From assembly GCF_030530745.1 (NCBI RefSeq), contig NZ_JAUMUI010000014.1:1-59764 (forward strand): a stretch of 59,764 bases of DNA. The letters are read 5' to 3'. Under the pieces are notes generated by a model. The model saw only the letters and a program-made list of their open reading frames with translations. It did no database searches and was not told where the DNA came from. Source of the stretch: Neisseria sp. (GTDB lineage: Bacteria > Pseudomonadota > Gammaproteobacteria > Burkholderiales > Neisseriaceae). Shown here piece after piece: positions 1 to 59,764 of this stretch. How positions within the stretch are numbered: position 1 is the stretch's first letter; each line of letters starts with the position of its first letter. The position numbers and the translations under genes are program-made.

Positions 1-26
1 AGGGGGAATTTAGAGGAGTTTTGGGA

Positions 27-97
27 TTTTTGCAAAGGTCTCAGGCCGTCTGAAAGCCATTTTTCAGACGGCCTTAAGGTATTTTTGCAAAGGTCTC
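27..97. repeat. Two copies of a TTTTGCAAAGGTCTC end motif around a DUS hairpin
   Basis: The string TTTTTGCAAAGGTCTC occurs at 27-42 and again at 82-97. The same motif forms the right end of the inverted-repeat element at 42,806-42,968, and a near copy lies at 40,977-40,992. These are probably remnants of element ends rather than an intact element, because no partner end is visible. Confidence 0.5.
43..74. terminator. Inverted DUS pair forming a hairpin
   Basis: AGGCCGTCTGAAA at 43-55 faces TTTCAGACGGCCT at 62-74 across a 6-nt loop. Inverted DUS pairs are common Neisseria terminators. The gene it would serve lies left of the window. Confidence 0.6.
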
Positions 98-171
98 TGA
101 AAATATTTCGGATAGCATTTTTATAGAGGTTTCATAGCTTAAGGTCGCAGCCGTTTTGCGGTTTCGGGCAA

Positions 172-180
172 TGTTACAAT
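172..180 (+). promoter_or_regulatory. Possible extended -10 promoter for the BASS transporter
   Basis: TGTTACAAT reads as an extended -10 element (TG, one base, TACAAT at 175-180). No good -35 hexamer stands 17 bp upstream. A start near 187 would give a leader of about 50 nt. Confidence 0.35.
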
Positions 181-238
181 TGCCACTCTGCAAGCTGCAC
201 GGCCTGAAAAGCTGTGCTTTTAATTTAAACGGAATGTT

Positions 239-1105
239 ATGAACCCTATTTTTATCGTTCTCCCGATTTTGCTGCTGTTGATGTTCGGTTTGGGCTTGTC
301 GTTTAAGCCGGCTGATTTTGCCGTTTTGCTGCGGCAGCCGAAGGCGGTGTTGGTGGGCACGGCGGCGCAGGTTGTGCTGCTGCCGCTGCTGGCGGCGGGG
401 TTGGTTGGCTTGTTCGGGCCGGAGCCTTATTTGTTGGTGGGGCTGATGCTGATTGCCTGTTCGCCGGGCGGCACGTCGTCGAATATTTTTACTTCGGTTG
501 CCAAAGGTGATGTGCCGTTGTCGGTAACGCTTACGGTGTTGAGCAGCATCATTACGGTGTTTACCATTCCGCCGGTACTGCTGTATGCGTTTGATGCGGC
601 GGGTTTGGGCGGCGCGGGGGCGGTGAAGCTGCCGGTGGGGCAGCTGCTGGTGCAGAATGTGGTGTTGGTGCTGCTGCCAGTGTTGCTGGGCATGGCGGTG
701 CGCCGTTTTTGGTCCGATGGGGCGCAAAAGGTGAAAAAGGGGTTGGATAAGGCGGCGTTTCCGGCGCTGGTGGTGTTGGTGGTGGTGTTTTTTGCGGCCA
801 ACCGGCAGATTATCGTGCAGCATTTTATGTCGCTGGTGTGGATGGTGTCGGCGCTGATTTTGGCGGCGATGGCTTTGGGGGCGCTGCTGGCGGCGGTGTT
901 CGGGCTGCCGGGCAGACAGCGGCGTACGGTTGTGATCGAGGTGGGAATGCAGAATTCGGCACAGGCGATTGCGGTGGCGGGTAGTCCGTTTGTGTTGAAC
1001 AACGAGGCGTTTGCGCTGCCGGCGGTGATTTATGCACTGATAATGAATGTGGTTTTGCTGGCCTATATCGGCTGGTGCCGGCTGGCAAAACGGCAGGCTG
1101 TCTGA
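239..1105 (+). CDS. Bile acid:sodium symporter (BASS) family transporter
   Basis: A 288-residue integral membrane protein of the SBF/BASS fold, which couples uptake of organic anions such as bile acids, pantoate or keto acids to sodium in the inner membrane. Hydrophobic segments run from residue 4 to the C-terminus, enough for eight to ten helices. The family signature is visible near residues 73-95 (L-I-A-C-S-P-G-G-T-S-S-N-I-F-T) with a G-M-Q-N-S motif near 236-240. Length is normal. The ATG at 239 is the first one after the putative promoter. It stands alone between DUS hairpins, so the substrate cannot be inferred from context. Confidence 0.85.
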   Translation: MNPIFIVLPILLLLMFGLGLSFKPADFAVLLRQPKAVLVGTAAQVVLLPLLAAGLVGLFGPEPYLLVGLMLIACSPGGTSSNIFTSVAKGDVPLSVTLTVLSSIITVFTIPPVLLYAFDAAGLGGAGAVKLPVGQLLVQNVVLVLLPVLLGMAVRRFWSDGAQKVKKGLDKAAFPALVVLVVVFFAANRQIIVQHFMSLVWMVSALILAAMALGALLAAVFGLPGRQRRTVVIEVGMQNSAQAIAVAGSPFVLNNEAFALPAVIYALIMNVVLLAYIGWCRLAKRQAV

Positions 1106-1222
1106 AAATATCCTCTAAAAAATGCAGGCAGAATCCGGATTTCAAACCAACCAGTATTTGATTTTCATTGTCCCAAGTTTTTAAAATGCCGCAACAGGAG
1201 AGGTGCTTGCGGCCCTTAAACT

Positions 1223-1251
1223 TTTAGAGCGGCACCGCTGTCGGGTATAAT
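1223..1251 (+). promoter_or_regulatory. Sigma-70 type promoter for the DUF3579-GNAT gene
   Basis: TTTAGA (1223-1228) and a perfect TATAAT (1246-1251) are 17 bp apart. The predicted start, near 1258, leaves a 34-nt leader with GGAG about 10 nt before the ATG at 1292. Confidence 0.55.
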
Positions 1252-1291
1252 TCGTATTTCCGTCCGATAACCACTCTTCGGAGAACCGTTC

Positions 1292-2137
1292 ATGTTAGTT
1301 TGCAATCCCAATGAAATCGTGATTCACGGCACCACCGGTAACGGCAAGGTTTTCCGTCCCAGTGACTGGGCGGAGCGTTTGTGCGGCATTTTGTCGTCGT
1401 TTGATAAAGGCAACCGTTTGTCTTACCACGAATGGGTGCGCCCGATTCTGGTTGATAAAGTCCGCTGCGTGGCGGTGGATAAAAAACTGGAAGAAATCAA
1501 CCCGCCGATGTTTCGTTTTCTGATGGACTTTGCCGCCGACAACGATTTGCGCGTGATGGACTGCAAAGCCTTGATAGACGAGCAGGTACAAGAAGAAGTC
1601 GGTGCAGTGCAAGAGCGCGTGTTGCTGTCGCAGGCTATCCAAGAAAAACAGGCGACCGAACAGCAGGCCTCGGCGGTTGAGGCTGCGCCGGTGGAGAGCG
1701 TGCTGCGCGAAATCGGTGCCGAAGACACCGCGGTTGCTTTTGCCGCCTTGAGCATATTGCGCTCGGGCATCACCGATGTAGCCCGCTTCGTGGAGCAGGT
1801 TAACACGCAACAGCGGCCGCAAGGCTACCGCCTGTTCGGTATTTTTGAAGAAGGCAAGGCCAATGCAGTGGCTGTTTGCGGTTTCCGCGAGCAAACCAAC
1901 CTTGCCGGCGGCCGCCACATCCATATCGATGACATCGTAACCATTCCCCACGGCCGCAGTAAAGGCTATGCCGCCCGCCTGCTGGCCGAAGTGCGCCGTA
2001 TCGCAGCGGAAGAAGGTATGGATAAAATCCAGGTTTGGTCTGATGTGGGCAGCGAGCGCACACCGGCGCACCGTCTGTATTTTGAAAACGGTTTTGAAAT
2101 CGATGCGTTCCACTTTTCTTGTAAAATCAACGGCTGA
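1292..2137 (+). CDS. DUF3579 - GNAT acetyltransferase fusion protein
   Basis: A 281-residue two-part protein. Residues 1-95 match the DUF3579 family, with its H-G-T-T-x-N-G-K-x-F-R-P-S-D-W-A-E-R-L start and C-V-A-V-D-K-K-L core. Residues about 145-281 form a GNAT domain: G-R-S-K-G-Y-A-A-R-L-L (about 222-232) is the acetyl-CoA pyrophosphate loop and H-R-L-Y-F-E-N-G-F (about 262-270) the C-terminal motif. A Gln/Glu/Ala-rich linker joins the halves. The target of acetylation is unknown. DUF3579 alone is a short stand-alone family in other beta-proteobacteria, so the fusion may couple sensing with acetylation. It has its own promoter. Confidence 0.75.
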   Translation: MLVCNPNEIVIHGTTGNGKVFRPSDWAERLCGILSSFDKGNRLSYHEWVRPILVDKVRCVAVDKKLEEINPPMFRFLMDFAADNDLRVMDCKALIDEQVQEEVGAVQERVLLSQAIQEKQATEQQASAVEAAPVESVLREIGAEDTAVAFAALSILRSGITDVARFVEQVNTQQRPQGYRLFGIFEEGKANAVAVCGFREQTNLAGGRHIHIDDIVTIPHGRSKGYAARLLAEVRRIAAEEGMDKIQVWSDVGSERTPAHRLYFENGFEIDAFHFSCKING

Positions 2138-2188
2138 GTTCTGTGCTATGGTGGGATTGGCCGAACTTCATAATATAAAGGAAATACC

Positions 2189-2323
2189 ATGAAAACCCTG
2201 TGTTCCGCCCTTGCCGTTTTATTGCTGGCAGCCTGCGCGCAGTCCGGCACCGGCGGCCGGAGCGAAATTTACGGCGAAATCAAAGGCGGTGTGGAAACCT
2301 CGCATACCCGTATCGGCAGATAA
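2189..2323 (+). CDS. 44-residue predicted lipoprotein
   Basis: A short reading frame beginning M-K-T-L-C-S-A-L with a hydrophobic signal and a lipobox L-A-A-C, the Cys being residue 16. The mature part would be only 29 residues and ends in T-H-T-R-I-G-R. An AAAGGAAA ribosome-binding site sits 7 nt before the ATG, and a DUS terminator follows 29 bp after the stop, so it looks like a complete gene. I do not recognise a family. It could be a small outer-membrane lipoprotein or a decayed longer gene. It probably shares transcription with the DUF3579-GNAT gene 51 bp upstream. Confidence 0.65.
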   Translation: MKTLCSALAVLLLAACAQSGTGGRSEIYGEIKGGVETSHTRIGR

Positions 2324-2352
2324 AAGCCCGTCAGAATTTATATCAAGTTTGG

Positions 2353-2402
2353 AGGCCGTCTGAAAAATCCGGTTTGCATGAGCCCCATTTTTCAGACGGC
2401 CT
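2353..2402 (+). terminator. DUS-pair terminator after the small lipoprotein
   Basis: AGGCCGTCTGAAA (2353-2365) pairs with TTTCAGACGGCCT (2390-2402). The 24-nt loop is longer than in most DUS terminators of this window. Confidence 0.6.
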
Positions 2403-2452
2403 CTGGGCGAATAAATCAAGCCCGAAATTCGGCTTTGAAAACAAAGTTTTTC

Positions 2453-2482
2453 TTGTAAGGTGTTTCCGGACTGTGTTATAGT
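2453..2482 (+). promoter_or_regulatory. Promoter of the ribosomal protein cluster
   Basis: TTGTAA (2453-2458) and TATAGT (2477-2482) are separated by 18 bp. A start near 2489 would place the hairpin CTTAGCA-TTG-TGCTAAG at the very 5' end of the transcript. Confidence 0.55.
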
Positions 2483-2488
2483 GCGCTG

Positions 2489-2544
2489 CTTAGCATTGTG
2501 CTAAGTATGTTTTTTGTGCAATGGCCGATCAATCGTAATCGGCC
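2489..2544 (+). promoter_or_regulatory. Structured leader ahead of rplC
   Basis: Two perfect stem-loops lie in the 80-nt leader: CTTAGCA/TGCTAAG (2489-2505) and GGCCGAT/ATCGGCC (2523-2544), the second followed by CCTTTAATTAAAAAGG just before the start codon. They could stabilise the mRNA, attenuate transcription or bind a ribosomal protein. Regulation is an inference from position only. Confidence 0.4.
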
Positions 2545-2569
2545 CCTTTAATTAAAAAGGAAAATAATC

Positions 2570-3214
2570 ATGACTTTAGGTCTGGTTGGGCGCAAAGTGG
2601 GCATGACCCGCGTGTTTAACGAACAGGGTGCTTCTGTTCCGGTAACCGTGTTGGATATGTCTGCCAACCGCGTCACTCAAGTGAAATCCGAAGATGCCGA
2701 TGGTTATACTGCCGTTCAGGTTACCTTCGGTCAGAAAAAGGCAAACCGTATCAACAAAGCCGAAGCCGGCCACTTTGCCAAAGCAGGTGTGGAGGCGGGT
2801 CGCGGATTGGTTGAGTTTGCTGTTTCTGCGGAAAAATTGGATGAGCTGAAAGCGGGCGACGAAATTACCGTTGCCATGTTTGAAGCCGGCCAATTGGTCG
2901 ATGTAACCGGTACCTCCAAAGGTAAAGGTTTCTCAGGCACCATCAAGCGCCACAACTTCGGCGCGCAACGTACCTCCCACGGTAACTCACGTTCACACCG
3001 CGTTCCCGGTTCTATCGGTATGGCGCAAGATCCCGGTCGTGTATTCCCGGGTAAGCGTATGGCCGGCCAATACGGCAACACCAAGGCAACCGTTCAAAAT
3101 CTGGAAGTTGTGCGCGTAGATGCCGAGCGCCAGCTGCTGCTGGTTAAGGGTGCTGTTCCCGGTGCGGTAAACAGTGATGTTGTGGTACGTCCCAGCGTGA
3201 AAGTAGGTGCGTAA
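2570..3214 (+). CDS. rplC: 50S ribosomal protein L3
   Basis: A 214-residue L3 (E. coli: 209), an early assembly protein of the large subunit that reaches the peptidyl transferase centre. The conserved central loop S-H-R-V-P-G-S-I-G with [16 protein letters not shown] lies around residues 143-168; its Gln matches the residue methylated by PrmB in E. coli. It is the first gene of the cluster here, because rpsJ, which normally precedes it, is absent. Its TAA overlaps the rplD start by one base, which suggests translational coupling. Confidence 0.97.
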
Positions 3215-3834
3215 TGGAATTAAAAGTAATTGATGCTAAAGGGCAGGTTTCAGGCAGCTTGGCTGTTTCTGATGCTTTGTTTGCCCGTGAATACAATGAA
3301 GCGTTGGTTCATCAGCTGGTTACTGCTTTCTTGGCAAATGCCCGTTTAGGCAACCGTGCCCAGAAAACCCGTGCGGAAGTGAATCACTCCACTAAAAAAC
3401 CGTGGCGTCAGAAAGGTACCGGCCGTGCGCGTTCTGGTATGACCTCTTCTCCGTTGTGGCGTAAAGGTGGTCGTGCGTTCCCGAACAAGCCCGACGAAAA
3501 CTTCACCCAAAAAGTTAACCGCAAAATGTACCGTGCCGGTATGGCGACTATTCTGTCGCAATTGGCCCGCGACGAGCGTCTTTTTGCTATTGATGCGTTA
3601 ACTGCCGAAACGCCGAAAACCAAAGTGTTTGCAGAACAGGTGAAAAATCTGGGCTTGGAACAGGTTTTGTTTGTTACCAAACAGTTGGATGAAAATGTTT
3701 ATCTGGCTTCGCGCAATTTGCCTAACGTACTGGTTTTGGAAGCCCAGCAAATTGATCCCTACAGCTTGCTGCGTTACAAAAAAGTCGTGATGACCAAAGA
3801 TGCGGTTGCACAGTTAGAGGAGCAATGGGTATGA
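3214..3834 (+). CDS. rplD: 50S ribosomal protein L4
   Basis: A 206-residue L4 lining the exit tunnel. The long basic loop with [15 protein letters not shown] (about residues 63-77) is the macrolide-facing tunnel extension. In gamma-proteobacteria L4 also represses its own operon; nothing here proves that for this organism. It starts inside the rplC stop codon (TAATG) and overlaps rplW by 10 bases. Confidence 0.97.
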
Positions 3835-4145
3835 ATCAGCAACGTTTGACTCAAGTGATTTTGGCGCCTGTTGTTTCCGAAAAAAGCAATTTGTTGGCCG
3901 AAAAACGCAATCAGATGACTTTCAAAGTATTGCCGAATGCAACTAAGCAGGAAATCAAAGCTGCCGTCGAGTTGCTGTTTGGTGTGGAAGTGGCTTCTGT
4001 AACCACCACCACCACTAAAGGTAAAACCAAACGTTTTGGCCGCACCATCGGCCGTCGCAGCGATGTGAAAAAAGCTTATGTTAGTTTGGCTGCCGGTCAG
4101 GAGTTGGACTTGGAAGCTGCTGCGGCAACTGCAGATAAGGAATAA
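3825..4145 (+). CDS. rplW: 50S ribosomal protein L23
   Basis: A 106-residue L23 at the tunnel exit, where trigger factor and SRP dock through the conserved V-S-E-K motif (about residues 17-20). The loop [15 protein letters not shown] is typical. AGAGGAG stands 5 nt before the ATG at 3825; a second in-frame ATG at 3831 is a less well spaced alternative and would drop two residues. The start lies within the 3' end of rplD. Confidence 0.95.
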
Positions 4146-4150
4146 GTAAC

Positions 4151-4984
4151 ATGGCTATTGTAAAAATGAAGCCTACCTCTGCTGGCCGTCGCGGCATGGT
4201 TCGCGTAACCACAGAAGGTTTGTATAAAGGTGCGCCGTATGCCGCCTTGGTTGAGAAGAAAAACTCTACCGCCGGCCGCAACAATAACGGCCATATCACC
4301 ACCCGCCACAAAGGCGGCGGTCATAAGCACCACTACCGTGTAGTGGACTTCAAGCGCAATAAAGACGGTATCCCTGCGAAAGTGGAACGTATCGAATACG
4401 ATCCGAACCGTACCGCCCACATCGCCCTGTTGTGCTATGCAGACGGCGAACGCCGTTACATTATAGCCCCGCGCGGTATTAAAGCGGGTGCGGTATTGGT
4501 TTCAGGTGCCGAGTCTGCGATTAAAGTGGGCAACACCCTGCCTATCCGCAATATTCCCGTGGGTACAACCATTCACTGTATCGAGATGAAACCGGGCAAA
4601 GGTGCGCAAATTGCACGTTCTGCCGGTGCTTCTGCGGTATTGCTGGCTAAAGAAGGTATTTACGCCCAAGTTCGTCTGCGTTCTGGCGAAGTGCGTAAAA
4701 TCCATGTTGATTGCCGCGCTACCATCGGTGAAGTGGGTAATGAAGAACAAAGCCTGAAGAAAATCGGTAAAGCCGGTGCTAATCGCTGGCGCGGTATCCG
4801 CCCGACTGTGCGCGGTGTGGTAATGAACCCGGTTGACCACCCGCACGGCGGTGGTGAAGGCCGTACCGGTGAAGCGCGCGAGCCGGTTAGCCCGTGGGGT
4901 ACGCCTTCTAAAGGCTACCGTACTCGTAACAACAAACGCACGGACAATATGATTGTTCGCCGCCGTTACTCAAATAAAGGTTAA
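4151..4984 (+). CDS. rplB: 50S ribosomal protein L2
   Basis: A 277-residue L2 (E. coli: 273), needed for subunit joining and peptidyl transferase function. The signature [15 protein letters not shown] near residues 225-239 contains the His linked to peptide-bond formation. The basic C-terminus with R-T-R-N-N-K-R-T-D is complete. Only 5 nt separate it from rplW and from rpsS. Confidence 0.97.
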
Positions 4985-4989
4985 TTGAT

Positions 4990-5268
4990 ATGGCTCGTTC
5001 ATTGAAAAAAGGCCCATATGTAGACCTGCATTTGCTGAAAAAAGTAGATGCGGCTCGTGCAAATAACGACAAACGTCCTATTAAGACTTGGTCGCGTCGT
5101 TCTACCATTCTGCCCGACTTTATCGGTTTGACCATCGCTGTACACAACGGCCGTACTCATGTGCCGGTATTTATCAGCGACAATATGGTCGGCCATAAAC
5201 TGGGCGAGTTCTCATTGACCCGTACCTTTAAAGGCCACTTGGCCGATAAAAAGGCTAAAAAGAAATAA
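4990..5268 (+). CDS. rpsS: 30S ribosomal protein S19
   Basis: A 92-residue S19 of normal length, which pairs with S13 in the head of the small subunit near the A-site tRNA. The start [10 protein letters not shown] and the motif [16 protein letters not shown] (about residues 69-84) are diagnostic. It is followed 8 nt later by rplV. Confidence 0.97.
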
Positions 5269-5276
5269 GGTGAATC

Positions 5277-5606
5277 ATGAGAGTAAGTGCACAACATAAA
5301 AACGCCCGTATTTCTGCGCAAAAAGCCCGTTTGGTAGCAGATCTGATTCGCGGCAAAGACGTTGCCCAAGCTTTGAATATCTTGGCATTTAGCCCGAAAA
5401 AAGGTGCTGAGCTCGTGAAAAAAGTGCTGGAGTCTGCTATTGCTAATGCGGAGCATAATGAAGGTGCTGATATTGACGAGCTGAAAGTGGTCACCATTTT
5501 TGTTGACAAAGGGTCGAGCCTGAAACGTTTTCAGGCGCGCGCCAAGGGTCGTGGTAACCGCATTGAAAAACAAACCTGTCATATCAATGTGACAGTAGGC
5601 AATTAA
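5277..5606 (+). CDS. rplV: 50S ribosomal protein L22
   Basis: A 109-residue L22. The beta-hairpin that reaches into the exit tunnel is the [13 protein letters not shown] segment near residues 84-96; changes there cause macrolide resistance in Neisseria and other bacteria. No insertion or deletion is obvious in this loop. It lies between rpsS and rpsC with short gaps of 8 and 9 nt. Confidence 0.97.
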
Positions 5607-5615
5607 GGAAAAGCT

Positions 5616-6317
5616 ATGGGACAAAAGATTAATCCTACCGGCTTTCGCTTGGCGGTAACTAAAGACTGGTCTTCCAAATGGTTTGCAAAAAGCAGCGATT
5701 TCCCGACCGTTCTGAAGCAAGATATTGATGTTCGCAATTACTTGCGCAAACGCTTGGCGAATGCTTCTGTCGGCCGCGTTGTAATTGAGCGCCCGGCAAA
5801 ATCAGCCCGCATTACTATCTATTCCGCTCGTCCTGGTGTGGTAATCGGTAAAAAAGGCGAAGACATTGAGGTGTTAAAGCGCGATCTGCAAAACCTGATG
5901 GGAGTGCCGGTTCATGTCAATATTGAGGAAATTCGCAAGCCTGAATTGGATGCGCAAATTATCGCCGATGGCATTGCCCAACAACTTGAAAAACGCGTTC
6001 AGTTCCGCCGTGCCATGAAGCGCGCTATGCAAAATGCCATGCGTGTTGGTGCCAAAGGTATCAAAATCATGACTTCAGGCCGTCTGAACGGTGCGGATAT
6101 TGCCCGTAGCGAATGGTATCGCGAAGGACGCGTTCCCCTGCATACGTTGCGTGCCAATGTTGATTATGCAACCAGTGAGGCGCATACCACTTATGGCGTT
6201 TTGGGCTTAAAAGTTTGGGTTTATACCGGCGAGGGTAACGAAAAAGCGGCTCAGGCGAAACCCGAACAAGAGAAGAGACAAAGAAAAGCAGGAGGTCGTC
6301 ATGCTGCAACCAACTAA
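5616..6317 (+). CDS. rpsC: 30S ribosomal protein S3
   Basis: A 233-residue S3 from the mRNA entry side of the small subunit. The KH domain GxxG loop is [10 protein letters not shown] near residues 72-81, and the C-terminus is Lys/Arg/Gln-rich as usual. AAGGAAA precedes the ATG. The last 17 bases overlap rplP. A perfect AG-DUS at 6077-6088 lies inside the coding sequence, one of few in the ribosomal cluster. Confidence 0.97.
6077..6088 (+). other. DNA uptake sequence within rpsC
   Basis: A perfect AGGCCGTCTGAA encoded in the rpsC frame. DUS in conserved core genes promote uptake and recombination of homologous DNA in Neisseriaceae. Confidence 0.8.
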
Positions 6318-6717
6318 ACTCAAATACCGTAAACAGCACAAAGGCCGCAACACCGGTATCGCTACCCGCGGTAATAAAGTGAGTTTTGGTGAGTTCGGTT
6401 TGAAAGCGGTTGGCCGCGGTCGTTTGACTGCGCGTCAAATTGAGGCGGCCCGCCGTACTATGACCCGTCATATCAAACGTGGTGGCCGTATTTGGATTCG
6501 TGTATTTCCCGATAAACCCATTACTGCCAAACCTGCAGAAGTTCGTATGGGTGGCGGTAAAGGTTCTCCCGAATACTATGTAGCTGAAATCCAACCCGGA
6601 AAAATGCTGTATGAAATGGACGGTGTGCCCGAAGCTTTGGCTCGCGAGGCATTTGAATTGGCTTCTGCCAAACTGCCGATTCCGACAGTATTTGTAGTAA
6701 GACAGGTAGGTCAATAA
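6301..6717 (+). CDS. rplP: 50S ribosomal protein L16
   Basis: A 138-residue L16 that contacts A-site tRNA. The stretch [14 protein letters not shown] near residues 81-94 holds the Arg that is hydroxylated in E. coli, followed by [19 protein letters not shown] ends 5 nt before the ATG, within rpsC. The stop overlaps the rpmC start by one base (TAATG). Confidence 0.97.
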
Positions 6718-6908
6718 TGAAAGCGAATGAATTGAAAGACAAATCGGTTGAGCAATTGAATGCGGATTTGCTTGATTTGCTGAAAACCCAATTTGGCCTG
6801 CGTATGCAAAATGCTACCGGCCAATTAGGCAAACCGAGCGAATTGAAACGAGTGCGTCGCGATATTGCCCGTATCAAAACCATCTTAACTGAAAAAGGTG
6901 CTAAGTAA
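6717..6908 (+). CDS. rpmC: 50S ribosomal protein L29
   Basis: A 63-residue L29, a helical hairpin by the tunnel exit that contributes to the SRP and trigger factor site. The [10 protein letters not shown] motif (about 28-37) and the C-terminal R-R-D-I-A-R-I-K-T helix are typical. It overlaps rplP and rpsQ by one base each. Confidence 0.96.
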
Positions 6909-7171
6909 TGAGCGAAACTAAAAATGTTCGTACTTTGCAAGGCAAAGTGGTTAGCGACAAAATGGATAAAACCGTTACCGTGCTGGTGGAGCGAAAAGTT
7001 AAACATCCCCTGTATGGTAAAATTATCCGCCGTTCGACTAAAATTCATGCTCATGACGAGCAAAATCAATACGGCATTGGTGATGTGGTTGTGATTGAAG
7101 AAACTCGCCCGTTGTCTAAAACCAAGTCTTGGGTTGTTAAAGAGCTGGTAGAGAAAGCTCGTGCTGTTTAA
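6908..7171 (+). CDS. rpsQ: 30S ribosomal protein S17
   Basis: An 87-residue OB-fold S17, a primary 16S rRNA binder. [16 protein letters not shown] and H-P-L-Y-G-K are the expected motifs. It is the last gene of the S10-type block; a 232-bp gap with its own inverted repeat follows before rplN. Confidence 0.97.
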
Positions 7172-7403
7172 AAAATAAGACAGTACGGTTTTAAAAAGAG
7201 AAACGAAGTCTTGCATCAAAGTTGGTTTGTATGTAAACTTCGTTTCTTATCTTTCAGTTTCTCTCTGGAAGCTTCTTCCCTTCGGGATCCAAGACTGGTT
7301 TACTAGAACCTTTTGAAGGTGTCAGATTGTAGAATGCTTAAATTTTAGCATATCGGGTCGTCTGAAAAAGGTAAATTAAGTTGGTTTTTTTAAAGGTAAA
7401 AAA
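7172..7403 (+). other. Non-coding gap between the S10 and spc blocks
   Basis: No credible reading frame is present. It holds a stem AGAAACGAAGT/ACTTCGTTTCT (7199-7209 with 7237-7247), a smaller ATGCT/AGCAT stem (7334-7351) and a DUS variant GGTCGTCTGAAA at 7356-7367. The first hairpin is followed by TATCTTTC rather than a T run, so it may be a processing site or weak terminator. A promoter for rplN is expected here, but I found no convincing hexamer pair. Confidence 0.5.
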
Positions 7404-7772
7404 ATGATTCAAATGCAGACCATCTTAGATGTGGCTGATAACTCTGGTGCGCGTCGTGTGATGTGTATCAAAGTGTTGGGCGGATCTAAGCGTCGCTATG
7501 CTTCGGTTGGCGACATTATTAAAGTTGCAGTGAAAGATGCGGCTCCGCGTGGCCGTGTGAAAAAAGGTGATGTATATAGCGCTGTAGTGGTTCGTACTGC
7601 AAAAGGCGTTCGTCGTCCTGATGGTGCACTGATTAAATTTGATAATAACGCAGCTGTTTTGTTGAACAATAAACTTGAGCCTTTGGGTACGCGTATTTTT
7701 GGTCCGGTGACCCGCGAGCTGCGTACGGAGCGCTTTATGAAAATTGTTTCATTGGCACCTGAAGTTTTATAA
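7404..7772 (+). CDS. rplN: 50S ribosomal protein L14
   Basis: A 122-residue L14 of exact family length, located at the intersubunit bridge and the RsfS docking surface. The start [17 protein letters not shown] and the motif [13 protein letters not shown] near residues 96-108 are diagnostic. It opens the spc block after the 232-bp gap. Confidence 0.97.
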
Positions 7773-7784
7773 GGAATAGCAGCG

Positions 7785-8108
7785 ATGAACAAGATTATTA
7801 AAGGCGATAAAGTAATCGTAATTGCCGGTAAGGATAAAGGCAAACAAGGCCAAGTTGTTAAAGTGTTGGGTGATAAAGTGGTGGTGGAGGGCGTTAATGT
7901 GGCTAAGCGCCATCAAAAACCGAACCCGATGCGTGGTATTGAGGGTGGGATTGTTGTTAAAAATATGCCTTTGGCTATTTCAAACGTTGCTATTCTCAAT
8001 CCTGAAACCAATAAGGCTGATCGTGTGGGTATTAAATTGGTTGAAAGCGACGGCAAGGTGAAACGTGTCCGCTTTTTCAAATCTAATGGCTCTATCATTG
8101 GGGCATAA
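7785..8108 (+). CDS. rplX: 50S ribosomal protein L24
   Basis: A 107-residue L24, an assembly initiator. The KOW motif [17 protein letters not shown] is at residues 5-21, and H-Q-K-P-N-P near 43-48 follows. ATAAGGA of the rplN stop region serves as a likely ribosome-binding site. Confidence 0.96.
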
Positions 8109-8117
8109 GGAGATAAC

Positions 8118-8657
8118 ATGGCTCGTTTGAGAGAGTTTTATAACAGCACTGTGGTTCCTGAGTTGATAAAGCAGTTTGGCTATAAGTCAATTATGGAGGT
8201 GCCTCGTATTGAAAAAATTACTTTAAATATGGGTGTTGGCGAAGCTGTTGCGGATAAAAAAGTAATGGAGCATGCTGTTGCTGATTTGGAGAAAATTGCC
8301 GGTCAAAAGCCCGTAGTAACCGTTGCCCGCAAATCTATTGCCGGCTTCAAAATTCGTGACAACTATCCCGTGGGTTGCAAGGTGACTTTGCGTCGCGATC
8401 AAATGTTTGAATTCTTGGATCGTTTGGTGACTATCGCTTTGCCTCGAGTGCGCGACTTCCGTGGTATGAACGGTAAATCTTTTGATGGTGGCGGTAACTA
8501 TAATATGGGTGTCCGCGAGCAAATTATTTTTCCGGAAATCGAATACGATAAAATTGATGCTTTGCGTGGTTTAAACATTACCATTACTACAACTGCTAAA
8601 ACAGATGAAGAGGCAAAAGCTCTGTTGTCGCTGTTTAAATTTCCGTTCAAAGGATAA
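8118..8657 (+). CDS. rplE: 50S ribosomal protein L5
   Basis: A 179-residue L5 that binds 5S rRNA and touches P-site tRNA. The [11 protein letters not shown] motif (about 34-44) and [11 protein letters not shown] near 127-137 are typical. An AAGGAGATAAC ribosome-binding site precedes the ATG, and rpsN follows after 3 nt. Confidence 0.97.
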
Positions 8658-8660
8658 TTC

Positions 8661-8966
8661 ATGGCTAAAAAAGCACTTATCAACCGCGAATTGAAACGCG
8701 TTGCTCTGGCGAAAAAATATGCCGCTAAGCGAGAGGCTATTTTTGCTGTTATTAATGATTCAAATGCTTCGGATGAAGAGCGTTTTGAGGCTCGCCTGAA
8801 ACTTCAAGCGATTCCCCGCAATGCTGCACCTGTTCGTCAGCGTCGTCGTTGTGCCTTGACTGGCCGTCCGCGTGGCACTTTCCGTAAGTTCGGTTTGGGT
8901 CGTATTAAAATCCGTGAAATTGCTATGCGTGGCGAGATTCCGGGCGTTGTTAAAGCTAGCTGGTAA
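8661..8966 (+). CDS. rpsN: 30S ribosomal protein S14, zinc-free form
   Basis: A 101-residue long-form S14 with one Cys only ([12 protein letters not shown]), so it lacks the four-Cys zinc site of short S14 proteins. Length and the C-terminus [11 protein letters not shown] match the proteobacterial C-minus type. Such proteins do not depend on zinc supply. Confidence 0.96.
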
Positions 8967-8980
8967 TAGGAGTAGTAATT

Positions 8981-9373
8981 ATGAGTATGCATGATCCTAT
9001 TTCCGATATGTTGACTCGTATCCGAAATGCGCAACGTGCAAACAAGATTGCCGTTGCTATGCCTTCTTCCAAATTGAAATGCGCTATCGCTAAGGTTTTG
9101 AAAGAGGAAGGTTATATTGAAGATTTCGCGGTTTCTGCCGATGCAAAACCTGTTTTGGAAATCCAATTGAAATATTATGCCGGGCGTCCCGTTATTGAAC
9201 AAATTAAGCGTGTGTCTCGTCCTGGTCTGCGTATTTACAAAGCCTCAAACGAGATTCCGAGTGTGATGAATGGTTTGGGTGTGGCAATCGTTAGCACTTC
9301 TAAAGGTGTAATGACCGACCGTAAGGCCCGTTCTGAAGGTGTTGGCGGTGAGTTGTTATGCATTGTTGCCTAG
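8981..9373 (+). CDS. rpsH: 30S ribosomal protein S8
   Basis: A 130-residue S8, a primary binder of the 16S central domain and, in E. coli, the translational repressor of the spc operon. [13 protein letters not shown] near residue 5 and the C-terminal [11 protein letters not shown] are the family signatures. Both the ATG at 8981 and the in-frame ATG six bases later are possible; AGGAGTAGT favours the first. Confidence 0.97.
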
Positions 9374-9385
9374 TGGAGGATAAAT

Positions 9386-9919
9386 ATGTCACGCGTAGCT
9401 AAAAATCCAGTGACCGTTCCCGCTGGCGTTGAAGTGAAATTTGGAACTGATGCTATTATTATCAAGGGAAAGAATGGTGAGTTGTCTCTGCCCCTGACTG
9501 ATAATGTGGCTATTGAATTGAATGACGGTCAGTTGACCTTTACCGCTAAAGACAACAGCAAACAGGCTAATGCAATGTCTGGCACTGTACGTGCTTTAGT
9601 CAATAATATGGTTAAAGGTGTTTCTGAAGGCTTTGAGAAAAAATTGCAACTGATTGGTGTGGGCTATCGTGCTCAGGCTCAAGGTAAAGTATTGAATCTT
9701 TCTTTGGGCTTTTCTCATCCCATCGTTCATGAAATGCCGGAAGGTGTTTCAGTGCAAACCCCGAGTCAAACAGAAATTATTTTGACAGGTGCCGATAAAC
9801 AGGTTGTTGGTCAGGTTGCTGCCGAAATCCGCGCTTACCGCTCACCCGAGCCTTATAAAGGTAAAGGTGTACGTTATGTCGGCGAAGTGGTAGTGATGAA
9901 AGAAGCCAAGAAGAAATAA
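9386..9919 (+). CDS. rplF: 50S ribosomal protein L6
   Basis: A 177-residue L6 with two related RNA-binding domains near the factor-binding site. The C-terminal signature [16 protein letters not shown] is at about 151-166. GTGGAGGATAAAT precedes the ATG. Confidence 0.97.
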
Positions 9920-9933
9920 TTGAGGTTTTTCTA

Positions 9934-10287
9934 ATGAATAAACATGTAACCCGACTCCGTCGCGCGCGCAAAACCCGTGCTCGTATTGCGGATTTAAAAA
10001 TGGTTAGATTGTGCGTATTCCGTTCAAACAGTCATATTTATGCTCAAGTTATTAGTGCTGAGGGTGATAAAGTTTTGGCTCAAGCCTCTACTTTGGAAGC
10101 TGAAGTACGCGATAGCTTGAAATCAGGCAGTAATGTTGAGGCGGCTGCAGTTGTTGGTAAGCGTATTGCTGAAAAAGCAAAAGCTGCAGGTGTTGAAAAA
10201 GTTGCTTTCGATCGTTCTGGTTTTCAATATCATGGTCGTGTGAAAGCTTTGGCAGAAGCAGCACGTGAAAACGGTTTAAGCTTCTAA
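9934..10287 (+). CDS. rplR: 50S ribosomal protein L18
   Basis: A 117-residue L18, part of the central protuberance with 5S rRNA and L5. The basic N-terminus ([12 protein letters not shown]) and the C-terminal [15 protein letters not shown] motif are complete. Confidence 0.97.
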
Positions 10288-10304
10288 AGATTTGGAGATT
10301 TCAG

Positions 10305-10823
10305 ATGGCAAAACATGAGATTGAAGAGCGTGGTGACGGTTTAATCGAAAAAATGGTGGCCGTTAACCGTGTAACAAAAGTGGTTAAGGGTGGCCGTATT
10401 ATGGCTTTCTCTGCTCTGACAGTTGTTGGCGATGGTGATGGTCGCATCGGTATGGGTAAGGGGAAATCCAAAGAGGTTCCGGTTGCTGTGCAGAAGGCGA
10501 TGGATCAAGCTCGCCGCTCAATGATTAAAGTACCTTTGAAAAACGGCACCATTCACCATGAGGTGCTTGGCAAGCATGGTGCAACCCGTGTATTTATGCA
10601 GCCTGCTAAAGAAGGTAGTGGTGTAAAAGCAGGTGGTCCGATGCGCTTGGTTTTTGATGCTATGGGTATCCATAATATTTCTGCAAAAGTGCATGGCTCT
10701 ACTAATCCTTACAACATCGTGCGAGCCACATTGGATGGTCTGTCCAAGTTATATACTCCTGCGGATATCGCTGCAAAGCGCGGGTTGACTGTTGAAGATA
10801 TTTTAGGAGCTAACCATGACTGA
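10305..10823 (+). CDS. rpsE: 30S ribosomal protein S5
   Basis: A 172-residue S5, important for decoding fidelity and helicase activity at the mRNA entry. The spectinomycin loop [11 protein letters not shown] (about 23-33) looks wild type, and [13 protein letters not shown] follows. The 3' end overlaps rpmD by 8 bases, with TTAGGAGC inside rpsE as its ribosome-binding site. Confidence 0.97.
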
Positions 10824-11001
10824 ACAAAAGAAAATCAAAGTAACTTTGATTAAAAGTTTGATTGGTACCATTGAGGCTCATCGAGCCTGTGCACGTGGCT
10901 TGGGTCTACGTCGCCGCGAGCATACAGTAGAGGTTTTGGATACTCCTGAGAATCGTGGCATGATTAACAAAATCAGCTACCTGTTGAAAGTGGAGTCTTG
11001 A
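10816..11001 (+). CDS. rpmD: 50S ribosomal protein L30
   Basis: A 61-residue L30 with [11 protein letters not shown] at the start and [12 protein letters not shown] in the centre. The stop codon is one base before the rplO start, so the two are probably coupled. Confidence 0.96.
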
Positions 11002-11002
11002 T

Positions 11003-11437
11003 ATGTTTTTAAATACTATTCAACCTGCCGAAGGTTCGACTCATGTTAAAAGACGTGTTGGTCGCGGTATTGGTAGTGGTTTAGGCAAAACCGGTGGTCG
11101 CGGCCACAAAGGCCAAAAAAGTCGCGCAGGTGGTTTTCATAAAGTAGGCTTTGAGGGTGGTCAAATGCCCTTACAGCGCCGTTTGCCCAAGCGTGGTTTT
11201 AAATCTTTAACTGCTGCTGCAAATGCTGAAGTTCGACTGAGTGAGTTGGAGTTGGTAGCTGTGAGCGAAATCGATGTGTTGGTTTTGAAGCAAGCGGGTT
11301 TAGTAGGTGCTAATGTTTTGAATGTAAAAGTTATTGCGTCAGGTTCTATTAACAAGGCAATTACTTTGAAAGGCATTAAAGCCACTAAAGGCGCACAAGC
11401 TGCTATTGAAGCTGCCGGCGGTAAAGTAGAAGAATAA
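11003..11437 (+). CDS. rplO: 50S ribosomal protein L15
   Basis: A 144-residue L15, a late assembly protein. The Gly-rich tail [20 protein letters not shown] (about 21-40) is the long RNA-binding extension. The second half is acidic-rich, ending in G-G-K-V-E-E. Confidence 0.97.
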
Positions 11438-11452
11438 GACTTGGATTATTAA

Positions 11453-12766
11453 GTGGCTAATCAACTTTCATCATCAGATTTATCCAAATTCGGTGACTTG
11501 AAAAAGCGCCTATTGTTCTTGTTAGGCGCATTGATTGTATTCCGTATTGGTGCACATATTCCTGTGCCAGGAGTTGATGCAGCTGCTTTGGCTAAGTTAT
11601 ACGAAAGCGCAAGCAGCGGCATTCTGGGTATGTTGAATATGTTCTCAGGAGGTTCGCTTGAGCGCTTTAGTATTTTTGCAATTGGTATTATGCCGTATAT
11701 TTCGGCGTCAATTATTGTTCAATTGGCATCGGAAATACTCCCTTCTCTGAAGGCTCTGAAAAAAGAAGGGGAGGCCGGGCGTAAAATCATCACCAAATAT
11801 ACCCGTTATGGTACTGTGGTTCTGGCAGTCATGCAGAGTTTTGGTGTGGCTACATTTGTATATCAGCAAAATGTAGTTGTCGTCTCACAGCTGGAATTTT
11901 TTATCTCTACTGTTGTTTGCTTGGTAACCGGCACTATGTTTTTGATGTGGTTGGGTGAGCAAATGACCGAACGGGGGATAGGTAACGGCATTTCATTGAT
12001 CATAACGGCAGGTATCGCGGCAGGTATTCCGGCTGGAGCTGCGCAACTTGTTACCCTTACAAGTCAGGGATCAATGAGTATGTTGACGGCAGTATCTATT
12101 GTGGTGGGTGCCTTGCTGCTGATTTATATTGTGGTATTTTTTGAAAGTGCCCAGCGTAAAGTACCGGTTCATTATGCCAAACGTCAGCTCGGCAGCAGGA
12201 TTGTGCAAGGTCAAAATACACATATGCCCTTTAAGCTGAATATGGCCGGTGTGATTCCGCCTATTTTTGCTTCCAGTATCATTCTGTTTCCTTCAACGCT
12301 TTTAAGTTGGTTCGGCTCTGCAAATACAGACAGTTGGCTGCATAAAATAGCAGGTATGTTGCAACATGGACAACCTGTATATATTTTATTATTTGCGGCA
12401 ACCATTATTTTCTTTTGTTATTTCTATACGGCGTTGGTATTCAGTCCGAAAGAGATGGCAGAGAATTTGAAGAAAAGCGGGGCATTTATTCCCGGTATTA
12501 GACCGGGGGAGCAAACCTCCAGATATTTGGAAAAAGTTGTTTTGCGCTTGACTCTGTTTGGTGCTTTATACATAACTATTATTTGTTTGATTCCGGAATT
12601 TTTGACCACGGCTTTGAATATTCCTTTCTATTTGGGCGGCACCTCATTGTTAATCTTGGTAGTAGTAACCATGGATTTTCATACGCAAATTACTTCATAT
12701 AGAGTTACTCAGCAATATGAGTATTTGATTAAGCAACCTGATATGAAATCATTATCCCGTAAGTAA
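11453..12766 (+). CDS. secY: Protein translocase channel subunit SecY
   Basis: A 437-residue inner-membrane protein with ten predicted helices that forms the Sec channel with SecE and SecG. The G-A-H-I-P-V-P-G-V plug-side motif is near residues 33-41, and the cytosolic loops before helices 7 and 9 (G-Q-N-T-H-M-P-F-K-L-N and R-P-G-E-Q-T) needed for SecA and ribosome contact are present. It starts with GTG; the upstream TTG frame is closed by TAA at once, and the Shine-Dalgarno match is weak. This may hold SecY synthesis below that of its ribosomal neighbours. Confidence 0.96.
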   Translation: MANQLSSSDLSKFGDLKKRLLFLLGALIVFRIGAHIPVPGVDAAALAKLYESASSGILGMLNMFSGGSLERFSIFAIGIMPYISASIIVQLASEILPSLKALKKEGEAGRKIITKYTRYGTVVLAVMQSFGVATFVYQQNVVVVSQLEFFISTVVCLVTGTMFLMWLGEQMTERGIGNGISLIITAGIAAGIPAGAAQLVTLTSQGSMSMLTAVSIVVGALLLIYIVVFFESAQRKVPVHYAKRQLGSRIVQGQNTHMPFKLNMAGVIPPIFASSIILFPSTLLSWFGSANTDSWLHKIAGMLQHGQPVYILLFAATIIFFCYFYTALVFSPKEMAENLKKSGAFIPGIRPGEQTSRYLEKVVLRLTLFGALYITIICLIPEFLTTALNIPFYLGGTSLLILVVVTMDFHTQITSYRVTQQYEYLIKQPDMKSLSRK

Positions 12767-12769
12767 ATT

Positions 12770-12988
12770 ATGGCTAAAGAAGATACCATACAAATGCAGG
12801 GTGAGATTCTCGAAACCTTGCCGAATGCAACTTTTAAAGTAAAGCTCGAAAATGACCATGTTGTTTTAGGGCATATTTCCGGCAAGATGCGTATGCACTA
12901 TATACGTATCTCCCCGGGTGATAAGGTTACCGTTGAGCTGACACCCTATGATTTGACTCGGGCACGTATTGTGTTTCGAGCTAGGTAA
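12770..12988 (+). CDS. infA: Translation initiation factor IF-1
   Basis: A 72-residue OB-fold protein that blocks the ribosomal A site during initiation. The start [11 protein letters not shown] and the motif [14 protein letters not shown] are diagnostic. It begins 3 nt after secY. Confidence 0.97.
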
Positions 12989-13006
12989 TTTAAGAAAGGA
13001 AATAAA

Positions 13007-13120
13007 ATGCGTGTACAACCTTCTGTAAAGAAAATTTGCCGTAACTGTAAGATTATTCGCCGTAATCGAGTAGTTCGTGTGATTTGCACTGACCCCCGCC
13101 ACAAGCAGCGTCAAGGCTAA
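13007..13120 (+). CDS. rpmJ: 50S ribosomal protein L36, zinc-ribbon form
   Basis: A 37-residue protein, [14 protein letters not shown], ending in H-K-Q-R-Q-G. The zinc ligands Cys11, Cys14, Cys27 and His32 are all present, so this is the zinc-binding (C-plus) paralogue. Length is typical. AAAGGAAAT stands just before the ATG. It sits in its standard place between infA and rpsM. Confidence 0.95.
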
Positions 13121-13129
13121 GCTGGTATT

Positions 13130-13156
13130 TTGCCAAGCCTGATTTTGTGGTATAGT
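13130..13156 (+). promoter_or_regulatory. Possible internal promoter ahead of rpsM
   Basis: TTGCCA (13130-13135) and an extended -10 TGGTATAGT (13148-13156). The 15-bp spacer is short but the extended -10 compensates. It would start the alpha block (rpsM-rpsK-rpsD-rpoA-rplQ) about 25 nt before rpsM. Confidence 0.4.
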
Positions 13157-13185
13157 AATAAAATTTTGCCCTTAAAGGAAAAAAT

Positions 13186-13548
13186 ATGGCTCGTATTGCA
13201 GGGGTAAATATCCCTAATAATGCCCATATCGTAATTGGCTTGCAGGCTATTTACGGTATTGGTTCTACTCGTGCTAAATTGATTTGTGAGGCTGCGAAAA
13301 TCGAGCAGAGCACTAAAGTAAAAGATTTAGACGAGTCTCAATTGGAAGCTTTGCGTGAGCAGGTTTCTAAATATGAAGTAGAAGGCGATTTGCGTCGTGA
13401 AGTAACGATGAGTATCAAGCGTCTGATGGATATGGGCTGCTACCGCGGCTTCAGGCATCGTCGCGGTTTGCCTTGTCGTGGACAACGAACGCGCACCAAT
13501 GCCCGTACCCGCAAAGGTCCGCGCAAAGCGATTGCCGGTAAAAAATAA
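13186..13548 (+). CDS. rpsM: 30S ribosomal protein S13
   Basis: A 120-residue S13 in the head, contacting the P-site tRNA and bridging to the 50[11 protein letters not shown] and [18 protein letters not shown] (about 94-111) are the family marks. The Lys-rich tail is complete. Confidence 0.97.
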
Positions 13549-13566
13549 TTTTTAAGGATTTGATTA

Positions 13567-13962
13567 ATGGCTAAAGCAAACACAGCTTCACGTGTACGCA
13601 AAAAAGTACGTAAAACCGTGAGTGAAGGTATTGTGCATGTTCATGCTTCTTTCAACAATACCATCATTACTATCACCGACCGTCAAGGCAATGCATTATC
13701 TTGGGCTACCTCGGGCGGCGCTGGTTTTAAAGGTTCGCGTAAAAGTACACCTTTTGCTGCCCAGGTGGCAGCAGAAGCCGCTGGTAAAGTTGCCCAAGAG
13801 CATGGCGTTAAAAATCTGGAAGTTCGCATTAAAGGCCCGGGTCCCGGCCGTGAATCTTCTGTTCGTGCGCTCAACGCTCTTGGTTTCAAGATTACCAGCA
13901 TTACCGACGTTACCCCGTTGCCCCATAACGGTTGCCGTCCACCTAAGAAACGTCGTATTTAA
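13567..13962 (+). CDS. rpsK: 30S ribosomal protein S11
   Basis: A 131-residue S11 from the platform near the E site. [15 protein letters not shown] near residue 24 and the invariant C-terminus [11 protein letters not shown] are present. Confidence 0.97.
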
Positions 13963-13981
13963 TATTGGAGTGATTTGAGAT

Positions 13982-14602
13982 ATGGCACGTTATATTGGCC
14001 CTAAATGTAAATTGGCCCGCCGCGAAGGTACAGATTTATTTTTAAAGAGCGCCCGCCGCTCTTTGGAATCTAAATGCAAAATGGATTCTGCGCCCGGTCA
14101 GCATGGTGCTAAAAAGCCCCGTCTTTCCGATTATGGTTTGCAGTTGCGTGAAAAACAAAAAATCCGCCGTATTTATGGTGTCTTAGAACGCCAGTTCCGC
14201 CGTTATTTTGCAGAAGCGGCCCGTCGTAAAGGCTCTACCGGCGAATTGTTGCTCCAGTTGTTGGAGTCGCGCTTGGATAATGTCGTGTACAGAATGGGCT
14301 TTGGTTCTACCCGTGCGGAAGCACGTCAGTTGGTGTCGCACAAAGCCATTACTGTAAACGGTCAGGTAGTAAACATTCCTTCTTACCAAGTTAAAGCCGG
14401 TGATGTTGTCAGCGTTCGTGAAAAGGCTAAAAAGCAAGTCCGTATTCAAGAAGCTTTGGGTTTGGCAACACAAATCGGTTTGCCCGGCTGGGTTTCTGTC
14501 GACGCAAACAAAATGGAAGGCGTATTCAAAAATATGCCTGATCGCTCAGAATTGACTGGCGATATTAATGAACAGCTGGTGGTAGAGTTCTACTCTAAAT
14601 AA
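13982..14602 (+). CDS. rpsD: 30S ribosomal protein S4
   Basis: A 206-residue S4 of exact E. coli length, an assembly nucleator and, in E. coli, the translational repressor of the alpha operon. The S4 RNA-binding domain [20 protein letters not shown] (about 95-114) is intact. The N-terminal region keeps one Cys only, so a zinc site is not expected. Confidence 0.97.
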
Positions 14603-14628
14603 TTACCAGTTCAGTGAGGGACAGTTAA

Positions 14629-15615
14629 ATGCAAAACAGCACTTCCGAATTTTTGAAACCCCGTCAAATAGATGTGGATAACTTATCTGCCACCCGTGCA
14701 AAAGTATCTATGCAGCCGTTTGAACGTGGTTTCGGCCATACCCTTGGTAATGCTTTGCGTCGTATCTTACTGTCATCCATGAACGGTTTTGCACCTACTG
14801 AAGTGGCTATTACCGGTGTTTTGCACGAGTATTCTACTGTTGATGGTGTTCAAGAAGATGTTGTTGATATTTTGTTGAACCTTAAAGGTGTAGTTTTCAA
14901 GTTGCATGGCCGCAGCCAAGTTCAGTTAACCTTGAAGAAGTCCGGAGCGGGTGCCGTAGTAGCAGGCGACATCAGCCTGCCTCACGATGTGGAAATCATC
15001 AATCCTGAGCACGTTATTTGCCATCTTTCCGACAACGGTCAGATTGAGATGGAAATCAAAGTGGAGCAGGGGCGCGGTTACCAGTCGGTTTCAGGCCGTC
15101 GGACTATTCGCGATGAAAACCGACAAATCGGTGCAATTCAGTTGGATGCGAGCTTCTCGCCCATCAGCCGTGTTAGTTTTGAAGTTGAGCCGGCACGTGT
15201 AGAGCAGCGTACGGATTTGGATCGTTTGGTATTGGATATAGAAACCGACGGATCTATTGATCCGGAAGAGGCTGTTCGTAGTGCGGCACGTATTTTGATT
15301 GACCAGATGTCTATTTTTGCCGATTTGCAAGGAACACCAGTTGAAGAGGTTGAAGAAAAAGCGCCTCCTATCGATCCGGTTCTGCTGCGTCCGGTAGATG
15401 ATTTGGAATTGACAGTACGTTCGGCTAACTGCTTGAAAGCTGAAGATATTTATTATATTGGCGATTTAATTCAGCGTACCGAAACCGAACTCTTGAAGAC
15501 ACCCAATTTGGGTAGAAAATCTTTGAATGAAATCAAAGAAGTTTTGGCTTCCAAAGGGTTGACGTTGGGTTCTAAGCTGGAAGCTTGGCCGCCGGTGGGC
15601 TTGGAAAAGCCGTAA
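14629..15615 (+). CDS. rpoA: RNA polymerase alpha subunit
   Basis: A 328-residue alpha subunit (E. coli: 329). The N-terminal dimerisation domain covers about residues 1-230 ([15 protein letters not shown] near 36-50). The C-terminal domain from about 250 binds UP elements and activators and keeps [12 protein letters not shown] with [23 protein letters not shown] precedes the ATG. Confidence 0.98.
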
Positions 15616-15640
15616 GTTTGAAGATTAAAGGATAAGTAAG

Positions 15641-16015
15641 ATGCGTCATCGTAATGGCAATCGTAAATTAAACCGTACCAGCAGCCATCGTGCTGCGATG
15701 CTGCGCAATATGGCCAATTCTTTATTGAGCCATGAAACCATCGTAACTACTTTGCCGAAGGCCAAAGAGTTGCGCCGTGTGGTGGAGCCCTTGATTACTT
15801 TGGGTAAAAAACCTTCGTTGGCAAACCGCCGCTTGGCATTTAACCGCACCCGCGACCGTGATGTGGTAGTAAAACTGTTCGATGAGTTGGGGCCACGCTT
15901 TGCTGCTCGTAACGGCGGTTATATCCGTATATTGAAATATGGTTTCCGCAAAGGCGACAATGCTCCGTTGGCATTGGTCGAGTTGGTGGATAAAGCAGCG
16001 GAAGCCGCAGAATAA
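15641..16015 (+). CDS. rplQ: 50S ribosomal protein L17
   Basis: A 124-residue L17, last gene of the cluster. M-R-H-R[13 protein letters not shown] near the start and the motif [10 protein letters not shown] are typical. A strong hairpin terminator follows 148 bp downstream. Confidence 0.97.
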
Positions 16016-16162
16016 TCCGGTAAGTTTACTTTTCGGTTGAGACTCCTCCATTTATGGCGGTAGGATTTGAGATTATTCGGGTGGAGAGCAACCCCGTCTA
16101 AATCAGGGAAATATGTGGGACGGCGCTTAGTATATCGTCCTGTGTATTGAAATTTTGATAAA

Positions 16163-16196
16163 AAAACCGTATCCGATTCATGTCGGATACGGTTTT
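16163..16196 (+). terminator. Intrinsic terminator of the ribosomal cluster
   Basis: Perfect 14-bp arms AAAACCGTATCCGA and TCGGATACGGTTTT around a 6-nt loop, followed by CTGTTTTGATTTTT. Unlike most terminators here it is not built from DUS. Confidence 0.85.
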
Positions 16197-16347
16197 CTGT
16201 TTTGATTTTTGGCAAAATCTTCTAACGAAATATACGGAAGCGGTAGTTTGATAATGCCGAACTCTCCTTCTCTACAGGCAATATCGGAGCAGACAGGCCG
16301 TTTAGTAGGGGGGAGGAATGTTTCATTTTTACAATAGCCGTTTGAGG

Positions 16348-16360
16348 TTTCAGACGACCT
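16348..16360 (-). other. Variant uptake sequence AGGTCGTCTGAA
   Basis: The minus strand reads AGGTCGTCTGAAA, the dialect described for N. mucosa, in a genome segment dominated by AGGCCGTCTGAA. Confidence 0.6.
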
Positions 16361-16393
16361 CTGCAACAAACCGGACAAAATACCAAATAAGTA

Positions 16394-16402
16394 TGTTAAA
16401 AT
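16394..16402 (+). promoter_or_regulatory. Possible pilC promoter, extended -10
   Basis: TGTTAAAAT gives TG, one base, then TAAAAT at 16,397-16,402. No good -35 is visible. The predicted leader is about 85 nt and AT-rich. Confidence 0.35.
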
Positions 16403-16494
16403 CGCATACATTTCAACACAAAAACTTACAAAATTCATATTGATTATAAACCGCCCGCATTTTGCGGCGCGGTCGAAACGAAAGACGGCACATT

Positions 16495-19400
16495 ATGAAA
16501 ACGACTTCCCCCTCCCCTCGCGCCCGCTTGCGTCCGATAATCTTCAGCCTTTCTTTGATTTTTACCCTGCTGGCCTCCGGAACGGCAAATGCCCAGTTTG
16601 CCGATGTTCCCGTTTATCTGCAAAACGAAACCAAAACCATCGGCGGCACTTCCAAAGTCAAGCCCAATGTGATGCTGTTCATTGATGACTCGGGCAGTAT
16701 GCGTTATGTAACAGGGAAAGACGTTGTAGCTGGTAAGAATGAAAAGAGCCGTATGTCAATTGCCAAATCTGCTCTCTCTTCCGTGGTGACAAAATACAAA
16801 GATCAGATCAACTGGAACCTGCAAACGCTTAATAACAATAAATCGGTAAATATGGATCAGTATACCGATAACTGGGAACTGGTTCTCAAGAAAATTAATA
16901 AGATGCAGTCTGAAGGAGGAACACCTACTACTCCGCGATTTTACGAATTATCGAAAATTGTCCGAGACAACACCGAATACCGTTGCCAGAAAAATTTTAT
17001 CCTGCTGATGTCTGACGGTGATGCCAATTACAGTCAGGATACGGATGACAGTAATTGGACATTTGTACAAGATAGGGGATGGACAATTAAAGATAAATCT
17101 AAAATCAAACCTTATTTTCCAAATAATACCGTTGATGATCCCTATTTTGGTAGACAAACAGGGGGAGGAGCTGCTTATGAAAGCCGTTATAATTCCAGCA
17201 CTAACAGTTGGGGTATCGATCTCTGGGATACGTTTTGGGATAGGGAAAACGGTTTAGGCTGGTTCAGTAGGACTTTGGCTACAAAAGACTTTAAAACCGG
17301 AGGAACCGATAAAACCGGTAAAAGTTGGGACGGGGATTCGGCCGATCCTAAAAACTCAAACGATGAGAGTATTTATAAAAAACAGATTGCTGAAACATTT
17401 ACCATCGGCTTTGGTGAAGGACTGACTGAAAAAGGCAGGGCATACCTCAAACAAGGTGCCGCCCGTGCCAATGCCGCCGACAATGAAAAATCTTTCTTCA
17501 ATGCTTCCAATGAAGAAGAATTGGTTGCTGCCATCGGCAGCATTTTCGACAGCATCGAAAGCTCTGCCTTAAACAATGCCGAAGAAGGCGTGGGCACTTC
17601 TGCACCCGCGGTTAGCGGGGCAAACGGCAGGGCTACCGATGCAGCCACTGTGTATCTTGATCCGCAATCGTGGAGCAGCCAGTTGCACTTTTACAGTCTC
17701 AATGCCGACGGGTCGTTTTCGTCTACCCCCAAACAACCTTATTTCGGCAACCGCAAAACGCTGATCAATACCGGCAGCGGCGTGTTTTGGGCGGATGGGC
17801 AAAGCTATGCCGACAACGGTTATTTCGGCATTGAAACATCAGGGAAAAATGCCGACGAATGGAAATCGGCACTGATGCCTTGGACGGTGCGCAGTAAAGA
17901 CGATTCTGTGATTAAAACTGATTCGGTCAACACGCCGTACAGCCAAACCTACCGCGACCGTAATTTGGATGCTGAAGGCAAACCAGTGAATGGCAAGCGC
18001 GATTTGGGCGATATTCTCGACAGCGGCATTGCCACAGCGGGCAACAGCGTCAACGGCCGCCCCGAATTTCTGCTGACTGCTGCCAACGACGGTATGGTGC
18101 ACCTGTTCCGCAGCTATGATCACGCAGAGCACCCTTATGAACTGAAACTCAGCTACATTCCCGCAGGTATGGAGCGCGACAGCGGCAACGGCGGCAGCAC
18201 GCTGGGCGAAACCCTGAAAGAGCTGGCCGATGAAGGATACGGCCAAAGCAAACCGCACCGCTATATGGTAAACGGCGGTTTTGTCGTGCGCACTACTGCC
18301 GCACCTTCCGGAGGGGTTAAAGGCCAGCAAACCGTGATGTTCGGCGCGATGGGGCAGGGCGGGCGCGGAGCCTATGCACTGAATGTCGGCGGCACCGACC
18401 GCGTGAACGGCACCGCTGCCATCGGGCTGAATGCCGCCGATAACGCTTGGAACACCACTGTGCCGCTGTTTGAAACCGCCAAAGGGGAAAGCAATACTTT
18501 GGGTTATACCGTGGGCACGCCGCAAATCGGCCGTGTTTCCATAAAGCGTCCGGCTCCGACCGATGCCGTTCAGCAAGTGGATATTTCTGAAAATGTGCGT
18601 TATGCGGCATTTTTGGCCAGCGGCTACCGCAATCAAGACATCAAACATGAAAGCAATGAAACCGCCCTGTATGTTTACGATCTGTTGGGGCAGGAGGCTT
18701 CAACCGGTGAGGTCAAAGGCAAAACTGCGGGCAGCCTGATTGCAAAAATCACCGTGCCCGGCGGTGTCGGCGGCCTCTCCAGCCCCACCCTGCTCGATAT
18801 GGATTTCGACGGGGTGATCGATGTGGCTTATGCAGGCGATTACGGCGGCAATATGTACCGTTTCGACCTGCGCGGCGAAACTCCCGACAAATGGCGGGTT
18901 CAGCGCATTTACACAGGTTCGGCCGCCCGCCCGATTACTGCCGCTCCCGCCGTTTCCCGTCGTGCCGATAATAAATATGTGGTTATTTTCGGCACAGGCA
19001 GCGATATCTACCAGAGCGATGCTGCAAGCAAAACCCAGCAGGCCGTGTTCGGTATTTTTGAAGATCTCAAACTTAATGGCGACAATACACTGCCGGAAGT
19101 AACGGCGGCAACAGAAGCAGATCTGCAAACCCAAACGATGGAGGAAAAAGAGATCGACGGTAAAAAATACCGTTTCTTGAGCAGCCACCCGGTAGGCAGC
19201 GACAAAAAAGGCTGGAAAATAAACTTGGGAGTCGGCACGGACAATGCAGGTGAGCGTGTGGTAGTTAAGCCGACTATGCTTTTACGCAGCGCATTGATCA
19301 GCACGAGGATTTATCAAACCACAACCACACCCCGCGATAACGGCGATGATGTGTGCCTGCCCGATGAAACCAGCACTTCCACAGAAAGCAGCAGTTGGAG

Positions 19401-19761
19401 TTTGATGGTTAATGCCGAAACCGGAGGCAGCCTGAAAAAAACAGACACACGCATCAATTTTATTGATAAATCGGGCAATGCCGTTATGAATAACGGAAAT
19501 TATGCCAACGGCCTCAGGCAAAGCGGTATATACGGCCTTGCCAGTGTCGAACCGTCGAAACTGTCTGCCGACAGCCCGGTTACTCTGGATGGAGATTCGG
19601 GAGGAAACGGCACGGATTCGGCCGGCCGCCAAGCCGTTCCTAAGAACACTTGTTTCAAAGGCAGAGCCGAGCGGTTTATTTTAAACGCCAAGGGCGAAAA
19701 ATATTCGGTTGTAGGAAAATATTGCGGTGTCCAGCGCATCAGCTGGCGTGAAATTTTCTAA
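16495..19761 (+). CDS. pilC: Type IV pilus tip adhesin/biogenesis factor PilC (PilY1 family)
   Basis: A 1,088-residue secreted protein. A signal peptide ends at A-N-A before Q-F-A-D. The N-terminal half has a von Willebrand A domain with the MIDAS sequence F-I-D-D-S-G-S-M, its first Asp near residue 64. The C-terminal half is a PilY-type beta-propeller with a calcium loop D-M-D-F-D-G-V-I-D beginning near residue 768. PilC/PilY1 proteins promote pilus extension and adhesion. I start at ATG 16,495 because the 11-codon upstream extension begins with TTG and would bury the signal peptide. There is no poly-G tract in the signal region, unlike gonococcal and meningococcal pilC. Two hairpins follow the stop. 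Confidence 0.93.
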   Translation: MKTTSPSPRARLRPIIFSLSLIFTLLASGTANAQFADVPVYLQNETKTIGGTSKVKPNVMLFIDDSGSMRYVTGKDVVAGKNEKSRMSIAKSALSSVVTKYKDQINWNLQTLNNNKSVNMDQYTDNWELVLKKINKMQSEGGTPTTPRFYELSKIVRDNTEYRCQKNFILLMSDGDANYSQDTDDSNWTFVQDRGWTIKDKSKIKPYFPNNTVDDPYFGRQTGGGAAYESRYNSSTNSWGIDLWDTFWDRENGLGWFSRTLATKDFKTGGTDKTGKSWDGDSADPKNSNDESIYKKQIAETFTIGFGEGLTEKGRAYLKQGAARANAADNEKSFFNASNEEELVAAIGSIFDSIESSALNNAEEGVGTSAPAVSGANGRATDAATVYLDPQSWSSQLHFYSLNADGSFSSTPKQPYFGNRKTLINTGSGVFWADGQSYADNGYFGIETSGKNADEWKSALMPWTVRSKDDSVIKTDSVNTPYSQTYRDRNLDAEGKPVNGKRDLGDILDSGIATAGNSVNGRPEFLLTAANDGMVHLFRSYDHAEHPYELKLSYIPAGMERDSGNGGSTLGETLKELADEGYGQSKPHRYMVNGGFVVRTTAAPSGGVKGQQTVMFGAMGQGGRGAYALNVGGTDRVNGTAAIGLNAADNAWNTTVPLFETAKGESNTLGYTVGTPQIGRVSIKRPAPTDAVQQVDISENVRYAAFLASGYRNQDIKHESNETALYVYDLLGQEASTGEVKGKTAGSLIAKITVPGGVGGLSSPTLLDMDFDGVIDVAYAGDYGGNMYRFDLRGETPDKWRVQRIYTGSAARPITAAPAVSRRADNKYVVIFGTGSDIYQSDAASKTQQAVFGIFEDLKLNGDNTLPEVTAATEADLQTQTMEEKEIDGKKYRFLSSHPVGSDKKGWKINLGVGTDNAGERVVVKPTMLLRSALISTRIYQTTTTPRDNGDDVCLPDETSTSTESSSWSLMVNAETGGSLKKTDTRINFIDKSGNAVMNNGNYANGLRQSGIYGLASVEPSKLSADSPVTLDGDSGGNGTDSAGRQAVPKNTCFKGRAERFILNAKGEKYSVVGKYCGVQRISWREIF

Positions 19762-19801
19762 ATCAATACGGTAACTGGTTGATGGAACCGGGTTGTTCGA
19801 C

Positions 19802-19832
19802 AAAACCGGCCGCCCAAAGGGAGGTCGGTTTT
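19802..19832 (+). terminator. Terminator after pilC
   Basis: AAAACCGGCC (19,802-19,811) pairs with GGTCGGTTTT (19,823-19,832) with one G-U wobble, 40 bp after the pilC stop. Confidence 0.6.
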
Positions 19833-19861
19833 GCTTGCATACCGGGGCAATGCCGGCATGT

Positions 19862-19898
19862 AAGAAGAGCAGGGTTCCAACCCCTGCTCTTTCTTCTT
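19862..19898. terminator. Bidirectional terminator between pilC and parA
   Basis: AAGAAGAGCAGGG pairs with CCCCTGCTCTTTCTTCTT around TTCCAA, with A-rich and T-rich flanks on either side, so it can end both convergent genes. It overlaps the parA stop codon. Confidence 0.7.
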
Positions 19899-20664
19899 AT
19901 TTCACTTTCTCCAACAGCTCGTTGGCCAAATCCAAATAAGCCAGCGTGCCTTTGGCTTTGGCATCGTAGGCTAGGGCGGGCATGCCGTGGCTGGGTGCTT
20001 CGGCCAGGCGCACGTTGCGGGGGATGGTGGTGGTGAAAAGCTGTTTGCCGAAATGCGCCTGCAACTGTTCGGAAACCTCTTGAGAAAGGCGGCTGCGGCT
20101 GTCGTACAGCGTGCGCACGATGCCGATAATATCCAATTGCGGGTTGATGGCCTGGCGGATTTTGCGCACGGTAGCCACCAAATCGGAAATGCCCTCAAGC
20201 GCATAATATTCGCACACCATCGGCACAATCACACCGTTGGCCGCCACCAGGCCGTTGAGTGTGAGCAGCGTGAGTGTGGGCGGGCAGTCGATTAACACGA
20301 AATCATAATCGCCGGCCACTTCGGCCAGCGCGTTCTTCAGGCGCATTTCACGGGCGATTTCCTGCACCAGCTCCACCTCGGCACCCGCCAGCGCGCGGTT
20401 GGCGGCTAATACGTCGTATGCGCCCGACTCGCTGCGGATCAGAGCATCTTTGATTTCGGCCTCACCCAGCAGCACTTGGTAAATACCGCTGTGGATGTTG
20501 CTCTTATCGATGCCGCTGCCGGTGGTGGCGTTGCCCTGCGGGTCGAGGTCGATAACCAAAACCCGTTTTTTTTGCGCCGCCAGCGAGGCAGCAAGGTTGA
20601 CCACGGTGGTGGTTTTGCCGACTCCGCCTTTTTGGTTGGCGACGGCGATAATCTGTGTGCCCAT
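19897..20664 (-). CDS. parA: Chromosome partitioning ATPase ParA/Soj
   Basis: A 255-residue deviant Walker ATPase that moves or segregates origin regions with ParB. The Walker A motif is N-Q-K-G-G-V-G-K-T-T-T (about 10-20), Walker A' is V-L-V-I-D-L-D-P-Q-G-N (about 35-45) and Walker B V-L-I-D-C-P-P-T is near 122-129. The lack of a long N-terminal HTH marks the chromosomal Soj type. ParB is normally the next gene, but here the 3' neighbour is pilC, so ParB must be encoded outside the window or be absent. Confidence 0.9.
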   Translation of the reverse strand: MGTQIIAVANQKGGVGKTTTVVNLAASLAAQKKRVLVIDLDPQGNATTGSGIDKSNIHSGIYQVLLGEAEIKDALIRSESGAYDVLAANRALAGAEVELVQEIAREMRLKNALAEVAGDYDFVLIDCPPTLTLLTLNGLVAANGVIVPMVCEYYALEGISDLVATVRKIRQAINPQLDIIGIVRTLYDSRSRLSQEVSEQLQAHFGKQLFTTTIPRNVRLAEAPSHGMPALAYDAKAKGTLAYLDLANELLEKVK

Positions 20665-20821
20665 GTATGAAACCTGTGAGATTTTGCGGTTGGCCGAATT
20701 GTACCGTTATTTTCGGCACAATGGTATGACGGCCCGCCATTGAAACTGCCTGTGTTTTCAAGCAGAATGGCAGTCTTGCAAAGGTAATCGGCATACCTGC
20801 CCCCTTGTTTTCGGCATAACT

Positions 20822-21070
20822 ATGGAACAACTCGAATTCTTTGCCATTCCCAGCCCTTGTGTCGGCGTGTGTGAAGCCAACAGTAAGGGCTTCTGCAAAG
20901 GCTGTCTGCGCAGCCGCGACGAGCGCCTGTATTGGCTGAAAATGAGCGATACGCAGAAGCACCAAGTGATGCGCCTGATTGCCATGCGCCGTCAGAAACT
21001 GCAAAAGTTGGCGTGGGAAAAGCAGCAGGCATCGGCGGAATTGCCCGATCAGATGGGGTTTGAGTTTTGA
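20822..21070 (+). CDS. DUF1289 cysteine-rich small protein
   Basis: An 82-residue protein with the DUF1289 pattern S-P-C-V-G-V-C (Cys13, Cys17) followed by G-F-C-K-G-C-L-R (Cys25, Cys28) and an R-D-E-R-L-Y-W helix. The four cysteines could bind a metal or an iron-sulfur cluster; function is unknown for the family. The Gln/Lys-rich C-terminal half is variable. It is divergently oriented from parA, 157 bp away, and has a weak ribosome-binding site. Confidence 0.8.
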   Translation: MEQLEFFAIPSPCVGVCEANSKGFCKGCLRSRDERLYWLKMSDTQKHQVMRLIAMRRQKLQKLAWEKQQASAELPDQMGFEF

Positions 21071-21166
21071 CCGTTGCAGGGGGTATTTTCAGACGGTCTG
21101 TAGTGTATTTGCGATAAAAGTGGAAAAAGGTTTTACCGTATGGGCAAAGCGTCAGTTTTTACGGCT

Positions 21167-22114
21167 TCAGTCGAATCTGACCACTTGGCTGTCATCTACC
21201 CGCAACGGCCATTCGCTGCCCGGTTGCAAGTTTAAGTTGCCGTATTGTGCCGGATCGAGATAAAGCCGGATGTCGCCGTACTGCGGGTGGCGGAGTGTAA
21301 TCAGGCTGCGGTCGGGCAGGCGGGTATGTGACACGATTTTGCCGGCTGTGCCGTGAGGGTGGTTGAAATGGAGCGCCCGTTGCGGAATATAGCGCTCGTT
21401 ATTAACGTTTTCTGCACCGATCAAGCGTGCTGCGCGGGCATCGGCAGGGGAGGCGACCAGTATGTCGGGTGCGGCCAACTGGATAATGCGGCCGTTGTGC
21501 ATCAGCGCGATGCGGTCGGCCAATGCAAATGCCTCTTCGGGGTCGTGCGTAACCATCACGGCGGGGATGTTGCGGCGGCGGATATTGTCGGCCGTCAGCC
21601 GCCTGAGTTGGCTGCGCAGGCCGGTGTCGAGGCTGGAGAAAGGTTCGTCGAGCAGCATCAACTGCGGTTCGGTAACCAGCGCACGGGCGAGTGCCACGCG
21701 TTGCTGCTCGCCTCCGGAAAGGCTTTCGGGGCGGCGTTCCGCTTCGTCGGCCAAACCGACTTCGGCCAGCATGGCTTCGGCGCGCCGCTGCGCTTCGGTT
21801 TTGCCGATCCCGCGCATTTTCAACCCGAAAGCAACGTTTTGCAGCACATTTAAATGCGGCAGTAGGGCATAGTCTTGGAATACGAGTGAAATATGGCGGC
21901 GCTCAGGCGGAACGCGGGTGCGGTTTTCACCGTTTATCCACACTTCACCGCTGTCGGGCTCCACCAAACCTGCGGCGGTTTTCAGCAGGGTGGATTTGCC
22001 GCAGCCGGAACGGCCGAGAACCGCCAGCAGCATACCGCCGTTTACGTCAAGGCTGATATCGTCGGCCACGGTTTTGCCGCCGTAGCGTTTGTTAATGTGT
22101 TTGAGTTGCAGCAT
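21167..22114 (-). CDS. ABC transporter ATP-binding protein, orphan
   Basis: A 315-residue ATPase. Walker A G-R-S-G-C-G-K-S-T is near 34-42, the Q-loop V-F-Q-D-Y-A-L-L-P-H near 78-87, the signature L-S-G-G-E-Q-Q-R-V near 132-140, Walker B L-M-L-L-D-E-P and the H-loop V-T-H-D follow. The Q-D-Y-A-L-L-P-H sequence and a C-terminal TOBE-like part (about 225-315) place it with the iron, thiosulfate/sulfate and polyamine importers of the CysA/PotA/FbpC group. No permease or binding protein lies beside it, so the substrate is unknown; iron(III) is a fair guess for Neisseria. Confidence 0.85.
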   Translation of the reverse strand: MLQLKHINKRYGGKTVADDISLDVNGGMLLAVLGRSGCGKSTLLKTAAGLVEPDSGEVWINGENRTRVPPERRHISLVFQDYALLPHLNVLQNVAFGLKMRGIGKTEAQRRAEAMLAEVGLADEAERRPESLSGGEQQRVALARALVTEPQLMLLDEPFSSLDTGLRSQLRRLTADNIRRRNIPAVMVTHDPEEAFALADRIALMHNGRIIQLAAPDILVASPADARAARLIGAENVNNERYIPQRALHFNHPHGTAGKIVSHTRLPDRSLITLRHPQYGDIRLYLDPAQYGNLNLQPGSEWPLRVDDSQVVRFD

Positions 22115-22163
22115 GTATTTCTTTCAGACGGCCTCGGATTGCGGAAATGACGGGGGATAAATA

Positions 22164-22211
22164 TTTCAGACGGCCTAAACGGATTTCGCAGAGGTTTCAG
22201 GCCGTCTGAAA
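22164..22211. repeat. Inverted DUS pair upstream of the ABC gene
   Basis: TTTCAGACGGCCT (22,164-22,176) and AGGCCGTCTGAAA (22,199-22,211). The second is preceded by CGCAGAGGTTTC, similar to the element-end motif seen at 27-42. Confidence 0.5.
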
Positions 22212-22269
22212 AACTTGATAGGGCGGCTCAAATTTGAACCATGATAAAGTAGCTGGAGTAGCGCCGCAA

Positions 22270-22300
22270 CAAAATACCCGCCTGTGTGGCGGGTATTTTG
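22270..22300 (-). terminator. Terminator of the rpsP-rimM-trmD-rplS operon
   Basis: Perfect arms CAAAATACCCGCC and GGCGGGTATTTTG around a 5-nt loop, 18 bp beyond the rplS stop. Not DUS-derived. Confidence 0.85.
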
Positions 22301-22317
22301 TTGGGCTGCCGCTGGGC

Positions 22318-22683
<366 letters not shown>

Positions 22684-22696
22684 GTTTTTTCCTAAG

Positions 22697-23446
22697 TTAT
22701 GATTGGTTTTCCCGTTGCTCTTGCAGGATTTCGTTCAAGAGGCGGGATTCCTGTGGGATTAAACTGCGCTTTTCGAGTAAATCGGGTCGGCGCGCCAAGG
22801 TGCGTCGCAGCGATTCTTTCAACCGCCACTCAGCTATCAGGCCGTGGTTGCCGGAGCGTAATACTTCGGGAACCGTCATGCCCTGAAATTCTAAGGGTTT
22901 GGTGTAGTGGGGGCAGTCGAGCAGGCCGTCTGAAAACGAATCCTGTTCGGCGGACTGCATATCGCCCAATACGCCGGGTATCAGCCGTAAAACGGCATCC
23001 ATCAGCATCATGGCGGGCAGTTCGCCGCCGGAAACGACAAAGTCGCCGATGCCGATTTCTTCGTCGACGCTGCTTTGCAGCAGGCGTTCGTCTATGCCTT
23101 CGTAGCGGCCGCAAAGCAAAATCAGGTTGTCGAGCTTGGCAAGCTCTGCCGCTTTGTTGTGCGTGAGCGGCGTGCCTTGCGGGCTGAGGTAAATCACTTT
23201 GCCGCTGCCGCTGCATTGTGCTTCGGCTGCTTCAATGGCGGCTTTGAGCGGCGGAGCCATCATAATCATACCGGGTCCGCCGCCGAAAGGGCGGTCGTCG
23301 ATGTAGCCGAGTTTGTTGTCGGCAAAGCGGCGCGGGTTGATGGCGTTGAAGCGCCACAGGTTTTGTTTGAGCGCCCGTCCGGTTATGCCGTAGCCGGTAA
23401 TGCTTTGGAACATTTCGGGAAACAGGGTGATGGCCTGAATCAGCAT
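22697..23446 (-). CDS. trmD: tRNA (guanine-37-N1)-methyltransferase
   Basis: A 249-residue SPOUT methyltransferase that places m1G37 next to the anticodon and prevents frameshifting. The trefoil-knot motifs I-Y-L-S-P-Q-G (about 84-90), [11 protein letters not shown] (about 111-121) and S-G-G-E-L-P-A-M (about 139-146) are present, as is the [11 protein letters not shown] entry loop. Its start overlaps the rimM stop by one base. Confidence 0.97.
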
Positions 23447-23955
23447 CAGTAGTCCAAGCCCCAGTCGGCGGTGATGGTTTTGTTTTCGGTGTCGACGGTC
23501 AGGATATATTGGGAAACGAAGGGAATCAGTTTCCGGCCGTATCCGCCTTCCACTACCAATACGTCGTGCGCGCCGGTTTCCATCAGGTTTTTAACCGTGC
23601 CCAAGGTGATGCCTTCGGTATTGGTTACGGTCATGCCCACCAAGTCTGCCCAGTAGTATTCGCCTTCTTCGGCGGGGGCGAAGGCTTCGCGGGGGATTTC
23701 TATGGTATAGCCGCGCAGGGCGGATGCTTCGTCGCGGTCGTCTATGCCTTCGAGTTTTACCAGCAGCCCGCCGTTGGCGGTTTTTCCTGCCTCGGGGATA
23801 ACACTGCGGTGTTGGCCGTTTTTGCTGAGCCGCCACTCGGGGTAGTCCAACAGGCTGTCGGCGTATTCGGTGCCGGCGGCGATTTTGAGCCAGCCTTTAA
23901 CGCCGAATACGCCTTTGATGTAGCCCATGGCTACCCATTGCTGAGTGTCGGTCAT
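23446..23955 (-). CDS. rimM: 16S rRNA processing protein RimM
   Basis: A 169-residue assembly factor that binds S19 and matures the 30S head. The N-terminal RimM domain opens with [13 protein letters not shown] and the PRC barrel contains [13 protein letters not shown] (about 98-110). Position between rpsP and trmD is canonical. Confidence 0.96.
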
Positions 23956-23974
23956 GGCAGTCGGTGCGGCGGGG

Positions 23975-24223
23975 TCAGGCGGCGGCTTTTTGCTCTTTAA
24001 CCAGCTTGGCCACGGCTTCGCTGACTTGTGCGCCTTGGGCGACCCAGTGGTTCAGGCGCTCGGCGTTCAGGCGCACGCGCTCCTGTTTTTCGTTGGCAAC
24101 GGGGTTGTAGAAGCCCACGCGCTCGATAAAGCGGCCGTCGCGGCGGTTGCGCGAGTCAGTTACGATTACGTTGAAAAACGGGCGGTGTTTCGAGCCGCCG
24201 CGTGCTAAACGGATAACTACCAT
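23975..24223 (-). CDS. rpsP: 30S ribosomal protein S16
   Basis: An 82-residue S16 starting [12 protein letters not shown] with [10 protein letters not shown] near 33-42. It is the first gene of the rpsP-rimM-trmD-rplS operon. AAAAGGAATTTC precedes the ATG. Confidence 0.97.
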
Positions 24224-24277
24224 GAGAAATTCCTTTTGAAAATCGGATGTATAGAAAACCGCTGATTTTAAGATAAA

Positions 24278-26539
24278 TTAGGATTTTAGTGCAAGTATTT
24301 GTTGTTTTAAATTGTGCCTGATGTTGTTTACGGGCGTGTTTTTCGGTTCGGCCAGGTTTAAAACGGCTTCGGCAAGGGCGCTGTCGTGCGGCGAGGGGGT
24401 GAGGGCGAAGCCGAGTTTGCCGGCCAGTTTCTGCATGGCGGGATTGCTTTGCAGAATTTCTGCGGCCATTTCGCGGTAGCCTTGCTGTTTGGCCGTCTGA
24501 ATGATTTGTTCCATCAGGTGTGCGGCCAGCCCTTGGCCTTGTGCGGCGGGGGCGGCGCTGATGCCGAATTCGCAGCGCCCTGCCGTATCGGCAGGGCCGA
24601 AGCGGGCCGCGCCCAGCCAGGTGCCGTTTTCTGTTTCGGCTATAACGGCTCCTTCGCAGGAATAGTCGAGGTTGCAGGCGCGGGCGAGCATGGCGGGGCT
24701 GAGTTCGGCAAGGTGCATCATGTAGCGGGTGTAGCGCTGTTCTTCGGGCAGGCTGCGCACGAAATTCTGTTTGGCTTCGGCGTCTTCGGGCAGCAGCGGC
24801 CTGATGCGGACGGTTTGGCCGTTTTTCAGGGTGAAGGTGTGCGCGGGTTTGGCGGGATAGGGGGCGAACACGTTTTCGACGGTTTCGGCCTGCGGGTCGG
24901 TTTGGATGTCGGAAGTGGTGCCCGCGCTGCCGGCGGAAACGGTGATTCCGGTGATAAACGGCACGGCGGCGGCGGTGTTCAGGCTGTGCAGCAGTTGGTG
25001 TATGGTTTTTTGGTGGCGTTTCAAACCGGCCTGGCGGATCAGGTGTTCGGAGTCAAGCGTGGTAAAGGGCGGCAGCACGGCCAGCGTGTGTGCGGGGGTG
25101 CGGGCGTAGAGTACGGCGCCGTAACGGGCGTGGCGTTTGAAGGTGAGCACGAACTGCGGGTTGGCTTCGGGCGTTTTGTATTCGGGCAGGTATAGGGCTT
25201 TGGCCAGCTGCGGCAGGTCGGCCGGGGTTTTCTGTATTTCGCGCACCGAAGGTGTTTTCAGATGGCCCGGCAGGGGTTTGGCGGTTTGGTTCTGCTGCTG
25301 TTTCAGGCCGGTGTAAACGTTTTGGCAGCGGAATGCCTGCAAGGCTTGCGCGGGGCGGGTAAATTGCAGCAGGCCGTCTGAAAACGGGCTGCTGATGAAG
25401 AGGGGTTTGTCGGTTTGGCGTTGCAGGTTGGTCATCAGCCGGGTGATGTTTTCGGCGGTGTTGTCGGCGGTGGGGGCGATAACGGCCAGCAGGGCTTCGG
25501 TTTGGCTGTGTTGCAGGCAGCTTTCCGCCAGTGCGCGGTAGCGTGTGGGGGGGGGGTGGCCGCCGATGTGGCCGTAGGGGTTTTCAGACGGCCTGCCGTC
25601 GTCGGGCAGCGGGTGCAGTGTAATGCCGAGTTCGTCGGCCTGGGTTTGCAGGCTGCCGCAGGGCTCGTTGGCGATAATATGCAGTTTGCGGGCGGATTTG
25701 TCGGCAGCGGAAAGGGCGTGGAGGGCTGCGGCGGTTTCGTCGGGCGTGAATGCCGGCATGAAACCGCAGCGGCGCGAGAGTGCCTGCAGCACGGCGCGTT
25801 CTTCTTCGTCGGCATAATGGCCGACCGACAGCAGCACGGGTTTGCGGCGGGCGGCTCGGCGTATGGCGCTGAAGAGCCGGCGCTGGTTTTCGTGCGGGTT
25901 GTGCGATACGGCAATCAGCCGGGTGGCCGGATCGGCAGCGAGCATGTCGATAAAGTCGGCCGAAACGGTGGGGCTGAGCGGATAATGCAGGCCGATATGG
26001 CATGAAACGCCCGGCCCGGCCTGCGACATTTGGGCTGCCAAGCGCGCGCTTTCCGAGGCGTGGCCGCTGATGATGCCCACGCCGCCTGCGGGCAGGTCGG
26101 GATAGATGCCGGTGTTCAGGCCCGAAGCGGGCACCTGCAAGGCTGCGGGGTGGCATACGGTGATGCGCACGTTGGATTTGCGCATTTTCCGCAATGCTTC
26201 CTGCGCCTGCTCCAACGCCTCGGGGGCGAGTCCGTCCCAATCCTGCACCAAAACGGCATGGGGGATATTCTGTTTGCGGCAGGCTTTCAGCACGGCTTCG
26301 TAGCTTGCGGGTGGGGTGAGTACCAGCGCCATGTCGGCCGCGTCGGGCAGGCGGTTCAGGTTGGCGTAGGCCTTCATGCCGCCCACGGTTTTGTGGCGCA
26401 GGTTAACCGGCGTTATCTGCCCGCCGAAAGGGGTGCGCAAAAGCGCGGTCAGCACGTGCCCGCCCAAGCTGTGCGGGCGTTCGCTGGCGCCGATAACGAT
26501 CAGATGGCGGGGGGCTGGGGAAACGGGCCGGTTGTGCAT
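24278..26539 (-). CDS. Pat/PatZ-like protein lysine acetyltransferase with a C10 tract
   Basis: A 753-residue protein with the order of PatZ: a CoA-binding Rossmann domain (G-A-S-E-R-P-H-S-L-G, about 18-27), a succinyl-CoA-ligase-like part (about 140-290), a short degenerate ATP-grasp-like region and a C-terminal GNAT domain (about 580-730). PatZ enzymes acetylate lysines of metabolic enzymes such as acetyl-CoA synthetase. E. coli PatZ has 886 residues, so the middle is shortened. I chose the ATG at 26,539 because AAGGA lies 8 nt upstream; a 12-residue longer form begins at 26,575. Ten C in a row (25,547-25,556 as G on plus) encode H-P-P-P; slippage would break the frame and remove the GNAT domain. 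Confidence 0.8.
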   Translation of the reverse strand: MHNRPVSPAPRHLIVIGASERPHSLGGHVLTALLRTPFGGQITPVNLRHKTVGGMKAYANLNRLPDAADMALVLTPPASYEAVLKACRKQNIPHAVLVQDWDGLAPEALEQAQEALRKMRKSNVRITVCHPAALQVPASGLNTGIYPDLPAGGVGIISGHASESARLAAQMSQAGPGVSCHIGLHYPLSPTVSADFIDMLAADPATRLIAVSHNPHENQRRLFSAIRRAARRKPVLLSVGHYADEEERAVLQALSRRCGFMPAFTPDETAAALHALSAADKSARKLHIIANEPCGSLQTQADELGITLHPLPDDGRPSENPYGHIGGHPPPTRYRALAESCLQHSQTEALLAVIAPTADNTAENITRLMTNLQRQTDKPLFISSPFSDGLLQFTRPAQALQAFRCQNVYTGLKQQQNQTAKPLPGHLKTPSVREIQKTPADLPQLAKALYLPEYKTPEANPQFVLTFKRHARYGAVLYARTPAHTLAVLPPFTTLDSEHLIRQAGLKRHQKTIHQLLHSLNTAAAVPFITGITVSAGSAGTTSDIQTDPQAETVENVFAPYPAKPAHTFTLKNGQTVRIRPLLPEDAEAKQNFVRSLPEEQRYTRYMMHLAELSPAMLARACNLDYSCEGAVIAETENGTWLGAARFGPADTAGRCEFGISAAPAAQGQGLAAHLMEQIIQTAKQQGYREMAAEILQSNPAMQKLAGKLGFALTPSPHDSALAEAVLNLAEPKNTPVNNIRHNLKQQILALKS
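25547..25556 (-). repeat. C10 homopolymer inside the Pat-like gene
   Basis: Ten consecutive G on the plus strand, C on the coding strand, at about codon 329 of the acetyltransferase gene. Neisseria phase-variable genes carry tracts of this length. Loss of one base leads to a frame closed by TGA at 25,435-25,437. Confidence 0.75.
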
Positions 26540-26626
26540 GGTGTGGTTTCCTTGTGGTTGTGGGGGGGCACCCACGGGGCTTCAACGGATAATATGCCGG
26601 TATTATCCTTTGGAATCGTTCACCGT

Positions 26627-26668
26627 AACAGGCCGTCTGAAACCGGTTATATTTTCAGACGGCCTGTT
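26627..26668 (-). terminator. DUS-pair terminator after the tsaB-rimI-UDG operon
   Basis: 16-bp arms AACAGGCCGTCTGAAA and TTTCAGACGGCCTGTT, two bases beyond the stop of the glycosylase-like gene. The arms extend three bases past the DUS. Confidence 0.75.
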
Positions 26669-26670
26669 AT

Positions 26671-27471
26671 TTATGATGACGCTGCTTCCCCGGTTAAAAC
26701 ACCCCGCAGTTTTTTCAGCTCTTCCCATGCCTGTTTCTTCAGTTGCGGCTGCCGCAGCAGGCGGGCGGGGTGGGGCACGGTAAACGCGGGTGTGCCGCCG
26801 CACAGTTGAGCGATGGTTTCGGCGTAGTGCGGCTGTGCGAACACCTGCCCCAGAAACAGCACCGCCTGCGCCTGCGACGCGGCAAGTTCGGCCTGCATCT
26901 GCGGCAGCGCGGCGGCCACTTGTTCGGGCGGCGGCTCGGGGGTAAACGCTGCGGAAGTTTTCACCCAGCTGGTTTTGTGGGCGTCGGCTGCTTGCAGGCC
27001 GATGGCGGCGAGCATATTGTCGAGCAGTACGCCCGCGCTGCCGCTGAACAGTTTGCCTGCCGCGCTGTCCTCGGGTGCGGGGCAGATGCTCACCACCATT
27101 ACAGCGGCGGGCTGTATGGCGGCCAGTACGGCGGGGTCGGCAGCCGTTCGGGCGGCGGCGTTTCCGTTTTCAGACGGCCTTCCGGCAGGCGCGGGCGGAA
27201 TGTTTTCAGACGGCCTGTTGTGGGCGGAATGGCCGTCTGAAACTTTGGCGGCGGGGTTGACGGCAGCCATCGCCGCCAAGCGCGCGGTTGCGGCGGCAGG
27301 CGTGCGGGCAGCGGGTTGCGGCACGGCAGAGGTTTGCGGCGGTGTTTGGGGTGCGGCTTGCGGGGTGTGCGCGGCGGCGGTTTCGGCGGGCAGCACTTTT
27401 GCGCCCCGGTTCAGCCACATCGGCCCCAAATCCAGTGCTTCGTGTAAATGCAGATAGCGGCTGCTTAACAT
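26671..27471 (-). CDS. Uracil-DNA glycosylase superfamily protein
   Basis: A 266-residue protein. The C-terminal part (about 135-266) shows the UDG fold pattern: I-C-P-A-P-E-D near 142, F-S-G-S-A-G-V-L-L-D-N-M-L near 156-168, V-L-F-L-G-Q-V-F and the H-P-A-R-L-L-R loop near 242-248. The Cys set of family 4/5 enzymes is missing, so no iron-sulfur cluster is expected. The N-terminal 25-130 is a Pro/Ala linker with three DUS (27,169-27,241). The start at 27,471 is supported by GGAGAAATC; a longer frame running into rimI is spurious. It overlaps rimI by 7 bases, and activity is unproven. Confidence 0.75.
   Translation of the reverse strand: MLSSRYLHLHEALDLGPMWLNRGAKVLPAETAAAHTPQAAPQTPPQTSAVPQPAARTPAAATARLAAMAAVNPAAKVSDGHSAHNRPSENIPPAPAGRPSENGNAAARTAADPAVLAAIQPAAVMVVSICPAPEDSAAGKLFSGSAGVLLDNMLAAIGLQAADAHKTSWVKTSAAFTPEPPPEQVAAALPQMQAELAASQAQAVLFLGQVFAQPHYAETIAQLCGGTPAFTVPHPARLLRQPQLKKQAWEELKKLRGVLTGEAASS
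27169..27241. repeat. Three DUS within 73 bp of coding sequence
   Basis: TTCAGACGGCCT at 27,169-27,180 and 27,205-27,216, and TGGCCGTCTGAA at 27,230-27,241, all in the linker of the glycosylase-like gene, where they encode R-P-S-E-N and V-S-D-G peptides. Confidence 0.7.
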
Positions 27472-27911
27472 GATTTCTCCATTAAAACAGCATCTTCCCT
27501 GCTGCCGTCGGGCAGCGGGTAATAGGCTTTTCGGCGGCCGCATTCGGTGAAACCGTGTTTGCGGTAGAGCGCCTGCGCGGCAAGGTTGGCGGCGCGCACT
27601 TCTAAAAATAAGCGTTCGGCGCGCTGTGCCGAGGCTGTCTGAAACCATGCCGCCATCAGCTGCGAAGCCAAACCGGCACGGCGGCGGGCGGGGGCGGTGG
27701 CAATCAGGTGCAGCTCCGATTCGCCGCACAGGGTCTGCCACACGGCAAAGCCGCCGATGATGCCGTCGGCTTCGGCCAAAACGGTTATGCTGTCGAAACG
27801 GTTGTTTAAGGCCGTCTGAAACTGTGCGGCCGACCACGGCGACGGGTTGCATTGCGCATCAAGCGCGGCCAAGGCGGGGCAGTCGGCGGGCAGGGCGGGG
27901 CGGATAATCAC
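27465..27911 (-). CDS. rimI: Ribosomal protein alanine N-acetyltransferase RimI
   Basis: A 148-residue GNAT enzyme expected to acetylate the N-terminus of S18. The acetyl-CoA loop is R-R-A-G-L-A-S-Q-L-M (about 76-85), and L-E-V-R-A-A-N-L-A-A-Q-A-L-Y-R-K-H-G-F with R-R-K-A-Y-Y is the RimI signature. It overlaps tsaB by 4 bases and the glycosylase-like gene by 7, so all three are one operon. Confidence 0.9.
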   Translation of the reverse strand: MIIRPALPADCPALAALDAQCNPSPWSAAQFQTALNNRFDSITVLAEADGIIGGFAVWQTLCGESELHLIATAPARRRAGLASQLMAAWFQTASAQRAERLFLEVRAANLAAQALYRKHGFTECGRRKAYYPLPDGSREDAVLMEKSC

Positions 27912-28582
27912 GGCGCACCCTTCCGTTCGGCCTGCTCTTTGGCGGTGAGCGCGATTTTATTGCGCACATACAGCAAACCCGCACGGGCGGCATCGGTGGC
28001 GGGGTAACGCCCGCCGGCGGCCAAATCCAGATAGTTTGTTGCGGCGGGCATCTGCGCCGTGCCGTTAAACGGCGGTTTTTCGCCGAGCGCAAACGCATTG
28101 CCTATGCCCTGCGGTTCGGCACAGCCTGCGGGCGGCACGATATCCGCTGCTCTGCCTACTTGGTAATCGCTCAGGCGGCGGTGGTTTTCGGTGTCGAACC
28201 AGGCGTAAAACACCTCGCCCATGCGCGCATCGGTGGCCGCCAGCACGCACGGTGCGCTGATTTGGCAGGCCACCGCGTCCAAACACGGCACACCGACGAG
28301 CGGCAGGTCAAACGGTGCTGCCAAGCCCTGCGCCACGCCCGCGCCGATGCGCAGGCCGGTAAACGCGCCCGGGCCTTGCGCATACACCACTGCGCCCAAG
28401 TCGGCTACTGTGATGCCCGCTTCGGCCAGCAGGGCGCTGATTTGCGGCAGAATCAGGGCGGATTGGCGGTTGCCCGCGTCTTCGTGGAAAGCAAACGTTT
28501 GCCCGCCCGCGCGCAGGGCCAGCGACAGAAACGGAGTGCTGGTGTCGATGGCTAAAACGGGGCGGGAAAAATCGGCTTGCAT
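27908..28582 (-). CDS. tsaB: tRNA t6A37 biosynthesis protein TsaB
   Basis: A 224-residue ASKHA-fold protein that partners TsaD and TsaE to make N6-threonylcarbamoyladenosine in ANN-decoding tRNAs. V-L-A-I-D-T-S-T-P-F-L-S-L-A-L is near 9-23 and Q-G-P-G-A-F-T-G-L-R-I-G near 69-80. It is first in the tsaB-rimI-UDG operon, an order common in beta-proteobacteria. Confidence 0.93.
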   Translation of the reverse strand: MQADFSRPVLAIDTSTPFLSLALRAGGQTFAFHEDAGNRQSALILPQISALLAEAGITVADLGAVVYAQGPGAFTGLRIGAGVAQGLAAPFDLPLVGVPCLDAVACQISAPCVLAATDARMGEVFYAWFDTENHRRLSDYQVGRAADIVPPAGCAEPQGIGNAFALGEKPPFNGTAQMPAATNYLDLAAGGRYPATDAARAGLLYVRNKIALTAKEQAERKGAP

Positions 28583-28800
28583 GGCGGAAAAATCGGGGTT
28601 GGTCGGAAGGGCATTATACCCGAGGAGGGCGGAACTTATCGCAGCCTTTTAGCAGCCTTTGCAAAAGGCCGTCTGAAACGCATTACGGCAGCAATATGTA
28701 ATTTTGATACAAAATAATATTTAGGTTGATTGTTTTTAAAGTGGTAATGTAAGAGTTGTGTATGGTTGTGTTAAAATGCCGCGGCATAAAACAAGCACAC

Positions 28801-28831
28801 AGGCCGTCTGAAAAACGCTTTCAGACGGCCT
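28801..28831. repeat. Inverted DUS pair in the moxR leader
   Basis: AGGCCGTCTGAAA (28,801-28,813) and TTTCAGACGGCCT (28,819-28,831) with a 5-nt loop, ending 32 bp before the moxR start. The upstream neighbour tsaB is divergent, so it has no stop codon to serve and may lie in the moxR 5' leader. Confidence 0.5.
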
Positions 28832-28863
28832 GAATTTACCGCAACCCATTTAAAAACATCATA

Positions 28864-29775
28864 ATGAATACCGATATACAACGCGCATTGCAACAGCTCA
28901 ACACGCTGATTTTGGGGAAAGAAAACGTTTTGCAGCAATTGTTTGCCGCCGTGCTCGCCGGCGGCCACGTTTTGCTCGAAGACGTGCCGGGCGTGGGCAA
29001 AACCACGCTCTCGCACGGCGTGGCGGCGGTGTTGGGGCTGGATTACCGCCGCGTTCAGTTCACCAACGATATGCTGCCTTCCGACCTGTTGGGCATCAAC
29101 GTTTACCGCCCCAACGAAGGCCGGTTCGAGTTCCACCCCGGCCCCGTGTTCCACGCCTTCTTATTGGCCGACGAAATCAACCGCGCCTCTCCCAAACTGC
29201 AATCCGCGCTGCTTGAAGCGATGGAGGAGCGGCAGGTGTCGGTGGACGGGCAAACCTACGCCCTGCCCGAGCCGTTTATCGTGATGGCCACCCAAAACCC
29301 CGCCGAGCAGCTCGGCACCTTCCCCCTTCCCGAATCGCAACTCGACCGCTTTATGATGCGCCTGAGTATGGGCTATCCCGCCGCCGACGCCGAAAAACGG
29401 CTGTATGCAGAAGGCGGTGGCCGCCGCAACCTGCCCGCCTTGCAGGCCGTTTGCAACGCCGCAACGCTTACGCAATGGCAGCGGCAGGCCGCGCAGGTGA
29501 AATTTTCGCAGGCCGCCGCCGATTATGTTTACCGGCTCGTGCAGGCCACGCGCCAACCCGGCCGCTTCGTGCTCGGCTTAAGCCCGCGCGCGGGTTTGGC
29601 GGTGGTGGCCGCCGCCAAAGCGCGGGCGTTTATGCTGGGCAGGCCGCACGTTTTGCCCGAAGACGTGAAAGCCGTGTGGGTGCCGGTGGCCAACCACCGC
29701 CTGCAACCCGTGCAGCAGGGCTTGACCAGCACGCAGATTCTGGCGGATATGCTCGACCATGTTGCCGTTGCGTAA
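28864..29775 (+). CDS. MoxR-family AAA+ ATPase
   Basis: A 303-residue AAA+ chaperone-like ATPase. Walker A is D-V-P-G-V-G-K-T-T-L (about 40-49), Walker B L-L-A-D-E-I-N-R-A (about 100-108), and the sensor region M-A-T-Q-N-P-A-E-Q-L-G-T-F-P-L-P-E-S-Q-L-D-R-F is typical of MoxR. These ATPases usually help mature cell-envelope or metal-centre proteins. It overlaps the following DUF58 gene by 17 bases. Confidence 0.92.
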   Translation: MNTDIQRALQQLNTLILGKENVLQQLFAAVLAGGHVLLEDVPGVGKTTLSHGVAAVLGLDYRRVQFTNDMLPSDLLGINVYRPNEGRFEFHPGPVFHAFLLADEINRASPKLQSALLEAMEERQVSVDGQTYALPEPFIVMATQNPAEQLGTFPLPESQLDRFMMRLSMGYPAADAEKRLYAEGGGRRNLPALQAVCNAATLTQWQRQAAQVKFSQAAADYVYRLVQATRQPGRFVLGLSPRAGLAVVAAAKARAFMLGRPHVLPEDVKAVWVPVANHRLQPVQQGLTSTQILADMLDHVAVA

Positions 29776-30706
29776 ACGCCGTCTGAATGCCGCACAGGGC
29801 GAAACCGCTTCTGTGGCCGCCCTGCATTGCCGCCCCACCCGTTTGGGCGTGGGGCTGGCGGTAACGGTGGTGCTGCTGTGGCTGGTGGGGCTGAACTACC
29901 AGGTTAATCTGGCTTATGCCGCCGCTTTCTGGCTGGCGGGGTTTCTGCTGGTGTCGGTGCTGCTCAACCTGCGCCAGCTCTCGGCTTTGCAGATAACGGC
30001 AGATATGCCCGCCGAAGTGTTTGCCGGCGGCCATGCCGTGCTGGAGCTGGCCGCCGCCGGCAACACACGCCGCCGCTGGTTGTGGCTGTGCAGCGAAGAC
30101 GGTTTAGCCAACCCGCGCACGCCGCCGACGAAATTGTGGCGGGCGTGGCATATCGGTTCGGACGGCCTGCCTGTTTTCCAATGGCGTATCCCCGCCGTGA
30201 TGCGCGGTTATCTGCGCATACCGCCGTTGCGCGCCGCTTCGGTGGCGCCGTTCGGCGTGAGCATGGTGCAGTATGTGTGGCGCTGGTCGGGCGAAGCGGT
30301 GGTATTCCCCGCGCCCCTTCCCCACGATTTGCCCGATATGCCCGCCCGCAGCGGCGAAACCGACCTGCAACACCCGCCCGCGCAGGGCGGCGGTGATTTG
30401 GCTTATTTACAGGCGCACCGGCAGGGCGCGTCGTTGCAGCATGTTGCCTGGAAAACCTATGCCAAAACCGGCGAAATGCTCGACAAACGCTTTGAAGAGC
30501 CGCAACACGCCGCCAGCAACACCGTTATTTCTTATGCAGACTACCCTGCCGGCACCGATAAAGACCGTTTGGCGGGCTTGTTGTGTTTCCGCGTACTCGA
30601 AGCCGAACGCCGCGGCCTGCCGTATTCGCTGGAGCTGCCGCAGCGGCTGATTGCGCCGCAGCACGGGCAGCGGGAAATCTGTCTGACGGCGCTGGCATTG
30701 TGGTAG
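29759..30706 (+). CDS. DUF58 domain protein
   Basis: A 315-residue protein with two N-terminal membrane helices (about residues 32-76) and a cytosolic or periplasmic C-terminal half. The DUF58 core near 205-245 has G-D-L-A-Y-L-Q-A-H-R-Q-G-A, then V-A-W-K-T-Y-A-K-T-G-E-M-L-D-K-R-F-E. Proteins of this family act with MoxR ATPases and transglutaminase-like proteins in envelope homeostasis; the molecular role is unknown. It is translationally coupled to moxR. Confidence 0.85.
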   Translation: MLPLRKRRLNAAQGETASVAALHCRPTRLGVGLAVTVVLLWLVGLNYQVNLAYAAAFWLAGFLLVSVLLNLRQLSALQITADMPAEVFAGGHAVLELAAAGNTRRRWLWLCSEDGLANPRTPPTKLWRAWHIGSDGLPVFQWRIPAVMRGYLRIPPLRAASVAPFGVSMVQYVWRWSGEAVVFPAPLPHDLPDMPARSGETDLQHPPAQGGGDLAYLQAHRQGASLQHVAWKTYAKTGEMLDKRFEEPQHAASNTVISYADYPAGTDKDRLAGLLCFRVLEAERRGLPYSLELPQRLIAPQHGQREICLTALALW

Positions 30707-30762
30707 CGGCAATCGGCACTAGACCTTTGCGAAACTCATTGGGTCCGTCTGAAATGTTTGTC

Positions 30763-30840
30763 CGTCATTATCGGGCTTGATTCGAGTATTTGGTGCTTCT
30801 TTAAAACAATGAGATGCTCGGGTCAAGCCCGAGCATGACG
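30763..30840. repeat. 78-bp palindromic repeat, copy 1
   Basis: Begins CGTCATTATCGGGCTTGATT and ends TCAAGCCCGAGCATGACG. The ends are inverted repeats, and each half contains a smaller CTCGGG/CCCGAG-type palindrome. Copy 2 is at 47,120-47,198. It lies between the DUF58 and transglutaminase genes and may form a cruciform or an mRNA structure there. Confidence 0.65.
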
Positions 30841-30886
30841 AAACGGTATATCAGGCCGTCTGAAAAAACCTATCATTCATAACATC

Positions 30887-32848
30887 ATGCTGATTCCCAA
30901 CCCTTCTTTCCTGCAACAGCCGCCGCCGCGCACGGTGGCATTTGCCGTGCTGCTGGTTTTGCTGTGGACGGCGCTGCCGTTGGCCGCATCACTGCCCGCC
31001 GCGGTTATTGCGGTGTTCGGCGGCCTGTGGCTGCTGCGGCTGGCCTTGCTGAAAGCCGGCATCGGCCGCGTGCCGAAAGCCGCGCTGCTGCTGCTGGCGG
31101 CGGTGGCGGGGCTGCTGGTGTGGCAGCAGCTTGGCACGGTGTTCGGGCGCGAGGGCGGGGTGGCGTTTTTATTATTGCTGGTAATGCTCAAAGCGTTCGA
31201 AAGCAACAGCCGGCGCGATTGGCAGGTGCTGCTGCTGGCCATGTTGTTTTTAATCGGGTCGTCGGTGCTGCTTAATCAGAGCCTGTTTGTCGGCGTGTGG
31301 CTGCTGCTGGCGCTCGCGGCCGTCAGCATATGTTTTGCCGTATTGTGCGGATTGGGCGGCAGGGAAGCCTTCAAACTCAGCGTGCAGGCGCTGCTGCTCA
31401 CCCTGCCGCTGACTGTGGTGCTGTTCGTGGCGGTGCCGCGCCTGGACGAACCCTTGTGGCGGATTCCGCAGCAGACGCAGCAGGCCAAAACGGGCTTGTC
31501 GGACACCATGGAGCCGGGCAGCATCAGTAATCTGGTGCAGAGCGACGAATGGGTGGCCAACATCACTTTTTCAGACAGCCTCAAACCGCAGCGCAGCGAT
31601 TTATATTGGCGCGCCATCATTATGGGCGAATTCGACGGCACACGCTGGCAGGCGCTTAACGGCAACTATATCGACGAAGCCCGCACCGCCGCCCCTAAAC
31701 GCACCGTTGCCTACCAGATGATTATCCGCGATCAAAACGGCGTTTTACCCGCGTTGGACTACCCTGCGGCAGAGCTGCCGGCGGGCGTGGAGAAAAGATT
31801 GGGGCAGACCATACGCGCCAGCCGCAGCCGCGAAGGTTTGCGCCGCCTCAGCCTGCAAGCGTCTCTGAGCGACACCCTGCCGCACACCCTTGATGCCGGC
31901 GGGCAAAACTTCTACACCCGCCTGCCAAGCGGCAACCCGCAAACCCGCAGCCTGGCCGAAACGTTGGCGCAGCAGTCGGCCACCCCGCGCCAGTTTATCG
32001 GCAAAGTGCTCGAACACTACCGCCGCCAAAACTTCGCCTACACCCTGCAACCGCCGCGCACAGCCGGGCGCGACGGTATCGACGAATTTATGTTCCGCAC
32101 CCGCCGCGGCTTCTGCGAACATTACGCCCAAAGCTTCGTAGTGATGATGCGCGCCGCCGGCCTGCCCGCGCGGGTGGTAACCGGCTATCTGGGCGCCGAC
32201 TATAACGAACAGGCGGGCTTTTGGCAGATTCGCGCCAAAGACGCTCACGCCTGGGCCGAAGTGTGGCTGCCGCAGGAACAGGTTTGGCTGCGCGTCGATC
32301 CCACCGCCGCCGTGTCGGCCGTGCGCGCAGCAAGCGGCATCAGCCAAGCCCTCGCTGCCGACGAGCGCGGCATGGTGGCCGACAGCGGCAGCCTGTTTGC
32401 CCGCTGGCGCGATACGGGGCAGTTTTACTGGCAGCAATGGGTGGTGAACTACGACCAAACCAAGCAAAACAGCCTGTTTGCGCGAATCGGCCTAGGCGGT
32501 TTCAACTGGCAGACCCTGCTGCTGGTGCTGCCCGCCGCCCTCCTGCCGCCGGCATACTGGTGGTTCGGCAGCCGCAACCGCGATCGCGATTTTCTCAACG
32601 AAGGCTTTGCGTTGGTTAAAAGCGCGGTTTTGGGTAAAGACGATGAAACCGCCGCCGCCGTCAGCGCGGGCGAACTCAACCGTATGCTGCACGAAAACGG
32701 CATCGCCGACCCGGCCTTGCCGCACCTGCTGCAACAATACGAACACTGGCTGTATGCCGCCGAAAGGCCGCCGCGGCGCACGCAGAAACGCTGGTTCGCC
32801 GCCGCGCGCAAAGCAGCCAGGCGTTACGGCACCAACCGGAGGGGGTGA
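30887..32848 (+). CDS. TgpA-like membrane transglutaminase
   Basis: A 653-residue protein. The first 190 residues are a DUF3488/TgpA-type region with five or six helices, a periplasmic transglutaminase-like domain follows, and another helix lies near 548-565 ahead of a cytosolic tail. The catalytic triad is Cys410 (R-G-F-C-E-H-Y), His454 (D-A-H-A-W) and Asp471 (V-D-P-T-A). Pseudomonas TgpA is essential, but its cross-linking substrate is not known. It completes a moxR-DUF58-tgpA operon, separated from DUF58 by 180 bp containing a repeat and a DUS. Confidence 0.88.
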   Translation: MLIPNPSFLQQPPPRTVAFAVLLVLLWTALPLAASLPAAVIAVFGGLWLLRLALLKAGIGRVPKAALLLLAAVAGLLVWQQLGTVFGREGGVAFLLLLVMLKAFESNSRRDWQVLLLAMLFLIGSSVLLNQSLFVGVWLLLALAAVSICFAVLCGLGGREAFKLSVQALLLTLPLTVVLFVAVPRLDEPLWRIPQQTQQAKTGLSDTMEPGSISNLVQSDEWVANITFSDSLKPQRSDLYWRAIIMGEFDGTRWQALNGNYIDEARTAAPKRTVAYQMIIRDQNGVLPALDYPAAELPAGVEKRLGQTIRASRSREGLRRLSLQASLSDTLPHTLDAGGQNFYTRLPSGNPQTRSLAETLAQQSATPRQFIGKVLEHYRRQNFAYTLQPPRTAGRDGIDEFMFRTRRGFCEHYAQSFVVMMRAAGLPARVVTGYLGADYNEQAGFWQIRAKDAHAWAEVWLPQEQVWLRVDPTAAVSAVRAASGISQALAADERGMVADSGSLFARWRDTGQFYWQQWVVNYDQTKQNSLFARIGLGGFNWQTLLLVLPAALLPPAYWWFGSRNRDRDFLNEGFALVKSAVLGKDDETAAAVSAGELNRMLHENGIADPALPHLLQQYEHWLYAAERPPRRTQKRWFAAARKAARRYGTNRRG

Positions 32849-33013
32849 TGTTGCGGTTTACGGAAGCGGATCGGGAATTTTGTAAGAATATTCAATCAAG
32901 GCCGTCTGAAACACGTAAATATTGTCATTTAGTTGTTTTGACGCGGTTTTATTTTGAAAGGTCTTGAATCGATTAGCCGTTGCCGGTGTATACAACCGCT
33001 CTCAAAACAAAAA

Positions 33014-33040
33014 GCCGTCTGAAATTAATTTTCAGACGGC
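33014..33040. terminator. Bidirectional DUS-pair terminator
   Basis: GCCGTCTGAAA and TTTCAGACGGC with a 5-nt loop lie between the convergent transglutaminase gene and the small membrane protein gene. Confidence 0.65.
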
Positions 33041-33063
33041 CTTGGCAATATATATGTGGCGGA

Positions 33064-33405
33064 TTATCCGCCGTCGGGCAGTTTTACCCGTTTGTGCGGC
33101 ACGATATTGCTGCGGGAAAGCAGCAGCAGGCAGCCCAGCACTATCATACCCAAGGCCACCAAAGGCGACATGCCCAGCAGGTATTGGCTTTTCAGGTAAA
33201 CCGCCGCGCCGATGTAAATCAAGAGCGGGCCGGATACGACCGACTGTTTGTTGATGCCGTCCATCACCAGCACGGCAACGCCGGCAACGGCCAGGCCGAT
33301 GGCAATCAGTGTGGCGGTGGCGGGCAGGATGCCGGTGGCTTTGAGAAACCACACGGCACCGGCAATAATCAGAAACAGCGGTAGGGCGAGCGAGGCTTGG
33401 GGCAT
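33064..33405 (-). CDS. Small inner-membrane protein of unknown function
   Basis: A 113-residue protein with four predicted helices: about 5-22, 28-48, 57-71 and 78-96. It ends in the basic tail R-S-N-I-V-P-H-K-R-V-K-L-P-D-G-G. GGAG stands 8 nt before the ATG. No catalytic residues or family I can name are visible. A DUS-derived hairpin separates it from the lipoprotein gene upstream, so it is probably transcribed alone. Confidence 0.7.
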   Translation of the reverse strand: MPQASLALPLFLIIAGAVWFLKATGILPATATLIAIGLAVAGVAVLVMDGINKQSVVSGPLLIYIGAAVYLKSQYLLGMSPLVALGMIVLGCLLLLSRSNIVPHKRVKLPDGG

Positions 33406-33430
33406 GGTGCAGACTCCGGTTCGGATAAGT

Positions 33431-33473
33431 TTTCATACGGCCTGCATTATTGTGTTATGCAGGCCGTATGAAA
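33431..33473 (-). terminator. DUS-derived hairpin with the same substitution in both arms
   Basis: Perfect 17-bp arms TTTCATACGGCCTGCAT (33,431-33,447) and ATGCAGGCCGTATGAAA (33,457-33,473). Each arm differs from the DUS at one position (GCCGTATGAA for GCCGTCTGAA), so pairing is kept while uptake recognition is probably reduced. It follows the lipoprotein stop by 14 bp. Confidence 0.7.
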
Positions 33474-33487
33474 AGGGGAAGGGAAAA

Positions 33488-33946
33488 TTATTGCGTGTTT
33501 TTACCCAGCAGGCGTGCGATGATGCCGTCGGTTTGCTTCTGCAAGTCAGGCGAACGGCGGAAGGCGGGATCATCGCTGACTTTATAGCCAATGGAGGCTA
33601 CGCTGTAATCGGGGGTGCGCAGGATAATGGTGATTTTCTCGATCATCTGCCGGCTGCCTGCAGAAATATAGCGCAGGTTATAGCGGCATTGGGGCGTGTA
33701 GAGGCGCTGGCGGTCGGCCGGAACATCAACGATTTCGCTGTCGATACCATGGTTGTTCAGCGATCGTGCAATCACGTGTTCCAAACCTTTTGGCGTGCGT
33801 TTCGGGTTGGGGATGATGCAGATGCGGCTGATGGTTTTCAATTCGCCGGCTTTTCCTTCGGCCACGCTGACTTTGGTGCTGCTGCATGCGCTCAGGGCGG
33901 CTGCTGTTAATGCTAAAGGTAGTATTTTGATTTTGTGTTTCATCAT
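33488..33946 (-). CDS. Predicted lipoprotein of unknown function
   Basis: A 152-residue protein with a basic start, a hydrophobic stretch and a lipobox L-S-A-C, the Cys being near residue 21. The mature part has I-C-I-I-P-N-P-K-R-T-P-K-G and a C-terminal R-S-P-D-L-Q-K-Q-T-D-G-I-I-A-R-L-L. AAGGA is 3 nt before the first of two adjacent ATG codons, so the second (33,943) is the better spaced. I do not recognise the family. It is followed by the mutated-DUS terminator. Confidence 0.75.
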   Translation of the reverse strand: MMKHKIKILPLALTAAALSACSSTKVSVAEGKAGELKTISRICIIPNPKRTPKGLEHVIARSLNNHGIDSEIVDVPADRQRLYTPQCRYNLRYISAGSRQMIEKITIILRTPDYSVASIGYKVSDDPAFRRSPDLQKQTDGIIARLLGKNTQ

Positions 33947-34000
33947 GCTTCCTTTTCGTGGTAATACGGCGGCGGGTTTCAGACGGCCTCGGGAAGGGGG

Positions 34001-34447
34001 TTAACCCGCGTTTTTCATCAAACGCTGTTTTTCGCGCTTCCAGTCGGCTTCTTTCATGCTTTGGCGTTTGTCGTGCTGCTTTTTGCCTTTGGCCAGGCCG
34101 ATGTCCATTTTGATGCAGCCGCGGCTGTAATGCAGGTTCAACGGCACGATGGTGTAGCCCGCCCGCTCGGTTTTGCCGATTAATTTGTTGATTTCCGACT
34201 GCTTCAGCAGCAGCTTGCGCTGGCGTACCGGATCGGGCTTCACATGGGTGGACGCGGTGGGCAGCGCGGTGATGTGGCAGCCCACCAGATAAAATGCGTC
34301 TTTCTTCCAATGGATATAGCTTTCTTTCAGCTGCACGCGACCGGCGCGGACGGCTTTTACTTCCCAGCCCTCGAGCACCAAACCGGCTTCGATTTGGTCT
34401 TCGATAAAATAGTCGTGGAAGGCTTTGCGGTTGTTGGCGATGCTCAT
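34001..34447 (-). CDS. smpB: SsrA-binding protein SmpB
   Basis: A 148-residue OB-fold protein that brings tmRNA to stalled ribosomes. [31 protein letters not shown] (about 23-38) and the basic tail with K-G-K-K-Q-H-D-K-R are all diagnostic. The tmRNA gene is not in the window. Confidence 0.96.
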
Positions 34448-34476
34448 GGTATTTGCTGTTTGGGTTCGGTTGCTTT

Positions 34477-34513
34477 TTTCAGACGGCCTATTGTAGCAAA
34501 AGGCCGTCTGAAA
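34477..34513 (-). terminator. DUS-pair terminator after the DUF1653 gene
   Basis: TTTCAGACGGCCT (34,477-34,489) and AGGCCGTCTGAAA (34,501-34,513), 19 bp beyond the DUF1653 stop on the minus strand. Confidence 0.65.
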
Positions 34514-34532
34514 ACGTTTTAAAATTCACATT

Positions 34533-34742
34533 TTAAAATTCGCGTATGCAGGTAAAGCGCAAAACGCCGCCGACGCTTTCGGCAAACAGGGCGGCGGGGC
34601 GCGCCCACAAGCCGTAATCGCCGTAGAGGGCGCGGTAAAACACCAAGGTTTCTTCAGTTTCGCTGTGGCGGGCGGTGCCGATAACTTCGTATAAATTACC
34701 TTTATAGTGGCGGTAGATGCCGGGTTTGACTGTGTTTGTCAT
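34533..34742 (-). CDS. DUF1653 domain protein
   Basis: A 69-residue protein with the DUF1653 pattern G-I-Y-R-H-Y-K-G-N-L-Y-E-V-I-G-T-A-R-H-S-E-T-E-E near the start and F-R-Y-type L-Y-G-D-Y-G-L-W-A-R-P in the centre. Function is unknown. I place the start at 34,742; a longer frame to 34,823 adds a segment containing a DUS and is unlikely to be translated. Confidence 0.85.
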   Translation of the reverse strand: MTNTVKPGIYRHYKGNLYEVIGTARHSETEETLVFYRALYGDYGLWARPAALFAESVGGVLRFTCIREF

Positions 34743-34838
34743 TGTAATCGGCCGTCTGAAAAAGCAAAAAACAAACGGCGGGTTTTGCAACCCGCCATAC
34801 TTTGGGAATTGAAACCGGAACACGCCGGCCCAATTTGA

Positions 34839-35042
34839 TCAAGCAGCCTGAATGTTGGCGGCTTGTTTGCCTTTGGGGCCGGTGGTTACGTCGAAAGAAA
34901 CGCGTTGGCCTTCTTTCAGGGTTTTGAAACCTTCCATGTTGATGGCGGAAAAGTGGGCGAACAAATCTTCGCCGCCTTCGTCGGGGGTGATGAAACCGAA
35001 ACCTTTAGCGTCGTTAAACCATTTAACAATACCGGTTGCCAT
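34839..35042 (-). CDS. Cold-shock domain protein
   Basis: A 67-residue CspA-type single-strand nucleic acid binder. RNP1 is K-G-F-G-F-I (about 13-18) and RNP2 D-L-F-A-H-F (about 26-31). It probably melts RNA secondary structure. A long leader of about 115 nt is predicted from the promoter at 35,166-35,194, as in cold-shock genes. Confidence 0.95.
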
Positions 35043-35165
35043 TGAACTTCCTATACTAAAAAATTAACAAAAACAGCAAAATTCAGGCAACATGTAAAAA
35101 TCAAAAGTTTCGAGTTTCTCCCAAACCAATATGCTTTTTTAGATGCCAAGCTCTGCTGAGAAAGC

Positions 35166-35194
35166 TTTTTACCTATATTGGATTGTCCAGTCAA
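35166..35194 (-). promoter_or_regulatory. Promoter of the cold-shock gene
   Basis: On the minus strand TTGACT (35,194-35,189) and TAAAAA (35,171-35,166) are 17 bp apart. The long leader downstream is a usual site of cold-shock control. Confidence 0.45.
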
Positions 35195-35201
35195 GGGGAG
35201 A

Positions 35202-35230
35202 TTGGGAAAAATATCGAAATTTATTAAAAT
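35202..35230 (+). promoter_or_regulatory. Promoter of clpS-clpA
   Basis: TTGGGA (35,202-35,207) and TAAAAT (35,225-35,230) with a 17-bp spacer, 52 bp before the clpS start and back to back with the cold-shock promoter. Confidence 0.5.
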
Positions 35231-35282
35231 AAAGCAAAAAACAACATCAATACCGCCCCGCAACCGCATTTTAAAGATTAAT

Positions 35283-35597
35283 ATGAGTCAGAATCAAACC
35301 CGCCGCGATGCAGAAACCGGACTGTTGGACCGCAGCAAAACCACTCCGCCCAAACGGTACGGCGTTTATCTGCTTAACGACGATTACACCACCATGGATT
35401 TCGTGGTGGAAGTGCTCACCGGCATTTTTATGCTGCCCGAAGAGCGGGCGGTGGCCGTGATGCTTTTGGTGCATCACGAAGGCAAAGGGCTGTGCGGCGT
35501 TTACACCCGCGATATAGCCGATACCAAACAGCAACAGGTTTTGCAGCGCGCCCGGCAGGAAGGCCACCCGCTGCAATGCACTGTTGAGGAGGTTTAA
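35283..35597 (+). CDS. clpS: ATP-dependent Clp protease adaptor ClpS
   Basis: A 104-residue adaptor that delivers N-degron substrates to ClpA. The core [14 protein letters not shown] (about 28-41) contains the N-end-rule pocket and contact Asp residues. An in-frame extension to 35,178 crosses the promoter and is rejected. The stop codon abuts the clpA ATG. Confidence 0.95.
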
Positions 35598-37868
35598 ATG
35601 ATTTCAGCCGAACTCGAACAGATTCTGCAGCAGATCTACACCGATGCCCGCAGGCACAAATACGAGCTGATCAGCTTGGAGCACCTGCTTTTGGCGCTCA
35701 TCGAACAGAGCGAAGACGTGGCCGGCATATTGGCACGTTGCGGTGCGGATTGCGGCGTGCTTGCCGAACAGCTGATCGGCAGCATGGCCGACAACACCCC
35801 GACCTTGCCGCCGCACCTGTTCGACAGCACCGAAACCCAGCCTACACTCGGCTTTCAGCGTGTATTGCAGCGGGCGATGGTCCATGCGCAGTCGGCCGGT
35901 AAAAAAGAAGTGAAACCGGTGGATGTGCTGGTGGCACTGATGGGCGAAACCGACAGCCATGCAGTGTATTTTCTGCAACTGCAGTCGGTTACGCGCTACG
36001 ATTTGCTGCGCTGTCTCGCCCACGGCATCGTGCCGGAAGACGGCGGCGGAGACGAGGACGGCGACGGCCGTAACGAGGGCGGCAGCAATGCGCTGGCCGA
36101 TTACACCGTCAACCTCAACGCCGAAGTGCTGGCCGGCCGCATCGATCCCCTAATCGGCCGCAAACACGAAATGGAGCGTTTGGTGCAAACCCTTTGCCGC
36201 CGCCGTAAAAACAACCCCCTGCTGGTGGGCGAAGCCGGCGTGGGCAAAACCGCGCTGGCCGAAGGCTTGGCGCACTTGATTGTGAAAGGCGAAGTGCCCG
36301 ACACCCTGCGCGGGGCCGCCGTGTTTTCGCTCGATATGGGCGCGCTGCTGGCCGGCACCAAATACCGCGGCGATTTCGAGGCGCGCATCAAAGCCGTTTT
36401 AAAAGCGCTGGAGAAAATCCCCAACGCCGTGCTGTTTGTGGACGAAATCCACACCATCATCGGCGCGGGCAGCACGTCGGGCGGTACGATGGACGCTTCC
36501 AACCTGCTCAAGCCCGCGCTGGCCAAAGGGCAGCTGCGCTGCATCGGCGCCACCACCTACAACGAATACCGCACCATCTTCGATAAAGACCATGCCTTAA
36601 GCCGCCGTTTTCAGAAAATCGACATCGTCGAGCCGAGCATTGCCGAAACCGTGCAGATTCTGCGCGGCCTGAAGAGCGCCTTTGAAGATTTTCACCAAGT
36701 GCGCTACACGGCAGGCGCGCTGGAGGCTGCCGCAGAGCTGTCCGCCCGCTACATCAACGAGCGGTTCCTGCCCGACAAAGCCATCGACGTGATGGACGAA
36801 GCCGGTGCCGCCCAGCGGATTCTGCCCAAATCCAAGCAGAAAAAGGTTATCGGCAAAGCCCAAATCGAAGCGGTGGTGGCCAAAGTGGCGCGTATTCCCG
36901 AGAAAACCGTGTCGCACGACGACAAACAAGTGCTGCAATACTTGGGCCGCGATTTGAAAAACATGGTATTCGGGCAGGATGCCGCCATCGAAGCCTTGGT
37001 GGCCGCCGTGAAAATGGCACGCTCCGGCTTGGGGCAGCCCGACAAACCCATCGGCAGCTTTTTGTTTTCCGGCCCCACCGGCGTGGGCAAAACCGAAGTG
37101 GCGCGCCAGCTCGCCTTCTCGCTCGGCGTGCCGCTGCAACGCTTCGATATGTCGGAATATATGGAACGCCATGCCGTATCGCGCCTGATAGGCGCGCCGC
37201 CGGGCTATGTGGGCTTCGAGCAGGGCGGGCTGCTGACCGAAGCGGTTAACAAACAACCGTTTTGCGTGCTGCTGCTCGACGAAATCGAAAAAGCCCACCC
37301 CGATATTTTCAATGTGCTGCTGCAGGTGATGGATCACGGCAGGCTCACCGACAATAACGGCAAGAGCGCCGATTTCCGCAATGTGATTATCATTATGACC
37401 ACTAACGCGGGTGCGGAAAGTCTGATCAAGCCCGTCATCGGTTTTGCCGGCAAGCGCGAGCGCGGCGACGAAATGCAGGCCGTCAACAAGCTGTTTACGC
37501 CCGAATTCCGCAACCGTTTGGATGCCATTATTCCGTTTGCGCCGTTAAACGAAGCCGTGATTGCCAAAGTAGTGGACAAATTCCTGCTGCAACTGGAAAA
37601 ACAGCTTCTGGATAAAAAAGTGGAGGCCGAATTCACGCCCGCGCTGCGCCGCTATCTGGCCGCCAAAGGCTTCGACCCGCAGATGGGTGCCCGCCCGATG
37701 AGGCGCCTGATTCAGGAAAAAATCCGCAAGGCGCTGGCCGACGAGCTGCTGTTCGGCCGTCTTGCCGACGGCGGTTTCGTGCGCATAGACTTGGATGCGG
37801 TCAAAGAAGAAGCCGTGTTGAAGTTTAAGAAAGCCGCGCCGAAAAAAGCGGCGGATGCGGCGGTGTGA
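35598..37868 (+). CDS. clpA: ClpA unfoldase subunit of ClpAP protease
   Basis: A 756-residue double-ring AAA+ ATPase. The N-domain (about 1-150) binds ClpS. Walker A motifs are G-E-A-G-V-G-K-T-A near 211 and G-P-T-G-V-G-K-T-E near 492. The I-G-F loop near 614 docks on ClpP, which is not encoded in this window. Gly/Asp-rich residues near 150-158 form the linker. It is in the standard clpS-clpA operon. Confidence 0.97.
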   Translation: MISAELEQILQQIYTDARRHKYELISLEHLLLALIEQSEDVAGILARCGADCGVLAEQLIGSMADNTPTLPPHLFDSTETQPTLGFQRVLQRAMVHAQSAGKKEVKPVDVLVALMGETDSHAVYFLQLQSVTRYDLLRCLAHGIVPEDGGGDEDGDGRNEGGSNALADYTVNLNAEVLAGRIDPLIGRKHEMERLVQTLCRRRKNNPLLVGEAGVGKTALAEGLAHLIVKGEVPDTLRGAAVFSLDMGALLAGTKYRGDFEARIKAVLKALEKIPNAVLFVDEIHTIIGAGSTSGGTMDASNLLKPALAKGQLRCIGATTYNEYRTIFDKDHALSRRFQKIDIVEPSIAETVQILRGLKSAFEDFHQVRYTAGALEAAAELSARYINERFLPDKAIDVMDEAGAAQRILPKSKQKKVIGKAQIEAVVAKVARIPEKTVSHDDKQVLQYLGRDLKNMVFGQDAAIEALVAAVKMARSGLGQPDKPIGSFLFSGPTGVGKTEVARQLAFSLGVPLQRFDMSEYMERHAVSRLIGAPPGYVGFEQGGLLTEAVNKQPFCVLLLDEIEKAHPDIFNVLLQVMDHGRLTDNNGKSADFRNVIIIMTTNAGAESLIKPVIGFAGKRERGDEMQAVNKLFTPEFRNRLDAIIPFAPLNEAVIAKVVDKFLLQLEKQLLDKKVEAEFTPALRRYLAAKGFDPQMGARPMRRLIQEKIRKALADELLFGRLADGGFVRIDLDAVKEEAVLKFKKAAPKKAADAAV

Positions 37869-37976
37869 GCAGATACGGCAGATTGCTAAAGGCGGCTGCC
37901 GGAAGCAAAGGCATGGATCTTTGAAAAAAGCCATTTATTCCTGAATTTATTTATATTTCTTCATTGTAAAGGCCTC

Positions 37977-38016
37977 AGGCCGTCTGAAAACGAAATAACT
38001 GTTTTTCAGACGGCCT
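37977..38016 (+). terminator. DUS-pair terminator after clpA
   Basis: AGGCCGTCTGAAAAC and GTTTTTCAGACGGCCT flank an 11-nt loop. It is preceded by TGTAAAGGCCTC, another variant of the element-end motif. Confidence 0.65.
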
Positions 38017-38081
38017 CAAGGAGTCTTGCAAAGGCTTCGCCTGATTTTTTGGCAAAGCGGATTTGAACGTTGCGCATAAAA

Positions 38082-38106
38082 AAACGCCCCGTAAAGCGGG
38101 GCGTTT
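38082..38106 (-). terminator. Terminator after hpf
   Basis: AAACGCCCCG and CGGGGCGTTT with a 5-nt loop and flanking A/T runs on both sides, 32 bp beyond the hpf stop. Not DUS-derived. Confidence 0.85.
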
Positions 38107-38137
38107 GATTTTGATATTGCGGGGTACGGGCAAACGG

Positions 38138-38458
38138 TTATTCGTCGGCAGGTGCGGGTTTGGGGGTGGCGCGCACGTCGTTGCTTTTTTCTTTGTGTTT
38201 CAGCACGGCGCGGTCGAGTTTGTCCATCAGCACGTCGATGGCGGCATACATATCCGATTCGACGGTTTCTACATGAAGATCTTTACCGGCCAGGTGCACA
38301 TCGGCTTCGGCCTTGTTGCTGACCTTTTCCACCGAGAGGGTAATGGCTACCGAAATCACGTTGGCGGCGTGGCGGTTGATGCGCTCGAGCTTGGCGGCCA
38401 CATGGTTTTTGATGGCTTCGGTTACGTCGAAATTGAGGCCGGTAATTTTCAGATTCAT
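38138..38458 (-). CDS. hpf: Ribosome hibernation promoting factor, short form
   Basis: A 106-residue beta-alpha-beta-beta-beta-alpha protein of the HPF/YfiA family that binds the 30S decoding region in stationary phase. M-N-L-K-I-T-G-L-N-F-D-V-T-E-A-I and D-M-Y-A-A-I-D-V-L-M-D-K-L-D-R are typical. Without the long C-terminal dimerisation domain it is the short type. Next to rpoN, as in many proteobacteria. Confidence 0.93.
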   Translation of the reverse strand: MNLKITGLNFDVTEAIKNHVAAKLERINRHAANVISVAITLSVEKVSNKAEADVHLAGKDLHVETVESDMYAAIDVLMDKLDRAVLKHKEKSNDVRATPKPAPADE

Positions 38459-38587
38459 GGCTTACTCCTTCGGTTGGGTTGTGCCGCCCGTGTTGGCGGC
38501 GGAAATCGGTGTGTTTGCGGTTGGCGTCTGTTGATAATGACCCTGGGCAACCGTAGAAAGAATCAATTTTTAGGGCTTTCACTATAA

Positions 38588-38639
38588 CAGGCCGTCTGAA
38601 AGGTTTTGCTGATGCAGATTAAATTTTTCAGACGGCCTG
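38588..38639 (-). terminator. DUS-pair terminator after rpoN
   Basis: CAGGCCGTCTGAAA and TTTCAGACGGCCTG, 14-bp arms, 14 bp beyond the rpoN stop. It separates rpoN from hpf. Confidence 0.65.
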
Positions 38640-38653
38640 CCTGATGCGGGCCG

Positions 38654-40009
38654 TTACGGCCTGCGTTGGTGTGCGTTCGGAATATTCAGCGATTCGCGGT
38701 ATTTGGCTACGGTGCGGCGGGCAATGTCGATACCCTGCTGTTTGAGCAGCCTGCTTAAGGTTTCGTCGGAATGCGGTTTATTTTTGTCTTCTCCCTCGAC
38801 CAGTTGGGTAATCACGGCTTTTACCGCGCTTTGGCTGACCCCTCCTTCCCCGTCCCCGTCGGCGGCAACGGCTTGTGTGAAGAAATAGCGTAACGCAAAC
38901 ACCCCGCGCGGGCAAGCCAAATATTTGTGGTTGACGGCGCGCGACACGGTGCTTTCGGCCACGCCCAGCGCGGCGGCAGCATCTTTTATCAGCATGGGGG
39001 TGAGGCCGATTTCGCCGAATACGAAAAAATCTTCCTGGTTTTCCACGATATATTCGGCCAGCCGCATCACGGTGCTTTTGCGCAGCTCGAGGCTGTCGAT
39101 TTTTTGGCGTGCTTCACTGAGTTTTTCTTTCCATTCGGGGCTGACATCGCCCGCTTGTTTGAGCAGTTCGCAATATTCGCTGTTGAGCCGCACTTTCGGC
39201 CACACGCGTTCGTTGCTGCTGACCGACCAGCCGCTTTTGGTTTCTTTCACCCAAATATCGGGCTGCACATAGGCGGTAGGCTCGGCGGAAGCGAAACCGT
39301 AGGCGGGATAGGGGTTGAGTTTGGCGATCAGGTCTAAGGCCGTCTGAAGGGTTTCGGCTTCGGCATCGGGAAAATATTTGCGGAATTTGGCGGTGTTCTG
39401 CTGGCGGCTTCGGCTTAGGTCGTCAAGATGCTGCTGCACGATTTTGGCGGCAAGCCGCCGCTCGGGTGAGGAGGGCAGGCGCATCAGTTGCAGCAGCAGC
39501 GATTCGGTGAGGTTGGCGGCGCCCACGCCCGGAGGGTCGAAAGTTTGGAGCAAATCGAGCGCGTTCTGCATATCTTCTTCTTCCAGCATCCACTCTAATG
39601 GCGTTTGGTCGAGCACATCGGCGATGCTGTCGGTGAAGTAGCCTTGTTCGTCGAGAAAGTCAATCAGGATATGCACCCGCGCGGCTTCGGTTTCGCTCAA
39701 GGGGTGTTCGCACACTTGTTTGTGCAGATAGGCGTTGAAGTCGTCTTCTTCGGCGATGGTTGCCCAAACGTCTTCGGCATCGTCGCCGCCGATTTGGTTG
39801 GTTTTGGGCTGCGCGGCAGAAATACGCTCGAATTCGGCTTCTGCCGCTTCGTCGTATTCGGCGCGCTCCAAAAGCGGGTTGTCTTGCAGCCAGTCGCCGA
39901 CTTCGCGGTCGAGTTCCAGCCCCGACATTTGCAGTATGCGCAGCGACTGTTGCAGCCGCTGGTTGAGCTGTTGGGTTTGCCTGAGTTTTAATCCTATGTT
40001 TTGACTCAT
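38654..40009 (-). CDS. rpoN: RNA polymerase sigma-54 factor
   Basis: A 451-residue sigma-54. Region I (about 1-50, Gln/Leu-rich Q-Q-L-N-Q-R-L-Q-Q-S-L-R-I-L-Q-M) binds activators, an acidic region II follows, the core-binding region lies at about 120-310, the HTH is G-V-A-E-S-T-V-S-R-A-V-N near 355-366, and the RpoN box A-R-R-T-V-A-K-Y-R-E is near 431-440. All parts seem complete. Gonococcus and meningococcus are known to carry a shortened rpoN-like gene without HTH and box, so this copy looks functional by comparison. No bEBP activator gene lies in the window. Confidence 0.95.
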   Translation of the reverse strand: MSQNIGLKLRQTQQLNQRLQQSLRILQMSGLELDREVGDWLQDNPLLERAEYDEAAEAEFERISAAQPKTNQIGGDDAEDVWATIAEEDDFNAYLHKQVCEHPLSETEAARVHILIDFLDEQGYFTDSIADVLDQTPLEWMLEEEDMQNALDLLQTFDPPGVGAANLTESLLLQLMRLPSSPERRLAAKIVQQHLDDLSRSRQQNTAKFRKYFPDAEAETLQTALDLIAKLNPYPAYGFASAEPTAYVQPDIWVKETKSGWSVSSNERVWPKVRLNSEYCELLKQAGDVSPEWKEKLSEARQKIDSLELRKSTVMRLAEYIVENQEDFFVFGEIGLTPMLIKDAAAALGVAESTVSRAVNHKYLACPRGVFALRYFFTQAVAADGDGEGGVSQSAVKAVITQLVEGEDKNKPHSDETLSRLLKQQGIDIARRTVAKYRESLNIPNAHQRRP

Positions 40010-40092
40010 GTTGTTATTTTCTTCTTGAGTAAGAGCGTAATGTGCGGTTTGTGCCCGGCCGGATTAATCCCCCGACTGCCGGCCGGCTGTTA

Positions 40093-40821
40093 TTAATAGT
40101 TGAAGTTTTCGCCCAAATACACTGCACGCACCTGTTCGTTGCTGACCAGTTCTTCGGGGTGGCCCGAGGCCAGCACGGTGCCGTCGCTGATGATGTAGGC
40201 CCGGTCGCAGATGCGCAGGGTTTCGCGCACGTTGTGATCGGTTATCAGCACGCCGATGCCGCGTGTTTTCAGAAAACCGATGATTTTCTGAATGTCGATA
40301 ACGGCAATCGGATCAACGCCGGCAAAGGGTTCGTCGAGCAGGATGAAGCGCGGCTGCATGGCCAATACGCGGGCGATTTCCACGCGGCGGCGTTCTCCGC
40401 CCGAGAGCGACGGCGCGGGGTTGTTGCGCAAGTGCCCGATGTTCAGATCGGCCAAGAGTTTTTCAAGCTCGGCATCGATTTCGCTTTTGTCTTTCAGGCG
40501 GATTTCCAAAATGGCGCGGATATTCTGCTCCACCGTCATTTTGCGGAAAATCGATGCTTCCTGCGGCAGGTAGCCCAAGCCCAAACGGGCGCGCTCGTGT
40601 ATCGGCAGGTGGCGGATTTCTCGGCCGTCTAATTCTACGCTGCCTGCATCGGCGGCAATCAGCCCCACTATCATATAAAAGCTGGTGGTTTTGCCGGCGC
40701 CGTTGGGGCCGAGCAGGCCGACTACTTCGCCGCTTTCGATTTCCAGCGAAAAGTTTTTCACCACTTGGCGCTTTTTGAAGGTTTTTTGCAGGTTTTGTAC
40801 GTTTAAGCGGCTTTGGCTCAT
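40093..40821 (-). CDS. lptB: LPS transport ATPase LptB
   Basis: A 242-residue ATPase that powers LptFG extraction of lipooligosaccharide. Walker [10 protein letters not shown] (about 38-46), [13 protein letters not shown] near 139-151 and Walker [14 protein letters not shown] are exact family motifs. It lies between lptA and rpoN, an order conserved in proteobacteria, but an element remnant and a DUS hairpin separate it from lptA. Confidence 0.96.
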
Positions 40822-40942
40822 ATGTGTGCTCTTTGGTGATGGTTACTATTGTAATCGGTTTTCAGGCCGTCTGAAAGGTTTTTTTAATCTTTGTGAAGAT
40901 TTGTATGGCTTGATTCTTGTTTGCGCACACCGTGGCAAATAT

Positions 40943-40992
40943 GTGCGGCGCTTTGAACTGCATCCGCATCCGGCATTTTTGCAAAGGTATCA
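40943..40992 (+). mobile_element. Degenerate end of the 42,806-42,968 inverted-repeat element
   Basis: Aligns without gaps to 42,919-42,968, about 39 of 50 positions identical by eye, sharing TTGAACTGCATCC and TTTTGCAAAGG. No left end is seen, so it is a truncated copy between lptB and lptA. Confidence 0.55.
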
Positions 40993-41043
40993 GGCCGTCT
41001 GAAAAGCGGTGCGGTGTTATTGCCGGTTGTTTCAGACGGCCTG
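40991..41043 (-). terminator. DUS-pair terminator after lptA
   Basis: CAGGCCGTCTGAAA and TTTCAGACGGCCTG, 4 bp beyond the lptA stop. If active it would make lptB-rpoN depend on another promoter or readthrough. Confidence 0.6.
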
Positions 41044-41047
41044 TGGG

Positions 41048-41584
41048 TTATTTTTTCTTACCTTGCGATTGGGTGCCGGAAGGCTGGATAACCACGGTTA
41101 CGCGCTTGCCGCTTTTGTCGCCGGAAGCCTTGCTGCCTTGAACGGTATAAACTTCGGTGCGGGTGTTGTAGGTAATCACGGCGCCTTCGGCCAAGTCGCC
41201 GCCGCGTTCTACTTTGGCGTTGCCGATCAGCTTCACGATGTTGGTGGCCGACGAGTAATCGATGTTGTTGGCACGGCCTTTCACGGTGCCTTTGCCGCCG
41301 TCGAGCGTTTGGCTGAAGCGCACGGGGCTGCCGCTGGCGTTCATCTGCTGCTCGCCTTTGCTGTTGCGCGACACGCGCACGCTGCCGGCACTGATGTTGA
41401 GTGTGCCTTGTTTGATGATCACGTTGCCGCTGAACGTGGTTACTTGGTTGGCCTGGTCGAGCGAGCCTTGGTCGGCTTCGATTTGAATCGGCTGCTGCCG
41501 GTCGCTTTCGAGCGCGAGGGCGGGGGCGGCGGAAACGGCGGCTAAGGCGGCCAGTAGGGCGGCTTTATAGATTTTTCGGGTCAT
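41048..41584 (-). CDS. lptA: LPS periplasmic bridge protein LptA
   Basis: A 178-residue periplasmic protein with a signal peptide cleaved after A-L-A before L-E-S-D (about residue 25). The OstA-type beta-jellyroll contains I-Q-I-E-A-D-Q-G-S-L-D and T-F-S-G-N-V-I-I-K-Q-G-T-L. The C-terminus is Ser/Lys-rich. It overlaps lptC by 20 bases. Confidence 0.93.
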   Translation of the reverse strand: MTRKIYKAALLAALAAVSAAPALALESDRQQPIQIEADQGSLDQANQVTTFSGNVIIKQGTLNISAGSVRVSRNSKGEQQMNASGSPVRFSQTLDGGKGTVKGRANNIDYSSATNIVKLIGNAKVERGGDLAEGAVITYNTRTEVYTVQGSKASGDKSGKRVTVVIQPSGTQSQGKKK

Positions 41585-42146
41585 AAATAATGGCTTTCAC
41601 GCGGGAGGGCAGGTTTAAAAAACCTTTTTTGTGGTCGTATACCAAACCGTTTGCCGTGCCGTGGGAATCGCCGTATTGGTATTCGACGGCATCTTGGGTT
41701 TCGGCGGTTTCGGTTTGCGTATCTATGGTTAGGCTGTTGGTTTTCAAGATGCCGGCGGGGCGTTGTGCGTCGGCGCTTTTGGTCAGCACTACATTGTTTT
41801 GAAACTGCACTTTGCGGTTTTCGGTGTTGTAGTGTGCCTCGCTGCTTTTCACCGTATAGAGCAGTTTGTCGCCGTCATACATGGTCAGTTCGGGGTTTTC
41901 CAGGGTTACATCGTCCCTTTTGGGCAGTTGCCAGGCGGTTTCGGCGCCAAGGTTTTCTTTCAGACGGCCTCGTTCGTCGAAACGTTTGCCGTTGATGCCC
42001 GTCATCGAATATTGCGGTTCGTTGGGGTTGAGGGCGGCTTCTTCCACATCGACTTGGCTGATGCGCCCCAGCCATGCGGAAAGGCCGCCCAGACAAGCCG
42101 CCAGCACCAGCGGAAACAGCCAGCCTGCACGCCATTTCATGATCAT
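41565..42146 (-). CDS. lptC: LPS export membrane protein LptC
   Basis: A 193-residue protein with one N-terminal helix (W-L-F-P-L-V-L-A-A-C-L-G, about 9-25) and a periplasmic jellyroll. It passes lipooligosaccharide from LptB2FG to LptA. The ATG at 42,146 overlaps the kdsC stop in an ATGA junction; the next ATG six bases later is an alternative. A longer open frame to 42,356 lies inside kdsC and is rejected. Confidence 0.9.
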   Translation of the reverse strand: MIMKWRAGWLFPLVLAACLGGLSAWLGRISQVDVEEAALNPNEPQYSMTGINGKRFDERGRLKENLGAETAWQLPKRDDVTLENPELTMYDGDKLLYTVKSSEAHYNTENRKVQFQNNVVLTKSADAQRPAGILKTNSLTIDTQTETAETQDAVEYQYGDSHGTANGLVYDHKKGFLNLPSRVKAIIYDPKNL

Positions 42147-42679
42147 TTCACATACTCCTGCAAGGCGGCGGCCAGTGTGCCCTGTGCCTGCATAATCAGA
42201 TCGCACACTTCGCGCACCGCGCCGTTGCCCGCGCTTTTCTGCGTAACGTAGGCGGCGTGTTGCAGGGTAAACCAGTGCGCTTCGGGCACGGCGGCGGGCA
42301 GGCCGCAGCGCACCATCACCGGCAGGTCGACCACGTCGTCGCCGATAAAGGCGCATTCGTGTTCTTCCACGCCCGCTTCGGCGAGCAACTGCGCATAGGC
42401 GGCGCGTTTGTCGTGTATGCCTTTATAGTAGTGGCCGATACCGAGCTGCCTGACGCGCACGCCCACCGACGGGGCATCGCGGCCGGTGATAACGGCGGTT
42501 TGCACGCCGGTGGCCTGCAGCATTTTCAGGCCGTGGCCGTCGAGCGTGTGGAAGGCTTTGATTTCTTCGCCGTTGTCGCGGATGAAGATGCGGCCGTCGG
42601 TGAGCACGCCGTCCACGTCCATGATCAGCAGTTTAACGGCGGCGGCACGCGCCTGAAGTTCGGGGGTTAGGGTTTGCAT
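42143..42679 (-). CDS. kdsC: 3-deoxy-D-manno-octulosonate 8-phosphate phosphatase KdsC
   Basis: A 178-residue HAD phosphatase that forms Kdo for the lipooligosaccharide inner core. The nucleophile motif is I-M-D-V-D-G-V-L-T-D-G near 19-29, V-I-T-G-R-D follows, and the metal motif is F-I-G-D-D-V-V-D-L-P-V-M near 116-127. It is the first gene of a kdsC-lptC-lptA string. Confidence 0.95.
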   Translation of the reverse strand: MQTLTPELQARAAAVKLLIMDVDGVLTDGRIFIRDNGEEIKAFHTLDGHGLKMLQATGVQTAVITGRDAPSVGVRVRQLGIGHYYKGIHDKRAAYAQLLAEAGVEEHECAFIGDDVVDLPVMVRCGLPAAVPEAHWFTLQHAAYVTQKSAGNGAVREVCDLIMQAQGTLAAALQEYVK

Positions 42680-42805
42680 TCGGGTTGTATTCTTTAAAAA
42701 TAAACGGTTTTCAGACGGCCTGGACGAATATCAGAGGTTTATTGTAGCACCGTAAGCTTTAAACGCCGTCTGAAAATGTAAACGGGCTGGGTGTGCGGTT
42801 CAGCC

Positions 42806-42968
42806 TGAGGCCTTTGCAAAACCCACATCTGCGGCGCATTTCTGCGTTGTGCGTTTATGCCCTTTAGGGTACTGCTCGCTCGCTTGCCTAACTTTATGTT
42901 ATGTCTGCACTCGCTGCGCTGCTACGCCTTGAACTGCATCCACATCTGTGGGTTTTGCAAAGGTCTCA
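42806..42968. mobile_element. 163-bp MITE-like element with 22-bp inverted ends
   Basis: Left end TGAGGCCTTTGCAAAACCCA (42,806 on) mirrors the right end with one mismatch over 22 bp (right end 42,947-42,968). The interior has no reading frame. A possible 3-bp direct repeat GCC flanks it. The right-most bases supply the TGA stop of the adjacent minus-strand gene. The ends differ from the Correia/NEMIS element (TATAGTGGATTAA type). Confidence 0.65.
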
Positions 42969-43706
42969 GCCTTTGGCTTTGCGGCGCGGCCTGCCTGTGC
43001 TTTCCTGCGGTTGCCCGTCAGGTTGCGGTATGCAGTCTGACGGCAAAATATCTACAGGCGGCAGGGCTTTGCCGTATTTGTCGCGCACGATAAACCGTGC
43101 GGCCTGCAAACCGGGCAGCATGCCGCCTTCGGGGCGGCATACGATGGCGCTTACCTGCTTTTTCATGGCGTTGACCGCAAACGGCAGCATGGTGGTGATG
43201 TCGCTGAAGTCGCGGTCGGTCAGGGTGTAGGCGGCGGTCATCACGCCGCTTTTAATACTGCTTCCGTCAATACGCACGTTTTTTCTAACTATGCGCCCCT
43301 GTTGTGCGCCTTTTTCGCTGCCGCATATTTCGGGCGTGTTTGTCCAGCGCGCCACCAGTCTGCCGGAGGCATCCTGTACCCAATGGCTGCTGCTGATAAT
43401 TTGCAGGGGCGGCCGGTTGCCGCACACGTCCAGATAATATGCCTGCCGCGAGCTTTGCCGCACCGCACCTATCGCCTTCTGCACTTCGGCGCCCGGTTCG
43501 GCCGCTGCTGTTTCATATAAAACATGCGTGCCGCCGTTGTGGAACGACACGGCCTTAACGGTTAGCAACCTGTTGAGTTTGAGCGGCAGCTGCGGCTGCA
43601 CGGCGGCCGTTTGCGCTTCGTAATGTGCCTGTGTTTCCTGATTCAGGGGCTGTGCCTGCGCGGCGGCGGCCAGCATACAGCCGGTTAAAAGCCAGTGGGG
43701 TTTCAT
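42966..43706 (-). CDS. Secreted protein of unknown function
   Basis: A 246-residue protein with a signal peptide ending A-A-Q-A before Q-P-L-N. Five Cys remain in the mature part (D-V-C-G-N, E-I-C-G-S, I-V-C-R-P, S-D-C-I-P and none near the end), enough for two disulfides. I start at ATG 43,706, 8 nt after GGAG; an ATG nine bases upstream is too close to it. The stop codon is formed by the end of the inverted-repeat element, so the native C-terminus may have been altered; the last residues (R-P-R-R-K-A-K-G) are basic. It interrupts the usual kdsD-kdsC pair. Confidence 0.65.
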   Translation of the reverse strand: MKPHWLLTGCMLAAAAQAQPLNQETQAHYEAQTAAVQPQLPLKLNRLLTVKAVSFHNGGTHVLYETAAAEPGAEVQKAIGAVRQSSRQAYYLDVCGNRPPLQIISSSHWVQDASGRLVARWTNTPEICGSEKGAQQGRIVRKNVRIDGSSIKSGVMTAAYTLTDRDFSDITTMLPFAVNAMKKQVSAIVCRPEGGMLPGLQAARFIVRDKYGKALPPVDILPSDCIPQPDGQPQESTGRPRRKAKG

Positions 43707-43769
43707 GCCATGCACTCCGGCGGGTTAAAAACGATGGGCTCGGGCCGTCTGAAAACGGTGTGCCGCCGG

Positions 43770-44744
43770 TCAGACGATCCGCGCTTTCAGTAGGTCGTGC
43801 ATATTCAGCGCGCCTGTGAGCACGCCGTCTTCTTCCACCACCAAGAGGCCGTTGATGTGGTTTTGCTGCATCTGCTTCAGGGCTTCGGTGGCGAGTTTGC
43901 CGGCAGTGATGGTTTTGGGGTTGGCGTGCATGATTTCGTCGACCGTCAGCCCGGCGAAATTGTCGCGCTGTTGGAACAGCCTGCGCAGGTCGCCGTCGGT
44001 AAACACGCCTTTCAGACGGCCGGAACTATCAGTAACGGCCAGCATGCCCAAGCCTTTTTCGCTCATGATAACGATGGCGTCTTTCAACAAGGTGCCGCTT
44101 ACCACGGCAGGCAGGCTCCCGCCGCCGTGCATAATGTCGGCCACACGCAGCAGCAGGCGTTTGCCGAGGCTGCCGGCGGGGTGGCTGAGGGCGAAATCGT
44201 CGGGCGTGAACCCGCGAGCTTTGAGCAGCACCACCGCCAGCGCGTCGCCCAGCGCCATCACGGCGGTGGTGCTGGAAGTGGGCGCCAGCCCCAGCGGGCA
44301 GGCTTCGTGCGACACGGCGGCGGTGATGTGGATGTCGGCATGGCGTGCCATGGTGGATTGCGGGCGTGCGGTAATCGAAATCAGGGTAATGTGTTTGCGC
44401 TTGAGCGCGGGGATAATGGCGGTGATTTCGTCGCTCTCGCCCGAATTGGAAATGGCGATAACCGCGTCGCCGTCGACTATCATGCCCAAGTCGCCGTGTG
44501 CGGCTTCGGCAGGGTGGACGAAAAACGCGGGCGTGCCGGTTGAAGCCATGGTGGCGGCAATCTTGCGGCCGATATGCCCCGATTTGCCCATGCCCATAAC
44601 CACCACGCGCCCCCGGCATTGGAGCAGGGTACCGGCGGCGCGGGTAAAGCCGCCGTCGAGTCCGGCGGCGATTTCGTGCAGGCTTTCGGCTTCGGTGCGC
44701 AAAACCTCGCGCGCCCAGTTCAGATATTGTTCGGAATTTTCCAT
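43770..44744 (-). CDS. kdsD: D-arabinose 5-phosphate isomerase KdsD
   Basis: A 324-residue enzyme converting ribulose 5-phosphate to arabinose 5-phosphate, the first Kdo step. The SIS domain (about 35-180) has G-M-G-K-S-G-H-I-G-R-K-I and the active-site H-P-A-E-A-A-H-G-D-L-G-M; two CBS domains (about 205-262 and 270-324) follow. Length matches E. coli KdsD (328). Confidence 0.95.
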   Translation of the reverse strand: MENSEQYLNWAREVLRTEAESLHEIAAGLDGGFTRAAGTLLQCRGRVVVMGMGKSGHIGRKIAATMASTGTPAFFVHPAEAAHGDLGMIVDGDAVIAISNSGESDEITAIIPALKRKHITLISITARPQSTMARHADIHITAAVSHEACPLGLAPTSSTTAVMALGDALAVVLLKARGFTPDDFALSHPAGSLGKRLLLRVADIMHGGGSLPAVVSGTLLKDAIVIMSEKGLGMLAVTDSSGRLKGVFTDGDLRRLFQQRDNFAGLTVDEIMHANPKTITAGKLATEALKQMQQNHINGLLVVEEDGVLTGALNMHDLLKARIV

Positions 44745-44827
44745 GCTTGTTTTCCCGCGGGGCTACCCAAATATGGAGAATCGGGTTAGCATCATTACTT
44801 TCTCAATAAATAACAAGGATTTCAGAG

Positions 44828-45883
44828 ATGGCTATTTTATCGGACGTTAAAGCATTAGGACAACAAATCTGGCTCGACAATTTATCGCGCTCGCTGGTGC
44901 AGGGCGGGGAGCTGGCCGAAATGATGCGGCAGGGCGTGTGCGGCGTTACTTCCAACCCCGCCATTTTCCAGAAAGCGTTTGCGGGAGATGTTTTGTATGC
45001 CGGTGAAATCGCTGCGCTGAAACAGCAAAACCGCAACCCGAAAGCCATCTATGAAACGCTGGCTGTTGCCGATGTGCAGGCCGCCTGCGACGTGTTTCTT
45101 CCTGAATATGAAAAAAGCGGCGGTAAAATCGGTTTTGTGAGCCTGGAAGTCGCCCCCGACTTGTCGCACGACACCGCCGGCACCGTGGCCGAAGCCAAAC
45201 GCCTGCATGCGGCCATCAACCGCCCCAACGTGATGATTAAAGTGCCCGCCACCGATGAGGGCGTGGCCGCATTGGAGCAATTGGTTTCAGACGGCCTCAG
45301 CATCAACCTCACACTGTTGTTTTCACGACAACAAACCCTCAAAGCCTATGCCGCCTATGTGAAAGGCATTGAAAAGCGTGTGGCCGCCAGCCTGCCCGTA
45401 AACCATATCCGCGTGGTGGCCAGCTTCTTCATTTCGCGCGTGGACGGCGCGCTCGACACCACGCTGCCGCCACACCTGCAAGGCAAAGTGGCGGTTGCGC
45501 TGGCCAAAGCCGCTTATCGGGACTGGCAGCAGTTTTTCGGCGGCGGAGCGTTTGCCGAGGCCAAAGCCGCAGGCGCCAACCCCGTACAGCTCTTGTGGGC
45601 TTCCACCGGCGTGAAAAACCCCGCTTATCCCGACACGCTTTATGTGGACAGCCTGATAGGGCCCGACACCGTCAACACCGTGCCCGATGCCACGCTGAAA
45701 GCCTTTATCGACCACGGAACAGCTGCAGCCACGCTCACCGAAGGCCAGGACGGAGCGCTTGCCGTTTTGACCGAAACCGAAAAGCTCGGCATCGACCTCG
45801 AAGCCCTCGCCCTGCGCTTGCAGGAAGACGGCCTGAAACAGTTTGAAGACGCATTTGCCAAACTGCTCGAGCCTTTGGCTTAA
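44828..45883 (+). CDS. tal: Transaldolase
   Basis: A 351-residue TalB/TalC-related transaldolase of the long subfamily linking the pentose phosphate pathway and glycolysis. The Schiff-base Lys is in V-M-I-K-V-P-A-T near residue 138, and V-T-S-N-P-A-I-F is near 39-46. ACAAGGATTT precedes the ATG. A DUS inside codons near 156 encodes S-D-G-L. Its start is divergent from kdsD. Confidence 0.95.
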
Positions 45884-45967
45884 CGGGAGTGTTCCAAGTA
45901 TGACGCGGATATTCCGTTCGGCAGAAAGCACAGATTTTGCCAAGATAATATAGGCCGGTTTGCACCG

Positions 45968-45999
45968 AGGCCGTCTGAAAAACTTTTTTCAGACGGCCT
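45968..45999 (+). terminator. DUS-pair terminator after tal
   Basis: AGGCCGTCTGAAA and TTTCAGACGGCCT with a 6-nt loop, 85 bp after the tal stop. Confidence 0.65.
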
Positions 46000-46123
46000 C
46001 AATCCGTTAACCGCAAGAAGGGCAATGCTGTGCCCGAACAAGTTTTCCCGCCGCATATTCCGCAAGCCGCCGAATCGGCTTACAATACCGCCCGTTTGAC
46101 ACACACCGCACAGAACAATCCCT

Positions 46124-47053
46124 ATGAAAATCTGGTTCGGTCGGCACATCAGTCCCGACTTTCCCCACGGCAGCGCCGTTACCATCGGCAACTTCGACGG
46201 CGTCCACCTCGGCCACCGCCATATCCTGCAACGGCTTAAACAAGAAGCCCGCAGCCGCGGCCTGCCTGTGGTGGCGGTGGTTTTCGAGCCGCAGCCGCAA
46301 GAGTTTTTCGCCCGCAAAAGCGGCCGCGAACTGCCTTACCGCATTTCGCCCCTGCGCAGCAAGCTGCAACTTTTGCGGGAAACCGGTTGTGTCGATGCGG
46401 TGTGGGTGCTGCGCTTCAACCAAGCCTTTGCCGATATGGGCGCGCAAACCTTTATCGACAGCCTCTTGCGCGAAACCCTCAACACCAAATATCTGCTGAT
46501 CGGCGACGATTTCCGTTTCGGCGCCGGCCGCGAAGGCAGCTTCGAGCTGCTGCAAAACCAACCCGGCATGGTAACCGAGCGTACGCCCTCGGTGCTGGTG
46601 GAAAACATCCGCGCCAGCAGCACCGCCGTGCGCAAAGCCCTTTCAGACGGCCAATTGGAACACGCCTGCAAACTGCTCGGCCACGACTACACGCTCAGCG
46701 GCCACGTTAAACACGGCACCAAGCTCGGCCGCACCATAGGCTGCCCCACCGCCAACGTGCAGCTTCCGCAGCACCACTACCCCTTGAGCGGCGTGTTTGT
46801 GGTGGAGACCGAAGGCAGCTTCGGCAAACGGCGGGGGGTGGCCAGTTTCGGTTTCAACCCCAGCGTGTCGAAGTCGCGCCGCCAAAAGCTGGAAGTGCAT
46901 CTTTTTGATTTTCAAGGAAACCTATACGGCCAACGTTTGACCGTGCGCTTTCTGCACAAACTGCGTGACGAAAAAAAATTCGACAATATCGAAGATTTGA
47001 AGCACCAGATTTGGGCGGATATGGATGCGGCGAAAAACTGGGTGAAGGCCTAA
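46124..47053 (+). CDS. ribF: Bifunctional riboflavin kinase/FAD synthetase RibF
   Basis: A 309-residue enzyme making FMN and FAD. The adenylyltransferase motif G-N-F-D-G-V-H-L-G-H is near 22-31, with I-S-S/T-type R-A-S-S-T-A-V-R-K-A-L near 163-173. The riboflavin kinase domain (about 185-305) contains G-T-K-L-G-R-T-I-G-C-P-T-A-N. A DUS within the coding region encodes L-S-D-G-Q. Confidence 0.95.
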   Translation: MKIWFGRHISPDFPHGSAVTIGNFDGVHLGHRHILQRLKQEARSRGLPVVAVVFEPQPQEFFARKSGRELPYRISPLRSKLQLLRETGCVDAVWVLRFNQAFADMGAQTFIDSLLRETLNTKYLLIGDDFRFGAGREGSFELLQNQPGMVTERTPSVLVENIRASSTAVRKALSDGQLEHACKLLGHDYTLSGHVKHGTKLGRTIGCPTANVQLPQHHYPLSGVFVVETEGSFGKRRGVASFGFNPSVSKSRRQKLEVHLFDFQGNLYGQRLTVRFLHKLRDEKKFDNIEDLKHQIWADMDAAKNWVKA

Positions 47054-47119
47054 GAGCAGCGGTTCGCGCCGGTTTTCAAAAACGGCACGGCACATCGTAG
47101 TTTCTTTACAAAACACTTG

Positions 47120-47198
47120 CGTCATACTCGGGCTTGGCCCGAGTATCTTTTTGTTGCAGAGAAAACGGGAGACACTCGGATCAAACCCGAGTATGACG
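47120..47198. repeat. 79-bp palindromic repeat, copy 2
   Basis: Begins CGTCATACTCGGGCTTGG and ends AAACCCGAGTATGACG. It matches the 30,763-30,840 element in length, end sequence and internal CTCGGG/CCCGAG palindromes. It lies between the convergent ribF and thioredoxin-like genes and could also terminate transcription. Confidence 0.65.
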
Positions 47199-47237
47199 GA
47201 ACAAATCCGGCCGTCTGAAAAACCATATCTATCCGTT

Positions 47238-47747
47238 TCAATACACCCTGTCCGCCAGCCAAACGCGCCCGCGCAAACCCCAATAGCTGCTGATGCCGGT
47301 GGTGCTGTGTACCGTTTTGCCGTTTTTCACCAACACCACCGTCGGTGTAACCGCCACCTGCCATTGCCGCGATATTTCCCCCTGCGGATCGTTTGCCGTG
47401 TCGAACGACAATCCGTGCGCCCGCATATAGGCGGCCACTTCCTCCGCGCCGCCCGATTGCAGCGCCACACTCAACACGGGCACGCCCGCCTCGTGCAGGC
47501 GCTGTATGGCGGGGGAGGTGTGCTTGCAGATGCCGCACCAGCTTCCCCAAAAATAAACAACGGCGGTGCGCCCGCGGCTGAGCGACGCCAAAGTGGTTTG
47601 CCCGCCGCTTAATGTGGCCAGGGGCAAGCCGGCAAACCGTGCCGGCTCGGCGGGTTTGCGCCACCAATCGGCGGCCAGCGACACCAGCAACACCAATAAG
47701 GCCGTCTGAAACGCCTGCCTGAGCCAATACAAGGCCGGTTTACGCAC
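47238..47747 (-). CDS. Membrane-anchored thioredoxin-like protein
   Basis: A 169-residue protein with an N-terminal helix (about 10-27) and a periplasmic thioredoxin domain. The active site is F-W-G-S-W-C-G-I-C-K (Cys71 and Cys74) with a cis-Pro loop V-T-P-T-V-V near 133-138. It resembles ScsD/TlpA-type disulfide reductases. It overlaps the mscS gene by 8 bases and so is its operon partner. Confidence 0.85.
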   Translation of the reverse strand: MRKPALYWLRQAFQTALLVLLVSLAADWWRKPAEPARFAGLPLATLSGGQTTLASLSRGRTAVVYFWGSWCGICKHTSPAIQRLHEAGVPVLSVALQSGGAEEVAAYMRAHGLSFDTANDPQGEISRQWQVAVTPTVVLVKNGKTVHSTTGISSYWGLRGRVWLADRVY

Positions 47748-48597
47748 CGTTTTCCTCCCCGCTTTGTTTGTCGTCCTGCGCCAGCAGCGGCTGCACGCAC
47801 GACAGCACGCGGTCGAGAATCAGGTTGTTGTCGGTGTGCCCTTGCGCCCACCAGCGCAATTCGAGCGTGCCGGTGGTGTCGGAAAGCGCGGTAACGGCGA
47901 TTTCGGGCTGGGAAACGATGTCGCCGCATTGTTGTTGCAGCGTGCGGATAATCTGCTGCTTCACCGCATCGGCGTTCAAATCGGCAGGCAGGGTCAGCAC
48001 GGTGCTTTGGCGGTACAGGCCGCCGCGTGTGTTAACGGTAACGGGCGAGGTAAAGAGCTGCGAATTGGGGATAACGATGCGCCTGCCGTCGTAGGTGCGC
48101 AGCGTGGTGGCGCGGATTTCGATGTTTTCCACTTCACCCTCAAACGTGCCCGAAATAATGCGGTCGCCGATTTTAAACGGTTCGTTGAGCAGCAGCAGAA
48201 TGCCCGACAGCAGGTTTTGGAAAATGTCTTTAAAGGCAAAGCCGACGGCCACCGAGCCGATGCCGAGCGTGCTGATAAGCTGCGCGGGCGTGAAATCGGG
48301 AATGGCGATCATCATCGCCACCAGAAAGCCGCCGAAAACAATCAGTGCGCTGCCGATGCGCTGCAATACCAGGAGCAGGTTCATACGGTTGCTCAGGCGG
48401 CGCGACAAAAGCTTCACCGACAAAGTTTTAAACAGCCTGGCCGCCAGCCAAAACAAGATAAACGCCAGCAAGGCCACTACCAGATAAGGTACGCGCAGCC
48501 AAAAGGCTTCTATCATGGCCTGCACGCTGTTGGTCATGGCTTCGTAGTGGCTGAGGCTTTGGCGGATGCCGTGGTTGAGTTGGTTGAGTGTATCCAT
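47740..48597 (-). CDS. mscS: Small-conductance mechanosensitive channel (MscS family)
   Basis: A 285-residue channel protecting against hypo-osmotic shock. Three helices lie in the first 130 residues. The pore helix and beta-domain entrance include G-I-G-S-V-A-V-G-F-A-F-K-D-I and L-S-G-I-L-L-L-L-N-E-P-F-K-I-G-D. I start at ATG 48,597; a GTG-started extension of 16 codons has no support. The Shine-Dalgarno match is poor. Confidence 0.92.
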   Translation of the reverse strand: MDTLNQLNHGIRQSLSHYEAMTNSVQAMIEAFWLRVPYLVVALLAFILFWLAARLFKTLSVKLLSRRLSNRMNLLLVLQRIGSALIVFGGFLVAMMIAIPDFTPAQLISTLGIGSVAVGFAFKDIFQNLLSGILLLLNEPFKIGDRIISGTFEGEVENIEIRATTLRTYDGRRIVIPNSQLFTSPVTVNTRGGLYRQSTVLTLPADLNADAVKQQIIRTLQQQCGDIVSQPEIAVTALSDTTGTLELRWWAQGHTDNNLILDRVLSCVQPLLAQDDKQSGEENGA

Positions 48598-48672
48598 AAA
48601 AAAAATCGGGTGCGGTTGGTTGGAAGGCCGTTTGAAATATATCACATCCGGCCGTTTGAAACGGCGTGCTCT

Positions 48673-48835
48673 AGGGCGTGTAGTTAGAAGGCTTGCGAAG
48701 CGGTTTTTTGAGGAAAAATCCGCAGATGCAAGGCAAAAAGCACAGCAAGATTGAACATCTTGCGAGCATTTCTAACGCCGCAGATGCGGATTTTAACCAA
48801 AAATACCGCCGCAATGCCTTCTAACTACACGCCCT
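48673..48835. mobile_element. 163-bp MITE-like element with perfect 20-bp inverted ends
   Basis: AGGGCGTGTAGTTAGAAGGC (48,673-48,692) is the exact inverse of 48,816-48,835, and similarity continues inward to about 55 bp per arm (TTGCGAAGCGGTTTTTTGAG against an ATTGCGGCGGTATTTTTGG arm). No reading frame. A related end is at 59,711. Unrelated in sequence to the element at 42,806, despite equal length. Confidence 0.65.
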
Positions 48836-48862
48836 GAAGCTGCTAAAATACGGCTTTCTATT

Positions 48863-48909
48863 TTTCAGACGGCCTTTTCGGCAACATTCCCTTTCGAGGC
48901 CGTCTGAAA
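48863..48909. repeat. Inverted DUS pair upstream of hemL
   Basis: TTTCAGACGGCCT (48,863-48,875) and AGGCCGTCTGAAA (48,897-48,909) in the hemL leader region, not after a stop codon. Confidence 0.55.
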
Positions 48910-48939
48910 CGCAGCCATTATATTCAGCAAGGATGCCCC

Positions 48940-50229
48940 ATGAACCGCAACGAACAATTATTCAACCGTGCCAAAAACATCATTCCCGGCGGCGTGAATT
49001 CGCCCGTGCGCGCATTCGGCAGCGTCGGCGGCGTGCCGCGCTTCATCAAGAAAGCCCAAGGCGCTTATGTGTGGGACGAAAACGGCACGCGCTATATCGA
49101 TTATGTCGGCTCGTGGGGGCCTGCCATCGTCGGCCACGCCCACCCCGAAGTGGTGGAAGCCGTGCGCGAAGCGGCGTTGGGCGGTTTGTCGTTCGGTGCG
49201 CCTACCGAAGGCGAAATCGTGATGGCCGAAGAAATCGCCAAACTCGTGCCCAGCGTCGAGCAGGTGCGACTGGTCAGCTCCGGCACCGAGGCCACCATGA
49301 GCGCCATCCGTTTGGCGCGCGGTTTCACCGGCCGCGACAAAATCATCAAATTCGAGGGCTGCTACCACGGCCATTCCGACAGCCTGCTGGTTAAAGCCGG
49401 CAGCGGACTGCTCACCTTCGGCAATCCCAGCTCCGCCGGCGTGCCCGCCGATTTCACCCAACACACGCTGGTGTTGGAATACAACAATACCGCACAGCTC
49501 GAAGAAACTTTCGCCCGAATCGGCGGCGAAACCGCCTGCGTGATTTTGGAGCCGTTTGCCGGCAACATGAATCTGGTCAGGCCGTCTGAAAGCTTTATCA
49601 GGGCTTTGCGCGCGCTCACCGAACAACACGGCGCGGTGCTGATTTACGACGAAGTGATGACGGGTTTCCGCGTCGCGCTCGGCGGCGCGCAGTCGCTGCA
49701 CGGCATTAAGCCTGATTTGACGACTATGGGCAAAGTTATCGGCGGCGGTATGCCGCTGGCCGCGTTCGGCGGCCGCAAAGACATTATGGCCTGCATTTCC
49801 CCGCTCGGCGGCGTGTATCAGGCCGGCACCTTGTCGGGCAACCCCGTGGCCGTGGCCGCCGGCCTCAAAACGCTGGAAATCATCCAGCGGCCGGGTTTTT
49901 ACGAAAACCTTGCCGCGCTCAACGAACGTTTGACCGACGGTTTTCAGACGGCCGCCAAAGCTGCGGGCATCACGTTCAGTGCAGATTATGTGGGCGGCAT
50001 GTTCGGCCTGTATTTTTCAGATGGCCTGCCGCAAAGCTACGCCGATATGGCCGCTTCCGATACCGACGGCTTCAAAAAATTCTTCCATGGCATGCTCGGC
50101 AACGGTGTGGCATTCGGCCCCTCTGCCTACGAAGCCTGCTTTATGTCGGCGGCGCACACGCCCGAATTGGTGGAAGAAACCGTGGCGGCGGCGAGCAAGG
50201 TGTTTGCGCAAATGGCGGCGGAGATTTGA
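48940..50229 (+). CDS. hemL: Glutamate-1-semialdehyde 2,1-aminomutase
   Basis: A 429-residue PLP enzyme making 5-aminolevulinate in the C5 haem pathway. [12 protein letters not shown] binds phosphate, and the Lys of [10 protein letters not shown] near 266 forms the aldimine. A-A-F-G-G-R follows. CAAGGATGCCCC precedes the ATG. Two DUS are embedded in the frame. Length is standard. Confidence 0.96.
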
Positions 50230-50252
50230 ACGGATAATCGGACTTGTTTGCG

Positions 50253-50320
50253 AGGCCGTCTGAAAAAATGCCGCTTGAAAACAGAAATGTTTTTTCAAGC
50301 GGCATTTTTTCAGACGGCCT
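50253..50320. terminator. Long bidirectional hairpin between hemL and argA
   Basis: 29-bp perfect arms (50,253-50,281 and 50,292-50,320), each a DUS extended by AAATGCCGCTTGAAAA. It ends at the argA stop codon and lies 23 bp after hemL, so it can end both genes. Confidence 0.8.
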
Positions 50321-51645
50321 CAACCGTTTTCACCCAAGTTATACGCAAAAACTTTCGATTTGCGCCCGTTTTCACGGTATTCGTTCAGGCGTTCGGGCGG
50401 GAGGGATTCGGACGGAACCGTTTGAAATCCGCGTTCGAGAAACCACTCGCCGGTGCGGGTGGAAAGGGCGTAGAGGGTGCGGATGTTGCGGCTGCGGGCC
50501 TGCCCGATCAGGTGTTCGAGCAGCAGTTCGCCGTAGCCGCTGTCTTGTGCTTCGGGGGAAACCACCAGGCAGGCCAACTCGCCGATGCCGGGATCTGCAA
50601 AGGTTTTGAGGGCGACGCAGCCGTAAATGCGGCGGTCGTGTTCCAACACGGAAAACTCGCCGATGTGGTTTTCAAGGTATTCGCGGCTGCGGCGCAGCAG
50701 GATGCCCTGTTCTTCGAGCGGGCGGATAAGGGCGGTGATGTCGGGAATGTCGCCGGTTTGCGCCTGCCGGATGTTCATGAAGGCGTTGCGTGCCACGGAA
50801 GTGCCGACGCCGTGGCGGGTGAACAGTTCGGCAATCAGGCTGCCGTTTTGGCGGCCGCCGAGAATCTGGGTGCGCTGCACGCCGTTTTCCACGGCGTTTA
50901 CGGCCGATTGCAGCAGCCTTTGCTGGTTGTTCTGCACCCGGCCGCCGGTTAGCAGGGCGCGGGCCTCTTGGCCGGAAAGGTTGGGCAAAACCTGACCCTG
51001 TTCGTTTAGAATTCCTTCTTGTTCAACCAGATAAACCAGTTTTTCGGCTTGAAGGGCAACGGCGGCGGCCTCGGCAATATCGCCCATACTGAGGTTGAAG
51101 GTTTTGCCGCTGAGCGAATGGCCGAGCGGGCTGATTAACACTAAGGCGCCGTCGTCGAGGCGCCGGCGCACGGCTTCGGTGTCGATTTTGCGCACGATGC
51201 CGGTGTAGCCCATGTCGGTGCCGTCGATGATGCCGAGCGGGCGGGCGGAAACGAAATTACCGCCGGCAATACTCAGGGGCTTGCCGCGCAGCGGGGTTTG
51301 GGAGAGGCCGAACGAAAGGGCGGCTTCAATGTCGCTGCGCACTATACCGCAGGCCTGTTTGGCGTGGGTGAGGGTGGTTTCGTCGGTGATGCGGCGGCCG
51401 TTGCGGTATTGCGGAGTGAGGCCGTGCGCTTCTGCCAGAGTGTTGATTTGTGTGCGCGAACCGTGCACCACAACCAGGCGCACGCCGAGGCTGGCGAGCA
51501 GGTTTAAATCGGCGGCGAGTGTTTGGAGGGTGGGGCCGGAAAGCAGGCTGCCCGCAATGCCGATTACCAGCGTTTTGCCGCGCAGGTAGTGGATATAGGG
51601 GGCGGCTTCCCGGAAGTCGCGGATAAAATCAACAGGAACGGTCAT
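50320..51645 (-). CDS. argA: N-acetylglutamate synthase, classical two-domain type
   Basis: A 441-residue ArgA that catalyses the first step of arginine biosynthesis and is usually feedback-inhibited by arginine. The amino-acid-kinase-like domain (about 20-290) has V-I-G-I-A-G-S-L-L near 27-35 and G-Y-T-G-I-V near 144. The GNAT domain (about 295-441) has V-S-P-E-A-Q-D-S-G-Y-G-E-L-L and G-E-W-F-L-E-R-G-F. It begins one base from the stop of the zinc-ribbon gene upstream. Confidence 0.95.
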   Translation of the reverse strand: MTVPVDFIRDFREAAPYIHYLRGKTLVIGIAGSLLSGPTLQTLAADLNLLASLGVRLVVVHGSRTQINTLAEAHGLTPQYRNGRRITDETTLTHAKQACGIVRSDIEAALSFGLSQTPLRGKPLSIAGGNFVSARPLGIIDGTDMGYTGIVRKIDTEAVRRRLDDGALVLISPLGHSLSGKTFNLSMGDIAEAAAVALQAEKLVYLVEQEGILNEQGQVLPNLSGQEARALLTGGRVQNNQQRLLQSAVNAVENGVQRTQILGGRQNGSLIAELFTRHGVGTSVARNAFMNIRQAQTGDIPDITALIRPLEEQGILLRRSREYLENHIGEFSVLEHDRRIYGCVALKTFADPGIGELACLVVSPEAQDSGYGELLLEHLIGQARSRNIRTLYALSTRTGEWFLERGFQTVPSESLPPERLNEYRENGRKSKVFAYNLGENG

Positions 51646-51646
51646 C

Positions 51647-52069
51647 TCAAAGCATTAATATCAAATAGAAAAGCTGCATGATCAGCACGGTGAGCGCGGT
51701 GAGTGCGGCCAAAGTCCAGTTGAAGCCTTCTTTTACGGAGGCGGCAGTGTTTTCGGCGGCCTGAGTTTTGGCCGCCTGCTTGTTTTTGGCATCCGCAGGC
51801 ACCAAACTGTCGAGCAGGTCGGCGATTTCGTTTTTCGACAAGGCCTTGTGGTTACGCACGGCGGGGCCGATGGAGCGCACCAGTTTGGTGTCGGTGGCTG
51901 CGCTCGGCAGCTGTTCGGGCGAGGCCTTGTGCGGGGTGTTGCTGATGTGGTGCTTGGCTTGGAACAGGCCTTCGCATTTGGTGCAGACCACGAAACCTTG
52001 CGCCAGGTTCATTTGGGTATCTTTAACGGCAAGCCGTGCTTTACAGTGGGGGCATACGCAGATGGGCAT
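51647..52069 (-). CDS. Zinc-ribbon membrane protein (MJ0042-type)
   Basis: A 140-residue protein. The N-terminus C-P-H-C (Cys6, Cys9) and C-T-K-C (Cys29, Cys32) form a zinc ribbon of the kind found in MJ0042 proteins. A charged, Ala/Lys-rich middle leads to one C-terminal helix (about 118-139), so it would be a tail-anchored protein with a cytosolic ribbon. It is directly upstream of argA and probably cotranscribed; function is unknown. Confidence 0.75.
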   Translation of the reverse strand: MPICVCPHCKARLAVKDTQMNLAQGFVVCTKCEGLFQAKHHISNTPHKASPEQLPSAATDTKLVRSIGPAVRNHKALSKNEIADLLDSLVPADAKNKQAAKTQAAENTAASVKEGFNWTLAALTALTVLIMQLFYLILML

Positions 52070-52177
52070 AACAGTGACTTTAAGACGTTTTATTATAGAA
52101 GCAGGTATTTTAAGGTTTTTCAGACGGCATGGGAAGTTTGGGCGGGAAGAGGGCGGCTTTTCGGGTTAAACGGAAAC

Positions 52178-52209
52178 AGGCCGTCTGAAACAAATCTTTT
52201 CAGACGGCC
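52178..52209. repeat. Inverted DUS pair between divergent genes
   Basis: AGGCCGTCTGAAA (52,178-52,190) and TTTCAGACGGCC (52,198-52,209) upstream of both neighbouring genes, so not a conventional terminator. Confidence 0.5.
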
Positions 52210-52221
52210 CGTATGCTTCGT

Positions 52222-52230
52222 TGATACAAT
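52222..52230 (+). promoter_or_regulatory. Possible promoter of the AmpG-like gene
   Basis: TGATACAAT is an extended -10 (TACAAT at 52,225-52,230). No -35 is visible because the DUS occupies that position. The leader would be about 43 nt. Confidence 0.35.
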
Positions 52231-52279
52231 AGCCGCTTTATTTTCATACAAGCGTGTGTTTTTAATTTAAGTTATTGAT

Positions 52280-53818
52280 ATGCAAGAAAATTATTCTAAA
52301 AATTGGCTGGCTGCGGCAACCGTCTACACAGACCGCCGCGCCGTTACGCTGTTTTTTCTCGGCTTCTCGGCAGGTGTGCCGATTTTGCTGATTTTTTCCA
52401 GCCTGTCGCTGTGGCTGCGCGAAGCGGGGGTGGACCGCAGCACGGTAACCATGTTCAGCTGGGCGGCGCTGGCTTATTCGTTCAAATTCGTGTGGGCGCC
52501 GCTGATTGATTCTTTGCCGCTGCCGCTGCTGACCCGTGTTTTGGGCAGGCGGCGCGGCTGGCTGCTGCTTTCGCAGCTTTCGGTTATTGCCGCGGTTTGC
52601 ACCATGGCCATGGTCAACCCCGTTAGCGGTACGGCGCTGGTCTATATGGCCGCAGGCGCGGTCCTGTTGGGCTTTTCTTCGGCTACGCAGGACGTGGTGA
52701 TTGATGCCTACCGCATCGAAGCGGCGGCAGACGATGTGGCGATGCAGTCGGTAACGGCTGCTACTTATAACGCCGGTTACCGCGTGGGAATGATTGTGGC
52801 GGGCGCGGGCGCGCTGTTTTTGGCAGCGAGGTTGGGGTCGCACGAAGGTGCTTATGTGTATGCGGCCTGGCAGCAAACCTATTTCATTATGGCCGCAGTG
52901 ATGGGCGTGGGGGTGGCTACGACGCTGCTGATGCGCGAGCCTGCCGCGTCGGCACGGCATACCGCTTCGCGTTCCACGGCCGACAACCTGCGCCTGCTGC
53001 TGCTGTTTTTGGTGTCGGTGGCGGCGGTTGTGGATGCGTTTGACCAACTGGGCAAGGTATTGCCGCAGGAAGGCGGCGGCCCTTTGGGCAGTTTCGGTAT
53101 TGAAGCCGTCCGCCTGGCTGTTTCTGCCGCCGCCGCCGCCGCAGTGGGCGCGCTGACCGTGAAAAGCGGTTTGGTGCCCAAACAACTGGCCGTGGACACT
53201 TGGATACACCCCGTTACCGATTTTTTCGAACGTTACGGCAAATCGGCGCTGCTGCTGTTGGCCTTAATCGGCGTTTACCGTATTTCCGACATTGTGGCGG
53301 GCGTGATTTCCAATGTGTTTTATCAGGACATGGGCTTCAGCAAAGAAGAAATCGCTGCAGCGGTGAAAACGTTCGGTGTGGTGATGGCGGTGGCGGGCGG
53401 TTTTCTCGGCGGGCTGTTGTCGCAGAAATTCGCCCTGATGAAAATGATGATGGCCGGCGCGGTGCTGGCGGCGTTAACCAACCTGCTGTTTGTGGTGCTG
53501 GCATACCGCGGGCACGATGTGGCGTTTATGTATCTGGCGGTGGGGTTCGATAACCTTGCCGCAGGTTTGGCGGGCGCAGTGTTTATCGCTTTTTTGTCGT
53601 CTCTGACCAATATCCGTTTCACTGCTGTGCAATATGCAATTTTCAGCTCGCTGATGACGCTGCTGCCTAAAACTTTGGGCGGTTATTCGGGTGCGATGGT
53701 CGATAAAATCGGCTATCCGGGTTTCTTTACGCTGACCGCGCTTTTGGGCGTGCCGGTGCTGCTGCTGGTGTATCTGGCCGAGAAAAAGCTGTTCGGCAAA
53801 AACGGCGGAAAGGGGTAG
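52280..53818 (+). CDS. ampG: AmpG-like muropeptide permease
   Basis: A 512-residue MFS transporter with twelve or more helices. AmpG imports anhydromuropeptides for peptidoglycan recycling. G-F-S-A-G-V-P-I-L-L-I-F-S-S-L-S-L-W-L-R (about 30-48), K-F-V-W-A-P-L-I-D (about 70-78) and F-S-S-A-T-Q-D-V-V-I-D-A-Y-R near 133-146 are AmpG hallmarks. In Neisseria its efficiency controls release of toxic fragments. LdcA, a partner in the pathway, lies 3 kb away. Confidence 0.9.
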   Translation: MQENYSKNWLAAATVYTDRRAVTLFFLGFSAGVPILLIFSSLSLWLREAGVDRSTVTMFSWAALAYSFKFVWAPLIDSLPLPLLTRVLGRRRGWLLLSQLSVIAAVCTMAMVNPVSGTALVYMAAGAVLLGFSSATQDVVIDAYRIEAAADDVAMQSVTAATYNAGYRVGMIVAGAGALFLAARLGSHEGAYVYAAWQQTYFIMAAVMGVGVATTLLMREPAASARHTASRSTADNLRLLLLFLVSVAAVVDAFDQLGKVLPQEGGGPLGSFGIEAVRLAVSAAAAAAVGALTVKSGLVPKQLAVDTWIHPVTDFFERYGKSALLLLALIGVYRISDIVAGVISNVFYQDMGFSKEEIAAAVKTFGVVMAVAGGFLGGLLSQKFALMKMMMAGAVLAALTNLLFVVLAYRGHDVAFMYLAVGFDNLAAGLAGAVFIAFLSSLTNIRFTAVQYAIFSSLMTLLPKTLGGYSGAMVDKIGYPGFFTLTALLGVPVLLLVYLAEKKLFGKNGGKG

Positions 53819-53878
53819 GGCTGCGGCTTGGCGGAAGACAAACTTTTCCGTGCTACGCCGTTGGTTTGTTAAAAATCA

Positions 53879-53923
53879 AGGCCGTCTGAAAATCTGTTTA
53901 AAAAAACAGGTTTTCAGACGGCC
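53879..53923. terminator. Bidirectional hairpin between ampG and the RTX gene
   Basis: An AGGCCGTCTGAAAATCTGTTT arm is matched by AAACAGGTTTTCAGACGGCC on the other side with near-perfect pairing. The genes converge here. The DUS arms are extended by a CTGTTT/AAACAG stem. Confidence 0.8.
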
Positions 53924-53946
53924 TGTTTTGCCGCAGCCTGCCGTTA

Positions 53947-56055
53947 TCAGCCGATCAGATTGGCCGGTGCGGGTTCGTCGGATCCGGCAGGTACCGACGG
54001 GGCTGCGTCATACGCATAAGCTGCGGCAGGGGTGTTTTGCACCGCTGGGGCGGCGGCGGTTGTGCCGCCGCTTGCTTTTTCCAGTGCGGCGGCCAGCTTG
54101 GCTTCGGAGATTTTCCCTTCGAGCACGTCGTTTCCAAAGGCGCCCGAATCGAAAACGAAGCGGGTAACGGCGGCATTTTTGCCGGTGTTCTGCCGCTCGA
54201 TAATCAGTTTGTCGCTGCTGCCGGCGATGCTGATTTCCCAATTGGTTTCGTTTGGAAACCACGGGTGGGCGGTGTGGGTAACGGTTAAATCTTCGGGGGA
54301 GATGCCTTCGCCGAAGCGTACGGTATTGCTGCCTTCGGTGTCGGAAACAGTGTCTTGGCCGCTGCCTTTGGCGAATATAAACGTATCGTTGCCGGCACCG
54401 CCGTAGAGTTTGTCGTTGCCGCTGCCGCCGTCGAGCGTGTCGTCGCCTGCGCTGCCGTGCAGAATATCGTTGCCGGCACCGCCGTAGAGTTTGTCGTTGC
54501 CCGTCCAGCCGTCGATTAAATCATTGCCGCTGCCGCCGCTGATGGTGTTGCCGTTCACGTCGCCGAACAGGATCCGGCCGCCGCCATCGGGCGTATCCTG
54601 CAAATCGAATTTAATGGTGTGGGCGGCATCGTCGGTGCGGACGCTGCGGGGGGCGGTGGAGGCATTGAATTTAAATTCGATGGCGGCTTCGGCGGCATCC
54701 CGGTTGGGAACAAACACCAAGTTTCCGGCATCGTAAGCATGGAACAGGCCTTTTTCTACCCATTCGGTGATATGGCCGTCTGAAGAAAGATAGGCCAAAC
54801 GCCCGCCGGTTACTTTTTCGATATCGAAACGGTTTTCGGCAAGCTGGTTGTCCGGCCCTACGCCGAAATCCGCCATGCTCAGGCGGTAGCCGCTTCGGCT
54901 GCCGATGGTGATGGTTTTGCTGTTGCCGGTAATGCCGGTGCGATCGGCCAGTTGCCACGGGCTGAGGGTTTCGCCGTCAAATTCGAAACGGGTGATGGCG
55001 AGGTTGGATTCTTCGTCGGCGCTTTGGTTGTGGATGGTAAGCCTGTCGCTGCTTCCTTTGAGGGCAATCTGCCAAACGTTGGCGATGTTGCCGTCGGCCT
55101 GCACGTCGGCGGTGATGGTTAAATCTTCGGGGGTAATGCCCGTGCCGAAACGCACAGTGTTGGAACCTTCGGGGCTGTAAACGGTTTCTACGCCCGGTGT
55201 GCGGTAATCGATGATGGTGTCGTGGCCGTAGCCGCGAGCGAAGAAGTAGGTGTCGTCGCCGTAGCCGCCCATCAGTATATCGTCTCCCGTGCCTCCGTCG
55301 AGATAGTCGCCGCCGTCGCCAAGGTCGGGATAATAGAGCTCGCCCCAGTCGTTTTCAATCAGGCCGACGGCTTTGCCGCCGATCAGGCGGTCGTTGCCTG
55401 CGCCGCCGTAGAGCGTGTCGCTGCCGTCGCCGCCGGTCAGCAGGTCGTTGCCGCCGTGGCCGGATATCAAGTCATTGCCGCCGTTGCCGGAAAGATGGTT
55501 GTTGCCGTGGTTGCCGTTCAGGATATTGTCGGCATTGTTGCCGCTGCCGTTGGTGTTGCCGCTGCCGGTGAGTGTGAGGTTTTCCACATAAGCCCGCAGG
55601 GTGTAGCTTACGCTGCTGAACACAGTGTCGGTGCCGTGGTTTTGCAGTTCGATTACGGTGTCTTGGGGGTTGTCTACATAATATATATCATGGCCGTTGC
55701 CCCCGTGCATGGCATCGGCGCCGCTGCTGCCGTCTAGTATGTCGTTGCCGCCGTGGCCGTAGAGCGTGTCGTTGCCTGCGGAACCGAGCAGCCGGTTGCG
55801 GTTGTTGTTGCCGGTGAGTATGTTGTCTTGGGTGTTTCCGGTGGCATTGATTGCGTCGTGCCCCACCAGCGTGAGGTTTTCCACATGGTCGGGCAGGGTG
55901 TAGCTTACGCTGCTGTAGGCCGTGTCGGTTCCCCCGCCGGCTTTTTCAATAATGCGTTCTTGCGCTTGGCTGATATGGAACACGTTGTCGGAACTGTCGC
56001 CGTAAAATACGTTGGGCGTGCCGGCTGCGGCTTTGTCGGGCTGTTGGCTGTTCAT
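53947..56055 (-). CDS. RTX (hemolysin-type) calcium-binding protein
   Basis: A 702-residue acidic, Gly/Asp/Asn-rich protein. Nonapeptide repeats of the G-G-x-G-x-D-x-L type occur in an N-terminal block (about 70-275) and a C-terminal block (about 500-560). V-S-Y-T-L-x-x-x-V-E-N-L-T-L occurs twice near 50 and 150. Two copies of an HCBP-related domain (S-N-T-V-R-F-G-x-G-I-x-P-E-D-L-T) are near 298 and 573. There is no Sec signal, so type I secretion through the C-terminus is likely, yet no HlyB/HlyD genes are near. No enzymatic domain is seen. It may be an adhesin, biofilm or calcium-shell protein. Confidence 0.85.
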
Positions 56056-56160
56056 GATAGCTTCCTTATTTGAGCGGATATTAATGATGATGTTCGGGTA
56101 GAATGCCGGAATTGGTTTTTGTTTTTGGGCGGCGTAGAAAGGAATGTATTACAAAAAATG

Positions 56161-56166
56161 ATTATA
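56161..56166 (-). promoter_or_regulatory. TATAAT box upstream of the RTX gene
   Basis: A perfect TATAAT on the minus strand lies in a strongly AT-rich stretch (about 56,130-56,240), 106 bp before the start codon. No -35 fits well. The region may suit silencing by nucleoid proteins. Confidence 0.35.
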
Positions 56167-56335
56167 TACAATATTTTAAATAAAATTTTTCTTGGCAGAA
56201 AATGCGGTTTTACCTGCTTCGTTAATTTATTTTGATTTGAATGTTTATTTGGAACCCTGCTCAAGCGCGGCCGTCTGAAAAACCTTTGCGGCAAACTCTG
56301 TTAAAATATCCGGCCGATTTTGAAGGAGCCGATTT

Positions 56336-56731
56336 ATGACCTGCCCTTTGTGCACCCCCACCGGCGAAGATGTGCTGCTGCAAACCGGCAACCTGCGCGT
56401 GATTGCCGTTCACGGCGAAGCCGACGCCCCCGCGTTCTGCCGCGTAATCTGGCAGCGCCATGTTGCCGAAATGACCGATCTGCAACCCGCAGAGCGCCAA
56501 GAGCTGATGGAGGCGGTTTACCGTGTGGAGGCCGCCATGCGCCAAGTATTCCGGCCCGTCAAAATCAATCTGGCCAGTTTGGGCAACGTGGTGCCGCACC
56601 TGCACTGGCACGTGATTGCCCGCTTCGGTAACGATGCCAATTTCCCCGCCCCCGTTTGGGCGCCCGCCGTGCGGGAATCACAGGCGGTTTTGCCGGAAAA
56701 CTGGCCGCAGCAGGTAAAAGCGCTGCTGTAA
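56336..56731 (+). CDS. HIT-family protein
   Basis: A 131-residue histidine-triad hydrolase of the HIT fold acting on nucleotide phosphoramidates or dinucleoside polyphosphates. The H-L-H-W-H-V-I motif (His88, His90, His92) lacks the fourth hydrophobic-His step of the classical H-x-H-x-H-xx motif only in its variable positions. C-P-L-C at the N-terminus may bind zinc. A good AAGGAGCC site stands before the ATG. It is followed by a 24-bp-arm terminator. Confidence 0.88.
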   Translation: MTCPLCTPTGEDVLLQTGNLRVIAVHGEADAPAFCRVIWQRHVAEMTDLQPAERQELMEAVYRVEAAMRQVFRPVKINLASLGNVVPHLHWHVIARFGNDANFPAPVWAPAVRESQAVLPENWPQQVKALL

Positions 56732-56734
56732 TGC

Positions 56735-56794
56735 CACACAATGCAGGCCGTCTGAAAACCGTTTTCTTCCTTTTCAGACGGCCTGCATTGTGTG
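56735..56794 (+). terminator. Long DUS-based terminator after the HIT gene
   Basis: 24-bp perfect arms (56,735-56,758 and 56,771-56,794); the DUS is extended by CACACAATGC on its outer side. It starts 3 bp after the HIT stop. Confidence 0.8.
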
Positions 56795-56867
56795 ATACGG
56801 CACGCCCCCTTTAAAATACACGCCTTTATCAGGCCGCCTGAAAAGGCGGTATACACGAGGAACCTTT

Positions 56868-58043
56868 ATGACCTGGCAACCTTCCCGCCGCAACTTCCTG
56901 AAAGCCTCCGCAGCCGCCGCCGGCGCAGGCATGCTTGCCGCCTGCGGCAGCGGAGGCACCGCACAGCCCTCCGCCCAATCCGGCAAAGCCCAAACCGTGC
57001 CGCCGAAAACCACCCGCCCCGGCCGCAGCGGCGATACTGTTTTGCGCGTGGTCGCACCGTCGGGCTTTGCCGACAACGCCGCCCGCTCCGAAACCGGACT
57101 TACCCGCCTCCATAATGCCGGCTTTACCGTAACCAACCGGCAGGCCGCTTTCCGCCGCTACCAGCGTTTCGCCGGCACCGACAGCGAGCGTATCGCCGAT
57201 TTTCAAGACATTGCCGCCGGCCGCGTCGCCACTCCGAAAGTGCTGATGGGGCTGCGCGGCGGCTATGGCGCCGTGCGCATTCTTCCGCATATCGACTTTG
57301 CCTCCCTCGGCGCCCGTATGCGCGAGCGCGGCACGCTGTTTTTCGGCTTCAGCGACTTGTGCGCCGTGCAGCTCGCCCTCTTGGCTAAAGGCAATACGGC
57401 CAGCTTCGCGGGGCCGATGGTATACAGCGAATTCGGCAAGCCCGTCCCCAGCACTTACACCATGGAAGCGTTTATACGCGGCACCACCAATGCCGCCAAC
57501 ACCGTCAGCGTGTATAACGTGCAGCGCCGCAGCGTGAGCGCCGAAGGCACGTTTTGGGGCGGCAACTTAAGCGTGCTGGCCTCGCTCGCCGGCAGCCCCT
57601 ATATGCCCGATATTCAGGGCGGCATCCTGTTTCTCGAAGACGTGGGCGAGCAGCCCTACCGCATTGAGCGTATGCTGCAAACCCTGCATCTGGCCGGTAT
57701 TTTGTCGAAGCAGCAGGCCGTGGTGCTCGGCGATTTCCGCATGGGCACCATCCGCGACGCATACGACAGCAGCTACGACTTCAGCACCGTGGTCAACAAT
57801 ATCGGCCGCATTGCCAAAGTGCCCGTACTCACCGGTTTTCCGTTCGGCCACATTGCCAACAAAGCCACCTTCCCGCTGGGCGCGCACGCCAAAATCACCG
57901 GCGAATCCAACGGCGGCTATTCGGTAACATTCAGCGGTTATCCCACCCTCGATACCGCCGGCCTGATGCTCGATACCCTGCTGCCCCCGCCCGTTCCCGT
58001 TTACCAGCCTGTGAATATTGTGGAAGACCCTGTGCAGGAATAA
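56868..58043 (+). CDS. ldcA: LD-carboxypeptidase (S66 family), lipoprotein form
   Basis: A 391-residue peptidase that removes the terminal D-Ala from tetrapeptides. The catalytic triad is Ser162 (F-G-F-S-D-L), Glu257 (F-L-E-D) and His328 (F-P-F-G-H). The N-terminus carries a Tat-like S-R-R-N-F-L-K plus a lipobox L-A-A-C (Cys near 26), so it should be an exported lipoprotein; E. coli LdcA is cytosolic. A periplasmic form matches what is known for Neisseria LdcA. AGGAACC precedes the ATG. Confidence 0.9.
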   Translation: MTWQPSRRNFLKASAAAAGAGMLAACGSGGTAQPSAQSGKAQTVPPKTTRPGRSGDTVLRVVAPSGFADNAARSETGLTRLHNAGFTVTNRQAAFRRYQRFAGTDSERIADFQDIAAGRVATPKVLMGLRGGYGAVRILPHIDFASLGARMRERGTLFFGFSDLCAVQLALLAKGNTASFAGPMVYSEFGKPVPSTYTMEAFIRGTTNAANTVSVYNVQRRSVSAEGTFWGGNLSVLASLAGSPYMPDIQGGILFLEDVGEQPYRIERMLQTLHLAGILSKQQAVVLGDFRMGTIRDAYDSSYDFSTVVNNIGRIAKVPVLTGFPFGHIANKATFPLGAHAKITGESNGGYSVTFSGYPTLDTAGLMLDTLLPPPVPVYQPVNIVEDPVQE

Positions 58044-58069
58044 ATTAAGGCGGTTTTGACGCCCGTTGC

Positions 58070-58103
58070 AAAGGCCGTCTGAAATCTTTTTCAGACGGCC
58101 TTT
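58070..58103. terminator. Bidirectional DUS terminator between ldcA and the DUF454 gene
   Basis: AAAGGCCGTCTGAAA and TTTCAGACGGCCTTT with a 4-nt loop, between convergent genes. Confidence 0.75.
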
Positions 58104-58130
58104 GTTTATGCTTCCGGACAAGGGGCGTTA

Positions 58131-58493
58131 TCAGGCGTCGGGCAGCCGCCACATCCACAGGGCTGCGGCTAAACAGAACAGCGCCGAGGCGGCGCTCCAC
58201 CACCATTGTTCGGGAAAGCGGTAGAGCAGCCAGCTGCAAGAGAGCGTCATCATCGCAAAGGCCAAGTATTTGGCGCGGCGGGGAACAGCGCGGCGTTCTT
58301 CCCAATCACGCACCATAGGGCCGAAAACGCGGTGTTGGTGCAGCCTGCGGTGAAAACGCGGCGAAGCACGCGCCCAGCAGGCGGCGGCAAGTATGACAAA
58401 CGGCGTGGTAGGCAGCACGGGCAGAAAGATGCCGATAATGCCCAGCAGCAGGGCAATGGCGCCAAACAGCCAGAAAATCGGGCGTAATATCAT
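58131..58493 (-). CDS. DUF454 (YbaN family) membrane protein
   Basis: A 120-residue inner-membrane protein. The family start L-G-I-I-G-I-F-L-P-V-L-P-T-T-P-F-V-I-L-A-A near 17-37 is diagnostic; further helices lie near 76-92 and 98-114. Function is unknown. It overlaps the DUF1415 gene by 4 bases. Confidence 0.88.
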   Translation of the reverse strand: MILRPIFWLFGAIALLLGIIGIFLPVLPTTPFVILAAACWARASPRFHRRLHQHRVFGPMVRDWEERRAVPRRAKYLAFAMMTLSCSWLLYRFPEQWWWSAASALFCLAAALWMWRLPDA

Positions 58494-59068
58494 GTTTTGC
58501 CTATTTCTTTATGATGCGGGCAGCGCGGAATCTGCAACGCATCCCAACCCTGCTGCCCCATTTCTGCCAGCAGCGCCATATTGCGCCCGAAAATCGCTTC
58601 GGCATCGGGAAAAGCTTCGGCGGCTTTGCTGATGCTGCTTTCGCGTATCAGATGCAGGGTGGGGTAGGGCGAGCGGTTGGTATAGTTGGTGATGTCGTCG
58701 GCTTCGGTACCTTCAAACTGGAAACCGGGGTGAAAGGGGGCGATTTGGATAACGCCCTCCAAACCGTTGTCGCAAACGGCTTGGTCGGCCAAATCGAGCA
58801 TATCGTTAAACACTGGAAAATCGCCGAACAAATCGGGGAGGACCAGCAGCGTGGTTTCGATTTCTTCTGGCGGTGCGCTGCCGATGAGTTGCAGTTCGCG
58901 GTCTAAATCTTCTAAAAAGCCGTCGAGGTGTTTGGCGCGGCTGACGCTTATCCGAACCAGCCCCTTCACATAAGGGGCTTTGGCGAAAGGGCATAAGTTC
59001 AGGCCGATAACGGCTTTTTCGAGCCACAGGCGGGTGTGGGCGGTTACGGTTTCGTTGCTGGCAGACAC
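58490..59068 (-). CDS. DUF1415 domain protein
   Basis: A 192-residue soluble protein with the DUF1415 marks W-L-E-K-A-V-I-G-L-N-L-C-P-F-A-K (about 15-30) and N-Y-T-N-R-S-P-Y-P-T-L-H-L-I-R-E (about 127-142). The family is uncharacterised. It is translationally coupled to the DUF454 gene (ATGA). Confidence 0.88.
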   Translation of the reverse strand: MSASNETVTAHTRLWLEKAVIGLNLCPFAKAPYVKGLVRISVSRAKHLDGFLEDLDRELQLIGSAPPEEIETTLLVLPDLFGDFPVFNDMLDLADQAVCDNGLEGVIQIAPFHPGFQFEGTEADDITNYTNRSPYPTLHLIRESSISKAAEAFPDAEAIFGRNMALLAEMGQQGWDALQIPRCPHHKEIGKT

Positions 59069-59142
59069 GGTTGCGGCACTTTATTAATAAAGGTTTGCAA
59101 TCATAAGGTTTTTTGGCGGCGGTGTGAACAGATCGGAAAGCA

Positions 59143-59178
59143 GCACAGGCCGTCTGAACACTTTCAGACGGCCTGTGC
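59143..59178 (-). terminator. DUS-pair terminator after the Lrp gene
   Basis: 16-bp arms GCACAGGCCGTCTGAA and TTCAGACGGCCTGTGC with a 4-nt loop, 17 bp beyond the stop. Confidence 0.75.
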
Positions 59179-59195
59179 ATATGCGGCAGCCCGGC

Positions 59196-59678
59196 TTAAT
59201 CCTTCTGCAAATGCCCCAGCGGCAGCGCGGTGGTGTTTTTGATTTCTTTCAGCACGAAGCTTGATTTCGCATCCTGAACGCCGGGGTGGGAGAGCAGGGT
59301 GTCGAGCACAAAATGCGAAAGCGCGTTCATATCGGTGAAAAAAGCATGCAGCAGATAGTCGGTTTCGCCCGTCAGCGCAAAGCAGCTTAACACTTCGGGC
59401 CATTTCTGCACGGCGGCCGAAAAATCGTCGCGGGCCTCCACCGCTTTATCAATCGACACGCGGATAAACGCCTGCAGGCCGAGTTTCACCGACACGGGCG
59501 AGAGCAGCGCGGCGTATTGGCGGATGATGCCCGCGTCTTCAAGCTGTTTCAGGCGCCGCAGACAGGGGGAGGGCGACAGGGCCACGCGTTCGGAAAGCTC
59601 CACATTGGTTAAACGGCCGTTTTCCTGCAATACCTGCAGGATTTTGAGATCGGTTTTGTCTAAATTGATTTGTGCCAT
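59196..59678 (-). CDS. Lrp/AsnC-family transcriptional regulator
   Basis: A 160-residue regulator. The N-terminal HTH (about 22-45) has V-E-L-S-E-R-V-A-L-S-P-S-P-C-L-R-R-L-K-Q-L-E, and the C-terminal RAM domain (about 65-150) has V-L-S-C-F-A-L-T-G-E-T-D-Y-L-L. It binds an amino acid, commonly leucine or asparagine in the family. Targets are unknown; the promoter region contains the element end at 59,711. Confidence 0.92.
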   Translation of the reverse strand: MAQINLDKTDLKILQVLQENGRLTNVELSERVALSPSPCLRRLKQLEDAGIIRQYAALLSPVSVKLGLQAFIRVSIDKAVEARDDFSAAVQKWPEVLSCFALTGETDYLLHAFFTDMNALSHFVLDTLLSHPGVQDAKSSFVLKEIKNTTALPLGHLQKD

Positions 59679-59710
59679 GTTCGTGCCCTTTCTTCTTGTT
59701 GCTGTTGTTT

Positions 59711-59764
59711 AGGGTCTGTTGACAATTGGCCGGCGAAGCGGTTTTTTGAGGCAAAAACCGCGTA
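59711..59764 (+). mobile_element. Left end of an element related to 48,673-48,835, cut by the window edge
   Basis: AGGGTCTGTTGACAATTGGC is followed by GCGAAGCGGTTTTTTGAGG, identical over 19 bases to the same position inside the 48,673 element. The outer 20 bases differ, so it is a sister family or a chimera. Confidence 0.5.

Follow-up and report, generated by a model that had tools for sequence, protein, structure and literature searches.

A ten-cytosine tract in the gene of a Pat-like acetyltransferase of Neisseria: probably an accidental slippery site rather than a selected switch

The window, by which we mean the whole stretch of DNA analysed here (59,764 nucleotides of Neisseria sp., contig NZ_JAUMUI010000014.1), contains a gene for a probable protein-acetylating enzyme that carries ten C in a row inside its reading frame (minus strand, 25556 to 25547). 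The tract is real, and it is the sole C or G run of at least 8 in the window. The features of the locus are the following:

23975..24223, minus strand: next gene downstream, which we take from its sequence to be rpsP-like
24281..26539, minus strand: coding sequence of the Pat-like acetyltransferase, 753 codons, intact, with its stop codon at 24278-24280
24407..24811, minus strand: GNAT acetyltransferase domain, aa 577-711 (Pfam, E 4.5e-13)
25053..25055, minus strand: TGA closing the frame after gain of one C (frame simulation)
25435..25437, minus strand: TGA closing the frame after loss of one C (frame simulation)
25547..25556, minus strand: C10 tract, codons 328 (third base) to 331 (run scan, frame simulation)
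25583..25592, minus strand: GCCGTCTGAA, presumably a DNA-uptake-sequence core, inside the coding sequence and 26 bases before C10
25793..26086, minus strand: Succ_CoA_lig domain, aa 152-249 (Pfam, E 2e-8)
26162..26503, minus strand: CoA_binding_2 domain, aa 13-126 (Pfam, E 1.5e-15)
26562..26568, minus strand: C7 run in the leader, upstream of a Shine-Dalgarno-like AAGGA

The start codon was set by the upstream AAGGA and by the start of the gene in relatives; a GTG exists 12 codons further upstream. An earlier note on this DNA had proposed a Pat-like GNAT enzyme, and the three Pfam domains bear out that identity: the gene is a Pat-type fusion, in which a CoA-binding and a succinyl-CoA-ligase-like domain, resembling an NDP-forming acyl-CoA synthetase, are joined to GNAT. 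The defining feature of PatZ-type lysine acetyltransferases is an ATP-grasp domain between the two parts, for which no Pfam match was obtained in the 11 members scanned (this one and ten others). A family profile of 19 aligned rows matches 9it0 and 9isq, chains named Protein acetyltransferase for which the label PatZ (YfiQ) is our own reading, in two stretches, namely the acyl-CoA-synthetase-like N-terminal part and the C-terminal GNAT domain; residues about 400-653 of 9it0 fall outside both, and the Neisseria protein has 753 aa as compared to 886 and 877 aa. The match in two stretches, together with the missing ATP-grasp match, indicates a Pat-like acetyltransferase whose middle is reduced. 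When the structure of the window protein was predicted with its counterparts from L002 and L003, the mean pLDDT was 43.4, too low to use.

Purifying selection acts on the gene, which is intact; dN/dS over its whole length is 0.25 against G011 and 0.23-0.27 against three relatives (G011, G012 and G021). The part downstream of the tract that includes the GNAT domain (aa 557-753) gave 0.16 against G011 (range 0.16-0.21 against the three), while aa 328-556, which begin at the tract, are less constrained than the rest (0.50, 0.40 and 0.32 against G011, G012 and G021). A match to the rpsP-like gene follows the acetyltransferase in each of the 29 loci tested among the 39 other orthologues, and the search for promoters that would bear on polarity on rpsP returned weak promoter-like matches at 24283-24311 only.

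Acetyl-CoA synthetase, which had been suggested as a target of the enzyme, is doubtful in this role, since the canonical form (TIGR02188) exceeds the curated cut-off in none of 47 genomes of the genus and in 7 of 14 control genomes; weaker TIGR02188 matches occur in all 47. Across the genus the Pat-like enzyme is thus found to be widespread, yet without a TIGR02188 protein over cut-off. A SIR2 family match, a candidate deacetylase, is present in 29 of the 47 genomes, this one included.

The tract consists of the third base of His328 and the three CCC codons of Pro329-331, so that the expected in-frame run at about codon 329 was found as described (His-Pro-Pro-Pro, codons 328-331). Depending on the simulated length of the tract, the reading frame is open or closed. 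With 9 C translation stops at the TGA at 25437-25435 after 367 aa, exactly the stop codon that the earlier note had named for the loss of one C; with 11 C it stops at 25055-25053 after 495 aa, and with 7 or 13 C the frame stays open. Ten C also reach the length of 9 or more at which a survey with PhasomeIt regards poly-G/C tracts as putatively phase-variable, as its text states (PMC5953494). In both respects the tract resembles that of a contingency gene.

The comparison with other species leads in a different direction. Orthologues exist in 40 of the 47 genomes (41 were listed; G017 was dropped, its match spanning only 55 residues), and those without one are G006, G017, G026, G030 and G041, all listed as 100% complete, as well as G031 (68%) and G033 (85%). 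Among the 39 other orthologues, one per species, for which either the site or the whole gene stretch was examined and of which several distant ones are gapped at the site, none has a C run of at least 7 there; the longest C run anywhere in the orthologue stretches examined is 7 (G023, G029, G032). In one scan the site pattern was unmatched in L002, L005, L024, L025 and L029, whose longest in-frame C run is at most 6. In the alignment, Pro-x-Pro recurs at the site and its middle residue varies. Retention of a long C run by orthologues, which the earlier note had proposed to check, is therefore not what we find, and the idea of a kept on/off switch finds no support in it: 0 of 39 have such a run, and in the nearest two it is broken by one G.

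These two nearest relatives, G011 and G012, are 96.3% identical to each other and each 94.6% identical to this genome, and have CCCCGCCCCC at the site; the next relative has CCCCGCTCCC. Over a wider stretch, N. dentiae 1292RC1 (L002) and G011 read CACCCCGCCCCCGCA, this genome CACCCCCCCCCCACA, and G021, which is 86-87% identical to all three, AACCCCGCTCCCGCA; L002 and L005 are alike at the tract site. The nearest relatives thus encode His/Asn-Pro-Ala-Pro (CAC/AAC CCC GCC/GCT CCC). Since the G is common to G011, G012 and G021, and since G011 and G012 are mutually closest, the alignment indicates that G is ancestral and that one G-to-C change, from Ala to Pro, made C10 in this lineage. Synonymous changes interrupting the run in orthologues had been named as a finding that would speak against a switch; the interruption itself holds for both nearest relatives, but the change concerned is nonsynonymous (Ala/Pro).

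How readily such a run arises depends on what is held constant. C or G runs of at least 10 appeared 0.05 times per window on average in third-order Markov copies and 0.0 times at order 2 (40 simulations each). In contrast, C10 was reached in 15.7% of 20,000 synonymous shuffles of the gene, in which protein and codon use are kept; 37 of its 62 Pro codons are CCC. The tract is rare on base composition, yet within reach given this protein and these codons.

Elsewhere in this genome, merging of 31 overlapping hits left 16 C/G runs of at least 9, of which 8 are of at least 10. The same count, with overlapping hits merged, is 3 in G011, 6 in G012 and 27 in G021, which places the number of tracts here within the range of relatives. 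Four of the other 15 tracts overlap hsdS (C9), a PilY1 family gene (C12), a PF12261 ORF (C10) and an ORF of 150 aa that has no match in Pfam (C9); as far as the ORFs around them show, the remaining ones are intergenic, at the mechanical 5' end of an ORF, or within further ORFs. In the PilY1 family (pilC-like) gene (L097:2983-2994) the 12-base G tract of the coding strand lies where frames of 393 aa and 798 aa overlap. The hsdS gene of NgoAV type carries a G/C tract in its reading frame. The type I specificity gene hsdS of this genome has C9 and split frames of 186 and 179 aa (L094:2999-3007), and that of G011 has C10 and one frame of 405 aa (L108:1501-1510, minus-strand numbering); this difference between relatives indicates that tract-length change does occur in the clade at a locus of the usual kind.

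Long in-frame runs are also found in housekeeping genes of other genomes of the genus, none of which matches a tract of this genome: C11 in mnmE of G012 (L111, codons 3-6), C9 in trmD of G003 (L014:464-472, minus strand) and C9 in a HAD hydrolase of G011. TrmD is essential in bacteria, and its C9 is for this reason unlikely to be an off-switch. A C9 of G012 (L114) is situated in DNA 94.7% identical to window positions 38565-41580, a part of the window free of C or G runs of at least 7. Another C9 of G012, assigned to hrpA, was dropped as a housekeeping parallel, as the frame upstream of the tract is not HrpA-like; the hrpA frame itself (L112, about 1419-1530) looks truncated, perhaps by an insertion. 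Around the acetyltransferase gene, the loci of G011, G012 and G021 had no C run of at least 7 to compare with the leader C7 of this genome, and the leader in G007 (L019) has a C9 located 48-56 bases upstream of the start codon, where L020-L022 differ in sequence.

Taken together, C10 is probably an accidental slippery site and not a selected switch of protein acetylation: one base change suffices to have made it here, and related species are without it. A C-rich Pro-x-Pro segment would have given rise to C10 as a by-product when one G-to-C change, from Ala to Pro, joined two short C runs into ten. On physical grounds the tract is expected to slip occasionally and would then yield truncated products of 367 or 495 aa without the GNAT domain, making the site a sporadic and probably low-rate mutable one. 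Against the accidental origin one may hold that C10 is long enough to count as putatively phase-variable by the published cut-off of 9, that the genome has 16 tracts of at least 9, with genes of classic switch types (hsdS, PilY1 family) among them, compared to 3 and 6 in G011 and G012, respectively (G021, however, has 27), and that aa 328-556, which begin at the tract, are under weaker constraint than the rest. Selection can still have acted on the new tract after a chance origin.

It is unlikely that the gene is truly phase-variable, with slipped-strand mispairing at C10 toggling the Pat-like enzyme, and with it the acetylation state in part of the population, and selection keeping the tract. 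The frames would fit an on/off switch, the C-tract of hsdS differs in length between related genomes (C9 here, C10 in G011), the acetyltransferase gene itself carries, at a second site, C7 in G023, C6 in G020 and C5 in G015, and the SIR2 family protein is at hand as a candidate deacetylase. However, the tract is not conserved and its position is mid-gene; such switches usually concern surface or DNA-modification genes, to which this one does not belong. In addition, no Acs of the canonical form exceeds the cut-off, and purifying selection acts on the downstream GNAT part.

The run at the other site lies near codon 454 and has seven C in G023 (L117), six in G020 (L106) and five in G015 (L107), which are 97.4-97.8% identical over the stretch; G040 (95%) is without it. 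In G023 the frame is open, in G020 and G015 it is shifted at the run, and in G015 the gene has lost a single base at two more places. To regard these frameshifts as sequencing noise was partly rejected on the positions of gaps: compared with G023 over about 15.7 kb, 13 gaps in G020 have a length not divisible by three, and the one in pat is alone in sitting more than 70 bases inside any of 15 listed ORFs, while G015 has 17 such gaps, three of them in pat and a further one (at G023 position 1076) 175 bases deep in a listed ORF of 172 aa. In G020, an error of base calling is a possible cause of the frameshift. The pattern in this clade looks like gene loss through C-run indels, and reversible switching would be a long shot. 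That Neisseria Pat-like enzymes have repeatedly been switched or lost by C-run slippage at different sites (C10 at codons 328-331; C7/C6/C5 near codon 454), so that acetylation would differ between populations or species, has a slim chance of being correct.

Very unlikely, in our estimation, is a Pat enzyme that is dispensable and drifting in the genus, in which C runs would start loss-of-function indels and the tract would be an early step to gene loss instead of a reversible switch. The frameshifts of G020 and G015 at C6 and C5, where G023 has C7, with the two additional deletions of G015, would agree with it, as would the presence of orthologues in 40 of 47 genomes, five of the seven genomes without one being listed as at least 99% complete; but the gene is intact here, with a dN/dS near 0.25. 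Least probable of all, and only marginally credible, is that an error of base calling or assembly hid an interruption of the run, CCCC-G-CCCCC: one base within a C-rich stretch does set this genome apart from both nearest relatives, but so does a neighbouring change (GCA to ACA), total length is the same and the frame open, and 42 places differ from the base common to G011, G012 and G021, by changes of several types, two of them G>C.

The accidental origin that we favour fits the description, in the text of the PhasomeIt survey, of Neisseria tracts as sporadic and poorly conserved, with novel phase-variable genes often in one isolate only (PMC5953494). C10 resembles the sporadic loci of that survey in being an above-cut-off tract in a conserved gene of metabolic type and in one lineage; its difference, and a point against the accidental reading, is that their sporadic metabolic genes tend to have short, invariant tracts whose length is a multiple of 3, and an acetyltransferase, Pat-like or other, is not mentioned in the main text of that paper. 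The G7 tract of siaD in Neisseria meningitidis is held there, from its genome context, to have arisen by chance (PMC5953494), and in this it is like the run described here; switching of siaD has however been observed, at a rate under 1e-5, and the present tract is longer. A further comparison is the phase-variable hsdS of NgoAV type, the subject of PMC9577141. Such a gene is similar in its G/C tract in a Neisseria reading frame, and this genome's hsdS has one as well; the difference is that tract length at hsdS varies between related genomes, while the C10 of pat is known from one genome. A ranking of meningococcal candidates makes no mention of an acetyltransferase in its main text (PMC5084427). 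As portions of other papers state, sequence alignments suggest that acetyltransferases may be present in N. gonorrhoeae (PMC5487020), poly(C) and poly(G) tracts have no significant tendency to lie nearer to gene starts (PMC2831843), and phase variation figures only as general background on H. pylori (PMC12273574). Our searches found no paper combining the phrases for phase variation and lysine acetyltransferase, and none was among the matches listed for broader searches.

The tract, then, is real and its origin appears mundane; a switch is possible, and the comparison of orthologues lends it no support. If C10 did switch, the enzyme would be a phase-variable regulator of protein modification, in parallel to the phase-variable DNA methyltransferases. 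More generally, the Pro codons of a C-rich Neisseria gene easily produce a convincing-looking contingency tract, and orthologues need to be compared before such a tract is called a switch.
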